Assembly (NCBI RefSeq): GCF_029633865.1 | Contig: NC_079215.1 | Coordinates: 48,693,843-48,757,842 of the forward strand | Source: Lampris incognitus | Lineage: Eukaryota; Chordata; Actinopteri; Lampriformes; Lampridae | DNA length: 64,000 nt | Reading direction: 5' to 3' | In this document: positions 1 through 64,000 of the stretch, one piece after another | How positions within the stretch are numbered: the stretch's first letter is position 1 | Layout: every line of letters starts with the position of its first letter | Program-made: the position numbers and the translations under genes | Notes under the pieces: generated by a model | What the model was told of the DNA's origin: nothing | Database searches by the model: none | The model's input: only the letters and a program-made list of their open reading frames with translations

Positions 1-60
<60 letters not shown>

Positions 61-158
61 ATGAAGACACATGAACACACCAGTCTCTTGCCCTCCTTCA
101 CACACACACACACACACACACTGATGAAGACACATGAACATACCAGTCTTTTGCCCTC

Positions 159-203
<45 letters not shown>

Positions 204-224
204 CACACACGCACACACACAAAC
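1..224. repeat. CA microsatellite with a duplicated 62-bp unit
   Basis: The window opens in (AC)n. A unique segment beginning CTGATGAAGACACATGAACA occurs at about 58-102 and again at about 120-162. Each copy is followed by another CA run, so this is a compound repeat made by duplicating a unit of about 62 bp. The apparent His-Thr-rich reading frames here are translations of the CA repeat, not genes. Confidence 0.95.
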
Positions 225-700
225 ACATCGTTGTTGCTCTGCGCCGGTTGCCATGCCATGTGGAGCACATGACACGAATCGGAGAACGACCTGTTATGGG
301 ACAAAAGCGGCCCACAGCGCGCGCTGGGAGGGGAGAGCGTGCCTCGCTGCCCGTCCCATCTGTCTGCAGTCATGAGGTCTCCATCCCGTTCACCACGCCA
401 TGTCTCGTGGTTCAAAGACCATGAAATGTGGAAAGCAAAAAGCCCCTGCTGTAAAGCTCAAGACATGGCGGTGCGCTGTTAATAAACCCAGCCCTCGCCT
501 CGGGAGTTCGCTGGGGAGCGGCAAGGGCCCTGAATATCTCCTTTAACGACATGTTTTAAAGAATCGACTCTTTGAAACATGTTACGCTCCCTAAATGGAT
601 TGCCGGGAGCCCCGCCCGCTCCTCAATGGGATGTGTTAGTGTGTATTCCACTTATTTCGCCCCCGCGCACATTTCAACGGCGACGAACCACGTTATCTAA
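225..700. other. Unassigned DNA, moderately CpG-containing
   Basis: No open frame with recognisable protein similarity. The segment holds a 34-bp imperfect hairpin at 549-582 (14-nt arms, 6-nt loop) and GC-rich patches around 600-690. I see no tRNA, transposon end or splice-flanked exon. Confidence 0.5.
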
Positions 701-776
701 GTGAGCGGGACGGCTCAGAAGAGTTGGGTAACTGGCCAAGTTCAATTGGGGAGAAAAATGAGGGGGGGGGGCGGGG
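701..776 (+). mobile_element. SINE-1 fragment (3' end)
   Basis: Matches the last ~75 bp of the SINE-1 family seen complete elsewhere in the window (for example 31476-31922): the GACGGCTCAGAAGAG block, the CAATTGGGGAGAAAAA block and a terminal poly-G run. The head and middle are absent, so this is a truncated or decayed copy. Confidence 0.8.
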
Positions 777-951
777 CAAATATCAATGCTACATAACTCA
801 GGTGTATGTAGGGCTGTTATTCACATTGTCATATACAGCTGTATGTTCGATGGATTTTTGCATTTTCTTATTACGCTGTCCGTAGCATTGTTATCTACAT
901 TTTCTTGTACAATGCAGCCTATCGGCAAACCAGGAAGAAAGTCCCCCCCCC

Positions 952-1142
952 CGAAGTAATACTTGGGGTAGTATTGGTAGAGGATCAATGATCACATCGG
1001 GTTACAGAACTCAGGTTTAATCGTGGCTCAGTAGGCAGACGTAATAACCATACATGGTAGTGGTGTAACCATAATAACAGTCCGGGTAGTACATAACACC
1101 TAGTGTAGTTCCAGTGGATATACATAGCATTATATCACTACA
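952..1142 (-). repeat. 3' LTR of the Gypsy element
   Basis: 191-bp direct repeat of 4609-4799. On the minus strand it begins TGTAGTGATATAATGC. The terminal base adjoining the flank is changed relative to the other LTR, which destroys the canonical CA end here. Confidence 0.93.
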
Positions 1143-1156
1143 TCCCCCCTGTTTAG
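1143..1156 (-). promoter_or_regulatory. Polypurine tract
   Basis: On the minus strand the sequence CTAAACAGGGGGGA directly abuts the 3' LTR, as expected for the plus-strand primer of an LTR retrotransposon. Confidence 0.75.
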
Positions 1157-1377
1157 TTTTCAGTTTTTTCAGTATCAAAATACTCTAGAACATTCGGTTA
1201 TATAAACCAGCATATCACACAATTCCAATGTGGTACAATCATTGATCAGCATTGTACAGTCATTACACAGAGGTTGCCTTCTCTCTTCTTTTTTTTTTTT
1301 TAGACAATACACTCAGAATTGTCCATCTCACAAAACAATAAACATATTCAGAGCCCTCCTTTTGTGTGTGATTGTCT

Positions 1378-4300
1378 CTACTCATAGTCCTTGTAGTGAG
1401 CTGGTTTGGAAACAGCTCTTCCATATCTTGTGCGTACTGTCTTGTGTGTTTCACAGGTTTGGCTGGAAGAAGTTCCAGCTGCATGAGTGTCCTGTTGAGG
1501 TTCTGTGAAGCGGGTTCTTGTGCTCCTCAGTGCATTGGGGTGGTGAATTTCCCGCAGGTGGCTCCTGCCACGTCTGAGTTTGTTCCCATTTGATGTTTGC
1601 ACAATGTAGCTCCTTGGCTCATCGCACTTTTGTACGACGGTGGCTGGATACCAAGTCCCTTTTTCCTTGTTTAGGACAGATACGTGCTGTCCGGGACCGA
1701 GTGGAGGTAGTTCTCTGCTGCTGCTGCGGTCATGATGTTCCTTCATGTCTGCTGTTCTCTGCTCCAGGTGGAGTCGGTTTTCCTCCTTGCCTGGGTCCCC
1801 TCGACTCGGCAGCAGGGTGGTGACCGGCCTTCCGAAGATCAGTTCTGCTGGTGATGGTAGTTTACTGTCGATGGGTGTTGCTCTGACCTGTAGTAAGGCC
1901 ACTTGTATGTTACCTCCTTGTCTCATGGTTTTCTTCACAATGGATTTGATGTGTCGCACATGCCTCTCAATGAATCCATTGCTTTTTGGATAGTGGGGTG
2001 AGCTTGTCACGTGCCTGATTCCCCCGTCAGCCGTGAATTTCTGGAACGCCTGCCCTGTGTACTGGGGTCCATTATCTGTAAGTACCTCGTCAGGCCTTCC
2101 AAAAAGAGACATGTACATTTCCATTTTTTGTGCAACTGCCCGGCTGGACACAGGCATGGGCATTTCATCCACTAGAGGGAACTCAGAATATCTGTCCACA
2201 ATCAGTAAATACTGATGTCCATCGATCTCGAATAGATCAGAAGCTAGGGATTGCCATGGTTTTGACGGTGTGTTGTGTGGGTTGAGAGGTTGCTTTGGAT
2301 TTGCATCCTGATGTTCCACGCATACGCTACATGACCTGCAGACTCTTTCGATGTCATCGTTCATTCTGATCCAGTAGACACGTTCTCTCGCCAGTCGCCG
2401 TGTCTTTTCGATGCCCTGGTGTCCTATATGCAGCTGTTCAAGTATAGAATCAGTCATGGAGTCTGGGATGAGCACCTGTCTGCCTTTGAATATGACTCCT
2501 GCTTCAACTGCGAGCTCATCTCTGAATGACCAGTACTCACGTAGTTGTCTTGGTAGAGCTTTGATGTTGTCTGGCCATCCCTGGTGGATCAGCTCTTTCA
2601 GTGCATTGAGTCTGGGGTCGCTGGTGGTTTCCGTGCGGAGTGCGTCCTGTTTCTCGGGAGAGAGGTTTATCATTGCAACAGTGAGCATCTCTGGATCCTC
2701 GACTTCTGCCTCTATTCCATCAATGCGCTCGTCCAGCTCGATGTTGCTGTTGTTCTCGGGGTTGGGTAGTCGGCTGAGTGTGTCTGCCAGGACCATCTGG
2801 TTTCCTGGTCGATACGTGACCTCGTAGTTGTATCCTTGTGTTTTTATCAGCATTCGCTGAAGCCGTGGCGGGGCGGCATGCAGTGGCTTTGTGCATATGG
2901 TAACGAGGGGTTTGTGGTCTGTAACTACAATGAATGACTTCCCATACAGGTAGGTATGGTATCGCTGCATTCCGTAGACAATGGCCAGCATTTCTCGCTC
3001 TATGTTGCTGTACCTGGATTGGCAGTCGTCCAGTGTCTTTGAGCCAAAAGCTATGGGTCTTTTGTTCTGCACTAATGCCATGCCCAGTCCTTTCTGTGAT
3101 GCATCGACCTCAAGTGTCAGAGGTGTGCTTGGATCATAGTACTTCAGGCAGTCATGTTCGTTGATAACTGATTTCAGGTCCTCAAAGCTCTTTTGGTGGT
3201 CAGTGTCCCATGTCCAAGGCACATCACTTTTCAGTAGCACCCTCAGTGTGTGTGCTTTGTCTGCAAACTTTGGGATGTAGGGTGACAGGTAGGTCGGCAT
3301 CCCCAAGAATCTGCTCAGTTCATCTTTGTTCTGGGGTATCGGCATTTTCTGGATGTCCCTGATTTTGGCTGGGTCAGGTTTGATACCTTTGTCTGTGTAC
3401 AGGTTGCCAAAGAATGAGATGCTTGTCTGTTTGATTGTGCACTTGTCACTGTTGAACTCAATACCTGTCTTGGCTGCTCTGTCCATCAGGTTGGTCAGGT
3501 TCCTGTCATGCTCCTCTTTGCTTGCTCCGTAGACTGCGATATCATCGGCTATGCTGACGACACCGTCGAGCCCCTCCAGGATTTGGTCCATCTTTGCCTG
3601 GAAGAGATCTTGAGAGACACTGAGACCAAATGGCAAACGTTTCCAGCAGTATCTACCAAATGGAGTTCGGAATGTGGTTAGCAGTTGTGACTCTTCCTCC
3701 AGGTGTATTGACCAATATCCAGCTTTTGCATCAAGTTTGCTGAATATTTTTGCATTTGCAAACTTCGGGTTCAGTTCCTCCACAGTAGGAATCTTGTGTG
3801 GGCATCTCCTAAGGCTGGCATTAAGCTTTTGGGGGTCTAAGCATATACGAAGGGAACCGTCTTTCTTTGTGCTGTATGCCAGACTCGAGCACCAGTCTGT
3901 GTGCTGTTCTACTTTTCTTAACACATCTTGTTCGACTAGGTTATTCAGTTCATCTTTCAGTTTGTCTTTGATGTGAATGCTGCACTTCCGTGGTGGGTCT
4001 ATGAATGGTTCAGCATCCTTTTTCAGGAAGAGCTTGGCCTTTCCACTGAAGTTGCCAATTTTGTCAAACTGGTCTGGGTATGCTCTCTTTAGGTCTACAC
4101 TGTTAGATATGGTCATTTTGGGTTTTGTCTGTCTTGTGTTGACTTTTTTCTGGTTTGCATTTCCTTTCTCGGTCACTGCATCTACATTGACAGTCACTAG
4201 GTTTAACAGTTCACATGTTGGCAGCCCAACTATGGCTGGCCCTGGTACGTCTACAACATAGAACTTTGCATTGATCCATTTGGATTCTTTGTACTGGCAT

Positions 4301-4389
4301 GGAATGTCAACGGTGCCTAGGCAGGGGATGGCGTGACCACTGTATGCAGATAGCCTCCTGTTGGTTTTTTCAGTCGTTTCTGGGTGCAT
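1378..4389 (-). CDS. pol: Gypsy pol polyprotein: protease C-terminus, RT, RNase H, integrase
   Basis: A single uninterrupted frame of 1003 codons. Residues ~1-70 are the C-terminal half of an aspartic protease (a VGLPTCELL segment near residue 55). Reverse transcriptase spans ~120-330, with the KLDAKAGYW, LPFGLS and IADDIAVYG blocks; IADD replaces the usual YADD. RNase H spans ~425-545 (LEVDASQKGLG, IEREMLAI, VTDHKPL). Integrase follows, with an HHCC finger (HIGHQG ... CRSCSVC), a catalytic core with D in the LFEIDG block, D in LTDNGPQY and E in NGFIERH, then a basic C-terminus. The listed start is only the first Met of the open frame. The true protease start lies upstream in another frame (see 4362-4500), so the product is broken at its N-terminus. 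RT, RNase H and integrase look catalytically complete. Confidence 0.9.
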   Translation of the reverse strand: MHPETTEKTNRRLSAYSGHAIPCLGTVDIPCQYKESKWINAKFYVVDVPGPAIVGLPTCELLNLVTVNVDAVTEKGNANQKKVNTRQTKPKMTISNSVDLKRAYPDQFDKIGNFSGKAKLFLKKDAEPFIDPPRKCSIHIKDKLKDELNNLVEQDVLRKVEQHTDWCSSLAYSTKKDGSLRICLDPQKLNASLRRCPHKIPTVEELNPKFANAKIFSKLDAKAGYWSIHLEEESQLLTTFRTPFGRYCWKRLPFGLSVSQDLFQAKMDQILEGLDGVVSIADDIAVYGASKEEHDRNLTNLMDRAAKTGIEFNSDKCTIKQTSISFFGNLYTDKGIKPDPAKIRDIQKMPIPQNKDELSRFLGMPTYLSPYIPKFADKAHTLRVLLKSDVPWTWDTDHQKSFEDLKSVINEHDCLKYYDPSTPLTLEVDASQKGLGMALVQNKRPIAFGSKTLDDCQSRYSNIEREMLAIVYGMQRYHTYLYGKSFIVVTDHKPLVTICTKPLHAAPPRLQRMLIKTQGYNYEVTYRPGNQMVLADTLSRLPNPENNSNIELDERIDGIEAEVEDPEMLTVAMINLSPEKQDALRTETTSDPRLNALKELIHQGWPDNIKALPRQLREYWSFRDELAVEAGVIFKGRQVLIPDSMTDSILEQLHIGHQGIEKTRRLARERVYWIRMNDDIERVCRSCSVCVEHQDANPKQPLNPHNTPSKPWQSLASDLFEIDGHQYLLIVDRYSEFPLVDEMPMPVSSRAVAQKMEMYMSLFGRPDEVLTDNGPQYTGQAFQKFTADGGIRHVTSSPHYPKSNGFIERHVRHIKSIVKKTMRQGGNIQVALLQVRATPIDSKLPSPAELIFGRPVTTLLPSRGDPGKEENRLHLEQRTADMKEHHDRSSSRELPPLGPGQHVSVLNKEKGTWYPATVVQKCDEPRSYIVQTSNGNKLRRGRSHLREIHHPNALRSTRTRFTEPQQDTHAAGTSSSQTCETHKTVRTRYGRAVSKPAHYKDYE

Positions 4390-4500
4390 GCATTTTCACC
4401 GTACATCTGCTTGAAGGTACGTAATGGGAGTGTGTTGCCTGACGCACCTGTGTCTATCTTCAGACGTAGTGTGAAGTAGTGTGACGTTAGTTAGCTTTGC
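4362..4500 (-). pseudogene. Protease N-terminal part, out of frame with pol
   Basis: On the minus strand a DTGASGN active-site motif is encoded at about 4437-4460, preceded by RLKI and followed by a typical retropepsin flap-side segment. It lies in a different frame from the 1003-codon pol frame. The two frames meet near 4362-4385, where there is an A6 run on the coding strand. A 1-nt indel in that run, or a sequencing/assembly error, would explain the break. Without it the protease and pol would be one continuous polyprotein. Confidence 0.8.
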
Positions 4501-4594
4501 GGCTAGCTCAGCTCCTGCGCACTCTTGCTTGAATGACAGAAATTATCCACGGACAATTTTATCAGTCTATCTTCATTCTTCATAGAGAGTACTT

Positions 4595-4608
4595 TACCGC
4601 TGCCACCA
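4595..4608 (-). other. Primer-binding site
   Basis: TGGTGGCAGCGGTA begins at the first base after the 5' LTR on the minus strand. The TGG start fits pairing with the CCA end of a tRNA. I cannot name the tRNA with confidence. Confidence 0.6.
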
Positions 4609-4799
4609 TGAAGTAATACTTGGGGTAGTATTGGTAGAGGATCAATGACCACACCGGGTTATAGAACTCAGGTTTAATCGTGGCTCAGTAGGCAGACGTA
4701 ATAACCATACATGGTAGTGGTGTAACCATAATAACAGTCCGGATAGTACATAACACCTAGTGTAGTTCCAGTGGATATACATGGCATTATATCACTACA
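4609..4799 (-). repeat. 5' LTR of the Gypsy element
   Basis: 191-bp direct repeat of 952-1142, bounded by TG...CA. It differs from the other LTR by six transitions. Confidence 0.93.
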
Positions 4800-5047
4800 C
4801 CCCCTTTTGACCCCTCCCCCTTTCCCCCCCCTCGCCAGTTGTATCCGGCCAATTACCCCACTATCCCGAGCTGTCCCGGTCGCTGCTTCACCTCCTCTGC
4901 CGATGCAGGTAGGGGCTGCAGACTACCACATGCCTCCTCCAATACACGTGGAGTCGCCAGCCGGTTCTTTTCACCGGACAGCGAGGAGTTTCGCCAGGAG
5001 GGCGTAGCGCGTGGGGGCGGGGGGGGGTCACGTCACTCCCCCAGTTA
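4800..5047 (-). mobile_element. SINE-1 fragment (3' half)
   Basis: Reverse-oriented SINE-1: a C-rich tail, CCAGTTGTATCCGGCCAATT, the CTGCAGACTACCACATGCC block, GTGGAGTCGCCAGCCG and TTTCACCGGACAGCGAGGAG. The tRNA-like head is missing. The copy directly abuts the right LTR of the Gypsy element, which therefore probably inserted in or beside this SINE's C/G-rich tail. Confidence 0.88.
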
Positions 5048-5079
5048 ACCAGGAAGTTTTCACATTCACTGTCCAGTAC

Positions 5080-5300
5080 TGACGTCACCAACGGACACAA
5101 CTCGGGCGCTTTTTCGGAGACACACGCAAAGGCCGCTGGGTCATACGGCTGCTACTGCAGCGTTATCCCTGCAGCACAGCGATGACGCCGAATGATGCGA
5201 CGCTCGCTCTGCCTTTAACTTCCGGAAAAAGCCCCGAGGTTGTGCGTCACTCGCGCGGGACTCCGCGTTCAGAGCCGAGCATTTAACGCTCAGCTCCAGG
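5080..5300. promoter_or_regulatory. CpG-rich block with a perfect CRE palindrome
   Basis: I count roughly 27 CpG dinucleotides in about 220 bp, far above the surrounding AT-leaning sequence. The block opens with TGACGTCA (5080-5087), the full cAMP-response element that binds CREB/ATF. No coding exon is recognisable on either side, so promoter function is only a possibility. A GC-rich repeat remnant is the alternative. Confidence 0.35.
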
Positions 5301-5560
5301 TGTTAACAAGGGCTGGTGCAGTTAGACTTGTTGTTCCACAAAATTGGCCAAACTGATTCAACTTTCAGCAAAAAAAAAAAAAAAAAAACGGAGCCCGAGC
5401 AGGGAAAGAAATGGGGGAGTCAGGAGATTGTAAAAACGTACCACTGAACATTGACGCAGCACCCACGCCATTTTTTTTTAATTCGGTTAACAGCCTAAAC
5501 AGGGTGGCAAATGCGAAACCGGAGACGCTGAAGTGCAGCGGGGAAGATGCGGCGTATGCG

Positions 5561-5597
<37 letters not shown>

Positions 5598-6809
5598 CTA
5601 AGTGCTGGCAAGATGTTCCATCACAAGGTAGCGTCATTCAGAGGCGATGCCCTCAGGCGACTGGCGACCAGCCAGCGAGAACCCTTTAAATTAGACTAGT
5701 GTTCACCAACACGGGGTTACTGGGTTCACCCGCGGCGAGCATATGAAAAGCCCCAATTGTCTGGTGTGGTGGCGGAATAAGATTTGATTAAAAAGCTTGA
5801 AATCAGGGGTCTATATGTGACCTTGGCTAATTGTGCAGTTAAATGATGGATAAATGGACCGGTAGGTGTGTGCGTGTGTGCGTGCGTGTGTGTGTGATGC
5901 ATGCAAAGATCGATGGTTGAAAAGGTGAGATGGTTGGATGTTTTCGGTGGAGGACGCATGCATGGATGAATAAATGGACTGCTATGCGGATTTAAAGATA
6001 GCCGAAGGAACTGGTAGACTTATGTCTAAAATAGGGGGATATAAGGTTCTGTGCAGCGTTTGGAGTCCTGTATCTGATACATCGGTTGTATCTGACTGAA
6101 TAGAGTCACCTCAAGCTCGTGCTAACTGTGTTGGGTCATTGTGTGCGAAGTTTGGGTGTGTTTTGTATGGTGGCTTTTAATGCAACATCAACGAACAAAG
6201 TACACAAACTTAAGAGTGCCGATCAAAAAATGAAAATGCTGGAAAACGTCCGAGCTGCCTGTTATACTTTTACAGAATATGTATGTATTCTAAAGGGACT
6301 ACAAACATGCAGAATACACCATCACCACCTCCACGTCACACACATGCATGCATGCATGTAAACATGCAAGCATTTCTCCTGCAGGCTGAGGAGAAAATTT
6401 GAACTGTCCAACACGTCTTGCATTCATGCGGGCGCGTGTACACACACACACACACAATTAATATTACATAATTGTACATCACAATTTGAGTCTTCAACAT
6501 TATTTTGCAGAGAGCACTGTGATATCAGCAGAACATTTCGTTTCGCCGAGAACATCCGGCGTGTGTGACGAGTGAGCGGATAGAGCATGGAGAGGATGAC
6601 GCCAGGACCTGGACTAACAGATTATTCAGACCTGTTCCTCATTCCAGTCTAATCACGCCAATGTAACGCACACAAAATGCATTCACTGGAAGTGGGTGCA
6701 GGGTGCTAATCCCGTTTTCGAACACCGTCACCTGCTCCTCTTTCACAAGGTCTCGTTCCAGCAGCTACGTGAGATCAAGTCTTCAGGTCCCCATTTTAAG
6801 TTGTCGCTT
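5301..6809. other. Unassigned DNA with a short GT repeat
   Basis: Holds a poly-A run near 5370, a (GT)n tract at about 5564-5596, a smaller one near 5868-5895 and a CA tract near 6440-6455. No protein-like frame or transposon end was recognised. Confidence 0.5.
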
Positions 6810-6824
6810 AAGATAAATGCACAA

Positions 6825-7160
6825 CGGTCTATTTCGTTGCCTACCAACACGGGGATCGCCGGTTCGAATCCCCGTGTTGCCCCCGGCTTGGTCGGGCGTC
6901 CCCACAGACACAATTGGCCGCGTCTGCGGGTGGGAAGCCGGATGTGGGTATGTGTCGTGGTCGCTGCACTAGCGCCTCCTCCGGTCGGTCGGGGCGCCTG
7001 TTCGAGGGGAGGTGGCGTGATCCTCCCACGTGCTACGTCCCCCTGGCGAAACTCCTCACTGTCAGGTGAAAAGAAGCGGCTGGCGACTCCACATGTATCG
7101 GAGGAGGCACGTGGATACAACTGGGGAGGAAAAAGAAAGGGAAAGGGGAAATCCACAAAA
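6825..7160 (+). mobile_element. SINE-1 copy with perfect 15-bp target duplication
   Basis: A tRNA-related head (GGTTCGAATCC B-box inside a cloverleaf-like segment at ~6860-6885) is followed by the SINE-1 body blocks (ACACAATTGGCC, GGGAAGCCGGATGTGGGT, CTGCACTAGCGCCTCCTC, GTGGCGTGATCCTCCCACG, CCACATGTATCGGAGGAGG). The element is flanked by the perfect repeat AAGATAAATGCACAA (6810-6824 and 7161-7175). This is direct evidence of LINE-type target-primed integration. Long open frames across it are shared by other copies only because the SINEs are related; they are not genes. Confidence 0.95.
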
Positions 7161-7175
7161 AAGATAAATGCACAA

Positions 7176-8039
7176 AAGATCCAAGTACGCTCATCTAGGG
7201 CAAACTCTCTGATTAAGGCCACTGCACTGGTTTCTCACACACGGTGAGCCAACGTGTTCCGAGATCGTCTCGTCCGTTCCAAGCCATTATCTGTCTGCAA
7301 GACGACCCCAGTTTTGAAAGGTGAACGCAAATGAAGGAGATCTGGCAACTCTTCGCCCTTTATGTAAAACGGGTTTTGTTGGATAATCCAATGATAATAC
7401 CGTATCCTTCAGCTGTTGTTACCAGTGTGGTTTGCCACGTCTAGAATAAATAAATAAATAAATAAATAAATAATCTGTGAGAAGGTTTCACACTTGGGGA
7501 AACCGCAGCATCGCTGCGCATCCATAGCAGCGCAGCAGACGCCTGTCGGTGCTCGGGGCCGTCATATGAAGCCCACGTGGAAGAACAATACAATGAGCTG
7601 CGAAAGCGGAGCCACATTTCTTCACCCGGGCCTGGGAAACGGATCTTATACTTGCTGCAGTTTAATAATGCATATATTTGATAGTGTTAACTGCGCCGTC
7701 ATTTAAGTTGCTAGCTGAAGCAAATCAGCGTTATGCCCAAACTGGCTGCCGTTTTTACCTCTGGAAAGACTGACATATGACTTGCATGGAAAAAAAATAG
7801 AAGAGAAGCGAGACTTTATTCGTTTTACAGCTGACGCGCGCGCGCACACGCGCACGCACGCAGGGAGTGGTGGCTGAAGAAATGTTCCTTCTGCATTTTT
7901 CCCCCCATCCTGCTGTCCGTCCTCCAGGGGCAGCCCTCTTTCCTTTAGCGCCCAGGGACCAGGTCCAGGTGGACGTCCATGTCGTGGTCAGGGACAAGAC
8001 AGGGGGAGCGTTCTGCATGTTTTAATTGGGCTTCTTTTT
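7176..8039. other. Unassigned DNA with an AAAT repeat
   Basis: Contains (AAAT)n at about 7444-7474 and a CG/CA-alternating tract (GCGCGCGCACACGCGCACGCACGC) around 7835-7862. Nothing else was recognised. Confidence 0.5.
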
Positions 8040-8105
8040 GATGTTGTGGGCAACCCACGTGAGCAGGGGGAGAACATGCAAACTCCACACAGAAAGGCCC
8101 CTGGT
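8040..8105 (-). mobile_element. SINE-2 fragment
   Basis: On the minus strand GAGTTTGCATGTTCTCCCCC and neighbouring bases match the segment at about 53965-53990 of the SINE-2 copy. Only ~65 bp remain. Confidence 0.65.
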
Positions 8106-8288
8106 CAAGACATGACCCACTATAGTACTAATACTACCTCTGAAAAGATCTGGGAGCTCCTTGTTGATTATGTAGAAAAGCTTCATAAGGCATCTGGAAC
8201 CACAACTAATATTAAAATGGGGCAAAGTACCAAAATGTAATGTAAGTGTATGCACTGATGTTCGGATGTATCAACCGGGCAGGTTATT

Positions 8289-8400
8289 GGAGGGATGAAG
8301 TTATATGTATAACTTCATCCCTCCCATGCAGATGTATCTGCATGGGAGGGATGAAGGGATGATACATGCAGATACATGTGTCTGCATGGGAGTGTGCATG
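8289..8400. repeat. Interleaved palindromes
   Basis: A first hairpin has 17-nt arms around a 2-nt loop (8289-8305 / 8308-8324). A second, sharing the middle arm, has 21-nt arms around GT (8313-8333 / 8336-8356). A third diverged unit with CATGCAGAT and CTGCATGGGAG follows to about 8395. The block lies immediately upstream of the miniature LTR element. Confidence 0.9.
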
Positions 8401-8425
8401 TGCATGTAAGTAAGGTGCATGGTTA

Positions 8426-8809
8426 TGTAACGATCATGAATGAGTAGACCCGGTAGCCCATTGGCTAACGGGTCAGACCCTTTAATTGACTTCTTAGCTT
8501 AATTGCCCGTGGGGCTGGCGGCCTGGGTTCGCTTCTTGGTTGCCCCCTGAATTCGCTACATTGGTGTCAGAAGTGGGATGGTGAGACCACTAGGCCATCG
8601 GAAGCACGCAGCCCAGAGGCGTGAGGGAGCTGGTATGCTGAAGTGTGGAGACGCACTTCCCGAAGAGGGGGGAAGGGGGTAGTGTAACGGGAGTAGACTC
8701 GTTAGCCTGTTGGCTAGCAGGTCGGACCCTTTAGTCGACTGGTTAGCGCAGTTGCCCGTGGCGCTGGTGACCCGGGTTCGCTTCCCGGCTGCCCCCTTAA
8801 TTCCCTACA
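8426..8809 (+). mobile_element. Miniature LTR retroelement (TRIM-like) with tRNA-like LTRs
   Basis: Two direct repeats (8426-8560, 135 bp; 8683-8809, 127 bp), each starting TGTAACG and ending CTACA, enclose only ~120 bp. Right after the left repeat is TGGTGTCAGAAGTGGGAT (8562-8579), which looks like a primer-binding site. Just before the right repeat is a purine tract (about 8661-8682). GTTA flanks both ends (8422-8425, 8810-8813). These are the hallmarks of a terminal-repeat retrotransposon in miniature. It encodes nothing. Unusually, the repeat body carries a pol III-like core: TAGCGCAGTTGC (8744-8755) resembles an A box and GGTTCGCTTCC (8775-8785) a B box, about 31 nt apart start to start as in tRNA genes. 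The left copy of this core has decayed. Confidence 0.82.
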
Positions 8810-8813
8810 GTTA

Positions 8814-9489
8814 TGTGTTTATGTGTATAGACCACTGCACTCCCGCGTTAGAGCGGGGGGAGCTAGAGGGGGATAGAAGCCGGCAAGTTTGAACACGGTT
8901 TAAATGGCTAACTATGTCGCTACGTTGGCTGCTGCGGACAAGAACCGATATTTGCGAAAAATTCGCAGTATCGGTGGCCAGTGTCCTTTCAAGGGACAGT
9001 AGTCCGGGTGCATGGGGTCCTTTGTAGTACACCCTGAAATGATAAAAGGCAAAAATTAAATCACACATCATGACCTAGAGCAGCCATGGGGAAAAGACAT
9101 AGGAACAACAAATGTTTGCATTTTATTCAATTATTACTTTTTACTGGATTACACATGACTGCATACAATGATGCATGATATACTACTCAATAAGGATGAC
9201 AATAATAATGTGATAACAATGTTTGCATTTTAAATGGGTAAGGGAGACCGGGGTAGTTACCCCTTGTTTCTAGGAAAGATAAACAAAATTGAGCATGTGA
9301 CCAAATATTCAGGGGGGAGGGACTATTTTAAGATTTTTAATGGATAAAAATACATATGGGTTTGAAGAATGTGATCCCATTCAGACAGGTTTAGCTAACT
9401 GTGGAATTCCATATAGCCACCGGCTCTTGACATTTTGGTGATTATAAAATGTAGAATAGACGTAACCTATGATTAGCTAGTTAAACTAG
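8814..9489. other. Unassigned AT-rich DNA
   Basis: No repeat family, tRNA or protein-like frame was recognised. On the minus strand this is where later exons of the THAP gene would be sought, and none is visible. Confidence 0.45.
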
Positions 9490-9708
9490 CTAACATTACC
9501 ACCAGTGATGAAGTGCAGACCGCAGACGTAAACATGTTTGCTGTCAGGATCCCAAAGTTGTCCATCATTGTCTTTCCTTTTGATCGCCTGGAGCCATTTC
9601 AATCGTTTTTCTCCCTCCTTCTGCCTTTTAGGCAATACAAAAAAAACGAGTATTTGGGTTGTTTTTCTTGTTAACAGTACAGTCCACCACACAGCAACTT
9701 TTGGGCAT
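9490..9708 (-). pseudogene. THAP-domain first exon, frameshifted
   Basis: On the minus strand an ATG at 9708 opens MPKSCCVVDC, the start of a C2CH THAP zinc finger (C-x2-4-C). After about 22 residues the frame breaks at an 8-T run (A8 on the plus strand near 9639-9646). In the adjacent frame the domain continues with VLPKRQKEGEKRLKWLQAIK, RKD and then KHVYVCGLHFITGG, which supplies the second Cys and His. A GT donor follows at the end (GGTGGTAATG on the minus strand). THAP domains bind DNA and occur in host THAP proteins and in P-element-type transposases, usually as an N-terminal exon ending near this point. One extra T would account for the break. It may be a dead exon or an assembly error in a homopolymer. 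No second exon was found. Confidence 0.75.
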
Positions 9709-10525
9709 CGTAGCTACGGCTTGGCTGCGTATCTAATACAGTGCGGCTTGGCGGCTTGGGTTTTCTATCCCCCTCTCCTGGCATCCTGTTGTCAAGGTAC
9801 CCGGAAGTGTTCTGGTGGTCTATGCATACATGGCCAATGACCGCCACCTGTGGTTGGTTACTAGTTTGCATATGTGGCTGTGCATAGGTGTGAAACCAGA
9901 ATATGGTAAGAGCTGGTATTTACAATGAGCAGATAATTGTATTATCTGGAGCTTTTTTTTCTTCTATGTTTTTTGTGTCATCATAATTATTGTTATTATT
10001 ATTTTGGTTGTTGATATTTGGAGACGGGGCAATGGGATTTGTATTTGTTTGTTTGTTTGTTGATTAGCTATGTATAGGGGTCACTTTATGGAATAAATAT
10101 TTGCATTAAAAAAAAACTGACTCCTATTAACAATTTCACCAGGCTTTGACCAGTTAGAAATTTTCGGGCATTTTTTCCCTAGCCAACTTGTCATGTGAGT
10201 TAAATTTCATCAAATGGACTTGAAAGGGTTCGGCCAAACGAACTGGAAAGTAGTTCAACAGTGGAGGGTGGAGATTTGCCCCACCCAAGAGCTAGATTAT
10301 GTAGCACAGTCACGAAGTGCACAAGACCCACCCTGGAGCTGCATCATGAGGCCTACTCGTAAAGCTACCGGGTCTGACACCAGAGCTGCGTCAGGAGGCC
10401 CGGTCACACTGCGTAAGAGCCCCACCCCTTAGCTACACGGGGAGGACCACTCACACAGTCCAGTAGGACCAGATCAGGATTTTCAAACATGCAGACACAC
10501 CTTATCTGTGCTCTATCAACGCCTG

Positions 10526-10528
<3 letters not shown>
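9709..10528. other. Unassigned DNA
   Basis: This would be the 5' flank of the THAP exon on the minus strand. AT-rich runs lie around 9950-10010. No recognisable element. Confidence 0.45.

Positions 10529-10597
<69 letters not shown>
10529..10597. repeat. CA microsatellite
   Basis: Uninterrupted (AC)n of about 34 units. Confidence 0.98.
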
Positions 10598-10599
<2 letters not shown>

Positions 10600-11620
10600 T
10601 GAAACAACAAAGACTTCAAAGTGAGTTAAACACACATCTATAGTAGATGAATATCAAATATAAGTCGTCATAGTCAACACTTTAAACACACACTACAGTA
10701 CTCCTCTCAGGGTAAACAGATAACAGGCTGCAGTGTCTGCAGTTTTACCTAGTTGTCACATACAAATAGCTGCAGATTCTGTGATTTATGAACTTATTCT
10801 TTTGTAAGAACACAGCTGTTAGTGTCTAGGGTTGCTCGCGAACAATGCTGGCAGCTCCATACCCCCAACATGGGACACATTAGGAGAAATAGTAGGAGGA
10901 AGTGGCCCACTCACTGTACAGGGAGGTCCCCTATGTGTTTTTGTGTGTGTGTGTGTGTGCATGTGCGCACGTGTGAGTGAGCACGTGCATGTGCGAGTTC
11001 TGAAGGCTGTGCATGTGAGATACATAATGCAGTTCATAAAACACTAAATTGTGTCCGTCTAAATGCAAGTCACAAAGGACTCCAAAATGTCGGCAAAATG
11101 TGATAAGGCTATTGTGCCGAGAAGAGCGAATAAACAGGAAACAAGTGGAATAAATGGATGAATGGACCACACAATAGAGCACTGTTTGACGTGGTTGACA
11201 AGACAACGTTTGGTTTCTGTCACCCCGGAATCAGATGCTGTATCCACGCAGGTTCTTGGAAAAACAGAGGTTTTAGAACGTTTCGAGTTTTCCCGAAATC
11301 CTCATTCGCGTCTCAGGCCCCAAGGGAAGAACGGACACGTTCCTCTGCTGCGTTACCTTGGGGTTGTCCGTGCTTCGAGGACAATATGTGACAACAAAAT
11401 GTGATATTTTAAGGTCGACTTGAGAATTTCCTTGAAATCCACTCCCGCGGGGCCACTTCTCAAACTGGAGATTTCTGTTATTTGGTCCTGGAATTTTAGT
11501 TGCACAAGTTAGCCGACAGTTTTGAAATGTCATCAGTCATGCCTGTCTCACTTTGACCGACATAAACTTTCTTCCCTTCATTTGTCAAATCCCATGGAGA
11601 GAGATGGTGTTTCAGATGCA
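10598..11620. other. Unassigned DNA with a short GT tract
   Basis: A (GT)8 tract with GC-interrupted continuation lies near 10940-10990. No protein-like frame or transposon end was recognised. Confidence 0.45.
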
Positions 11621-11802
11621 GAGGGGGAGAGAGGGAGAGAGAGAGCAAGAGAGAGAGAGAGAGAGAGCGAGAGTTAGAGGGAGAGAAAGAGAGAGGGAGA
11701 GAGAAAGAGAGAGAGACAGAGACAGAGAGAGAGGGAGAAAGAGAGAGAGAGAGAGTGAGAGAGAGAAAGCGAGAGAGAGGGGGAGAGCGAGAGAGAGAGA
11801 AT
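11621..11802. repeat. GA-rich imperfect microsatellite
   Basis: Purine-only (GA)n with GGGA, GCGA and GAAA interruptions for about 180 bp. One strand is essentially all purine, which can form triplex (H-DNA). Confidence 0.95.
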
Positions 11803-12176
11803 TTTGTAAAAATTTTAAAACAAGTCTTTAACAGAAAAACTTAACAAAAAACAGACTTGAAATCCTTCTAAACATATAAACAACACTTGTCAATTTACAA
11901 ACACTCAATATGCACCTTTTAACAATCCCAAAAAAAAAACAATCATTCAACAACTCAAAACATAAAAAAAAACCCAGGTAAGACCCCTTTTATCCGAGCT
12001 CTGCAGAAAAACCCAGCTCATCCTTTATGGGCGAACACAGCCCCCCCTTATAACACCACAAAGCTGTGAACTGCTGAACTGGTGTTTAGCGGGATGGTCA
12101 AGGCCAGGATGAGAGTAGATTTCAATTATCACAAGGCGATCAACAATATGGACACATTCACAAGTTTGTGGTGTAA
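11803..12176. other. Unassigned AT-rich spacer between two GA tracts
   Basis: About 370 bp between GA tracts, with several A-runs. Nothing recognisable. Confidence 0.5.
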
Positions 12177-12177
12177 T

Positions 12178-12259
<82 letters not shown>

Positions 12260-12290
12260 GGAGAGGGAGGGAGAGAGGGAGAGGGAGGAT
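12177..12290. repeat. GA microsatellite
   Basis: Near-perfect (GA)n of about 36 units followed by a GGGAGAGGGAG-type imperfect tail. Confidence 0.98.
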
Positions 12291-13361
12291 AGGCTTAGCC
12301 TCTGGCACGTTCCATTGCTCAACCAGTTGATCAGGCTCCTTCCCCAAAGGGCCCGAGTGCACAATTTCACTATACGCAGTTTTCCTCTATCAGGAGAAGC
12401 AAGAAGCTCCAGCTGTTGCTTTGAAGAGGTTTACCTGCGAACCACCCCCAAGCCAAATAATGATGATTTATCTTAGAGTTGTTAGGGGCTTGTATCAGCA
12501 AATAAACAGTGCTCGCTCTCAGCATCACAGGTATCCCGACCGCATTAACAGGTTCATGCAAACGAAGCAACATGCAAACTCACACAAACTGGGCAAGGTC
12601 TCACCCCGCGCAAGGAAAAACAACGCGGTACGCCGACCCTTAAAAGACGGTGTCGTTTGTCAGTGCTGTACGCGAAAACATAAAGCGTAGACTACGGGCT
12701 GCCGGCAACAGGGGAGGGACTGCAGTTTCTGAGTATCTGCAAAAGTGTGAAATCTTCAATTACGACAGCAATTTCTACAATTTCCAGTGACACATGATCA
12801 TACTTGACCGCTGGTCCATTAGATTAAACACAGCCACTGACGCACATACTCACACCACTATGGACGTCTTTCTGCAAAAACACGCAAAAAAAACACACAC
12901 GTAACCCCCCCCCCCACACACACACACGTTTTTTTGTCTGTGCCAATGCATCGAAACAGGTGACCCCCCCCCCCAGCAAATCCTAATTTTTTTGTGGCAA
13001 TTGCGACAGCTATTGCAAGGAGCAGATGGTTTTGCCATCCCCCTCTTAAAATAGCCACTGGTAAGCACAGTAAGGTCAGATGGTTTTGAAACATCCATGG
13101 CAAATGGCGCTGGAGTGGAGCAATGGAAGGAGCCATGCGGGTGTGACCGTCTCTCAGGGCGGTGGATGAGGGCGGGCCTCGAGGGGAGATTTCTTTCACA
13201 CTTGTGCGAAAATGAGGACTGAGGGGGAAAACAGGGGTGGGGTGGAGGGGGGCTTGTCTTGCCATGGTAGTGAGAAAACACCTGTGCCCCGTGCCACAAC
13301 AGGGGGGGACACAAGAGTCACCGCCGTTCCGAAATACCTGACTGTTGAAAAAACACCTTTG

Positions 13362-13363
<2 letters not shown>
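12291..13363. other. Unassigned DNA with C-runs and short CA
   Basis: Poly-C runs near 12905 and 12965 sit beside short CA and T-runs. The rest is unique sequence with no recognised element. Confidence 0.45.

Positions 13364-13433
<70 letters not shown>
13364..13433. repeat. GT microsatellite
   Basis: Uninterrupted (GT)n of about 34 units. Confidence 0.98.
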
Positions 13434-13436
<3 letters not shown>

Positions 13437-14102
13437 TGGTGGGCATGTAATTCAGAATGGCATATTCGCATGCTTAGGCAAACCTTGTGGAAACGGTGAA
13501 GAGGGGGGGGGGGAGCACATGCATCAAATTGAGATCCTTCCCGTCTGCTGCTCCGGGTCCTGTTGACAGAAACAAGACAGGCCGTTTCTAATGAGTTCTA
13601 CTGAAGAACTAATTCTGGTTGAATTCAACGGTCTTTTCACATCGTAATGAGAACCATTGCAAAAATGACTGGAAACGAGCCGGCGCCATAAAACCTTATG
13701 GACAAGGCCGTAAGTGGGTAAATCACACGTGTCATCTCGTTGGACAGATGTTGTCTCTGAACGCAGTTGATATGGCATGTAAGGGCTGGCTGGAAGTAAA
13801 ACCTGAGCCGGGCCCACCATAAGATTTTTGCGCTCTCACTCTCTCTCTCGTTCTCTCTCTCGCTTTCGTTCTCTATCCTGTTTCTCTCTTTTTCTCAGGC
13901 AGGCATTTGGCTTTATTGATTCATCAGAGAAGTAGGCCGATGCCTGACATAGCAACAGAACACAGTCTCCTAATGACTTAACCACATCAACTCCTTCTCT
14001 CTTCTGCTACTCTGCCTCCCTCCATCTCTCCCTTCAGGCTCCAACCGTGGCTAGAACATAGTGAGTCACGTTGGAACAAAAAGCCCTATTCAAAACAGAC
14101 AG

Positions 14103-14143
<41 letters not shown>

Positions 14144-14423
14144 CACACATACCCGCACACACACACACACAACCTGATCAACACTAACCAGTTTTGTTTC
14201 TTAAAAACATCCTACCAACTTCGAGTCTACTAAACCCCCCCCCCCCCCAATCTCTAAGCAGAACTAGATCGCCAATGGCTGTGGTAAGACCACATTGAGC
14301 CAATCCAGTTGCCTGGAGCAGACCACGCCGCCATTCTCCTGCTGCTCCCAGAAGCTGTCAGGAGCCAAACCTCCTGAGGTCTAACCACCACATCACACAG
14401 CCGGCTGCCGAGACATATGAGGA

Positions 14424-14459
<36 letters not shown>

Positions 14460-15032
14460 TTAAAGACAAGGACAGAGAGAAAGAGGGCAGGATTAGAAGA
14501 TAAAGACCATAAGAGCCAACCAGATCCATTTCCAAGTACTATTAGTTCCTTCCTGCTACAAGGCAACAGTTCCTTACTGTCCCATTTACCATGCTGTCAC
14601 TGTTCCTCTTTGGCCTTTTCACTGGTCTTTCATTTGCTCGCAGATGACTTTTTCATCTCATAACCAAATTTCACTGGGGCTGTGAATATTTAATCAGTGT
14701 TGCTGTATCTGTGTCAGAGTCAGACAAAAAGGGCTTTTTAGTCCCAAAATTTAGCAAATTTTGATATACAGTGATTTTGTGATGACTGGGGCTTGTTCCT
14801 CCTGCCGGACTCTTGGCTGAAACATCTGTTTGCTCTTTAAAGTACTATTTGTCTCCTCGGCCGACCCTGTCCTTCATTTGAATGAATAGTAAATGGTCTC
14901 AACAGTCGTTTCCAGTTATGAGAAAATTCATGCATAGTGGAAATCCAAAGGTAGTTTGAGTGCAGGCACCTACCAATGTAATTCAGTTCTGGAAGAGCCA
15001 GGGAAGTGACATGTCCAACCAAAAAACTGATC
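13434..15032. other. Unassigned DNA with short CA, GT and CT tracts
   Basis: CT-rich tract ~13832-13895, (AC)n ~14105-14139 and 14158-14170, poly-C ~14236-14249, (GT)n ~14427-14454. No protein-like frame. Confidence 0.5.
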
Positions 15033-15133
15033 AACTGGCCGACCGACCGACTGACCGACCGACAGACCATTCAACTAACCAACCGACCATTCAACTAACC
15101 AACAGACCAACCGACCCACCAACCAACCAACGG
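15033..15133. repeat. CCGA/AACC tetranucleotide repeat
   Basis: Imperfect (CCGA)n and (CAAC)n units, with one repeated phrase ATTCAACTAACCAACCGACC-like at 15068 and 15088. Confidence 0.85.
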
Positions 15134-15750
15134 CTGGTTTTAATGACAAGCTCATATTCATCAGAAAGAGAAGGGTGGGGGATGTGGGGTACACACTGAA
15201 CTCGATGGCCACCACTTCTGTAATTCTCCATCCAGGTTGAGGTTATATTCTTGGCCAAGATGCTTTCACAAGGATTTGGCAAATCACTTCTGGGTTGAAC
15301 TACACCATATTACCACTGCTCTGTGTGGTAATATGGTGGATTTTGATGAAACAGTTATGCTGAGTCATAGGGCCATCTCACCCTATCACAACATGAGGTA
15401 TAAAAAAAAACCTTCCAACTATTTAGAAGGTAATGATGTGGGTGCATCATCAGTTCATTCCCATTCTCGCAGATGTGCAACTTCAAAGTTATTTTGGGAT
15501 TTTCATTCTGTCGCCAGAACTCGTTCACTCCAGGAACCAAATGCAACTGCTCCTTCTAGGCTCGGTGCCATTATTCACACTCGCATACAACATAGACGGA
15601 AGGCTACTCTGGGCCATGCCTTTTTCGTGTAGTAGTGTAGATGACATATATATAGATGGTGATAATATGTTTAAAAATGGACAGTTACGTTAAAGCCATT
15701 TGAGACTTCAGTCTCATGCTCATCCTCACCCAAATACCTTACGCTAAGGG
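15134..15750. other. Unassigned DNA
   Basis: No recognised repeat or gene. A short inverted pair, TACACCATATTACCAC / GTGGTAATATGGTGGA, lies at about 15301-15341. Confidence 0.45.
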
Positions 15751-15868
15751 CAGTGTTTCCCAACCCAGTCCTTAAGTAATCCCTGTCCTAACCCAGCCCC
15801 ACCTATGCAGGGTTACAAAGGAATTCTGTAGGACAGGGGGCCCTTGAGGACTGGGTTAGGAAACACTG
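15751..15868. mobile_element. Small hAT-like MITE
   Basis: 118 bp bounded by inverted repeats: CAGTGTTTCCCAACCCAGTC at the left, its complement CTGGGTTAGGAAACACTG at the right. CAGTG-starting TIRs of this kind are typical of hAT non-autonomous elements. The 8-bp flanks do not match, so the target duplication has decayed or the right flank was altered. Confidence 0.75.
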
Positions 15869-16106
15869 ACCCAGAACATCATCAATTTCTGACCAAGCAT
15901 CAACTCACCACAAATTGTCTTAACCTGGGAAGTTAATGATGCATGGGTGTGGAACTCACAGGTTTTCACGCTGACTTGAGAGTCATTTGAATAATCTCAT
16001 CATTAAGAAAGCTGCTTTATTTTTTTTGTCATTGTATTGTTACAACGAATTGTATCTTACAATTAATTTGTCTTCTGCATATAAACCATCTTATTGCAAC
16101 TGGTTA
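15869..16106. other. Unassigned AT-rich DNA
   Basis: No recognised feature. It ends in the TA target dinucleotide of the next element. Confidence 0.4.
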
Positions 16107-16363
16107 TCATGAGATTTCGTGTCATAGTCACGAAATTTAATCTATGAAATCATGCTGGGGGACACGATGTCACTGAAATTTTCTTTTCCGGCACCACGAA
16201 GTTGTACGGGCCAAGTATCAAGTCATCTTGATATTGTGACTCGCACAAGCACAACCTGGCCCGTACAACTCCGTGGTGCCGGATAAGAAAATTTCAGTGA
16301 CATCGTGTCCCCCAGCATGATTTCATAGATTAAATTTCATGACTATGACACGAAATCTCATGA
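16107..16363. mobile_element. Foldback MITE with 107-bp arms, TA-flanked
   Basis: Left arm 16107-16213 and right arm 16257-16363 are near-perfect reverse complements, separated by 43 bp. TA flanks both ends (16105-16106, 16364-16365), pointing to a Tc1/mariner-type target. The loop contains its own small hairpin (TATCAAG ... CTTGATA). No coding capacity. The near identity of the arms suggests a fairly recent origin or gene conversion within the hairpin. Confidence 0.9.
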
Positions 16364-16381
16364 TACCGGGCTGCTTATTGT

Positions 16382-16478
16382 ATAGGAGCAGTGGGCAGCT
16401 GCAGCGCCCGAGGACCAACTCCAGTTCGTCTTTCCATTGCCTTGCTCAGGGGCACAGGCAGGAGTATTAACCCTAACA
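16382..16478 (-). mobile_element. SINE-2 fragment
   Basis: On the minus strand it matches the SINE-2 segment around 54040-54138 (AGGGTTAATACTCCTG, then TGTGCC...AAGGCA and the block before the insertion point). It abuts a SINE-1 copy head-to-body. Confidence 0.75.
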
Positions 16479-16479
16479 G

Positions 16480-16856
16480 TTACCTACGTCTGGCTTGGTC
16501 AGGAGTCCCTACAGACACAATTGGCCGTGTCTGCCGGTGGGAAGCCAGATGTGGGTATGTGTCCTGGTCGCTGCACTAGCGCCTCCTCTCGTCATTTGGG
16601 GCGCCTGTTCGGGGGGAGGGACTGGGGGAAAGAGCATGATCCTCCCACACGCTATGTCCCACTGGTGATACTCCTCACTGTCAGGTGAAAAGAAACGGCT
16701 GGCGACTCCACATGTATTGGAGGAGGCATGTGGTAGTCTGTAGCCCTCCCCGCCTCCCCGGCTCGGCAAAGGGGGTGGGGCAGTGACCGGGACAGCTCAG
16801 AAGAGTGGGGTAATTGGCCAGACACAATTGGGGAGAAAAAGGCGGGGGCAGGGGGC
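16480..16856 (+). mobile_element. SINE-1 copy lacking the tRNA head
   Basis: Carries all SINE-1 body blocks from CTGGCTTGGTC through CAATTGGGGAGAAAAAGG and the G-rich tail. The first ~75 bp are replaced by the SINE-2 fragment, so it is 5'-truncated or fused. Confidence 0.92.
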
Positions 16857-18820
16857 TGGTGAATATGCTTTTATATGTGTTTTTTTTCTCATGATCATTG
16901 TTTTTAAATTCATCCTTGATATTTCAGGAAGACCCCACTACAGAGAAGGTCGGCTCCAAAGAAGCTGGAGGAAGGAAAGGCTTCCTGGAGTCAACAAGCC
17001 TAGGAAAGGGGTCAAAGGGGGTCTACCAAAGAAATTACAGTATCAACTAACAGTTCAGTAGATTTGCTTGTCACAACCACATGATGGGTGTGAACATTCT
17101 CCCTGGGCATTCAAGCTGATTTCCCTGTCAAAAAGCAACTCACTTGTTCGACACATTTGCTTTGAGAGTGCGATGGCCGGAGGGCAGAGGGGATCCCACG
17201 GGTAATCTGTCTACCTGATCGATAGCAGGCAGCTAACTATTCATGCTTGCGGAGCTTCCACCGCTGGCATCCCTTCCAACAGAGTAAACGTCTGTACATG
17301 CTGACTGGTCCCAGTTGTGTTAAGAACCAGCTACTCCAAAATACTATGAGCACTTAGTATATATGTGTTCAACACTTCACAGGCCTCTCTCTTGTTGACA
17401 ATGAAGTTCAAACAAACCAAACGCTTGGGCTCCATGGAAAAACCATGAAAATGCAGATTAGCCTCTAAGAAAGGAAACAGGCGTTGTGAATTACGATTGA
17501 CCATACCATAAGTTCCAGTTCCTATTGCGGAGAGAAGTGACACTTCTGTGCGTCAGAGTTATTTCAGCTATGTTAGCAAGTTCAATGGACTGTGACAGTA
17601 TGGGCCAAATATATGTCGACATTAGCCAATTCTCGGTGTATGTATGCACAGGCATACAATGACGATCTGGGTCAAAAGAGACTGACATCAAGGGCATCCC
17701 GGTGCATTTCATCTGGCGGTGTTCTTTTGCCTGGAGCAGCTCGGACTTGTGCTATGTGCAGGTCATTCTCGAAAATAAAATATTTAATCTGAGAAGACTT
17801 CCTTAGAAAAATGTTGACTTAATACTGTTGCTGGAATGGAATATGTTTGTGCCAAGAATGTGTTCTTTGGTATAATATAGTCCATGTGCTACTTGAATAA
17901 ATGAGACTGATCCAAACACTCACAAGGTTTTGTGTAAAATAAAATAAAAAAGAAACAGAAACAAGACAGCACAGCTTCACGTTTCCCCAAAATGCTCTCA
18001 GTGAATGATGTGGCTCGGCCTTGAGAAGGTCGGTCAGTGGAGCAGATGGGAACATGGGGACCAGTTTGGCCAGCAGTCAGTGTAATGGTAGCGTGAGTGT
18101 ACAGCCTCTATATTGATGGTATAGGCATAAAATCTGTAAAATGATAGTGAGGGCCCAGAGTCTGTGTTGTGATTGCTTAGCGCTACAATCTCTATGGCGG
18201 TAGCGTACTTCAACAGTTTGCACTGCAGGAGGGTCGGCTTACAGCAGGAGCAATGCAGGTAAATAGCAAAAGGACCGGGAGAGTGGACTGTGGCTATGTG
18301 GGTTATGCATTGTCGAGATATTTCCCCTCGTTGAACCAAGATAGATATTGCAGACTATTGTGTTTGCTTGTTTGCTGCAGGGCTTGCATCATTCATAATA
18401 CTATACTACTTGGGTGATGCAACTCTCTCTCCTTAAAATGAAAAAGGACCATCTTACAGCCAACAGAATATTTCTCTTTATCCAGTCTGTTTAACACCAT
18501 AGTAACTCAAGGAGGCTTTTGAATCTCAAACGGGCGACCGTGTTAGCTTTTGATGCTAAGTTCCTCAGAATTTTTGAAAGGCTCATTTTAATCCCCCCCC
18601 CCCCAACCCTCATTTGGGTCCTGACCCAGATTTTGCAAAACCCTGTAGGGGGACTATGTAGATCTATTGCTGGTAAGATGGTATCATTGGCAGGACAGGG
18701 CGTGGTGAAAACGTGGACTATCACAGAGAACGGTAATGAAAACGAAGAAAGCTTAGTGAGCAAAGGACGACTGTGTCATGGCCTGCGCTGTATTTCCACA
18801 GAGTAGAAGAAGAGTCATGC
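16857..18820. other. Unassigned DNA, about 2 kb
   Basis: Poly-C at ~18594-18605. Otherwise unique-looking sequence without convincing protein frames, RNA genes or transposon ends. Confidence 0.45.
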
Positions 18821-18822
18821 CT

Positions 18823-18825
18823 CGC

Positions 18826-18860
<35 letters not shown>

Positions 18861-19020
18861 TACACACACACACACACAGATGCCAAATTTGTTTTTCTAT
18901 ACTTCTCAGGTCCCTCATTGACTACATTTATTCCCAAACCCTGAACCCTAACCTTAACCATTAGAACTAAGCATGCCTAACCTTAACCCTAAAGCCAAGC
19001 CCTAACCCTAAAATAGACCC
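18823..19020. repeat. CT/CA tract followed by telomere-like CCCTAA repeats
   Basis: (CT)n at ~18824-18853 runs into (AC)n to ~18878. From ~18935 to 19020 are degenerate units of CCCTAA/CCTTAA (for example CCCTAACCCTAAA), the vertebrate telomere motif in interstitial, decayed form. Confidence 0.75.
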
Positions 19021-19797
19021 TTAACGAAATGAGGGTAAGCCAAAATGTCCTCACTTTGCAAAAAATATCACAACTGTTATGATGAAAATCTGAAATCGGT
19101 CCTTACAAATATAGCTGAACAAGAAAACACACACATGCACACACACAAACACACACACACACACACACACACACAAGGCAAAATGGTGGTGTTAGTGGTG
19201 TGTGTTGAACTTTACCAAACCAAACGTTGTGTGAGTCACAATGGAATTTCCCTAGCACTTTTTTAACCAGCCCTTAGTCATTTGAAATCCTCCCAACTTC
19301 CTATTGGTGATGAGTGTATCTGACAATCTAGGCCATTAGGGCCAAGTCCTATGCATCTGAGCTGAACTGCAGACATTTTGGCAAAAAAAAAAAAGTTCCC
19401 CCCGTACATTTGTTGTTTGGTAGTTTAGCATAGCAGTAGCAGGTCTAGCATTAGTCATAGTATTAATAGTAGTAGTGTATTCATCATTATTACTAAAATT
19501 ATGTTGTATACTTGAATATGATAATATTGTCATTTTAAAACTGTGCAGCAGGTAAGCAATGCTTCTAAAACAAACAAGTCCACCAGTCCAAAGGGAACCA
19601 ATGGGATGAACCAAAAACACAATGCCAAGTCTGAAGGACACAACAACCTTGCTGCCCTTGTTTGTGTGTGTTTGTGTGTGTGTTTGAGTGAGTGTGTATG
19701 TGTTTGAGTGTGTATTAGTGTGTGTTCGATGATAGTCTCAGTGGCAGACTTCAAATGAGCTGTCGTTTTGCCTCCGTCTCTGCATGGATCACCCCCC
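19021..19797. other. Unassigned DNA with CA and GT tracts
   Basis: (AC)n at ~19147-19174 and GT-rich sequence at ~19660-19730. No gene recognised. Confidence 0.45.
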
Positions 19798-20010
<213 letters not shown>

Positions 20011-20114
20011 ACCATATATGTGCATGCACAAACACAATCACACACAGTGGCAGCTCTCATGCTCTACCTTTGTCGCACACAGGAATTTCTGCGGTGACAG
20101 GGTCGCCCATTTTA

Positions 20115-20300
20115 TACACCTCTGAGACTGCAATCAGAATAAGTGTCAGAATCAGAATCAACTTTGTTGGCCAAGTGTGCTTATGCATACAAGGAATTTG
20201 AATTTGGTTTACAGTAGCTGCTATCACTAAAAAAAAAGGCAACAAAAAGGAAAAACAAAATAAATATATGGAATAATAAATACAATACTGGATGTATGCA
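20115..20300. mobile_element. LINE/SINE tail-like fragment
   Basis: AGAATCAGAATCAACTTTGTTGGCCAAGT-like sequence, split here for length, followed by ACAAGGAATTTG and an A-rich tail, is a repeat end I recognise from teleost genomes. The family is uncertain. Further on are (ATGT)n units near 20290. Confidence 0.45.
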
Positions 20301-20479
20301 TGTATGTATGTATGCACAACAAGATATGTCACAACTATACAAAGTGTTGATATGGCTGAACAATTTATAACTTATCATACTTATATATTGTGTACTAATG
20401 TTACCAACATTATGTTATATACTAATATTATATACTATATATTTATCTATTTATGTATTATATAACTACATACTACATG

Positions 20480-20830
20480 AACCTTTCAAAGATCAAACAC
20501 TGTTTAAGACAACTGAACAACCAATTCACTGTAATAGCAATCTCTGAGACTGGGCTTAATGAGGAACAAACTGTCATGGTCGACATAGAGGGATATGAGA
20601 CGTATTCTATAAATAGGAATTTAAAAAAAAGGGGGGATGGAGGAGTTGCTTTATACATTGACAAAAACTATAATAGTAAATCTATCATAGTATTTCACAA
20701 GCAGTAGACAACATCATGGACTGCATTACTGTAGAAATAGAGCTAGAGAAATCAAAAAACATACTAATAAGCTGTGTATACAGAACTCCAGGATCATGTA
20801 GTGATACATTTAAGGAGAAGTTATTGGAGA
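20480..20830 (+). pseudogene. LINE apurinic endonuclease fragment
   Basis: Codes for an APE-like segment: IAISETGLNEEQ, a DIEGYETYS block and a GDGGVALYID block, then, after a frame break and stop near 20706, CGLYRTP-like sequence up to ETGL-type downstream motifs. It ends where the Tc1 element begins at 20832. The endonuclease would nick target DNA for target-primed reverse transcription. This piece is incomplete and disrupted. Confidence 0.75.
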
Positions 20831-20831
20831 T

Positions 20832-21507
20832 GTACACTACCGTTCAAAAGTTTGGGATCACCCAAACAATTTCATGTTTTCCATGAAAAGTCACACTTAT
20901 TCACCACCATATGCTGTGAAATGAATAGAAAATAGAGTCAAGACATTGACAAGGTTAGAAATAATGATTTTTATTTGAAATAAGATTTTTTTTACATCAA
21001 ACTTTGCTTTCGTTAAAGAATCCTCCATTTGCAGCAATTACAGCATTGCAGACCTTTGGCATTCTAGCTGTTAATTTGTTGAGGTAATCTGGAGAAATTG
21101 CACCCCACGCTTCCAGAAGCAGCTCCCACAAGTTGGATTGGTTGGATGGGCACTTCTTTGAGCAGATTGAGTTTCTGGAGCATCACATTTGTGGGGTCAA
21201 TTAAACGCTCAAAATGGCCAGAAAAAGAGAACTTTCATCTGAAACTCGACAGTCTATTCTTGTTCTTAGAAATGAAGGCTATTCCATGCGAGAAATTGCT
21301 AAGAAATTGAAGATTTCCTACACCGGTGTGTACTACTCCCTTCAGAGGACAGCACAAACAGGCTCTAACAGGTACTATTTAATGAAGATGCCAGTTGGGG
21401 ACCTGTGAGGCGTCTGTTTCTCAAACTAGAGACTCTAATGTACTTATCTTCTTGCTCAGTTGTGCAACGCGGCCTCCCACTTCTTTTTCTACTCTGGTGA
21501 ACAACAA
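20832..21507 (+). mobile_element. Truncated Tc1-like transposon
   Basis: Begins with a Tc1 TIR (CACTACCGTTCAAAAGTTTG) after a TA. It contains an intact start of a transposase (21214, MARKRELSSETRQSILVLRN then an HTH with MREIAKKLKI) and stops at about 21507, where LINE sequence resumes. The catalytic domain and right TIR are missing. Confidence 0.85.
21214..21408 (+). pseudogene. Tc1 transposase N-terminal HTH fragment
   Basis: The first ~53 codons encode the paired-like helix-turn-helix that binds the TIR (residues ~8-48). The frame then runs into non-homologous sequence and stops. No DDE residues are present, so the product is inactive. Confidence 0.8.
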
Positions 21508-21960
21508 TATGGGTTTAGAACTAATAGGACTACATAATTTGCACTCACTGATTTTGTGGAAGCGATAACTGCTATATAAAATAAAGAATATGCTGTAGGA
21601 GTATTCTTAGATCTAAAAAAGCATTTAATATGGTTGACCACGATTTATTATTAATAAAACTGCAAAAATATGGAATCAGAGGAGTAGCTCTTTCTTGGCT
21701 ATCCAGTTACCTAAAGAACAGGTACCAATACATGCAAATTGATAATTTTAAATCGCAATTAATGAAGCTTAAGTGTGGGGTTCCTCAAGGCTCAGTGTTG
21801 GGGCCATTGTTGTTTATTTTGTACAATAATAACATATGTGAGGTTTCCAAAACACTAAAAATAATTCTATTTGCAGATGACACAAACTTGGGGACAACTT
21901 GGAACAACTTGTGGATACAGTTGGAAATGAATTGAAGAAACTAAAGTGTTAGTTTGATTC
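21508..21960 (+). pseudogene. LINE reverse transcriptase fragment
   Basis: Visible RT blocks are QYGFRTNRTT (near 21510), VFLDLKKAFN split by a 1-nt frame slip at the A-run near 21618, VPQGSVLGPLLFIL and FADDT, the catalytic block. Stops and small frame changes around 21890-21950 break the frame before the thumb region. It belongs with the endonuclease piece upstream of the Tc1 insertion. Confidence 0.82.
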
Positions 21961-22680
21961 AAATAAAATAACACTAAATTTAAGCAAAACAAACTCTATA
22001 ATATTTGGGAATTGGTCAACAAACTCAAACAATAAGCTCATGATAAATGATGTAGAAATTGAAGACGTGTCAGCAATCAAATTTCTTGGAGTAATAATAG
22101 ACAATAAATTATGTTGGAAGCCACATATAGAGTATATTAAAGCAAAAATATCCAAGTCAATTGCAATATTAAAGCACTTTGAGTGGCTGTTGCTGCTATA
22201 AAAGTGCTATATATAATGCAACTTGATTGATTGAATATTATGTAAAGTCAAAGATCTCCTGTATCTGTATCAACCAGCACTATACACCTTGTAACGTTCC
22301 TTCATACTTCCATACATCACCTACTGTATGGAAGTGTGGGGGAACACATACCAAAAAAAACACAGATCCAATCTTCATCCTTCAAAAAAGAGCCATAAGA
22401 ATTGTAAACAAAACTACTTACAGACAGCCTACAAACCCATTCTTTATCAAACTGAAAGCACTAAAATTTAAGGATTTGGTTGACTTCAAAACAATTCAAA
22501 TCATGTACAGAGTAAATAATCAGCAGTTACCAAACAGTGTCCAAAAGTTGTTCCAAATGAGGGAAAATAAACACGATCTCAGAGGAATATATATATATAT
22601 TCAAAAAACAACTAGTGAGGACAAATGCAAAACTTCATTGTATAACCATCAAAGCAGTCAAGCTATGGAACAACTGTAGA
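21960..22680 (+). pseudogene. LINE C-terminal region
   Basis: Encodes (in pieces) KLTLNLSKTNSI-like and FLGVIIDNKLCWKPHIE blocks downstream of RT. After a ~60-bp repeat insertion near 22180-22235 come ILQKRAIRIVNKTTY and a KALKFKDLVDFKTIQIMY block, typical of the C-terminus of CR1/L2/Rex-type ORF2. Several stops and shifts are present. Confidence 0.75.
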
Positions 22681-22740
22681 AAAGAAATTAAGATACGTAA
22701 ATAATTAAGTAAGTTTAAACAACACTTTAAAAATAACATC

Positions 22741-22865
22741 CATTCATTATCCAAACCTCTTATCCTGCTCTCAGGGTCACGGGGATACTGGAGCCTATCC
22801 CAGCAGTCATTGGGAGGCAGGTGGGGAGACACCCTGGACAGGCCGCCAGGCCATCACAGGGCAAC
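22741..22865 (+). repeat. Dispersed repeat (family shared with 38318 and 60236)
   Basis: CCATTCATTATCCAAACC followed by CTTATCCTG, GGTCACGGGGATACTGGAGC, CCCAGCAGTCATTGGGAGGC and CACCCTGGACAGGCCGCCAG. Shorter or inverted copies occur at 38318-38400 and 60236-60365. It is a common teleost interspersed repeat with no coding capacity. Confidence 0.8.
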
Positions 22866-22961
22866 AGACTATTAAGCATATCTCTCCGAAAAATGAGAGA
22901 CAAACAGTGACATTCTCACACTTGCTTTACTAGATAAATCCCTCCCTAAAAAAATGAAGTA

Positions 22962-24071
22962 TCATGATGACATCAAAGAATGCATATTGAACAGATATAC
23001 ACTCACTGGCCACTTTATTAGGCACACCTTGCTAGTACCGGGTTGGACCCCTTTTGCCTTCAGAACCGCCTTAATCCTTCGTGGCATAGATTCAACAAGG
23101 TACTGGAAACATTCCTCAGAGACTTTGGTCCATATTGACATGATAGTATCACGCAGTTGCTGCAGATTTGTCGGCTGCACATCCATGATGCGAATCTCCC
23201 GGTCCACCACATCCCAAAGGTGCTCTATTGGATTGAGATCTGGTGACTGTGGAGGCCATTTGAGTACAGTGAACTCATTGTCATGTTCAAGAAACCAGTC
23301 TGAGATGATTTGAGCTTTATGACATGGCGCGTTATCCTGCTGGAAGTAGCCATCAGAAGATGGGAACACTGTGGTCATAAAGGGATGGACATGGTCAGCA
23401 ACAATACTCAGGTAGGCTGTGGCGTTGACATGATGCTCAATTGGTACTAAGGGGCCCAAAGTGTGCCAAGAAAATATCCCCCACACCATTACACCACCAC
23501 CACCAGCCTGATCCGTTGATACAAGGCAGGATGGATCCATGCTTTCATGTTGTTGATGCCAAATTCTGACCCTACCATCCGAATGTCGCAGCAGAAATCG
23601 AGACTCATCAGACCAGGCAACGTTTTTCCAATCTTCTATTGTCCAATTTTGGTGAGCCTGTGCGAATTGTAGCCTCAGTTTCCTGTTCTTAGCTGACAGG
23701 AGTGGCACCCGGTGTGGTCTTCTGCTGCTGTAGCCCATCTGCCTCAAGGTTCGATGTGTTGTGCATTCAGAGATACTCTTCTGCATACCTCGGTTGTAAT
23801 GAGTGGTTATTTGAGTTACTGTTGCCTTTCTGTCAGCTCGAACCAGTCTGGCCATTCTCCTCTGACCTCTGGCATCAACAAGGCATTTTCGCCCACAGAA
23901 CTGCCGCTCACTGGATATTTTCTCTTTTTCGGACCATTCTCTGTAAACCCTAGAGATGGTTGTGCATGAAAATCCCAGTAGATCAGCAGTTTCTGAAATA
24001 CTCAGACCAGCCCGTCTGGCACCAACAACCATGCCACGTTCAAAGTCACTTAAATCACCTTTCTTCCCCAT
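22962..24071 (-). CDS. Tc1/mariner transposase, unbroken, DD36E spacing
   Basis: 369 codons without a stop or frameshift. An N-terminal paired-like HTH spans residues ~8-45 and a second HTH ~65-115. The catalytic triad is D155 (AWSDES), D246 (FQQDNAPCH) and E283 (NPIEHLWD); 36 residues separate the second D from E, whereas classic Tc1 has 34. A glycine-rich GGGGVMVWG block lies at ~191. It would act in the nucleus, cutting and pasting the element through its TIRs at TA sites. The C-terminus reads through the left TIR ([12 protein letters not shown]) and uses a stop in flanking DNA at 22962, so the last ~12 residues are host-derived. Start: the first ATG of the HTH-containing frame. All catalytic residues are present; activity is untested. 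Confidence 0.93.
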
Positions 24072-24218
24072 TCTGATGCTCGGTCTGAACTGCAGCAGAT
24101 CGTCTTGACCATGTCTACATGCCTAAATGCATTAAGTTGCTGCCATGTGATTGGCTGATTAGAAATTTGGGTTAATGAGCAGTTGGACAGGTGTGCCTAA
24201 TAAAGTGGCTGGTGAGTG
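23000..24218 (-). mobile_element. Complete Tc1-like transposon, TA-flanked
   Basis: Inverted ends CACTCACTGGCCACTTTATT (left) and, on the other strand, CACTCACCAGCCACTTTATT (right) continue as AGGCACACCT, with two mismatches in about 30. TA lies immediately outside both ends (22998-22999, 24219-24220). At 1219 bp it has the normal length of an autonomous Tc1 element. It sits inside the 3' part of the plus-strand LINE. Confidence 0.95.
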
Positions 24219-24589
24219 TATAGGATGGATGAACAAAGGTGGACTGGAACAACATGACATTACACATGACGTGTAAGGTGCCTTGTTTGACTTGTGCTGT
24301 TTTGTTTATTTTGATTCCCATGCACTGGTCCTTCTTTTCTGTTTTTTCACTTTTGTTTTGAAAGTTTTGTTTTGTTTTGATTTGATTGATAATGTATAAA
24401 AAGGGGTGGGACCACGCCCTTTTCGAACATGGACTAGTTATCAATTGTGTTGTTACAGGGAGTTTGCAAAATATGTTGACTCTTATTTCCATTTGTTTTG
24501 TATTCCTGCCTATACATTTTATTTTGTTATTTTAATATGTTCAAAATAAAATCAATCACAATCACAATCACAAAATTATATACTTATGT

Positions 24590-26090
24590 TATAATTATAA
24601 CAATAACAATAATAATTTATAATCAGTATACAGCAGGTATATATGTATTTGCAATTGTACATTGATATTGCACATCTGGTTTAAAGAGGTAGTGCACATC
24701 GGCGATATGTAGGTGAGACAACTTGACCAGAGGGGGCTATTTACAAAGTGTCATGTTTACATAATAAATGTCCATTATTGCACCATGCTGTTAAGTGTTC
24801 ATGAGAGAGATGGCCTTTGGTAAAAAAACTGTTCCTGTGTCTGGTGGTTTTGGTGCACATTGTCATGTAGAGCTTGCCAGAGGGTAGGAGTTCAAACAGA
24901 CTGTGTCCTTGGTATGGGGAGTTTGTGCTGATTCTGCCCACCCGTTTCCGGCCTCTAGAGGTGTACAAGTCCTGCAGGGGGGGCAGGGGAGCACCAACGA
25001 TGTCTCCTGCTGTCCTTACTGTTCGCTGCAGTCTGTTCCTATCCTGTTTCGTTGCTGCTCCAATTCTGAACCAAACCGTAATGGTTGTGCACAGGACAGA
25101 TTCAATGACGGCGGTGTGGAACTGGCTCAACAGCTCCTGTGGCAGACAAAATTTCCTCAAGAAAGTACCTCCTCTGCTGGGCCTTTTTGAGAATGGAGTT
25201 GATGGTGGTCTCCTACTTCAGGTCTTTGGAAATGGTAGTTCCCAGAAACTTGAAGCTCTCCACAGTTGACACAGGGATGTTGGATATTGTGAGGGGAGCA
25301 GTGCTGAAGGGTGTCTCCTAAAGTACACTGTCATCTCCACAGTCTTGAGCATGTTAAGCGCCAAGTTGTTCTGACAGCACCAGAGCACCAGCTGCTCAGC
25401 CTCCTGCTGATATGCAAACTCATCACCATCTTGGATGAGTCCAATGACCGTAGTGTCATCGGCAAACTTTAGGAGTTTAACAGCTGGGTCCTTGGAGGTG
25501 CAGTCATTTGTGTAGAGGGAGAGGAGCAGTGGGGAGAGGACACATCCATGGGGAGCACCAGTGCTGACTGACTGCCCGTATACCAGAAGTGACTTCTCCC
25601 TGCCTCACTTGCCGTTTCCTGCGTGTCAGGAAGCTGGTGATCCACTGAAAAATGGTGGGGGATACAGTGAGCTGGGAGAGTTTGGAGGAGAGATTTTCTA
25701 GAATGACCATGTTGAACGCCGAGCTGAAGCCCACAAACAGGATCCTTGCATATGTTGCTGGGCAGTCAAGGTTTTGCAGGATGTAGTGCATTCCCATGCT
25801 GACTGCATCATCCACTGACCCATTTGCACGGTAGGCAAACTGCAGGGGGTCCAACAGGTGTCCTGTGACCTTCTTCAGGTGGTCCAACACCAGTTGTTTG
25901 AAGGAATTCATGACCACAGACATCAGAGCGACAAATCTGTAGTCATTCAGTCCTGTGATGGAGGGTTTCTTGGGGATCGGGATGATGGTGGAGCGTTTGA
26001 AGCAGGAGGCGACTTCACACAGCTCCAGGGATCTGTTGAAGATCTGTATGAACATGTGTGCATGCGCGCGCACACACACATTCATGCACA
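24590..26090 (-). pseudogene. L2/Rex-type LINE, decayed
   Basis: Minus-strand RT blocks in order: FKRSTIIPIPKKP, ALMSVVMNSFKQLVL, DPLQFAYRANGSVDDAV, a FSSAFNMVI block, WITSFLTRRKRQVRQG, then after a break a FADDTTVIG catalytic motif (about 25450-25470). Then QELLSQFHTAVIESVLCTTI, NRLQRTVRTA, PPLQDLYTSRGRKR and FELLPSGKLY. Reading frames are broken between ~25504 and 25160 and by small indels. It is 5'-truncated near 26090. A tail of AT-rich sequence continues to about 24590. Confidence 0.85.
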
Positions 26091-26305
26091 TATGCATGCA
26101 CATGCAAATACGCATGCAGAACACGGCAAATTCAAATGCAGATTCAACAGATACAACACTCTTTTTAAAAATAATGAAGCTTTGCAGTTTTAATGTGGCT
26201 AAATCACTATGTAGATACATTACATTAAGTGTGATTATGCATGTATGAGAAAGAGAGCAACCGACTGTGTGGCTTTATTTATCTCCCAGTAGGGTTTAGC
26301 TTGTG

Positions 26306-26401
<96 letters not shown>

Positions 26402-26412
26402 GTCTGTCTGTC
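26306..26412. repeat. ATCT tetranucleotide microsatellite
   Basis: About 23 uninterrupted ATCT units followed by a few GTCT and CTAT variants. Confidence 0.98.
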
Positions 26413-28601
26413 TGCCTATCGATCTAGTTGTCTAATCTGTTTGAATGTCTGTCCATGTCTCTGTCTATCTTGATCTATAAGGACACATGATCTTGGGGAT
26501 GATACCTCACAGCAGAGAAGAAAGCAGATGCTTTTCAACACAAGACTTTGTGCTGGGCCAGCGTTACAGCCTTGGGGGACCCCTCAACAATGCAGGCTTT
26601 AGAGGAGCTATGGTAGTTGGCCAAATCCTTTACAGCCAACAGTTAAACCTAATACTTCAAAAATCACTGCCAAGAAATCTTGCTCCACCATTATCGACAC
26701 ATTCAGACCATCTGTGTGCAGTGTGCAGTGGTATTTTATCTGAAGAATCTGGAGTTTTCTTCCCCTAATTTTTTTTTCTTTTCCAAAAAATCCGATGCCC
26801 TCCAAATCCCAAGAGAATCAAATGTGACAAGGGGCTTTGACAAAAGATTTAAAACAAAAAAAAAAAGAAATAAAAAAAATACAAAAGCGAGCTTTTGGGC
26901 GAGCTCCGTGGAATTTTTAAAATGCGTATGAAAAAATGAATAAAAGAAAGAGTTAATAGAAAAGGACAGCAGAATGGAACGATACACAGAAAGGCTCTTG
27001 ATCACACCACAGCTATTATGAAGTAGCATTAGTGTTTGTTTGAAACAGGGACATGCAGAGAACTGGTTGAGGGAACATCCACAATTGGGCGGGCGGAGGG
27101 AGAGGAAGAGCAATGGACGGCTAAAGGAGGGTGGAAGAGAGTGTATAAGAGATAGCCACGGAGACGGAAAGGAGAGAGGGGGAGTCAGAGAATTGCAGAG
27201 ACAAGTGATGGACACGGAGGAGCAGGGTGGTGATGTGCAGTGTGTCAAGCTGCAGATAAATGGGGTGAAAGTGCCAACGCAGGACTAGTGGGGCTTTAAA
27301 TTGGTGGCACAAGCCAAGGCCTCGCATTGGCTCACACCAACACTACAGTCACTCACCAGTACATGCACATGCTCGTGCACAGCCACACCAGTGCACGTGC
27401 TCGTGCACACACACACACAAGCTTGTGCATTTACATATCAATAGCTGGAAGCACACACATGCCAACACATATCCACACACTAACAGTGCTGTCACTGGAT
27501 TCCTTGGAGATCATAAAGTAAAGACAGCCAAGCTAAAAAGCCAGCTGGCTTGAGATGCCAAGGGTACCATTTAAGTATTCTATACCAAACACTTGAGCTA
27601 TGAATTAACCATGGTGATACACAAGACATGACTGGAAAAAAAGATTTCACTGCGAGACACCGGTAATGCGAAGTGTTGATTCTGCCCATTCCGTCTATGA
27701 AGAACAAGGTAACGCAACTTCCCCTTTAAGGAGCGAACCGAGCAACAAGTCAGAGGGGTTGAATTTTGTTGTAATTCGCCCACATCCTTCGGTGTTTCGC
27801 TGAAAAGCACACCGAAAAAGCAGCGTTGTGATGTTTTCAGTCGCGTCCAAACAGCTATTCAGCTGGCGCCCATCCAGCCATACTGCAAGAGGCACATAAA
27901 CCTGTACGCTTCCCTCCAAAGCATGGGCTTATTTCACCCATATTGCTTTACATGTTTCTCTCTCACTGTACTGCTTTTTTTTTTTGCATTTAGCTCGATG
28001 CATCTGAAAAAGCTTAAGGCCGTAATCCAGCCAGGTTCTCTTAAAGGGATCTTCTGTCAATTTCACTCTATTTTCATGAGGCATCAGGCCCCAGTTTGTG
28101 CCTTGGCAGGGGGGGAGCCGAGCCAAGCACATTTCTCTGAGTCATCAGACAGAAGGGGGGGAGGAGTAGGAGGAGGAGGATGGGGGGGAGGTGAAGAGGG
28201 AGGAGGCAAGACCGGAGTTCCCCTCTCGCTCTCACTGGCAGAGGCTTTTACACTGAGCAGCCACAGGCAACAAGCTGAGCAAACGCGGACCTATTGTTTC
28301 AGGCCTGCTGGCAGCGTACGCCTTCCTGAAACAAAGCAAACAAGCTATCAGACACATCAGGCAGATATGCCCGAGCACTGTCTTCCATAACTAGAAGAAA
28401 GACCCGCGAAGAAAGACGGCATGCTTTCTGTCAAGACGCTAAAAGGGACTGTCATTGGCGTTTTGTTCAAGAGTTATCTTGACCTGGGGGGTGCTTGATA
28501 AAAACTACAATTACCAGAATGCAAAAGAAAAAAAGAAAGTAAAGGAGGTAGCACCATGGCTAAGACAGTCTTAAATGTCATGTATCAGCTTTATCTTAAA
28601 T
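26413..28601. other. Unassigned DNA, about 2.2 kb
   Basis: A-rich tract near 26850-26890, CA-containing tract near 27325-27480, purine-rich block 28150-28210. At 28293-28334 a hairpin with 10-nt arms (TTGTTTCAGG / CCTGAAACAA) sits in otherwise unique sequence. No protein-like frame is convincing. Confidence 0.45.
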
Positions 28602-28970
28602 GCCCTCACACGGGGATTGCCCGTTCGAATCCCAGTGTTACCTCCGGCCTGGTCGAGCGTCCCTACAGACACAACTGGCCGTGTCTGCGGGCGGGAAACC
28701 GGATGTGGGGTGTGTGTCCTGGTTGCTGCACTAGTGCCTCCTCTGGTCGGTTGGGGCACCTGTTAGGGGGGGGGACTGGGGGGAATAGCGTGGTGCTACA
28801 CTCCCCTGGTGAAACTCCTCACTGTCAGGTGACAAGAGCGCGACTCCACATGTATCGGAGGAGGCATGGGGTAGTCTGCAGCCCTCCCTCGATCAGCAGA
28901 GAAGCGATCGGGATGGCTCGGAAGACTGGGGTAATTAGCCGGATACAATTGGGGGGGAAAGGGGGGGGTA
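28602..28970 (+). mobile_element. SINE-1 copy
   Basis: Head remnant with GGGGATTGCCCGTTCGAATC, then the complete order of SINE-1 blocks to CAATTGGGGGGGAAAGGGGG. A small internal deletion removes the GATCCTCCCACG block. No clear target duplication. Confidence 0.9.
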
Positions 28971-31013
28971 TCCTAAATAAAGAAATAAAAGGAGCGGTTA
29001 TTCGTAACCGGAGCTGGGCGTGTGCGTCGGGGGGTGTTATCTTCGTCTAGAAAATGATTAGTTCTCAACTAAGAGTAAAGCGATCCGTGCAGACCTGTTG
29101 TACATACTATAGGGCCAGGGTAAGAATATTTATGTCACTCACTCCCCTAAAATACATCTTAGGCTATAAAAACGTGATTTACGCAATCCTTGTCATCATC
29201 CCCTGGCATCATCCCAGGTCATCCGGGCCACGCGAGCACGCTGACGAGCTCGCATCGAAATAGGCGCGGCTTCATTACCAGCAGGTCTGATGGGAAAATA
29301 AACGATGATGTCAGATGATTGATGGCGGTTTTCAGGAAGTGACAGCGAACCCGCTGCATTCTAAGAATTCTCGCAGTTTAAATTAGAACAGCGGGTCGGG
29401 CCCTTTGGAAATTCAAAAATATATTGACTTGCACGAGTAAAAACCAAAAAAAAACCCTTTCCTTTCCTGTAAAGTAAGCAAAAAGGATTTGTGTGGTGGG
29501 CCTCCATGTTGCAGTTCAAGCTGGGGTCACGACTCTTCATATACGGCTCAGCCCTTAAACGACACAAAGAACGGGTTGTGATGGCGAGGAAAAGTCACAG
29601 CGAGAGAATCACTGACCCGAATGTCTGTCAGTCGGGGGAAAATGGGACAAAATGACAAATGAATGACACTGGAAGGAAGGCAATAGGGAAAACACAGAAG
29701 CGGGGCTGTGAAGTGGCGGCGGGGGGGGGGGGCGCTTTTATTTTTCAACTTGAGCCCCGCTGAAGCGCTCCACAGGTTCCCATGTCCCTCTGGACCCGTC
29801 AGGCGGCTCCGATGTTTGTTTTCCAGTTCAGCGTGGGGACAGATTTGGATATGGGTGACAGCAGAGTCTATTTTCTCCACCTGGGAGCTTGGAATGGGGT
29901 AAAGGGAAACTCAAGACTGGTTTTACCAACTTCCTGGAATGAGTAAAACGGGCAGGAGGCCCTTTGGTTGGGCCTCCTTGCTTGCCCTCAAGTGTATGGG
30001 GGGCGAAAAAAAAACCCCCAAAGGAGTACGACAGAAAATTATGAGCTTGCGCAAAACTGACATCTGATTTAATGAGTGGGTGCATGTGAGGTTGTGTGTG
30101 TGTGTGTGTGTGTGTGCGCGAGAGAGAGAGGGAGAGTGATAGAATGACAAAGCGCACAGGCCTCAGCCAGAGGATTTGCTGATAACCTCGAAGATCTGTT
30201 TACAGTGGGTGACCTCAATGACCTGTCAAGAGGATGTAGGGGGGGCAAATGCTAACGCACGCACACACACGCACACGCACACACACACACACGTATGCAC
30301 ACATGCACGCGCACTCACATGCACATGCACGCGAGCGCACATATCCGGGGCACATATCTGAGCAGACATAGATACAGAGAGTCAAAGGGCACCTGTTAAA
30401 ACTATCCCGCCTGCCAGATGCCAAACAAAGTATGCATCCCTATCGTAGTGCTAAATACACAGCCCGGAGAAAGGTGTTGATGTATGTGTGAAGGAGGGAA
30501 AGTGGAGGAATGTTCCCCAACTCCACCACAAACAGACGGATTCCTGCACGTAACGCTGCAACTGCGGCGGTGTGTGTTTGTGCGCAAGTGTGCGATTTGT
30601 GTACAGAAAGAAAAAAGATATAGAAACACAATGATGGAAGCCAGAGGAGAGCGAGCATGGGAGTCCCCAGACTGGTGCCGGGACCTATAGGTATAAAAAC
30701 CGGGGAGAGAAAGGAGAGCGTTGAGATCGAGAGGCATCGGAGCAGTAAAGGGGGGGGGGGTTGCTTTGACAGATAAAGCAGCGCAAACAAAGGCACCTTA
30801 AGGGATCGGGAAAAAAGTGCAGATAAAAGCTCCGTGACCCCACCCCTTCGGAGGCGCTGTAAATTCATACTTTCCTCTTCCTCCTCCTACCTGGTCTTTC
30901 TCCTTTCCCCGGCCCCTCTAGAGTCAGCGCCTCCTGCTCTTTTCACCCCTCTGCAAGATAGCCACGCTTTGAGCCTACCTGGTACACGTCGCTGCCAGAT
31001 AGTGAGACCAGCG
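28971..31013. other. Unassigned DNA, about 2 kb
   Basis: Scattered CpG near 29200-29290, poly-G near 29720, GT/GA tract 30093-30135, CA tract 30260-30330. A TATAAAA lies at ~30692 ahead of purine-rich sequence, but with no downstream gene I do not call a promoter. Confidence 0.45.
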
Positions 31014-31222
31014 CCGTGTGAAGAGCTGGGCTGTGTGAAGAGCTGGGCTGTGTGAAGAGCTGGGCTGTGTGAAGAGCTGGGCTGTGAGAAGAGCTGGGCT
31101 GTGTGAAGAGCTGGGCTGTGTGAAGAGCTGGGCTGTGTGAAGAGCTGGGCTGTGAGAAGAGCTGGGCTGTGTGAAGAGCTGGGCTGTGTGAAGAGCTGGG
31201 CTGTGTGAAGAGCTGGGCTGTG
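31014..31222. repeat. 17-bp minisatellite, about 12 copies
   Basis: Unit GTGTGAAGAGCTGGGCT repeated head to tail, with GTGAGAAGAG variants in two units. Because 17 is not a multiple of 3, all three minus-strand frames stay open and translate as the same 17-residue repeat rich in Ser, Pro and His. That is a repeat artefact, not protein evidence. Confidence 0.98.
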
Positions 31223-31475
31223 CTCCCCCTGCACATGATCCCACATGGACTAAAGGGGCCAGCAGGGTTCAATAGATGTCTCAGCTGAAACAGAAAGTCA
31301 TACATTAACACGCTGGATCTGCATTATGGGGCATTGCTTTGATGCTATATGGGTCAAGGTCCACTGTGTGTGTGGGTGGGTGGGTGGGGTACACCTAAGT
31401 TCACTCTACATATGTGTGTACATACATACAGGGCACAGTAAAACAGCAGAAAAGAAAAAATATATATAAAAAAAG

Positions 31476-31922
31476 GAGGGTGTCCGGGTGGTGTGGCGGT
31501 CTATTCCATTGCCTACCAACACGGGGATCGCCAGTTCGAATCCCTGCGTTACCTCCAGCTTGATCGGGCGTCCCTACAGACACAATTGGCCGTGTCTGTG
31601 GGTGGGAAGCCGGATGTGGGTATGTGTCCTGGTCGCTGCACTAGCGCCTCCCTCTGGTCGGTCAGGGTGCTTGTTCGGGGGGGGACTAGGGGGTGGGGGG
31701 GGGATAGCGTGATCCTCCCATGCGCTACGCCCCCTGGAGAAACTCGTCACGGTCAGGTGACAAGAAGCGGCTGGCAACTCCACATGTATGGGAGGAGGCG
31801 GTGTGGTCGTCTGCAGCCCTCCCCGGCTCGGCAGAGGGGGTGGAGCAGTGACTGGGTCATTTCAGAAGAGAGAGGGGGGGGGGTGTAATTGACAGATACA
31901 ATTGGGGAGAAAAAGAGGGGGG
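31476..31922 (+). mobile_element. SINE-1 copy, longest in the window
   Basis: Full head (GGGTGTCCGGGTGGTGTGGC, CGCCAGTTCGAATCCCTGCG with the B box) and all body blocks through CAATTGGGGAGAAAAAGAGG and a G-rich end. A run of G near 31678-31706 expands the middle. No clear target duplication. Confidence 0.94.
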
Positions 31923-33511
31923 TGCAAATTCAAATTATAAAACACGACATATAGAGAAATATGCAGCAAGAAAAAGAAAAGGAAAACCTTACAACCCAAA
32001 ACAGCCGGGGTGCCACGCGACAGCACGCTGAACAATAATCCAGTAAAGAGCTTCCCGCCTCGTCTCGTCTCCGTAGGGTGGAGGAGGTCAGCTGTGCGCT
32101 ACGTGTTCATGTTTGTGTAGACGGGGCCGTGCTCCCTACAAATAACCAATCTCTTCAACACAGACGGAAGCGGAGTTTATCTCCCGGGACGAGAGTAAGA
32201 TATTGATTACATACGAGCAACAAAAAAAACAATACTGTCACGGCCAAAATTAAAGCTGTTGGGCGGAGAGGAGTGACGGAGGGAGGTTGAGGGGGGGGGG
32301 TCACCGTGGTACGTGCAGAACGCCCTACGGAGGAGTAATGAAAGCTCTGGAAACAAGTCAGAGGCACAAAATCGGTGTCCCTTTTTTTGTTGTTTTGTAT
32401 TTAGACGGCGGGATGGTGAGGCATTTATTGAGTGTGGCCTTGCTGAACCCTGGCAACCCCCTACATCCACCCTTGCATAGCTGCAACGAATCGCATTACC
32501 GCTAAGACTACGAGACCCCACGAAGGAAGGCTGTGGCCTCCGTGTGGAAACGCTATCTCTGATGTAACCAGCCGCTAAGAGAAGCGGAGGGGCAGGGGAG
32601 TTGGTTGCCCCGTGATGAGCCCTTCATCGTCTGCGTACGAAACAGTCCAACCAGTACGGCATTGCAACTACGCCCGAGGGTCAAGGCAAGACGGGAAGAT
32701 ACATACGCCCGGGTAGAACTTGCATCGAACACATAAAATTAGGGAAAAAATTAAAGAAAAAAAATCAGTAGATTGTAATATAAAAAAAGACTTAATAGTT
32801 TAAGGGCTTTCTTATTTTTTTTCCCAGTAGCCTAATTACTTTCTGCAAGACCATACGAATGGGGGCGTAGCATGACCTACATTTACGGTAATCTGTTTAA
32901 CCGGCCAAGTTTGCACAGTAGTCTGTTATTAGAAACCTGAAGGAGCAGGTCGCCTCAGGAAACAGGAAGAAGCTAACTATTTGACGAGCACGAAAAAGTC
33001 CAGATTGTGCATGAGTAATACACACGACAAACAAGCATGTAAAACATTTCGCTTGCATAATGACACTGTCAGCTGAAAATGGCTTGGCACCCGCCGCCGT
33101 TCACTCCTGATCGCCCAAGTCCACGTCACCCCATCACGATCCCCACCGGGTGTCATTTCATTTTCCCATAAGGTTGAGTCAGTGGGGCATGTTTGGATCT
33201 GACGGCATGAAAATAACCTGCTCAGCAGCACGTCAGCCTTCCGGTGTAAACTACCGCGGTGACACGCCCAGCTTAAAAAGCCAGCCGCCATTGTGCGACC
33301 GAAAAACCCGGATTAACTTAAAAGTTAGCTGGCTAGCGGTGTTATCTCGCCTTGTGAGAAACGCCCCGGGTCCAACCGCAGCCAATTTGTGTTGTAAGGA
33401 GGCATTTTTCTGTTAAATGTGTCATATTTCGTGACTTGGTGTTGCTTTGCGTTGTGGTTCCTTTCCATCTTGAGTTTTGGAGCCCTTGTTTTTTACATTT
33501 TACACTCTTGT
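31923..33511. other. Unassigned DNA, CpG-containing in places
   Basis: CpG-containing stretches ~32000-32110 and ~33090-33370. A-rich stretch 32730-32790. No recognised repeat family, RNA gene or exon. Confidence 0.45.
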
Positions 33512-33521
33512 ATTTGTGTTT

Positions 33522-33933
33522 TTTCCCCCTTTTTTTAGGATTTCCCCCCATTTTTCTCCCCAGTTGTATCCAGCCAATTACTCCACTCTTCTGGTTGCTG
33601 CTCCACCCTCTCTGCCGATCCAGGGAGGGCTGCAGACTACCACATGCCTCCTCCCATACATGTGGAGTCGCCAGCTGCTTCTTTTCACCTGACAGCGTAG
33701 AGTTTCACCAGGGGGACGTAGCGCGTGGGAGGATCACACTATTCCCTCCAGTCCCCCCCCCCGAAACAGGCGCCCCAACCAACCAGAGGAGGCACTAGCG
33801 CAGCGACCAGGACACATACCCACATCCGGCTTCCCACCCACAGACACGTGTCTGGAGGTAACATGGGGATTCGAACCGGCAATCCCCATGTTGGTAGGCA
33901 ATGGATTAGACCGCCGTGCCACCCGGACGCCCC
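33522..33933 (-). mobile_element. SINE-1 copy with 10-bp target duplication
   Basis: Full-length reverse copy from the T/C-rich tail to the head GGGGCGTCCGGGTGGC (minus strand), with B-box GGTTCGAATCC. ATTTGTGTTT occurs on both flanks (33512-33521, 33934-33943). The head carries a small deletion after the B box. Confidence 0.93.
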
Positions 33934-33943
33934 ATTTGTGTTT

Positions 33944-34923
33944 AGTCTTTGTCATGGCATTTTCGTGTTTGTCTAATATGATTTGTTAATACGTTTTTGG
34001 TTTTGCGTTTGTTTTGTGTTAGTTTCACGGCCTTGTGCATGTCTCGGCTGTGGCAGAATGTGTAGCACACCTGACCATCCTACACAGACGTCAGGTGAAT
34101 TAAACTGCCCTCTATTAATATCACTGGGTGCATGGCGAGCACCATATGGAGTGCACTTTGTAAGCATGTCAGTGCTTTATGTTGGTGAGAGGCTGGGACG
34201 GGAGACTAAGCAGCCAAGTCTACTGCAGAGGGACAAACGTGCAGAGAACTGGGACATAACAGTATAGCGGCAATGAAAAGCCCTTTTCTCTCCCTCCCTG
34301 CCTTTATTACCCCCCCACCCCCTTCTCGTCTCTGCGAGTTCCCGAGAAGAAGGGAAGGAGGTCACCCACACCTACAAGCGCTCAATCAACCTGGCGGTGA
34401 CCTTGCTCGTCCTGGATACAGCGCCGGCTCCTGCCGCTCGTCTGCGAGCTACGCCGCCGCCCTGCTGTGTCACCCTGCAGCCGCAGCCAATTTACTCTGC
34501 CACAAGCACTGAGGTGTCATCCTGCCAGATGCCCACTTTGTGCCCATACTGTGCCAAAATTCACTGGCAGACAACCCCCCCCCATCCCCACACCCACCCT
34601 AACCGCCCGGAACAGGTTGAAATCATATGTGTGTGTGTGTGTGTGGGGGGGGGGGTATCTTCCCTTTTTGTTATGTTGTTGTGTGCTCCTGCGGAAGGAT
34701 TTGGTGATCATGACTGGATGTTTTCAGCGGATTCAAATTCTGCCCACGTGATGTGTGTATGAGGGCACCGTGCCAGTCCTTGAGAAAGTTGTGAATCGTG
34801 TCGCTTTCAGTGAAGCGGTTTAAGATGACGATAAACGACAGGCAGAGATAACCAATCAGACTTTTGATTGGTGCCACAATTGAAAATCTGGTAATCAGAC
34901 CTCTGATACAAAATAAATGACAG
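33944..34923. other. Unassigned DNA
   Basis: (GT)n plus poly-G at ~34626-34653, poly-C near 34310 and 34577. No recognised gene. Confidence 0.45.
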
Positions 34924-34934
34924 ATGAAATAATA

Positions 34935-35332
34935 GGATTCCCCCTCCCCTCCTTTTTTTCTCACCAGTTGTATCCGTCAATCACCCCACTATTCTGAGCC
35001 GTCCCAATCACTGCCCTACCCCCTCTGCCGATCTGGGGAGGGCTCCACATGCCTCCTCTGATACATGTGGAGTTGCCAGCCGCTTCTTTTCACCTGACAG
35101 TGAGGAGTTTCACCCGGGGGAGGTAGCACATGGGAGGATCACAATATTCCCCCCAGTTCCCCCTCCTCCCCGAACAGGCGCCCCGACCGACCAGAGGAGG
35201 CGCTAGTGCAGCGACCAGGACACATACCCACATCTGGCTTCCCACCCGCAGGTAACACGTGGTTGCGAACCGTGCCAATCCCAGTGTTGGTAGGCAACAG
35301 AATAGACCGCCATGCCACCCGGACGCCCCCCA
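34935..35332 (-). mobile_element. SINE-1 copy with ~9-bp target duplication
   Basis: Reverse full-length copy: tail CTCACCAGTTGTATCC, body blocks, head ending GGGGGCGTCCGGGTGGC on the minus strand. ATGAAATAA flanks both ends (34924-34932 and 35333-35341). A deletion removes the tRNA B-box region near 35255-35270. Confidence 0.92.
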
Positions 35333-35343
35333 ATGAAATAAAT

Positions 35344-36312
35344 TAAATCAAATGCATAAAGACCTCTTTCATCTAAATCACTTACAGATGACTCCCAAAG
35401 AGATGGTGACATTACGACCATGAATGCGGTACCAGTGTTCAGTGATTGATTTATACTGACGAGGTGAAAACCTTCATTTTTAAGGAGTATGTGCAACCAC
35501 CTTATCTTGGCAGGAACCCAAGAAAGCAGATACCCTGATTTTATATATATATAATCCAGTGATTCAAGCTAATATATACACACACACTATATACATATGT
35601 AGTCAGTGAGGCTACTAGTCCCACTATAGCACGGCACGGCGATATGAAAGGGGTAATTCTCCACGAACAGACACAATCCTGTTCATTCTGCAGGTGATGC
35701 CGACAGTCTGTCTTAGTCCGTGGGACCCAAAGGCATTATTCCCCACTGTCCACAGGTTGGAGGACAGCGTCTGTCTGGTCAGGTACCCTGTTCTCGCTGG
35801 AGAAGTCGCTGCTGATAGCGGCAGGCTTACTGTGGGAACTGGCTCAATAATTCCAGGTCGGTCTTGCGTCGCAGGACAATTTGACCTGTTACTGTCATGA
35901 AGTAGGAAACAGCTGAAAGCCGCACACCAGCACTAGAGGAGAGATTAACGCACAAGGCCACAGACATCTCTATCAGCTGTGGCAGTCAGGTCACATTCCA
36001 TTGTTATGTGCTGTTCAGCGGGCCTTCCCCCTATGGAAAGTCAAGATATGACTGTGGATACAGCTGCAAAGATGGCTTCGCTGACCACAGCTACAAGAGA
36101 ACCGGGAAGAGGACACACAGGCCGATGCCGGGGAGGAAGAAAAGGAGGGAGGAAAAAGCGGGTGTATTTTCTAAAATAGATGAGACAAGGGGTAGAGAAA
36201 CTTTGGTTGTGGACATGCACTAATGTGTGAGTCAGTGCATTTCAGAAAGAAAGGAAGTGAATGTAATGCATCCTGCAAAGCGCGCATTGCTATGTAATGT
36301 ATGTCTTCAGCT

Positions 36313-36316
<4 letters not shown>
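35344..36316. other. Unassigned DNA with one unrecognised cysteine-containing frame
   Basis: The plus frame at ~35955-36222 contains ISISCGSQVTFHCYV and then KSRYDCGYSCKDGF before a basic stretch (RPMPGRKKRREE). The cysteine spacing loosely recalls extracellular modules such as sushi domains, but I cannot identify it. There is no clear start codon and no confident splice sites. Treat it as a hypothetical exon at best. Confidence 0.2.

Positions 36317-36364
<48 letters not shown>
36317..36364. repeat. GT microsatellite
   Basis: Uninterrupted (GT)n of about 24 units. Confidence 0.97.
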
Positions 36365-36366
<2 letters not shown>

Positions 36367-36531
36367 CACTAATACTGCATGCAGTGGGTGTGGGAGGTGT
36401 GCGCTAGAAAGCTAGCTCTCCTCTTATCACTCCACAGAGCAATGTAGGGAATGAGGATTCTGGCTTCAACCCTGCTTATCAAAGACAAAGGTTCAGGGAG
36501 GTAAATGTAACCCCCCCCCACCCCACCTCCC

Positions 36532-36532
<1 letters not shown>

Positions 36533-36568
<36 letters not shown>

Positions 36569-36817
36569 TACAAAATCACATCGTCAGCAAATAACATGTA
36601 GGCGCTGCTACAAGTAATCACCGAGTGGATGAGTTTAGGGAGCGTGACTAAACTGTCTTTCTTTAAATATGAAGAATACCACCTGCTTATCAACAGGGAG
36701 CTGAACTCGGACGCACGTCTCACACTCCGCATGGCACGGGATCAACTCATCGCTCAACTCTTAAGCTTTATTTGTTGGCCGGTGAGGACAGAGCATCCAT
36801 TATAAATGAGGTTAGAA

Positions 36818-36849
<32 letters not shown>

Positions 36850-36898
36850 TGTGTGTGTTCACAGACAAAGTGACACCGGGGGGGGGGGGGGGGGGGGT
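36533..36898. repeat. Cluster of CA, GT and poly-G tracts
   Basis: (AC)n at ~36534-36563, (GT)n at ~36822-36850 and an uninterrupted G-run of about 18 at ~36880-36898. Unique sequence between them has no recognisable gene. Confidence 0.9.
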
Positions 36899-37148
36899 TG
36901 GCTTGTTCTGTGCAATTAATAGCGGTCAAAATTATGGATAACACAAATGAATTGTAAATTGTTATCTCTGACTACAGCTATTTACGCCAGACAGCCTCAT
37001 CTGAAATTCAAATGCATGTCTCATCACAATGACTGTGTGCAGAGAAGCGGTGTGAGAGAGAGGATGATTGCTTGTATGTGTGTGTGTTAATGTGTGTGCA
37101 TGTGCGCTTGTGTGTGTATGGTTACCGAGTGAGAAAGACAAAGGTAGG

Positions 37149-37220
<72 letters not shown>
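37149..37220. repeat. GT microsatellite with GA end
   Basis: (GT)n of about 29 units passing into a short (GA)n. Confidence 0.97.
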
Positions 37221-38317
37221 CGATCCCTGCAGAATTACTCTCTGCAGCTCAGACTAACAGTGTGTCTATGTGTTAATTCAATGAAGCCACAGCAGTGGAG
37301 TATAAGCTCCTCTTAATAAGCAGTATGTCTCCTCCGTCTGGTCCCCAGCCAGCCTTGCTCCCCTCCTTTTTTTTTATCTTCCCGACATCCAATCTCTCTA
37401 TCTCACTTCAGCTGTACCCCCCCCCTCGCCAATCCACCGTACACCCTCTCCGCTCTCACCCCTCCCGTCCACACCTGCCTTCCTCTTTTTCCAGCTTCAT
37501 CCTCCTTTCGTCTGTCTCTCTTTTTTTTTTACCAGTATATCTTCCCGTGGTTAAATCCTTCCCCTAATTTTCTTTTTTCTTCCCCCATTTCCTCTCGTTA
37601 CATCCTTCTGCGTCTACCCCTCCTTTCTCTTCGTTTATTTCTATGCTTTCATCAGCCAAAGCCTTTTCCTCCTCTCCTTTTCACGCCCCCCCCCCTCTCT
37701 CTTTCTCTCTCTCTCTCTCTCTGTCTTTGTTCCTGTGTGTGAGTGGTGGGTCTGCATGGTGCTTGTTATCCAGACATCCCAAGGCTGGCGAGCCAGACAA
37801 TCACTTACACAACCATAGGCCTAGACAGACAAACAGCCGAAAGATAACCAAACCGGCTGACAGACGGATCGGTAAACAGACAGCTAGACGGTGACAGCGG
37901 TGAGGGAGAAATGAGGGGGGGGGGGGAGACAAAGGGGCATGAGCAGAACTGAAGTAGCAGACAGAAATACAGCCAGCCAGCTTGCCAGGAAGACAGACGG
38001 ACGAAGTAGCCAGGAAAGAAGCAAAAAGGGAGTCAGTGAATGCTGCGCAGGTAGCAAGACGGGAAGGTGGACACGGACGGGAACAAGCAGCCAACCAGGT
38101 AAGCAGACAGGCAGGGGGCAGACGGGCAGGCAGAGCAGCCAGACAAGCAGGTCGTCACAGACCAGTGCGTAGCAGCCAGCCAAGCTACAAGTCCTGCATC
38201 CCAACAGGCCAGAAGGCTGCCAGCTGCTACAATGCTGAAAACGCTGCCTCCCTCTGGGCCTGCTGGGTACTGCAAGGCAGGGGAGAGCCCACATGGACAC
38301 GAACGCTGCCCACCCTT
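37221..38317. other. Unassigned DNA, pyrimidine-rich then GACA/CAGG-rich
   Basis: 37330-37730 is strongly C+T rich with a (CT)n run near 37696-37720. 37840-38160 is rich in GACAGACGG and CAGGCAGG-type degenerate repeats. Open frames here follow composition and do not look like genes. Confidence 0.5.
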
Positions 38318-38400
38318 CATCCATCGACTATCCAGACCGCTTATCCTGCCCAGGGTCGCGGGGATGCCGGAGCCTCTCCCAGCAGTCATTGGGCCGGATT
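38318..38400 (+). repeat. Dispersed repeat fragment (as 22741)
   Basis: CATCCATCGACTATCCAGAC, GCTTATCCTG, GGTCGCGGGGATGCCGGAGC and CCCAGCAGTCATTGGG match the start of the 22741-22865 repeat. It is truncated after ~80 bp. Confidence 0.75.
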
Positions 38401-40403
38401 TCATGCTTGAGAACCGTGTTGGAAAAGCAGGCTTTGAGTAAGGCTAATAATAATAATAATCATAATCATAATAATAATAATAATAATAACGCAAGCGAAC
38501 AAATAGGTACAGTAAAGAGGGTTAAATTCACATCATTAAAAAGAATCCAAAGATTCAGATGAGTGTCATGGTCCTAATTTTCAAAAATGTCTTAAGAGAT
38601 TGGGTATACTAAAATGTTTCTGGAATTCCCAAAAATGCATTCAATTCAAAATTGAAAGAGGAACTAAAAAAAAAAGGAACGAGAGAGGAAATACTTTAAC
38701 CTCATGTCAGATTTTCATTTGTATGGCTGTCTTTGGGACATACAGAATATTTGTCTAAATCTTTATTTTCGAACATGTTCATTAAAAGTATTCTTAATTG
38801 TCAGCCACCGAGTCAATCAAGAGACAGGTAACCCAAGAAAACACTCTTGCAAATGACACAATCCATTTCTCCATTTTTTTTTACATGAATTCTTCATGAA
38901 ATCGTTCATCGGTGTGATGTTAAACATCCAAGGGCAAGACAACATTTTCTATTTTACTTTTGGCTCTTTTGCATACGGCTTGATTTGTAAAACAAACCGA
39001 TCCGCCTTTAAGCACAAGTATAATTCAATTCACTGCTAAATTTCAGTTCAGTGGAAACAGCTTTTAAAACAAATGCATTTTCCTCTGCTGTGGTGCTCCA
39101 GAATGTAATGAAGGCCAACACATGAAGAGTAAACCTGCATGACAGTACTGCAATAACCGAACTGCAAGAGACTCGAGTTGAATGGTACTCAGTAAAGCCA
39201 TTAGATCATGGCTTGTAGCACTAAGACAGTTCTCTTCTCTTACCATACGGCGAACTTTGGACTGGAGGCAAATGCCCTTTGATTCCAATCACACTGACTC
39301 AACAACATCTGTTCCCGTCCCCCTGTTTACCAGATATGGCAACCTTTTCATTCAAAACACCCACCTAAAATGTTATGACAAAATCACCACCACCGATGTT
39401 GAGTTATAAAAAGCTGGCTTTGGGCCTAGAGAGAATGAACCAAGTTAACCCATTTGAGAGGCCTGTGTGTTTGGTCACCAGCCTATTGTTGGCCTCTGCT
39501 TTGTTCTACTGTCAGCCGATGCAACAGAAAAATTGTTTTTTTTTCCCCCTCTGTGGCCTGTCACCCAGAACCCTACACCTTGGCTTTCTTCCTACTGGGT
39601 TTAGTCACAATGAACGGAAATTATGAAACGTTTCAGACTGACGCAACTACTTCAAGAGACTCCAAGTGGAATCAATCAATGCAGATGTTAACAGACAAGA
39701 CAGGACATTAAAGACTGTCCACCATTTTGAGAAATTCGAGAATTACTTGTCTCAAAGAGCTGTCAAGGGTAACTACTGCCAAATTCTCGTAAAAACAAAC
39801 AAAAAATAAACGCTGGTGTAGATCTGACTTGAATGAAGCAACATTTCCAAAGGCTTTGTAGCTATGTCCACCATCTTTAACCAATTTTCAGCCACATTCT
39901 GCAGATGACGGTTCAAACATTGAATTTACCAGGCTTCCTCCTCCACCATCCGGCAATCTATTTGTGCTGGCTAGCTCTGGCTGTGGTTAGCTAACCTGTA
40001 GCTTCCTGTATTTGCCAACACACCATTACCAGATCAACCAGGATGATCCAGTCTCAGTGACTGACTCATGAAGGAAGAGATGAAAGCCCATGATGGGAGG
40101 TGAGTCATAGAGGAGATATGTGGCCACTGCTGTTGACCTCGTTATGTTGAGATGATCTTGCTTTGCCGGAGGTGATTTAGTGGTAGCGAGAGGGGTTGCA
40201 GTCCGACTGACATAGCAATAATTAATGCAAGCTGTTAAACTATGGGAGCTATGAGGGTGAGGAAGAAATTACTCTGCCTGATATATCCTTTAAACATCAA
40301 CAAAAGTACACAACTACCAGAGCAATCAATCAATGGTAATTTACTTTACTAGACCCTAAAAACTACTGTAAATTCGAGGTCAAATTTACCACATAGTAGT
40401 ACA
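38401..40403. other. Unassigned AT-rich DNA, about 2 kb
   Basis: (AAT)n with CAT interruptions at ~38443-38490, otherwise unique-looking AT-rich sequence. No gene or repeat end recognised. Confidence 0.5.
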
Positions 40404-40930
40404 TACCGTGGATATGAAAACTCTACAGCCCTTTGTAAATATGACTTTTTTTTGTTGAAATGCTATATTTGAAAGCAGCAACAAGCAAAATTGAGACCAA
40501 TCTTCTAAAAAAGAAAAGTAAAGCATGCTTTGATTTGCAAGTAAAAAAACGACCTGTTGATGTTGGTCAGTTTAGATTCATCTCCTGCACCTTATCTGAA
40601 TTTGAGAATTTTCTCGCCTTCTTATTTTAAGAGTTCAAGCTTGTTTAAATTGCAAAGGGACGTTGTATGCAGGCTTATCTCGAGGTCTGTCCTGTGTTTT
40701 AGCAGGATCAGAGTCTACGCTCTTGATTGGTTGTGTTCTTCAGGTTGTTGCCAGGATGAAAAAAGGAGTCTTTTTTTAGGGAGTAACTTTTTTATCATCT
40801 CAAAAGATTTTGTATCACGAGCTATCAATTTTCCATCCATCCTGACCAGAGCCATTGTTCCTGCTCAGGATAAATAGCCCCACAACATGGTGTTTTCACT
40901 GCCTTGCTGGAGTATTTTGTCATTTATGAC
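40404..40930 (-). pseudogene. Tc1-like element fossil
   Basis: The left end (TACCGTGGATATGAAAACTC) resembles the TIR of a common fish Tc1-like family. On the minus strand 40780-40900 encodes a stop-broken segment with GTMALVRMDGKL, which resembles the region between the first and second catalytic Asp of Tc1 transposases. No intact catalytic motif or right TIR was found. Confidence 0.45.
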
Positions 40931-41063
40931 TGTGTTGGCTCTGAGCTTAACATAACTCCAGCCAACATATCTTTGAAAATGCATACAGAAAACTTTAAAG
41001 GTAGAATGAGTAGGATTTTCCTAAAAATCAATCTATAGACTCATATAAAAATAATCCCTCTCA

Positions 41064-41452
41064 GTCCGCGGTGGTGTAGCGGTCTAAGCATCGACTTTGT
41101 GTCGATGCAGTTGCCCACTGGGGACTGGGGTTCGCGCCCCGGTCTCGTCAGATCCGACTATGGCTGGACTCAATGAAGCAGCAATAATTGGCAACGCTGT
41201 CTTCGAGAGGGGGGCGGAGTCGGCTTGTGTTCGTCACGTGAATGCGTCTCTGTGTGTGTGGGAAAAAACAGCGTTCGGCCTGGAGTCGCCTTGTCACGAA
41301 AGTGAGGAGGCGGTCTCCTTCGAGACTGCCGCCCGGAGAGATGCAGTTGGCGAACGCATGCAGTACGAGGGTGGGTGTTTGAATTAAAATAGGGATCGAT
41401 TGGCCACTAAATTAGGAGAAAAAGGGAAAAATCAGAAATAAATTTATAAAAA
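41064..41452 (+). mobile_element. SINE-4: tRNA-headed SINE with perfect 17-bp target duplication
   Basis: Flanked by AAAAATAATCCCTCTCA at 41047-41063 and 41453-41469. The head (GTCCGCGGTGGTGTAGCGGT ... GGGGTTCGCGCCCCGG) has A- and B-box-like segments of a tRNA-derived promoter. The body carries a GATTGGCCACTAAATTAGGA block followed by GAAAAAGGGAAAA and an A-rich tail. Non-coding. The flanking repeat shows LINE-type integration. Confidence 0.93.
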
Positions 41453-41639
41453 AAAAATAATCCCTCTCAATCATCACTTATCACCCACTAGATGTACGTG
41501 GTGGTGTCTGTATCTGCAGAGATCCTGTCCTCTGCCTGTATTTTCTTTTTTTTTTCTTTCATTTTGCTGTGTACGGGACATTTCTGGGTGTTAACCTTTG
41601 GGCAGCGGGACTCTATAAAAATAGTAGTTACCCTGGATG

Positions 41640-41832
41640 TAACTCCAGTTCCATGAGTACGTGTGTAGCCCTCTAATGGGCTTCGCTATTGGTTTACCCC
41701 TTCGAGGCTCCACCTCGGCACCTGAGACAGAGCTTTTCCTCACCATCCAATCAAGCGGTAGCAGCCACACAGCACCCCACCACCTACAAAACCCCAGTGT
41801 CTTCACAGCTCGTCTCCCTTTGAACTCAGAAA
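41640..41832 (+). repeat. DIRS inverted terminal repeat, left
   Basis: TCTAATGGGCTTCGCTATTG, CTGAGACAGAGCTTTTC, CCAATCAAG, AGCCACACAG and the following ~60 bp match the reverse complement of 46700-46892 with scattered substitutions. Confidence 0.88.
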
Positions 41833-42189
41833 TAAAGACTGGGGTCAGCTGGGCTAGACGTTAGAGTACTATGCATGTACTCATAGAACTGGAGTTACAT
41901 CCAGGGTAACTACTATCATTACTACTATTTATGTTGTACGTGCTCCGCCTTCTAATGGGCTTTGCTATAGGTTCACACCTAAGACAAAGGCCATTAGGAA
42001 TGAATGTACTCCCAGCTGGGCCCAACTGATACTTGTCAGACATCAACCAACACAAAACCCACACAGCAGCAGTCCAACGGTCGAGTACTTCCCCCTCTGA
42101 GGGTCTTGTACTGTACAGCACCACAACAGCAGTCCAGCGATGGAGTACTGCATCACCTGAGGGTCTTGTACCGTACTGCAACAACCAGC

Positions 42190-42808
42190 CGAGTGCTTGA
42201 CACAGCCGACTTCTCAGTCGAGAGGATGAGGCCCCCCTTGTCCCTGCACCAAGCACCGCATGGGGTACCGAGTCGGCAGTCATATCCCTGAGATATGACT
42301 GCACGAAGGTTGAAGTGGAGGACCAGGAAGCCGCCAAGTAGATGTCTTCCACTGACACTCCCCTGAAAAGTGCCATAGAGGATGCAATGCCCCTTGTAGA
42401 GTGCGCTCTGAGGTCCACAGTGGCAGCCAGCCCATAACATCATAACTCTTGCGCATTGCATCACAAACTCAGTGGGCGAGCCATCATGGGCCACTGTCAT
42501 TGCTGCTGGAAACACCCCCAAGGTGGAAGCAGTGTGGCTACCATCAAACAGGTCCTGTAAGAACTGCAAAACATACTGTAAAGGGCAGGAACATGGATTG
42601 AGGTCCCTCACCTCGCACCAGACCACAAAACCACACCAGCTTGTAGAATGAGCTCTGAAGGTTGAGGGGCATGCGCATTCTGAATAATTGCCATCACCGC
42701 CTCAGGGAGGTCCATGTCACTCAACCTCATCCTCTCAACTTCCAAACCCTGAGGAGACATCCCAGAACTTGACATGAGAGGACTGCACCCTGTTTGTTGC
42801 AGGGCCAT
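42190..42808 (-). pseudogene. DIRS tyrosine recombinase remnant
   Basis: The C-terminal catalytic box is recognisable as LRAHSTRGIASS near 42400 (the H-x-x-R pair), followed by ALFRGVSVEDIYLAASWSS and a truncated end. Upstream, VLQFLQDLFDGSHTASTLGV (near 42550) is the core-binding region, but the two lie in different frames and the intervening part with the first catalytic Arg is missing. The enzyme would integrate circular cDNA without a DDE integrase. This copy is dead. Confidence 0.8.
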
Positions 42809-42931
42809 GAGCAGGTCTGGGATCAGCCTGTGGTCACCAGTCTGTGGTACTGAGAGAAAACCATAGGGAGTACTTGGTGTTCTTCCTACTTGGAAACTGG
42901 TCGGCCATCAGTTGCCTGAACTGACGCCAGA

Positions 42932-43351
42932 TCAGCTATGTCCAGGGAGAGGCTCAATTCCTTCTGGAGCATCCCACCTCTGAACATCCTGTCTGGCCCC
43001 CACATTGAGAGACCCCGGGACATGGCGGGCATTCAAGGAGTGGAGATGGTGAGCTACCCATGTCAGAATGGAGACCATTATCTTGTGCAGGGTCAGGGAT
43101 CTAATGCTCCCTTGTCTTTTCAAGTACGCTGCCACTGTGGTGGTGTCTGACCTCACCATGATCTGTTTTCCTCTCAGGTGAGGAGCGAAATGGTGAAGCA
43201 CCTTTTGAACCACTGTGATTTCCAGAAGGTTTATGTGGCAAGGGGCACCAGCCCACGTGCCCCCCACACTGGTCTGGCTGAAGGTCCCTCCCCAGCCGAC
43301 AGGGAGGCATCTGTGAACACCTGAATGTAGTGGGGGACACATCCCAGCCAA
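42932..43351 (-). pseudogene. DIRS RNase H-like region
   Basis: Encodes HINLLEITVVQKVLHHFAP, GKQIMVRSDTTTVAAYLKRQ and LHSLNARHVPGSLNVGA blocks, the RNase H fold typical of DIRS and related elements. The first catalytic region (normally with a DASxxGWGA motif) is decayed to a shifted segment near 43320. It would degrade RNA in the RNA/DNA hybrid. Confidence 0.78.
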
Positions 43352-43423
43352 ACTCCCTTATGGAGAGGGCCGTGTGAGTCCCAAAACATCACATCTCTCC
43401 GCGTTAGTCCAGGGACATGCAGC

Positions 43424-44167
43424 TCATCCTGTTTGTCTCAGATTCGGTTTCAGCTGCAGCCACGTGAACCAATTTAGCTGGTTCCTCTTGTTTAGCAGCC
43501 TGAGGTGAACCACTAGGTAAGCTGCTGACATCATTCCAAGGAGAGACACAGTACTCACTGCTGGCACTGATACTGATGATAAAACGTGTTGAGTCAGCCG
43601 CAACAGCGCTACCACACACTCCTCTGACAGGTGCACCGTCATAGTGTGGGAGTCCAAAAACAGACCAAGGTAGGGCCTCTGCTGGCTCGGCTGATGGGCA
43701 CTCTTGGTGGGGTTGATAGCAAAGCCCAGCTGGATGATGTGATGGATGACCAGGACTCTATGGTCTTCTGCTTCCTGCTGTGATGAGGTAAAAATCAGCC
43801 AGTCGTTGATATGAGTTAAAATTCTCACCCCTTTCACCATGAGCGGCTCTAGCGTTGTATCCACATATTTGAAGAATGTGCATGGAGCCAGTTAGTGACT
43901 GAGCGGGAGATTAATATATTGATAGATTTGCCCTCCCACCGTGAAACAAAGGAACCTCCTGTGACATGTCAGAATGGCACATAGAAATAAATACACGTCG
44001 GTCAGATCTATGGAAGTAATGCAGTCACCTCGCCAGATGCACTCGAACAGCATCTTGACCGTTAGCTTACGAAACAGTCTCCGAGCAATGTGGCCGTTAA
44101 GGGTGTGGAGATCCAAAATCGGTCTCATGTTCCCTGATTTTTTAGGAACCAGGAAATAAGGGGGCAA
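43424..44167 (-). pseudogene. DIRS reverse transcriptase remnant
   Basis: Two open pieces. At 44167-43892 are PPYFLVPKKSGNMRPILDLH, SIDLTDVYLFL and GGQIYQYINLPLSH. At 43864-43424 are GVRILTHINDWLIFTSS, LGFAINPTKSAHQPSQQ and YLGLFLDSHTM. The catalytic YxDD position reads HIND, so the first active-site Asp is Asn. A stop separates the pieces. It is inactive as written. Confidence 0.83.
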
Positions 44168-44220
44168 GAACGAATGCCAATATCACTGTGCCCCAAAGTC
44201 AAAAGAGAAAAAAAATCAGG

Positions 44221-44402
44221 GGGCGCCCTGATGGCTCGCCTGGTAGAGCCCATACCCCATAAGGCTGAGTCCTTACCGCAGTGGCCTGGGGCTGACCCGG
44301 CCTGGACCCTTTGCTGCATGTCATCCCCTCTCTCCCCTGCCTTTAACAGTCTCTCTCTACTGTCACTGTTAAAATAAAGCAGAAAAAATAATCTTAAAAA
44401 GA
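44221..44402 (+). mobile_element. SINE-3: tRNA-derived SINE inside the DIRS element
   Basis: GGGCGCCCTGATGGCTCGCC and TGGTAGAGCCCATACC (A-box-like), CCTTTGCTGCATGTCATCCC, CT-rich segment, then TGTTAAAATAAAGCAGAAAA tail. This is a tRNA-headed family I recognise as common in fishes. It interrupts the region upstream of the DIRS RT. Confidence 0.85.
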
Positions 44403-44689
44403 GGGAAAACTCACCTTGGTAGCCAACAGGCTACCTCGACTCGAAAGCTATTCGATAGCCGTAATGTTTTGGTCGCCATCTTTGGATCGGTCGCCATTTT
44501 TGGTATGAACCGCAAAGGAAGATGGGATAGACTGCATGCGGCCCTCATGACCGACATCACAAGGCAACACATAAGTGCAGCGGTAATGGCGGTAGCCCTC
44601 AGTAGAAGAAACTAACCGAAACTGACAATACTTTTATCTTTGGAAGAAGCTATCCAGCCATTGCGAACGACATTAGCTCCACCAGATGC

Positions 44690-44915
44690 TAATAGCTAGC
44701 CAGCCACGGTTAGCTATATTAGCCTTGCTAGTTGCAAGGGAGACTAAAAGACCATGGTCAGCCACATTAGCGCCCCTGATAGCCAATGGTGCCGAGAGGC
44801 TGTGGTTAGTTACATTAGCATCTCCAAGAGGTAAAAGCCGCAGCCGCAGTCAACCACATTAGCACCTCCAATAGCTAGTGGTGACGACAGACCACAGTTA
44901 GCCAAATTAACATCA
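44690..44915. repeat. Degenerate 46-48-bp tandem repeat
   Basis: The phrase CACATTAGC or a close variant recurs at about 44717, 44765, 44813, 44857 and 44905, with neighbouring GATAGCCAATGG / AATAGCTAGTGG similarity. A further outlier lies at about 45063. It is within the interior of the DIRS element. Confidence 0.75.
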
Positions 44916-44978
44916 TGAGAAAGAGGAGTGGAGGCCGGGGAAGAGCAGGCAATATGGGCCGCCTGCCCTTCACTCGCC

Positions 44979-46648
44979 TCACCTGGGGAGGAAGGGGAGC
45001 CAGCCCCCCCCCCCCAGCCCAGGAGGGGTGCTAGCATTAGGGACAGTAAGGGTAGGGTTAGCCACGTTAGCATCGATAGCTAATGGTTCCAACCGGCCAG
45101 AATAAAGCACCTTACCTTCTGGAAAATGAGGTTGGAGGGGCTGGGGAAGAATGGGTGATGAGCACCCTCTACCCCGCAATAGCCTCAACTGGGGAAGGAT
45201 GGTGGGCAACCCCTCAAGTCCAGGTGGGGTTGCATTAGTGCCTGAAACTACCTGAGTGACAGTGTGATTGGTGCAGTGAACAGCTTTTTTAAGGAGGTTG
45301 TAAAGCATTGGGATGACTCCCTTTATTGAAACTATAAAAAAAATGTCTGCCTTTGGCCAAAAACAGACAAGCAAATGGGGTTGGCGCCCCCACCATGAGG
45401 CAGGGCATGATGGGAAGGGGAGGCTTGGGAGGGTGCAGGTAGACTTGCGTTGGCAGTGGAAGAGTCCCGAGGCCTTCCTTGGCAAAGTAGTGACGGCAGG
45501 GCCTCGGTGGAGGGTGAAACTGCTGCTGCTGTGGGAGTGGGGGGGGGGGGACACGAAGATGGGTGCCCAGCTGCTCTGGGGCTGTTTCCAACCTACTGAT
45601 GAAGGCCTGGATGTGCGGACCAAAAAAGGAGTCACAAGAGGGGCATGTTGAGAAGGAGGCACCACTCGCACTCATTCAGGGGTGACAGGCCAGAAATGCC
45701 TGCACCCCACTTGCGTAGCACACATGACACAGCCACCATTGATGGAGAAGGCATGGGACATCCAGAGAGTGGCGGCGGCAGTCATCAGTGCCTCGGTGAT
45801 CTCCGTAATAGACAGCTTGAACCACTCGTGGGTTAACTTGTCAAGTGACCCAGCCAGAAAGGCTAAGTTGCTAGCCAGTGCAACCACTTGGGAGGCACTG
45901 GTATAGCTGTGGTCATGAAAGGTGGCCGTCAACCAGTCACACTTGTTGGGCAGTGACGGCCAACCAATTGGCCAGAGAGCAGCTGAAGGAAGGAGACAGA
46001 CCCTGACAGAATCCTCGATAAGAGGCACTCCCTTCTCCTACTCCTAGCCCTCCATGAAGCATTAGGGACCATAAGCCACAGCTGGGGTCTTGGTACCAAT
46101 GCCACTTGGTACCAATGCCATTCACGCTGCATGTAGTGGAGGATTGGCACCATCTTAGGACATAGCACATGAGGGCAAGGCCTAGAGCGTGGCAGGGCAC
46201 AAAGGCCAACCGTGAAGTCATCCCGGGGAGCAGCGGAGGGAGGAGATGGAGGAGGGATACCTACCCTCTTGGCTGCCGAAGAAAACAGGCTGGGCAGGTT
46301 GTTGAGAGGGTACCGGTGAACCATTGGCAGCTCCAAGTTGAGGAGGAGAGAGGCTGGGTCCTCTTCCTTGAAGACACGATGGTCGTCCTCCTCGTCATAC
46401 TCGGCCCAGGGTTTAGAGCAGCCCACCACCCCATCGCTCACCATTGCCTGGCCGGCACAGGAGAGGCGAAAGGAGTCGGTGTAGTTCTGCCTGTTCTCAC
46501 ACTCCACCCAGGGAAGAGTGAGGCAGGCAGGGGAGGTCTCAGCTTCCACCTGGTGATGCCAACCAAGGCAAAAGAAGCAGGCCTGGTGGCTGTCCAGAGA
46601 AGACATTCCAGCAGAGCAGGAGGAGCAGGTCTTGGTAGGCGAAGACAT
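44979..46648 (-). pseudogene. DIRS gag-like region
   Basis: Begins with a cysteine-rich segment (TKTCSSCSAGMSSLDSHQAC then FFCLGWHH) that may be a zinc-binding motif. It continues through an acidic segment and PPPSPPSAAPRDDF, with later pieces at 46028-45672 (SYTSASQVVALASNLAFLAG, MTAAATLWMSHAF) and 45671-44979. Frames shift near 45930-46030 and 45670. DIRS elements carry a gag-like protein in this position; sequence conservation is weak, so the name rests largely on location. Confidence 0.6.
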
Positions 46649-46699
46649 GACTCCAACACCGGAGGTTGACAGAAAAAATAAAATTGCCCATCCATGCTC

Positions 46700-46892
46700 A
46701 AGGTGGCTAAGTGAAAAAGGGAGACAAGCTGCAGAGACGCTGGAGTTTTATAGGTGGTCAGGCACTGTGTGGCTCCTACCACTTGATTGGGTGGGATGAA
46801 AAGCTCTGTCTCGGGTGCTGAAGTTGAGCCTCAAACGGGTAAATCAATAGCGAAGCCCATTAGAGGGTGGAACACATACGACATAGAAATAT
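46700..46892 (-). repeat. DIRS inverted terminal repeat, right
   Basis: Reverse complement of 41640-41832 (shared CCCATTAGAGGGTGGAACAC-type end, AAGCTCTGTCTCGGGTGC, GTGTGGCTCCTACCACTTGA). Confidence 0.88.
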
Positions 46893-46893
46893 A

Positions 46894-48363
46894 GTGACCA
46901 GGTGCCAGATAAAGATCATAAGCAGGTATCCAAGAGGAAGCTATGATAACAGCAGACATAGCGCCGAAAAGACACAAATATAGTAAGGTGAAACTCCAAG
47001 CAGACAAAGCTCTTTCCAAAATGAGAGTGAATCTGGGGTTGGCGTTCACCCACTGTTGAGCACTAAAGGAGAAGATGGGAATGAAGAGCGACACAAAGTT
47101 GGCCTGTACACTGGGATGTGTTCTGGCAACTGCAGTCGGGGGGCACGCGCTTATGGCGTTGTTGAGCCGGGGAGGAGGGGCCAACTTTGAATGTTGTGTT
47201 TACAAACCTTAACTGACAAATCCTACTTGTTCTACCTTTTACCTTCATTTTAGGCTGAACCAGCCAGTGGGGCCAACTCTATAATTGTGAATGTCTGTCC
47301 GTGATTGTGGGTGGCTGAGTGAATAAGTTACATGATTGGGCTGCTGGATCAGGTGACCAACTATGTCACTAAAGTTACACGATTGGTCAGCCGACCAATG
47401 ACGTTACTGGTAAACATGGATGGGGGGGGTTTCATATTCAAAATGAATCGGACGCATGCTAATGAACGCAATATATTGTTGCTCGTGGATACTACAGAAA
47501 CGCTTTTAGCAGAATACTTGGCTGCTCTATCCATATCTCGTTCCGCACTGTAACAACCCAGCATAGAACAGAATAGGAGAGAAAACAGCTCTCCATGCGT
47601 GACAAGAGGCATGAGGGGGAGTGCAGGTAAAGTGCCACAAATAACAATCATTCTGACAAAACACTCACAAGAGACATCCGCAGATAGATACAGATGGAAG
47701 AGAAGGGGGAGTTAACAGATATTGGGAATAGTTATAATTACAATTAAATTCTCTTTCAAATCAAACATTCCAAGATATGGCAGGAAATTATTGTTCTTGC
47801 AACTGCATTTATAGCGTGTTTTTTACTCAAACGTAGCTCAACTATGTCATGCGATATGCTACTTCAGTACACTTTAACAACAAATATTACTGTGACCGCT
47901 ACAGAAAATTGCAGATAAACCCTTTAATATCCAGGATTTCACATTATAGACACTACCACTGACCATATCGCTCTACCAAATTGGCCACAATTTCGAACAT
48001 AGACCATACATGGTCCAGCCATATACTAGGTAGTGACCTCGTCTTGTTTTCATACATCCTCGTGGATTTGGAAAAATTGTGTTGTCTTTAAAGTGTAATT
48101 CAGCCCTAAATCACTTTGAGCAGTAGACATGGTGTTTACATGCCTTCTACCAGATGAAACATACCAGTACCGCACACGACTGCAACAGTGGGCAAGCTAA
48201 CTTCAGCAAACCACTTTCAATAAAAAGAAAAACGTAGTTGTGCTACCCTCTTTTGGCTCAAATTTTCACTCCTGCTGCACTGTCCCACCCCAACTGATGA
48301 CGCAATGAGAGATTTTGAGGTAGTCTGATGTCAGTGGGAAATATCATCAGAGTCAGAGGTGTA
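46894..48363. other. Unassigned DNA, about 1.5 kb
   Basis: No recognised repeat or gene. Sequence becomes AT-rich after 47700. It ends at the TA target of the next element. Confidence 0.45.
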
Positions 48364-49993
<1,630 letters not shown>

Positions 49994-49995
49994 TA

Positions 49996-50370
49996 TTTCC
50001 ATGAACCTGGTTATACAGACCCCCCTGCTCCCACCTTACTCTCCATCCCATAAACCTTTTATTTTCAAAAGTACGTATTAGAGACAAGCTGAAACCAGGT
50101 ATAAAACTACCTTTTACTGGGGCAACAGCATGTGTAATTCTGCTGTGATCCTGATCTCTTTTGCTCACAGATGTGATTAGCAGTAAGTCAAAATAGACAA
50201 AACAACCAAATTTGAAAAGAGTGATATCTGATACACAGCACATTGCAGATGTGCATTTTTGAACCGCCTCAGGAGATACTGTTTGCTGTGCTACATAGTT
50301 TTCTGAGGATGATTAGTGTGAGCCATGACCTGGGAGGATGGGTCTTAAAGAACGCAGTAAAACACCTCTG
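49996..50370. other. Unassigned DNA
   Basis: No recognised feature between the Tc1 element and the Penelope-like sequence. Confidence 0.4.
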
Positions 50371-50871
50371 TATTCCAGAAAGTTGAATCAGTTCATCTGG
50401 ACACAACGTTTAGGAGGAGAAACGTTTCATCACTCATCTAAGTGACATTGTCAATCTCAGCTGACTGCAGGTATCCCCACCCTTATAAACAGCAGCTGCA
50501 TCACAACCGAAACCAGTGATCGGTTTCATATGCAAATTGCTGTGACCATTAATTAAAGTTAAAATAGCAATGTGTACTATTCACAGAGGATTGGGGAATA
50601 GTTGCAATCAGAGCATTGTAAGATGGTGATAGATGTACTCTTAGCCCCCCCCCCCCCCGTTTGGTTCAGGGATGGCCGTTCCCTCTTCATATAGATGGCT
50701 TCTTTGGCTCCCCGTTCAAACCAGCGTTCCTCCCTATCAAGGATGTGCACATCCTCATCCTTCTACACCCTACTACAGAGTCATGGTCTGATGAAGTAGC
50801 TCTTCTGAATTGTGCCATCCTATTCACCGGTGTCTGTTTCATTTCCCCAATGTACAATTCATGGCACTTAA
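50371..50871 (-). mobile_element. Penelope-like element, 3' part: GIY-YIG endonuclease and pLTR
   Basis: On the minus strand 50871-50700 encodes CHELYIGEMKQTPVNRMAQF with RRATSS, the GIY-YIG nuclease start of a Penelope-like element. Then, after a frameshift, come DREERWFERG and KEAIYMKRERP in pieces. A terminal-repeat (pLTR) segment follows to about 50375, with the block AGATGAACTGATTCAAC (minus strand). The 5' part of the same element is at 58639-59475. The break falls exactly between the RT C-terminus and the GIY-YIG domain. Confidence 0.85.
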
Positions 50872-51095
50872 CAGTGTGAACCCCAATAAGTGGACCATGG
50901 GCTAGGTCCGGCCTGCAAGAGTCAAATGTCTGGCCTGTGCCGACCCATTGGCACTAACACACCTATCATAACATGTGAAATAAAGTGTGAAATTAAGTGC
51001 GTGTGTGACCGGTGTACTTTTTCAGTTGCGTTGTGTAGGAAAGACAGGACAACTTCTCTCGTGCATGGGATCTGTATTCTGTCGCCGTCGCCTGT

Positions 51096-51410
51096 CGCAT
51101 ATAAACAAAACAGGACAGGTTTCAGGAAACTTCAGATCAGCTCCTACTGTAGCCTCTTTCTACATGTCCAGAGCGGGAAAGAGCGCGCAGCTAGCAACAC
51201 AATTTTATACAAAAAGAAATAAAACATACCTGTCGCATATAAACAAAACAGGACAGGTTTCAGGAATCTTCAGATCAGCTCCTACTGTAGCCTACGCAAG
51301 AATTGGGACCCACATTAGACATAAGACACATTAGGAATGGATAAAATAAATTACAGGGGCAGACAAAAATGAACACATACCTCTTTCTACATGTCCAGAG
51401 CGGGAAAGAG
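51096..51410. repeat. Diverged ~90-bp duplication inside the hAT 5' region
   Basis: The phrase ATAAACAAAACAGGACAGGT plus TTCAGGAA and CTTCAGATCAGCTCCTACTG occurs at ~51099 and ~51240. CTTTCTACATGTCCAGAGCG follows directly in the first copy (51155), but in the second only after an extra ~85 bp (51382). The second copy therefore has an insertion, or the first a deletion. Confidence 0.85.
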
Positions 51411-51533
51411 GCAGAGGTCAGGGGGAACATACGTTTTGGGGCTACTAACAGGAAATGAGGTCACAACAGGGAGGGGCTACTATAAGCGTTTCCTGATGAT
51501 ATAATAAAATAAAATAATAATGTTAGCAATGAA

Positions 51534-51535
<2 letters not shown>

Positions 51536-51572
<37 letters not shown>
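51536..51572. repeat. AAT microsatellite
   Basis: Uninterrupted (AAT)n of about 12 units. Confidence 0.95.
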
Positions 51573-51804
51573 CATGTGGTGATACTTTGAGTAATTATAC
51601 AACATATTTTGGTTATGACATTTTTAACCATGCTACATGTGCTGCTCTACTTTATTTTGGCTTCACACCACACCATACACTTGACCGATGCCAGGGAGCG
51701 CCCGTAGATGTAAGACATTCTCCACACTCTCTATGGTCCTTGACTAGACAGGGCCACACACCAGCTAAACCACATATAATCAATAACTGTCCTAAACTGA
51801 GAAC

Positions 51805-53660
51805 ATGGCTGGTGTGAAAAAGCACAAAGTCGACCAAGAAAACCGTCAGTTCAAATCTGATGGGACTGATCAGTTTTTTTTTATTTCACTGGACCATGGC
51901 TATGCCAAACCGACATGCTTGATATACATGCAGACCGTAGTTGTCTGCAAAGCAGATAATCTCAAGCGGCACTTCAAACACTATGCATGCTGCCAGTTTT
52001 AATGCCAACTACCTCACAAGATCAGCTCACCACAAACAAAAAATAGCAAATAAGATGACATCATACAAGCACTCTGTTTCTACTATCTGTAAATCAACAT
52101 CCGCACAAGAGAGTGCAACAGCTGCATCATTGCATCTTTCATGGGACCTTTCGCTGATGCTGAGTTGAGTAAAACATGTGCGATTGATATGGTTGGTGAA
52201 ATTTAAGTCATGATGAACAACATAAAACAAGAAAATGGTTTTGGAGGTATTAAAGCAGGTGCCATTTGTCAACTAACATGGCAACAAGAAGAGTAGAACT
52301 TTTAGCGAAGGAGTGTCTTTCCAATCTACTCACCCATTTGAAGAAAGCAGAAGACATATCACTAGCCCTAGACCCGTCCTAGACCCGATGGAACTGATAT
52401 GGAACAGCTATCTGTGTTCGGAAGATTTTTTTGGTGGGAAGACCTTTTGGGATGAGATACTTTGTTTGCTTCCTCTGCCTGGGCGCACAACTGGGGAACC
52501 CATCTTTAATGAATCAACATAGTTCTTTGAGAAGAATGGCTTGGATGTGAGCAAAATTGTGTCTGTTGTCAATGATGGGGCTCTGTCAATGGTGGGGCAA
52601 CACAAGGGCTTGGTAAGCAGGCTTGCCACTGTTAACCCAGCCCTCTTAGCATTTCATTGCATTATTCCCAAATCAGTGTTGTAGATTAAACTGTGTGGGC
52701 AAATGAAAGAGGCGATGGATACTGTAACGAGACTGGTAAATATCATTCACGAGAGTCCTAGTCTGCAACATCGCCTTTACAGAGAATTGCTGGATAATGA
52801 TCTTTTGCTGCATAATGATGTTCGCTGGCTGAGCAAAGGCCATGTGTTGGAGAGGGTGTGCGACCTCCACAATGATCTTGTGTCATTTTTATCCAGACTG
52901 TGGAGCTACAAAGCCCAAGAATATCAGGGGATTTTAAGTGACAATAGGGTGATGGCATATGTTATTTTTTTGTGTGACATCATGTCTCATCTAAATCACC
53001 TTAATCTACAGTTACAAGGCAAGAACCACACTGTTGCAGACATGTACAAGGCGGTTGAAGCTTTCCAGTCAAAGGTGAACCTTTTGGGGAGAGACATTCA
53101 CGGGAGAAAGTTGCACTTTCCACATCTGCGGGAGCATTGCGAGAAGAACGAAATGGGGCAGGATCCAGCAAAGAAGGATTTCATGACGAGCCTGGCAGAA
53201 AACTTCAAAGAACAATTTGGAAGCTCCCCTAAAGTCTCAGGTGACATCCTCCTCTTCCTGAGACAGTCGCTCTTCTTTTTGGCTGATGGCAAGTGGACTA
53301 CAGAGGCCAAAAGGCTGATGATACCTGCCATAGATGAGGCAACTCTTCAGATGGAGGTCTTGGAGTTGGGAACATCTGATGTGCTCAAAGCACAACACAA
53401 GGACATTGGGGTGAGTGGCTTTTGGTTCAACGTGGTTCCTCAAGCTCGATTCAAAAACATGAGAGCTATTGCAATGCTCCTACTCACAATTTTCCCCTCT
53501 ACGTGAGTCATCGTTTTCTTCAATGAACCCGACCAAGAACCAGGTAAGAAACAGACTCTCCAATGCACATCTGGTCCAGTGCCTCAGGCTTGCCACAACA
53601 GAATACAGGCCCGACATCAGGAGGATTGCCTCATCCCGTCACTCTCACTTCTCTCACTGA
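51805..53660 (+). pseudogene. hAT transposase relic (ZBED/EPM2AIP1/GTF2IRD2-like)
   Basis: The N-terminus has a decayed BED-type finger: KPTCLIYMQTVVVCKADNLK then RHFKHY, with the second Cys changed to Tyr. Stops follow in 51990-52690, with fragments such as KNGLDVSKIVSVVNDGALSM. A 267-codon open piece at 52703-53506 carries HNDVRWLSKGHVLERVCDL and NHTVADMYKAVEAFQSKVNL, the mid-catalytic region of this hAT branch. After a frameshift near 53490 the dimerisation segment (CESSFSSMNPTK-like, LSNAHLVQCLRLATTEYRPD) ends at ~53660. This branch has been domesticated repeatedly in vertebrates, but the stops make this copy non-functional. Confidence 0.87.
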
Positions 53661-53741
53661 TTGGTGAATGAACATCCATTTATTTTGGTCTATTTTTTTT
53701 CTTGTGTGATCCTCAACACAGGCTTTAAGAATCCCACACTT

Positions 53742-53830
53742 AAATCATTACTACTACTACTACTACTACTAGTACTAATACTACTACTACTACTAATAAT
53801 AATAATGATGATAATAAAACTAGTAATGAT
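53742..53830. repeat. TAC/TAA trinucleotide tract
   Basis: (TAC)n then (TAA)n with ATG and CTA variants. Confidence 0.92.
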
Positions 53831-53862
53831 AATAATAACAATCGTAATAGCAGCAACAATTA

Positions 53863-54138
53863 GGGTGGCAAGGTGGCACAGTGATTAGCCTCACAAAAAG
53901 AATGTCCTGGGTTCGAACCCCAGGGTTGTCCAACCTTAGGGGTCATCCCAGGCTGTCCTCTGTGTGGAGTTTGCATGTTCTCGCCATATCTGTGGTGGGT
54001 TTTCTCCGGGTGCTGTGGTTTCCCCCCCCATCAAAAAGACATGCATGTTAGGGTTAATACTCCTGTCTGTGCCTTTGACCAAGGCACGGCAAGACAACCT
54101 GGAGTAGGTCCCCGGGTGCTGCATGGCGGTTGCCCTGT
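53863..54138 (+). mobile_element. SINE-2 copy, 5' portion
   Basis: tRNA-like head (GGTGGCACAGTGATTAGCC and GGGTTCGAACCCCAGGG, a clear B box and T-arm), then GTGTGGAGTTTGCATGTTCT, TTTCTCCGGGTGCTGTGG, AAAGACATGCATGTTAGG and TGCATGGCGGTTGCCC. It stops in mid-SINE at 54138; the rest resumes at 58013 (TGTGCTCCTAGCTACACAGC, then GGGTTAAATGCAGAGCAGAA). Confidence 0.88.
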
Positions 54139-54450
54139 TAGTCTAGTCAGTTAAGGCAAAATGGCTGCAAAAAGTCATTCACATTTGAGCCTATGTTTTT
54201 CTGTTAATTTAGAGTCCAATAAAGAAAAAAATGCAAGGAGCCCAAAATTTTAGGTGGGGGAAGTCTCTGAAATGGCCACGCCCACTTTTTAGGCCTGGAA
54301 ATCAGTATCTCGGCTCCTGAATGTCGCAGAGAGCTGATCATGGGCTCAAAAGAAGCAGAAGCACCACATTTATATAAGCATTATGAACAAACATATACCC
54401 CAAAACCTTTACTTTTTCAGATATTTTAAGAAAACTAATTTTTACTGGTC
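54139..54450 (+). repeat. Left terminal inverted repeat
   Basis: Inverted match of 57691-58012, including AGTCATTCACATTTGAGCC, TGGCCACGCCCACTTTTTAG and AACATATACCCCAAAACC. The right copy has an extra ~8 bp near its tip (GTCAAGG region). Confidence 0.95.
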
Positions 54451-55289
54451 ACGTTTCACGTATCAGCTCCTGAAGGTTGTAAAAAGCTATATTTGACATG
54501 AATCTCATTCGCTGCCTATGTTATAAAGCATGAAGCACAATACACACACGAATCATGAGTTTAGAAAATATCTTAGTTGTCTGTGGTTCTTCTTATCACT
54601 TGGGATGTAATGCCGCCTCTGACCACAATTACAAATTGGCGCTGTTTGTTTATCAAGTGGTTGATTCTACAGGAAAGGAAGCAGAAGTGCACATGTTTCA
54701 GTAAAGCTAGTTTACTGTAAACATTTGCCAAAATATGACATGCATGCCTCATCTGGCCTTCATATCAGTGAGTTAATTTGTTCCTGACCTCGTGGATGGA
54801 TGGTAAGGAACAGTGTTGTTTTATTTTTGTATGTTTACCTTGTAAAACATTATTTTCACCTTAGCTCATATGTGTAGGCCTAACTAGCCTTGCAAGCATG
54901 ACTTGCTCGATACACTCGACAGCACAGTTGCACAGTTGTAGTATTTGGCTAAGGCATTACCTACTTTTGGACAGTTGGTGTTTGTGTGTCTGCTTGCTCT
55001 ACACATGTTGGTTAATTTTGGGCATTTTTAGTTGGCTGGTATGAAAGGGTGAAAGTATTTGTAGTAACAACACTTTTATTATGCTATATTTGGACACACT
55101 TTTATTGGACTATATTTTGTATCTATGCAGAAGAATAAATAACATTGTTTATTGCATGCTATTTTTGTGGGAGGGTGGATGTATTGTGCCATACCAGTGA
55201 AACATCACTCTGTTACAAACTTGTGTACAGAAAAATCAAGTTTAAATTAGTTCTGATTTTCCATGATCAGATGATCCCCCATCCTAACT

Positions 55290-57289
55290 ATGGAACTAGG
55301 GAACAAGACCCTGTGCATTGTCTGCAAGGTTAGTTTTCACGTGTGTGCTTCAGTAGTATAATGTTTATGACATCAATGAGTCCAACAGTGTTAGTTTTCA
55401 TGCGTATTCCTTCAGTAATGTAATGTTTATGACAGCAATGAGTCCAACATTTCATTTCTAAATTCATGACAGGAATCTGGTGGAAGGGACATAACTGCTG
55501 TCACAGCTCCTAAGCTGCTTCACCAAGTAAAACTGTTTTTTTGGAATCCGGACTGATCACCAATGATGCGGATATCAATCTTTCACAGAGACTGTCAGCT
55601 GTCAATGCAGAAACTTTACAGGATGGATATAAAATCCACAAGAGTTGCTATGATCGCTATAATAACAGCCATTTCAATTGTGCGAAGGATCGTAAACGGA
55701 AAAGAGAACTGGATCTTGCAGATCACCAGACTATTGGGGCAAACACACGAGCAAAGGCTGGGCCTAGTCTTGCGTTTGGAGCCGAACTTTGCTTCTATTG
55801 TGAAGAGCCAGCCATTGAGAACCCTCGGAAGAAGGACAAATCAGAACCATTGTTAGCTGCTGCGGGAAAAGAAAAGTCAGCAAAACATGTGAAGGATTTC
55901 ACAGACAATCTAGAGATGATGGCCAAAGTCCTGAATGATGGCAAAATACTCAGATTACTTGAAACTGATGTTAGATCACGGGAGTTATTCTATCACAGGA
56001 AGTGCCACTCAAGATACCGTAACAGGTGAGCCAGCACAACATACCCTTTTAAGTTCAATTCTTAAGTTGAGCTATAGTCGGGCCATATACATATATTTTA
56101 ATAATTTGATTATTTCTTCTTACTAGATACAGTTCAGCGAGCTGCAGGATAAAGCAAGAAAGAACTTCATCACAGAACTCCCCAGACATGATCCAGTATG
56201 CTGAATATATCGCCATGGAGGAAGTAGGGAACTTCATTGATGACAGCTCAGAAAATGTTTTTGATCTTCACAAACTCGAGAATATTTATCTGCAGAAAGT
56301 TGAAGATTTGGGCTTCGACCGGCCCAAATCTCACTCTACACGATTTGCTGAGAAACTCTCGAACAGCTGTCTGGACATAAATGTAGTGCAGAAAGAGACA
56401 GGGGCACATTACAGGGTTATTAAGAAGGGTAGTTTGGACAATGTAATCAGTGACAGTGACTTTTTAGATTCACTTTGCAAAGTCACAAAACCTGTTCGGG
56501 CTGAAGTAATAAAGAATCGAAGAGACAGTGAAAGCACCCGACTTTCAGACTTGTCTACAGAAGGACTACGGATGAAGAGCAATTTCAAACTGAAGATGCT
56601 GATGTCACTGCTTTGTGATGGAACCGCACGATATGAAGATCTTCCGATGCATCTCGAACAACTGTGCCAGACCGTAAGTTTCAACACCAGGATCAGACCA
56701 AATACAAAGAAAGATTCACAGCAGTCAAGCTCTGTCATCCAAAAGAGGCACAGGTCAGTGGAAGAGCCTGTGAATCGATATCTGACCCTGAAGCTCTATG
56801 CAATGACGAGAAGCAAGAATGTGTTACAGACAACATTTGAACTAGGTCTGACACATTCCTACTGTTCCACCCTTATCTGCATTGACAAAATCTCCCTGTC
56901 AATGAGAGAGCTCTTCCTAAGATCACAGGGAAAGGTGCTACCCCACGCCTTGAGACAAGGGTTATTTACCACATTTACAGATGACAACATAAATGAGCAG
57001 AGTTCATCGCCTACAGCATCTGTTGAGAGCTACATTCCAGGCAGGATGGCTGTGGGGAAACAGCCTGCTACAACTCCCTTGTCCCCCTGTCATTGAATGG
57101 GGTTGGACTACCGAAGGAGAGGAACTCTTCGTCAAGTGGAGCACAGTTTCCACAAGAGATACATTGTCTCAAGTAACAGGGGTGTGTAGTTGCAGATCTA
57201 ATAAGTGTACCTCATGTTCTTGTGCTGGCAGAGGGATGAAATGTCTCATTTATTGCAAGTGCCTCAGCAAGTGTTTGAATCCAGTCTGA
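55290..57289 (+). pseudogene. Putative transposase gene of the long-TIR element, internally deleted
   Basis: Inferred exon 1 55290-55328 (MELGNKTLCIVCK), intron with GT/AG, exon 2 55473-56025, GT-AG intron 56026-56126 that restores frame (phase 2), exon 3 from 56127. Two zinc-binding modules are visible: CIVCK with HKSCYDRY, and CFYCEEP with FYHRKCHSRY. Then comes a conserved mid-region (DSDFLDSLCKVTKPVRAEVI, ...LSMRELFLRSQGKVLPHALR, FTTFTDDNIN). At about 56990 the sequence jumps, out of frame, to a C-terminal part with RVHRLQHLLRATFQAGW and a cysteine-rich end: CSCRSNKCTSCSCAGRGMKC with CLIYCKCLSKC. The central, probably catalytic, domain is therefore missing. A 1-nt slip also occurs in the T7 run near 55536. 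Function as a transposase is inferred from position only. Confidence 0.78.
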
Positions 57290-57307
57290 TGGGATGTGTG
57301 AGGTTAA

Positions 57308-57313
57308 AATAAA
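57308..57313 (+). terminator. Poly(A) signal of the long-TIR element gene
   Basis: AATAAA lies 19 bp after the TGA that ends the cysteine-rich domain, followed by a T-rich stretch. Confidence 0.6.
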
Positions 57314-57519
57314 GATTTTTTTGGACCTCACATGGTTTGCTTTGTTTCTTTGGTGGTTACTGGGTTCCTCCTCTTATAACAAAGAGTCAACTTGAATACT
57401 AGCACTCCATGAGTAGATGTAACACTTTTACTCAAACAAACTGTATAGCCTTCTTGCACAGATTTGGCTAAAGTTGATTGCATGCTGCTGATCAATTCAA
57501 TGGAAAAAAGAACATGTTC

Positions 57520-57880
57520 ATGAATAGCTCAAAACGTGAAGGTTTTAGGGCATACAGTATATTTGTTCAGAGCACTAATATAAATAGTTATTTCCACATC
57601 TTTTGAGCCCAATATCAACTCGGGGCAACCTCCGAGAGCTGAGCCTGAGATATAGTCCCAGGGCTAAAAAGTGGGCGTGGCCATGTATGTGACCAGTGAA
57701 AATTAGTTTTTTGTAAATACCTGAAAAAGTAAAGGTTTTGGGGTATATGTTTGTTCATAATGCTTATATAAATGTGGTGCTTCTGCTTCTTTTGAGCCCA
57801 TGATCAGCTCTCTGCGACATTCAGGAGCCGAGATACTGATTTCCAGGCCTAAAAAGTGGGCGTGGCCATTTCAGAGACTT
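57520..57880. repeat. Subterminal direct repeat, two ~170-bp units
   Basis: Unit 1 (~57520-57690) and unit 2 (~57711-57880) share AAGGTTTT..GGGTATA, TTTTGAGCCCA, GAGCTGAGCCTGAGATA / GAGCCGAGATACTGAT and CTAAAAAGTGGGCGTGGCCA. Unit 2 lies within the right TIR; unit 1 is inside it and more diverged. Repeated subterminal motifs often bind transposase. Confidence 0.82.
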
Positions 57881-58012
57881 CCCCCACCTAAAATTTTGGG
57901 CTCCTTGCATTTTTTTCTTTATTGGACCCTAAATTAACAGAAAAACATTGGCTCAAATGTGAATGACTTTTTGCAGCCTTGACCCCATATTTGCCCTTAA
58001 CTGACCAGACTA
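57691..58012 (-). repeat. Right terminal inverted repeat
   Basis: Inverted match of 54139-54450, ending CCAGACTA at 58012 directly before TGT of the interrupted SINE-2. Confidence 0.95.
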
Positions 58013-58078
58013 TGTGCTCCTAGCTACACAGCTACAATGGGTTAAATGCAGAGCAGAATTTCCCCACATGGATTTTTT
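58013..58078 (+). mobile_element. SINE-2 copy, 3' portion
   Basis: Continuation of the SINE at 53863-54138 after the inserted element: CTCCTAGCTACACAGC, GGGTTAAATGCAGAGCAGAA, TTTCCCCACATGG. Confidence 0.85.
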
Positions 58079-58084
58079 TTGGTT

Positions 58085-58490
58085 TAAAATGTATTTTAAC
58101 TGATGATGCTGGTCGCGTGGTTTGGGTCCTGGACTGTTCCGTTGGCATCTGGACACTGCTTGGCTTCCTGTGCATCATGTTCTTCATAAATTTTATGTCC
58201 ATTATAATTCTGTTATCCTCTTTCAATGTTGTATTATGTAAATTGTGTGAACACAACATCCATTGCACGCTGTCCGTCTTGGGAGAGAGATTCCTCCTCT
58301 GTTGCTCTCCCTGAGGTTTCTTCCTATTTTTTTCTCCCTGTTAAAGGTTTTTTTAGAGAGTTGTTCCTTATCCGATGAGAGGGTCTAAGGACAGGATGTT
58401 GTGTTGCTGTTAAGCCCACTGAGGCAAATTTGTAATTTGTGATATTGGGCTATACAAATAAAATTGAATTGAATTGAATCAATAAAGTAT
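58085..58490 (+). mobile_element. Teleost retroposon ending in GAATT repeats
   Basis: CATCCATTGCACGCTGTCCG, GAGGTTTCTTCC, TTATCCGATGAGAGGGTC, GAGGCAAATTTGTAATTTGT and TTGGGCTATACAAATAAAA followed by (GAATT)3 form a repeat end I recognise from many fish genomes. The source family is not named here. Non-coding. Confidence 0.7.
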
Positions 58491-58638
58491 CTCAAAATAA
58501 AAAAAAAAGCAACATCTGCACATAAAACAACATTTGCAGGCAAAATGACCCCCCCCCCCGCCCCACAGATGGTTTGGCCCTTGGCTTGGCATGCATGACA
58601 TGATTTGGCCCTTGGGGAGCTAATTGGGGAACCCCGGA

Positions 58639-59475
58639 CTATATTGCTCTGTTTGTGCCAGAGATCCTTGGGGTGCACCAATTTCTGGCGCAGCATGTTT
58701 TGGGGTTTGAAAGTAACTGAGACGTGCTGTTTGGAGAAAATGCATCTCAACTGTTCCGACACTCCCACCACATACAGTATCACCACTGGTTTACGCTTAG
58801 GTAGCGGTTGTCCTCTTTTCAATTGGCTGGTGCACTGTTTGGGCATCTTCCTGGCTTTGACAAATGCCCAGTTAGGATAACCACACTTAGCCAGGGCCTG
58901 TTTAATTTGGGATTTCTCCCCTTCCCCAGCTGCTGTGTTGGTGGAGACGTTGTCAGCTCGGTGGTGCAGCGTCCTGATGACTCCTAGTTTGTGCTCCAGT
59001 GGATGATGAGAGTCAAACCTTAAGTACTGATCAGTATGTGTTGGTTTATGGTCAACATCAACAATCAAATGTCCCCCATCACCAATTGCAATTTCACCAT
59101 CTAAGAAGGCTAACCTGTCATTTTTCACATCCTTCCTGGTGAACTTGATGTGGTTGGTCACAGATTTAATGTGGTCGGAAGAGTGTTGCCATCTTACAAT
59201 GCTGTGATTGCAGCTAATCCCCAATCCACTGTGAATAATACTTGTAGCCATTTTAAATCTCATTAATGGTCACAGCATTTGCATGTGAAACTGATCGTTG
59301 GTTTCGGTTGTGACACAACTGCTCCTGTTTTGGTCATTATGCCCCAGTATTGTTTAAAAGGGTGGGGATATCTGCAGTCAGCTGAGACTGAAGAGGTCTC
59401 TTAGATGAGTGATGAAATGTTTCTCTGACTAAACCTTGTGCCCAGATGAACTGATTCAACATTCTGGGATTTGCT
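58639..59475 (-). pseudogene. Penelope-like element, 5' part: RT C-terminus and inverted pLTR piece
   Basis: The minus frame from ~59263 to 58639 reads DHIKSVTNHIKFTRKDVKND, RLAFLDGEIAIGDGGH, VDHKPTHTDQYLRFDSHHPL, ADNVSTNTAAGEGEKSQIKQ and NMLRQKLVHPKDLWHKQSNI, the palm/thumb-to-linker part of a Penelope-like RT. It ends exactly at the hAT boundary. The RT catalytic YADD region lies further 5' and is missing, so the copy is 5'-truncated. 59268-59475 is an inverted copy of the pLTR segment at 50375-50550, a structure known for truncated Penelope insertions. Confidence 0.85.
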
Positions 59476-60235
59476 TACCTGGATTATTGAGCATGCATCA
59501 AGACAAAAAACCTCTGTAGTTTTTAAATGCAAATATCTGGGAAGTGAGGCAGTTGTGGGTGGTTTACTTTGCTTCAGTCTGTACCAGTCAGCGACCCCTG
59601 CTGATATCTACTAGTCATATCATGCTTCAAGAAAGTGAAAGTATTAAAAGGGGCCTTAAATGACGAGAACATGGATGTTGTTAAGGTGATGTTGCTTTCG
59701 CCTCACCAGCCCGCCCCATGACCTAGAAATCTGACAAAGGTGCAAATTGGTGGTTATAAATATGGAACAAGCACACTTCCATCACCGAGTCCAAAAGGTA
59801 TTTCGTGGTTGTCATGCTAGCCTTACGGTGGCTTTTCCAATGGGTTTCATTCTTATATGGTTAATACGAAAAAAATTAACAGACATGTCTTTACTGAGCA
59901 CCCTGGGTGTCTAGAAAAGCGCTATATAAATGTAATGATTATTATTGATATTATTATTATTACTGTGTTGGCGTACCAGTGAAGACACTGATTTATAGTG
60001 TTAACACTATAAATCAGTCTCTTCACCAGTCACTGTCTTTGGTCAACTCTTGGCCGTTTTGCATTGAATGGATAGCAGTAGCATTCTGATCTGAACTTGA
60101 GTTTTGAGCGGCATATTCATGATCTAATTGGGGGGGGGGGGCTAACAATGACTGAAGGTTAAGGAAAACTATAACTCGAGGTGCTGATTCTCAGTGGGAT
60201 CAGCTCTACTAGAAATCCTTTCACATTACAGGGAG
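59476..60235. other. Unassigned DNA with a SINE-type tail and a palindrome
   Basis: A repeat tail (GAAAAGCGCTATATAAATGT then ATTATT runs) lies at ~59915-59965. A perfect 32-bp palindrome at 59987-60018, extended with mismatches to ~59977-60028, follows it. A G-run is near 60130. Confidence 0.6.
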
Positions 60236-60365
60236 TAGGCCCTGTGTTAGTCTGGCCACCTGTCCAGAGTGTCTCCCCGCCTGCCGCCCAAGGACTGCTG
60301 GGATAGGCACCAGCATCCCCGCAACCCTGAGAGCTGGATAAGCGGTTTGGATAATGGATGGATTA
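60236..60365 (-). repeat. Dispersed repeat (as 22741), reverse orientation
   Basis: On the minus strand it reads CCATTATCCAAACCGCTTAT, CTCTCAGGGTTGCGGGGATG, CCCAGCAGTCCTTGGGCGGC and GACACTCTGGACAGGTGGCC, matching 22741-22865. Confidence 0.82.
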
Positions 60366-61208
60366 CATGGAGTCATTTGATTCCCTGTTAATATCAAAAC
60401 TATGGCTTAATGCAGCTTTATTTATCTATCCATGATTACAACCTCTTACTTCAAGGGATGTGAACATTTGCAATGCCTTTTGAGTATAGTTTGAATTTTT
60501 TGCTGGTTTCTTTATCAGCAAATTGAATAAAATTGAAAACGAGTTTACAAAATGACATACTGCAGTTACAGCTCAAGCCTCAACGCAATAAAAAAAAATG
60601 CAATATTTAAACCTGGTGTGCACACCTTTGGTATCTAATGTGTCTTCAATCGTGTTGGATGTTTAAACACAAATTATTTTTGCTCAACAGAAAAGGCTTA
60701 CAGTCTCACATATCCAACCACTGTGAAAAAGGGTGAAGCTACCACTGTGAAAAAGGGTGAAGCTACTGACAGAGTCCTCTCCACTTCCCTAATGTCTTTG
60801 TTCTGGTTAGCTCCAACTGGGGTGAGAGCTGACCTAAGTCATGTTCCTATGTCCTCCTCATCTTCCTGCTCAAGGCTAGTGAGTCATTAAATTAGAGTTT
60901 CATTCAGGAGGCTGAATGTTGCTTAACCAAACTCACTGAACGGAGATTTAAAAAGGCCTTCAAAATACAAAGGAGAAATTTGGAGCCAATAGGCTTGGTA
61001 TAAGTTCCCCAGAGCCATCTCAGCATCAAGATGATCCCAGGCCCATGATAGATAACCATGTTTAGCTCCAGAAAGACAAAATATATACACAAAATGATTC
61101 TGTGGACTGAAAAGCGTTTGCTGCCAATGTGTTTGCTGCCAACGCCAGAGGTTTTTTTTTTATTGATTTCATAAAAAAATACCTTTTGGCAAAAACATGT
61201 ACCATGAA
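60366..61208. other. Unassigned AT-rich DNA
   Basis: A 20-bp direct repeat, ACCACTGTGAAAAAGGGTGA, occurs in tandem at ~60718 and ~60742. Nothing else recognised. Confidence 0.45.
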
Positions 61209-61660
61209 GGCATCTGGGTAGCGTAGCAGTCTATTCCGTTGCATACCAACACAGGGTTCACCAGTTCGAATCCCTGTGTTACCTCCGGCTTGGTCAGAAG
61301 TCCCTACAAACACAACTGGCCGTGTCTGCGGATGGGAAGCTGGATGTGGGTATGTGTCCTGGTTGCTGCACTAGTGCCTCCTCTGGTCAGTCAGGGCACC
61401 TGTTCGAGGGTGGGCTGGGGGGGGGTTGGGAAACTGGGGGGGAATAGCGTGATCCTCCCACATGCTACATTCCCCTGGTGAAACTCCTCACTGTCAGGTG
61501 AAAAGAAGTGGCTGGCAACTCCACATGTATTGAAGGAGGCATGTGGTAGTCTCAGCCCTCCCCGGAATGGCAGAGGGGGTGGAGCAGCGACCAGGATGGC
61601 TTGAAGAAGTGGGGTAATTGGCCAGACCCAATTGGGGTGAAAAAAAAAAAGGGGGGGGAC
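61209..61660 (+). mobile_element. SINE-1 copy, full length
   Basis: Head GGCATCTGGGTAGCGTAGCA with CAGTTCGAATCC B box, all body blocks in order, ending CAATTGGGGTGAAAAAAAAA and a G-run. No clear target duplication. Confidence 0.94.
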
Positions 61661-61883
61661 AAACTGAAGTCTCAACCTATATAGGAGTGACCTTTAAAGT
61701 TACAATCTGGACGATCAAAAACCTGATGATCACAATCCTGATGATCAACCTTCATGTTTGACTTAGTGACGCCTATGTGGATAATGATAACTGCCAGTGA
61801 TGTCATGACAGCAACTTCCCATTATGCTGTAAAGAAAAAGTTTTAACCATTGATGTTGAAGAATCTGTATGTAAAGGTAACAT

Positions 61884-62150
61884 GAAATAAATGGACTGCA
61901 TTTATATAGCACTTCTCTAGCTGCAACAGCCACTCAAAGCACTTTACAATCAACAAATGCCTCACACACACACACACACACCAACAGTGGTGTCAACCAT
62001 GTGAGGTAACAACCAGCTCATCGGGACCAGTTAGGTGCATTGCTCAGGCACCCCTTGACATTTTTGCAAGGAGGAGATGAGGATCGAACCGGCAACCCTC
62101 CAGTTACGAGTCGACCTGCTCCATGTCCGAGCCACTGTTCCCCCAGGTCT
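61884..62150 (-). mobile_element. tRNA-headed SINE
   Basis: On the minus strand, a head with GGGTTGCCGGTTCGATCC (B box) near 62080-62100 is preceded by an A-box-like region. It then runs through AAGGGGTGCCTGAGCAATGC, a short GT tract and AAGTGCTTTGAGTGGCTGTT to a TATAAATGCAGTCCATTTAT tail. The TTGAGTGGCTGTTG tail block also occurs inside the LINE at ~22180. Confidence 0.75.
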
Positions 62151-63860
62151 ATTATCAGTTTCGTCTGCCATATACTGTATCTGCTTATTAGCCACACAAA
62201 CGTAACTTCTGAAAAACTCACCACTCCCAGACTTATGCTTCTGTATTTGGGTATTATGGTGAAGGCATTGCTTTGTGCCAAATCGCCCACAGTGTCCTAC
62301 CCAGCAGTAACCATCAAACGAGCAACTACAAAAATACAAAAATGCTCTTGATTTGGATATTCATGGCAAAGCTGTTTTCTTAAAACAGTGGAGACATTTG
62401 ACTGCATGTTAATCTTTAGGGTTGTAGTTTTAAGGTCTTCGGTAATCTATCTTATGCCTGCTTCCTTAGTCATAATGGCCCAATGAAGATTTAAATTAGA
62501 AATGGTTCTGACATACTCCTAAGCAACACTGTTAGTTTCTAAAGGGTCTCCAAATTTTAGAAATCATATTAACATTAATCTGTTGTTATCTTTGTTCAAT
62601 ATAACCACCCCACATCGCTAACTCCATGATCAACAATGGAGTACTTCCAAAAGGCAAAGGCACATCAAAAGCTGCTGTATCGTTTTGATAGTGATTGTTC
62701 TGAGCTAGATAATTTACATCTACAAAACACACTGTTCCACTTAACATTCAACTACTGAGCCTGGTTGGAGCCTTCAGATAGGAATTTCAACACAGATTAA
62801 GACCTCAATCTATTATTGACACTGTCTGTGTGCATGAATGATTTAACATTATGAGATGGCATCAATCAACTTGGGAACGGTTTGCTGCAACTTCATCTTC
62901 AGTGGTCCTCTAAATGAAAGGAAAGGCAGTTTAATGGCATGCCAGTAATTGCCTGCATCTCTCAAGTCCTTGAAAATGAACTTGCTGAACTCCCAAAGGT
63001 GTATGGAACTAACCTAACCCTGAGGTAGGAAAATAAAACGAATTCTCCCACCTAGTGGCCAAAATATGCTGTTACCTTCTAAAATACTCCACAAGCCACA
63101 TATTTCAAACAAGCAGCACAGGCAAATTAAGACCATTCACTAATATTGGCTGGGCTACACTCCTCTCACCTATGACATGCATGTTTGATTTGCTTTATAA
63201 AGCCAGGCGTCAGGATGCATGAGCCAGATGATCTGGTCTGGAAACCTCAGCACAAGTGGCTTACGCATGGGTGGATTACCGAACGGGCCTATTGGGCCCA
63301 AGCCCAGGAGCCCAAGGGCTCAGGGGGCCCCTAAGTCAGAACCTCTATAGAAAGTCGCTGTTATTAATTTTGCATTTATTCTCGTTTAGTCAAAGAGCTC
63401 AGTTGCCTGATATCAGACAGAATTGTCAACTCGTTACATTTCCATCTTGAGTCTGACATTTCCTCCATTCCAGCCGTGGGGGAGGGGGATTCGATTTTCC
63501 TAAACCACTAACTAGAGACCAACATATTCGCCTGAATCTAACGTCTTCTTAAGTCAACACTGATGCGTAGCCATGCCAACATACTGGTTTTGCCAGGGTT
63601 TAAGAGTGGAGCGGAGCCAAATAAAAACAAACTACGATGTCGGGCGATATCGAGAAGCCTTGCCGTCTTGACAACAGCTTGACAACGGCCCCCCTTCCCG
63701 TGGCGCTCATTGGATAATCGCTCTTTCAACCGAGAAACCGCTGTTTCATGTTATGATGCCAGACCAGAAGAATCAGTCAACTCGGTGGAGTGGGTAGATT
63801 CAAAGGTCTGGACCCAGGCAAATGGCTTAGCCATCCATGTCAATAACACAGCCCCAAATA
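62151..63860. other. Unassigned DNA, about 1.7 kb
   Basis: No convincing gene or known repeat. A G/C-rich block with imperfect inverted GGGCCC units lies at ~63280-63335. Confidence 0.45.
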
Positions 63861-64000
63861 CAGGTAGTCCCCGGGTTACGAACAAGTTCCGTTTTTGAGT
63901 CTATTCTTATGTCGAGTATGTAAGTCGGAATAGTTACATACAGTTCACATCTCGCATCAATTAGTCAAATGTTTGTCATAGTATATAGTATATATTTTAC
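63861..64000. mobile_element. pogo/Tigger-like transposon terminus, cut by the window edge
   Basis: Starts CAGGTAGTCCCCGGGTTACG right after a TA dinucleotide, as in TA-targeting pogo-type elements. It continues with GTAAGTCGGAATAGTTACAT-type sequence. I recognise the terminal block as a vertebrate interspersed repeat. The other end lies outside the window. Confidence 0.5.

Follow-up and report, generated by a model that had tools for sequence, protein, structure and literature searches.

An internally deleted copy of a very young, probably Academ-type DNA transposon in the genome of the opah Lampris incognitus

Main finding

A 64,000-nucleotide stretch of Lampris incognitus DNA (the window) contains, at 54139-58012, an element that very likely derives from a young cut-and-paste transposon of the Academ superfamily, as a non-autonomous copy with an internal deletion. 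It is filed as AcademX-like because of its 3-bp target duplications and a nuclease homologue in its full-length relatives, a placement by described features. Longer copies with the same ends occur in the same genome and retain the catalytic core that this copy has lost, as had been surmised from its letters alone. The transposon from which the window element arose by deletion is very young and possibly still mobile.

The insertion and its ends

The element begins with TAGTCTRGTCAGTTAAGG at 54139 and ends with CCAGACTA at 58012 (i.e., TAGTCT...AGACTA), and this interval is a complete insertion with TGT on each side (Table 1). An earlier sequence-only reading had described long, near-identical inverted ends of about 315 bp and an insertion into a SINE that fixes these ends and suggests a 3-bp TGT duplication; both descriptions hold. 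The terminal inverted repeats (TIRs; 314 and 324 bp) align with 306 of 324 columns identical, and a 290-nt pair without gaps is 98% complementary. When the element and one TGT are taken out, the SINE reads GCCCTGTGCTCC, and another copy of this SINE within the window, without the insertion (16400-16478, minus strand), reads GCCCACTGCTCC at the corresponding site, which places ends and TGT exactly; the last bases of this comparison were aligned by eye, the BLAST alignment ending short of them. The subterminal repeat inside the right end scores 69 compared to at most 18.5 in 200 shuffles. Its counterpart stretch inside the left end is marginal (20.5 compared to 18.5 for shuffles).

Table 1. Features of the element, in window coordinates.
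Feature	Position	Strand	Basis
Left target-site duplication copy (TGT)	54136..54138	.	Window sequence and duplication count
Left TIR, 314 bp, terminus TAGTCTAGTCAGTTAAGG	54139..54452	+	Self-alignment; host-genome matches
Predicted exon 1 (MELGNKTLCIVCK; first CxxC)	55290..55328	+	L019 counterpart with donor GTTAGT; same 13 residues begin P0001
Predicted exon 2 (module 1 HxxC, module 2), frame broken	55473..56025	+	Family profile, 8.8e-10
Exon 3, 5' part, pre-core region	56127..57021	+	Family profile, 2e-28, positions 182-468; matches L019 up to its 2881
Deletion junction, single 11-bp repeat CTACAGCATCT	57011..57021	+	Repeat twice in L019 (2871, 5832)
Exon 4, 3' part, nuclease-region end and C-terminal CXC (Tesmin/TSO1-like)	57011..57289	+	Family profile, 9.9e-10, positions 1390-1477
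Subterminal repeat, diverged partial TIR copy directly inside right TIR	57523..57684	-	72% identity
Right TIR, 324 bp	57689..58012	-	Self-alignment
Right target-site duplication copy (TGT)	58013..58015	.	Window sequence and duplication count

Copies and target duplications in the opah genome

The Lampris incognitus assembly (1.48 Gb) was searched with the left TIR (54140-54440), and all 40 scored matches, the best 40 of 310 candidates, are 100% identical. Twenty fetched places comprise two long copies (L019, and L021, which has no right end) and several deletion classes: eleven copies of 444/3296, three of 2306/5879, two of 637/3725, and one each of 364/2935 and 2701/6312. With that of the window counted, six different deletion junctions are found, all in very young copies. 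The 131-bp junction stretch of the window copy is 100% identical at seven genome places, itself included; therefore, the window's deletion derivative has itself multiplied. Among the best 40 of 148 candidates in this junction search, 16 further places match the left side only, as would be expected of full-length copies, and 17 match the right side only. Core DNA matches over all 2,401 bases at 20 of 40 scored places (the best 40 of 126 candidates). Of these, L031 and L034 turned out to belong to the 364/2935 class and were left out of the reading-frame count, as was the L033 frame. Copies with an uninterrupted predicted protein exist in the opah genome alongside deleted copies with intact ends.

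Among 20 insertions for which both ends are present (the window copy counted, L021 dropped), 19 are flanked by an exact 3-bp duplication. Flanks in these 20 are identical at length 3 alone in 18 cases, at lengths 2 and 3 in one, and at no length in one, and 8-bp identity occurs in none. The 19 duplications represent 17 different triplets, with TTA only twice. A second set of copies has exact 3-bp duplications in 7/7 cases after L033, whose left end was not located by the anchor, was dropped. Copies with the window junction have them in 3/6 cases, with the remaining three showing unlike flanks, a right end elsewhere than expected, and one flank without sequence. All insertions pooled give 29/33. 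The sequence-only reading had called the element a DNA transposon, and shared ends with 3-bp duplications at other genome copies bear this out. L028 was counted as a miss, solely on account of a 16-bp repetition of its right terminus. From locus position 3301 onward, a tandem repeat of the last 16 bases lies outside the element end and is followed by matching AGA, possibly through re-insertion at its own terminus or slippage of it.

The full-length copy and the gene remnant

L019 is 6,833 bp long and has the same ends as the window copy, which matches its first 2,881 bases (99.7%) and last 1,002 bases (99.8%) and is 2,959 bp shorter. The 11-bp repeat at the window junction stands at both deletion edges in L019. 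Four predicted exons of L019 would encode a protein of 1,514 aa that combines two CxxC/HxxC modules with a DDE-like core, an XPG/FEN1-like region, and a C-terminal CXC domain. The core is predicted to be RNase-H-like with a helical insertion, and the nuclease region, by way of a relative, to be homologous to XPG/FEN1-type nucleases, acidic motifs included. Full-length proteins of the family carry an XPG-type nuclease.

A family profile built from 62 relatives matches 3 of the 2,110 open segments of the window (at least 20 aa, E ≤10), all of them within the element and collinear, at family positions 59-178 (8.8e-10), 182-468 (2e-28), and 1390-1477 (9.9e-10). The conserved mid-region and the C-terminal Cys-rich segment that had been noticed in the translation are, by the second and third matches, real parts of the family protein. 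Two C2HC-like modules had also been proposed. Of their four pairs, three are each conserved in at least 97% of 79 relatives of more than 1,370 aa, namely the module 1 HxxC and both pairs of module 2 (CxxC and HxxC). The first CxxC (module 1) falls below that level among these relatives, some of which do not have that end. Family positions 469-1389 are missing from the window copy. Its exon 2 has 553 nt compared to 551 nt in L019, its exon 3 piece stops just past the first conserved Asp (DDNIN), and its exon 4 piece is out of frame with exon 3 and reaches a stop at 57287-57289. The window copy is unable to make the enzyme. The residues SSSPTAS adjoin and overlap the 11-bp repeat of the deletion, at which the family is matched in both frames, so their assignment to the core sequence only was rejected. 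Pfam gave no match above cut-off for the three window pieces (HECA_N 0.011; TCR 0.65, 10.8 bits).

For the two main exons of L019, Pfam returned DUF6589 below its cut-off, COG5_C in exon 3 at chance level, and no helicase family at E 0.1. A PDB sequence-profile search gave no match at E 10; the structure match lists cover only some DDE families, and absence from them is uninformative. DUF6589, a family of unknown function, overlaps with the later portion of the DDE-like core (P0007 420-552; L019 exon 3), which hints that it may be a piece of such a transposase core. No publication linking DUF6589 with 'transpos' was found.

Relatives and the annotated gene LOC130127994

A first protein search with the window pieces returned nothing beyond a fragment from the host itself and a single relative without a name, and a query in which X residues stood in for the missing core had no match at E ≤1. 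A wider search with a hand-written bait sequence gave 593 proteins at 1e-10 or better. Named relatives among the 120 listed of these are from ray-finned fish, hagfish, crab, coral, sea anemone, and annelid. The N-terminal and middle part of the window gene matches 101 of 121 proteins below 1e-5 (best 5.6e-27), with a best value of 1.6e-4 in 100 shuffles and E-values scaled to 121 sequences. Matches of the C-terminal part are weak (50/121 at E ≤100, best 6.4e-6), none came from a shuffle, and a few fall outside the C-terminus. Neither viral contigs nor prokaryote genomes gave relatives, and a query with the mid-region only found none in phages.

The protein nearest to the window gene is LOC130127994 (P0001) of Lampris incognitus, which is 100% identical over the aligned stretch (55% of the query). 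It has a different internal deletion from the window copy and an exon 2 that is in frame, and it looks like the sister deletion class 2306/5879 (L017, L025, and L028) of the same transposon. With the presumed joining, the junction of that class would encode the end of P0001, so this RefSeq annotation seems to represent a piece of the transposon. The same annotation, and the probable fit of the last P0001 residues to that junction, could also be expected if the short gene were a transposon-derived host gene, such as a domesticated regulator or repressor with zinc modules. Six different deletion junctions, found in very young copies that have fresh duplications on their flanks, and an exon 2 that is out of frame in the window copy, make such a host gene very improbable.

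Classification

Academ nucleases are XPG-like. Excerpts of PMC10045372 give target duplications of 3 or 4 bp for AcademX and 9 or 10 bp for AcademH and tie this difference to nuclease versus helicase. Like AcademX, the opah family is several kb long, makes 3-bp duplications (19/20, 7/7, and 3/6 in the three sets of copies), and has a predicted DDE-like core with a nuclease beside it in one protein. The sequence-only label 'unclassified' is probably wrong in the light of this combination, which those excerpts describe for AcademX. The opah elements form a lineage of their own, with a core 25-29% identical to that of 31 aligned relatives (alignment A4 was left out, P0075 being without part of the core). 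AcademH belongs to the same superfamily by name and has a helicase and 9 or 10 bp duplications in the PMC10045372 excerpts, whereas the opah family has a nuclease fold and 3 bp; it was rejected on the 3-bp duplications and on the lack of a helicase family in Pfam for the two main exons at E 0.1.

Low core identity, together with Pfam results limited to sub-cut-off DUF6589 and chance-level COG5_C, and with no Academ among the names shown for the 120 listed of 593 relatives (most of them nameless), could instead indicate a separate superfamily, still without a name, that has the DDE, XPG-type nuclease, and CXC plan in common with Academ yet is not Academ. This is unlikely, given that the family profile covers nearly the whole opah protein and that relatives occur in Nematostella and Capitella; the literature has a Capitella Academ and Academ-1_NV, in which we take NV to be Nematostella vectensis. 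AcademX is, moreover, described with 3-bp duplications and a nuclease in PMC10045372. An AcademX-like placement is preferred accordingly.

The sequence-only reading found no motif match to Tc1, hAT, Harbinger, CACTA, Kolobok, or piggyBac, and duplication length or sequence, or termini, disagree with each under the usual definitions. Tc1/mariner duplicates TA, and piggyBac and Kolobok duplicate TTAA; all three were rejected because the duplications here are of 3 bp. Duplications are of 8 bp in hAT, which was rejected since no 8-bp flank identity occurs in 20 insertions, and of 5 bp in Transib. To our knowledge, hAT (Hermes), Transib, and RAG1 proteins have no XPG-type nuclease domain, and they differ from the opah family in this as in duplication length. 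PIF/Harbinger targets a 3-bp TWA/TTA, CACTA (EnSpm) has CACTA/CACTG termini, and CACTA/Chapaev duplications are of 2-4 bp; short duplications speak for these groups. An element of any of them is scarcely credible because the duplications vary freely (17 triplets among 19, TTA twice), the termini are TAGTCT and not CAC, and the full-length proteins bear an XPG-type nuclease. PIF/Harbinger was rejected on the triplets and CACTA on the termini TAGTCT...AGACTA.

Academ is known from teleosts but rare there: according to PMC4746887, it makes up 0.01-0.02% of the genome in zebrafish, medaka, and stickleback and is absent from Tetraodon. The opah family differs in being very young and in having amplified deletion derivatives. 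No publication containing Academ together with XPG and transposon, each as a whole word, was found, the word Academ is absent from the main texts of two teleost surveys that name Lampris (PMC11785729, PMC10546739), and searches mostly without Lampris as a term found no published report of the opah family.

Age, activity, and proposed mechanism

The mean difference among eleven copies of one class is 0.17% (maximum 0.28%), and their variants are 28 singletons and 5 shared. Fish mutation rates are a few 1e-9 per site per year, which would date the burst of copies to roughly the last half million years. It is possible, although on balance doubtful, that the opah family is moving today, that its DDE core cannot work without the family's own XPG/FEN1-type nuclease, which sets the 3-bp stagger or processes ends, and that deletion derivatives are mobilised in trans. 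For comparison, PMC8594854 counts one Academ-1 gain in Daphnia mutation-accumulation lines.

In the proposed mechanism, the zinc modules and CXC domain would bind terminal and subterminal repeats, and a DDE-type core with candidate residues D483, D660, and E874 would cut and rejoin DNA with a 3-bp stagger. The nuclease may trim or open structured ends that arise at excision or joining. A full-length copy could provide protein in trans to deleted copies like that in the window, which lost 2,959 bp between the two 11-bp repeats, perhaps through interrupted gap repair or slippage, before the derivative spread. We know of no experimental account of the workings of a transposase fused to a flap-type nuclease. 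A recent vertebrate family with uninterrupted predicted proteins and natural deleted donors with intact ends would make the link between nuclease and duplication length directly testable.

Other open frames in the window

The 273-aa open frame at 52685-53506 (+) has no Pfam match at E 0.1 and presumably resembles a hAT/ZBED-derived protein. A 294-aa frame that adjoins the element (58385-59269, -) has no Pfam match at E 0.01, and we take it to resemble the end of a Penelope-type reverse transcriptase. At 22962-24122 (-), a 386-aa frame with HTH_Tnp_Tc3_2 and DDE_3 is a Tc1-like transposase without internal stop, and a 1,005-aa frame at 1378-4395 (-) with reverse transcriptase, RNase H, and integrase domains is a retroelement pol that also has no internal stop.
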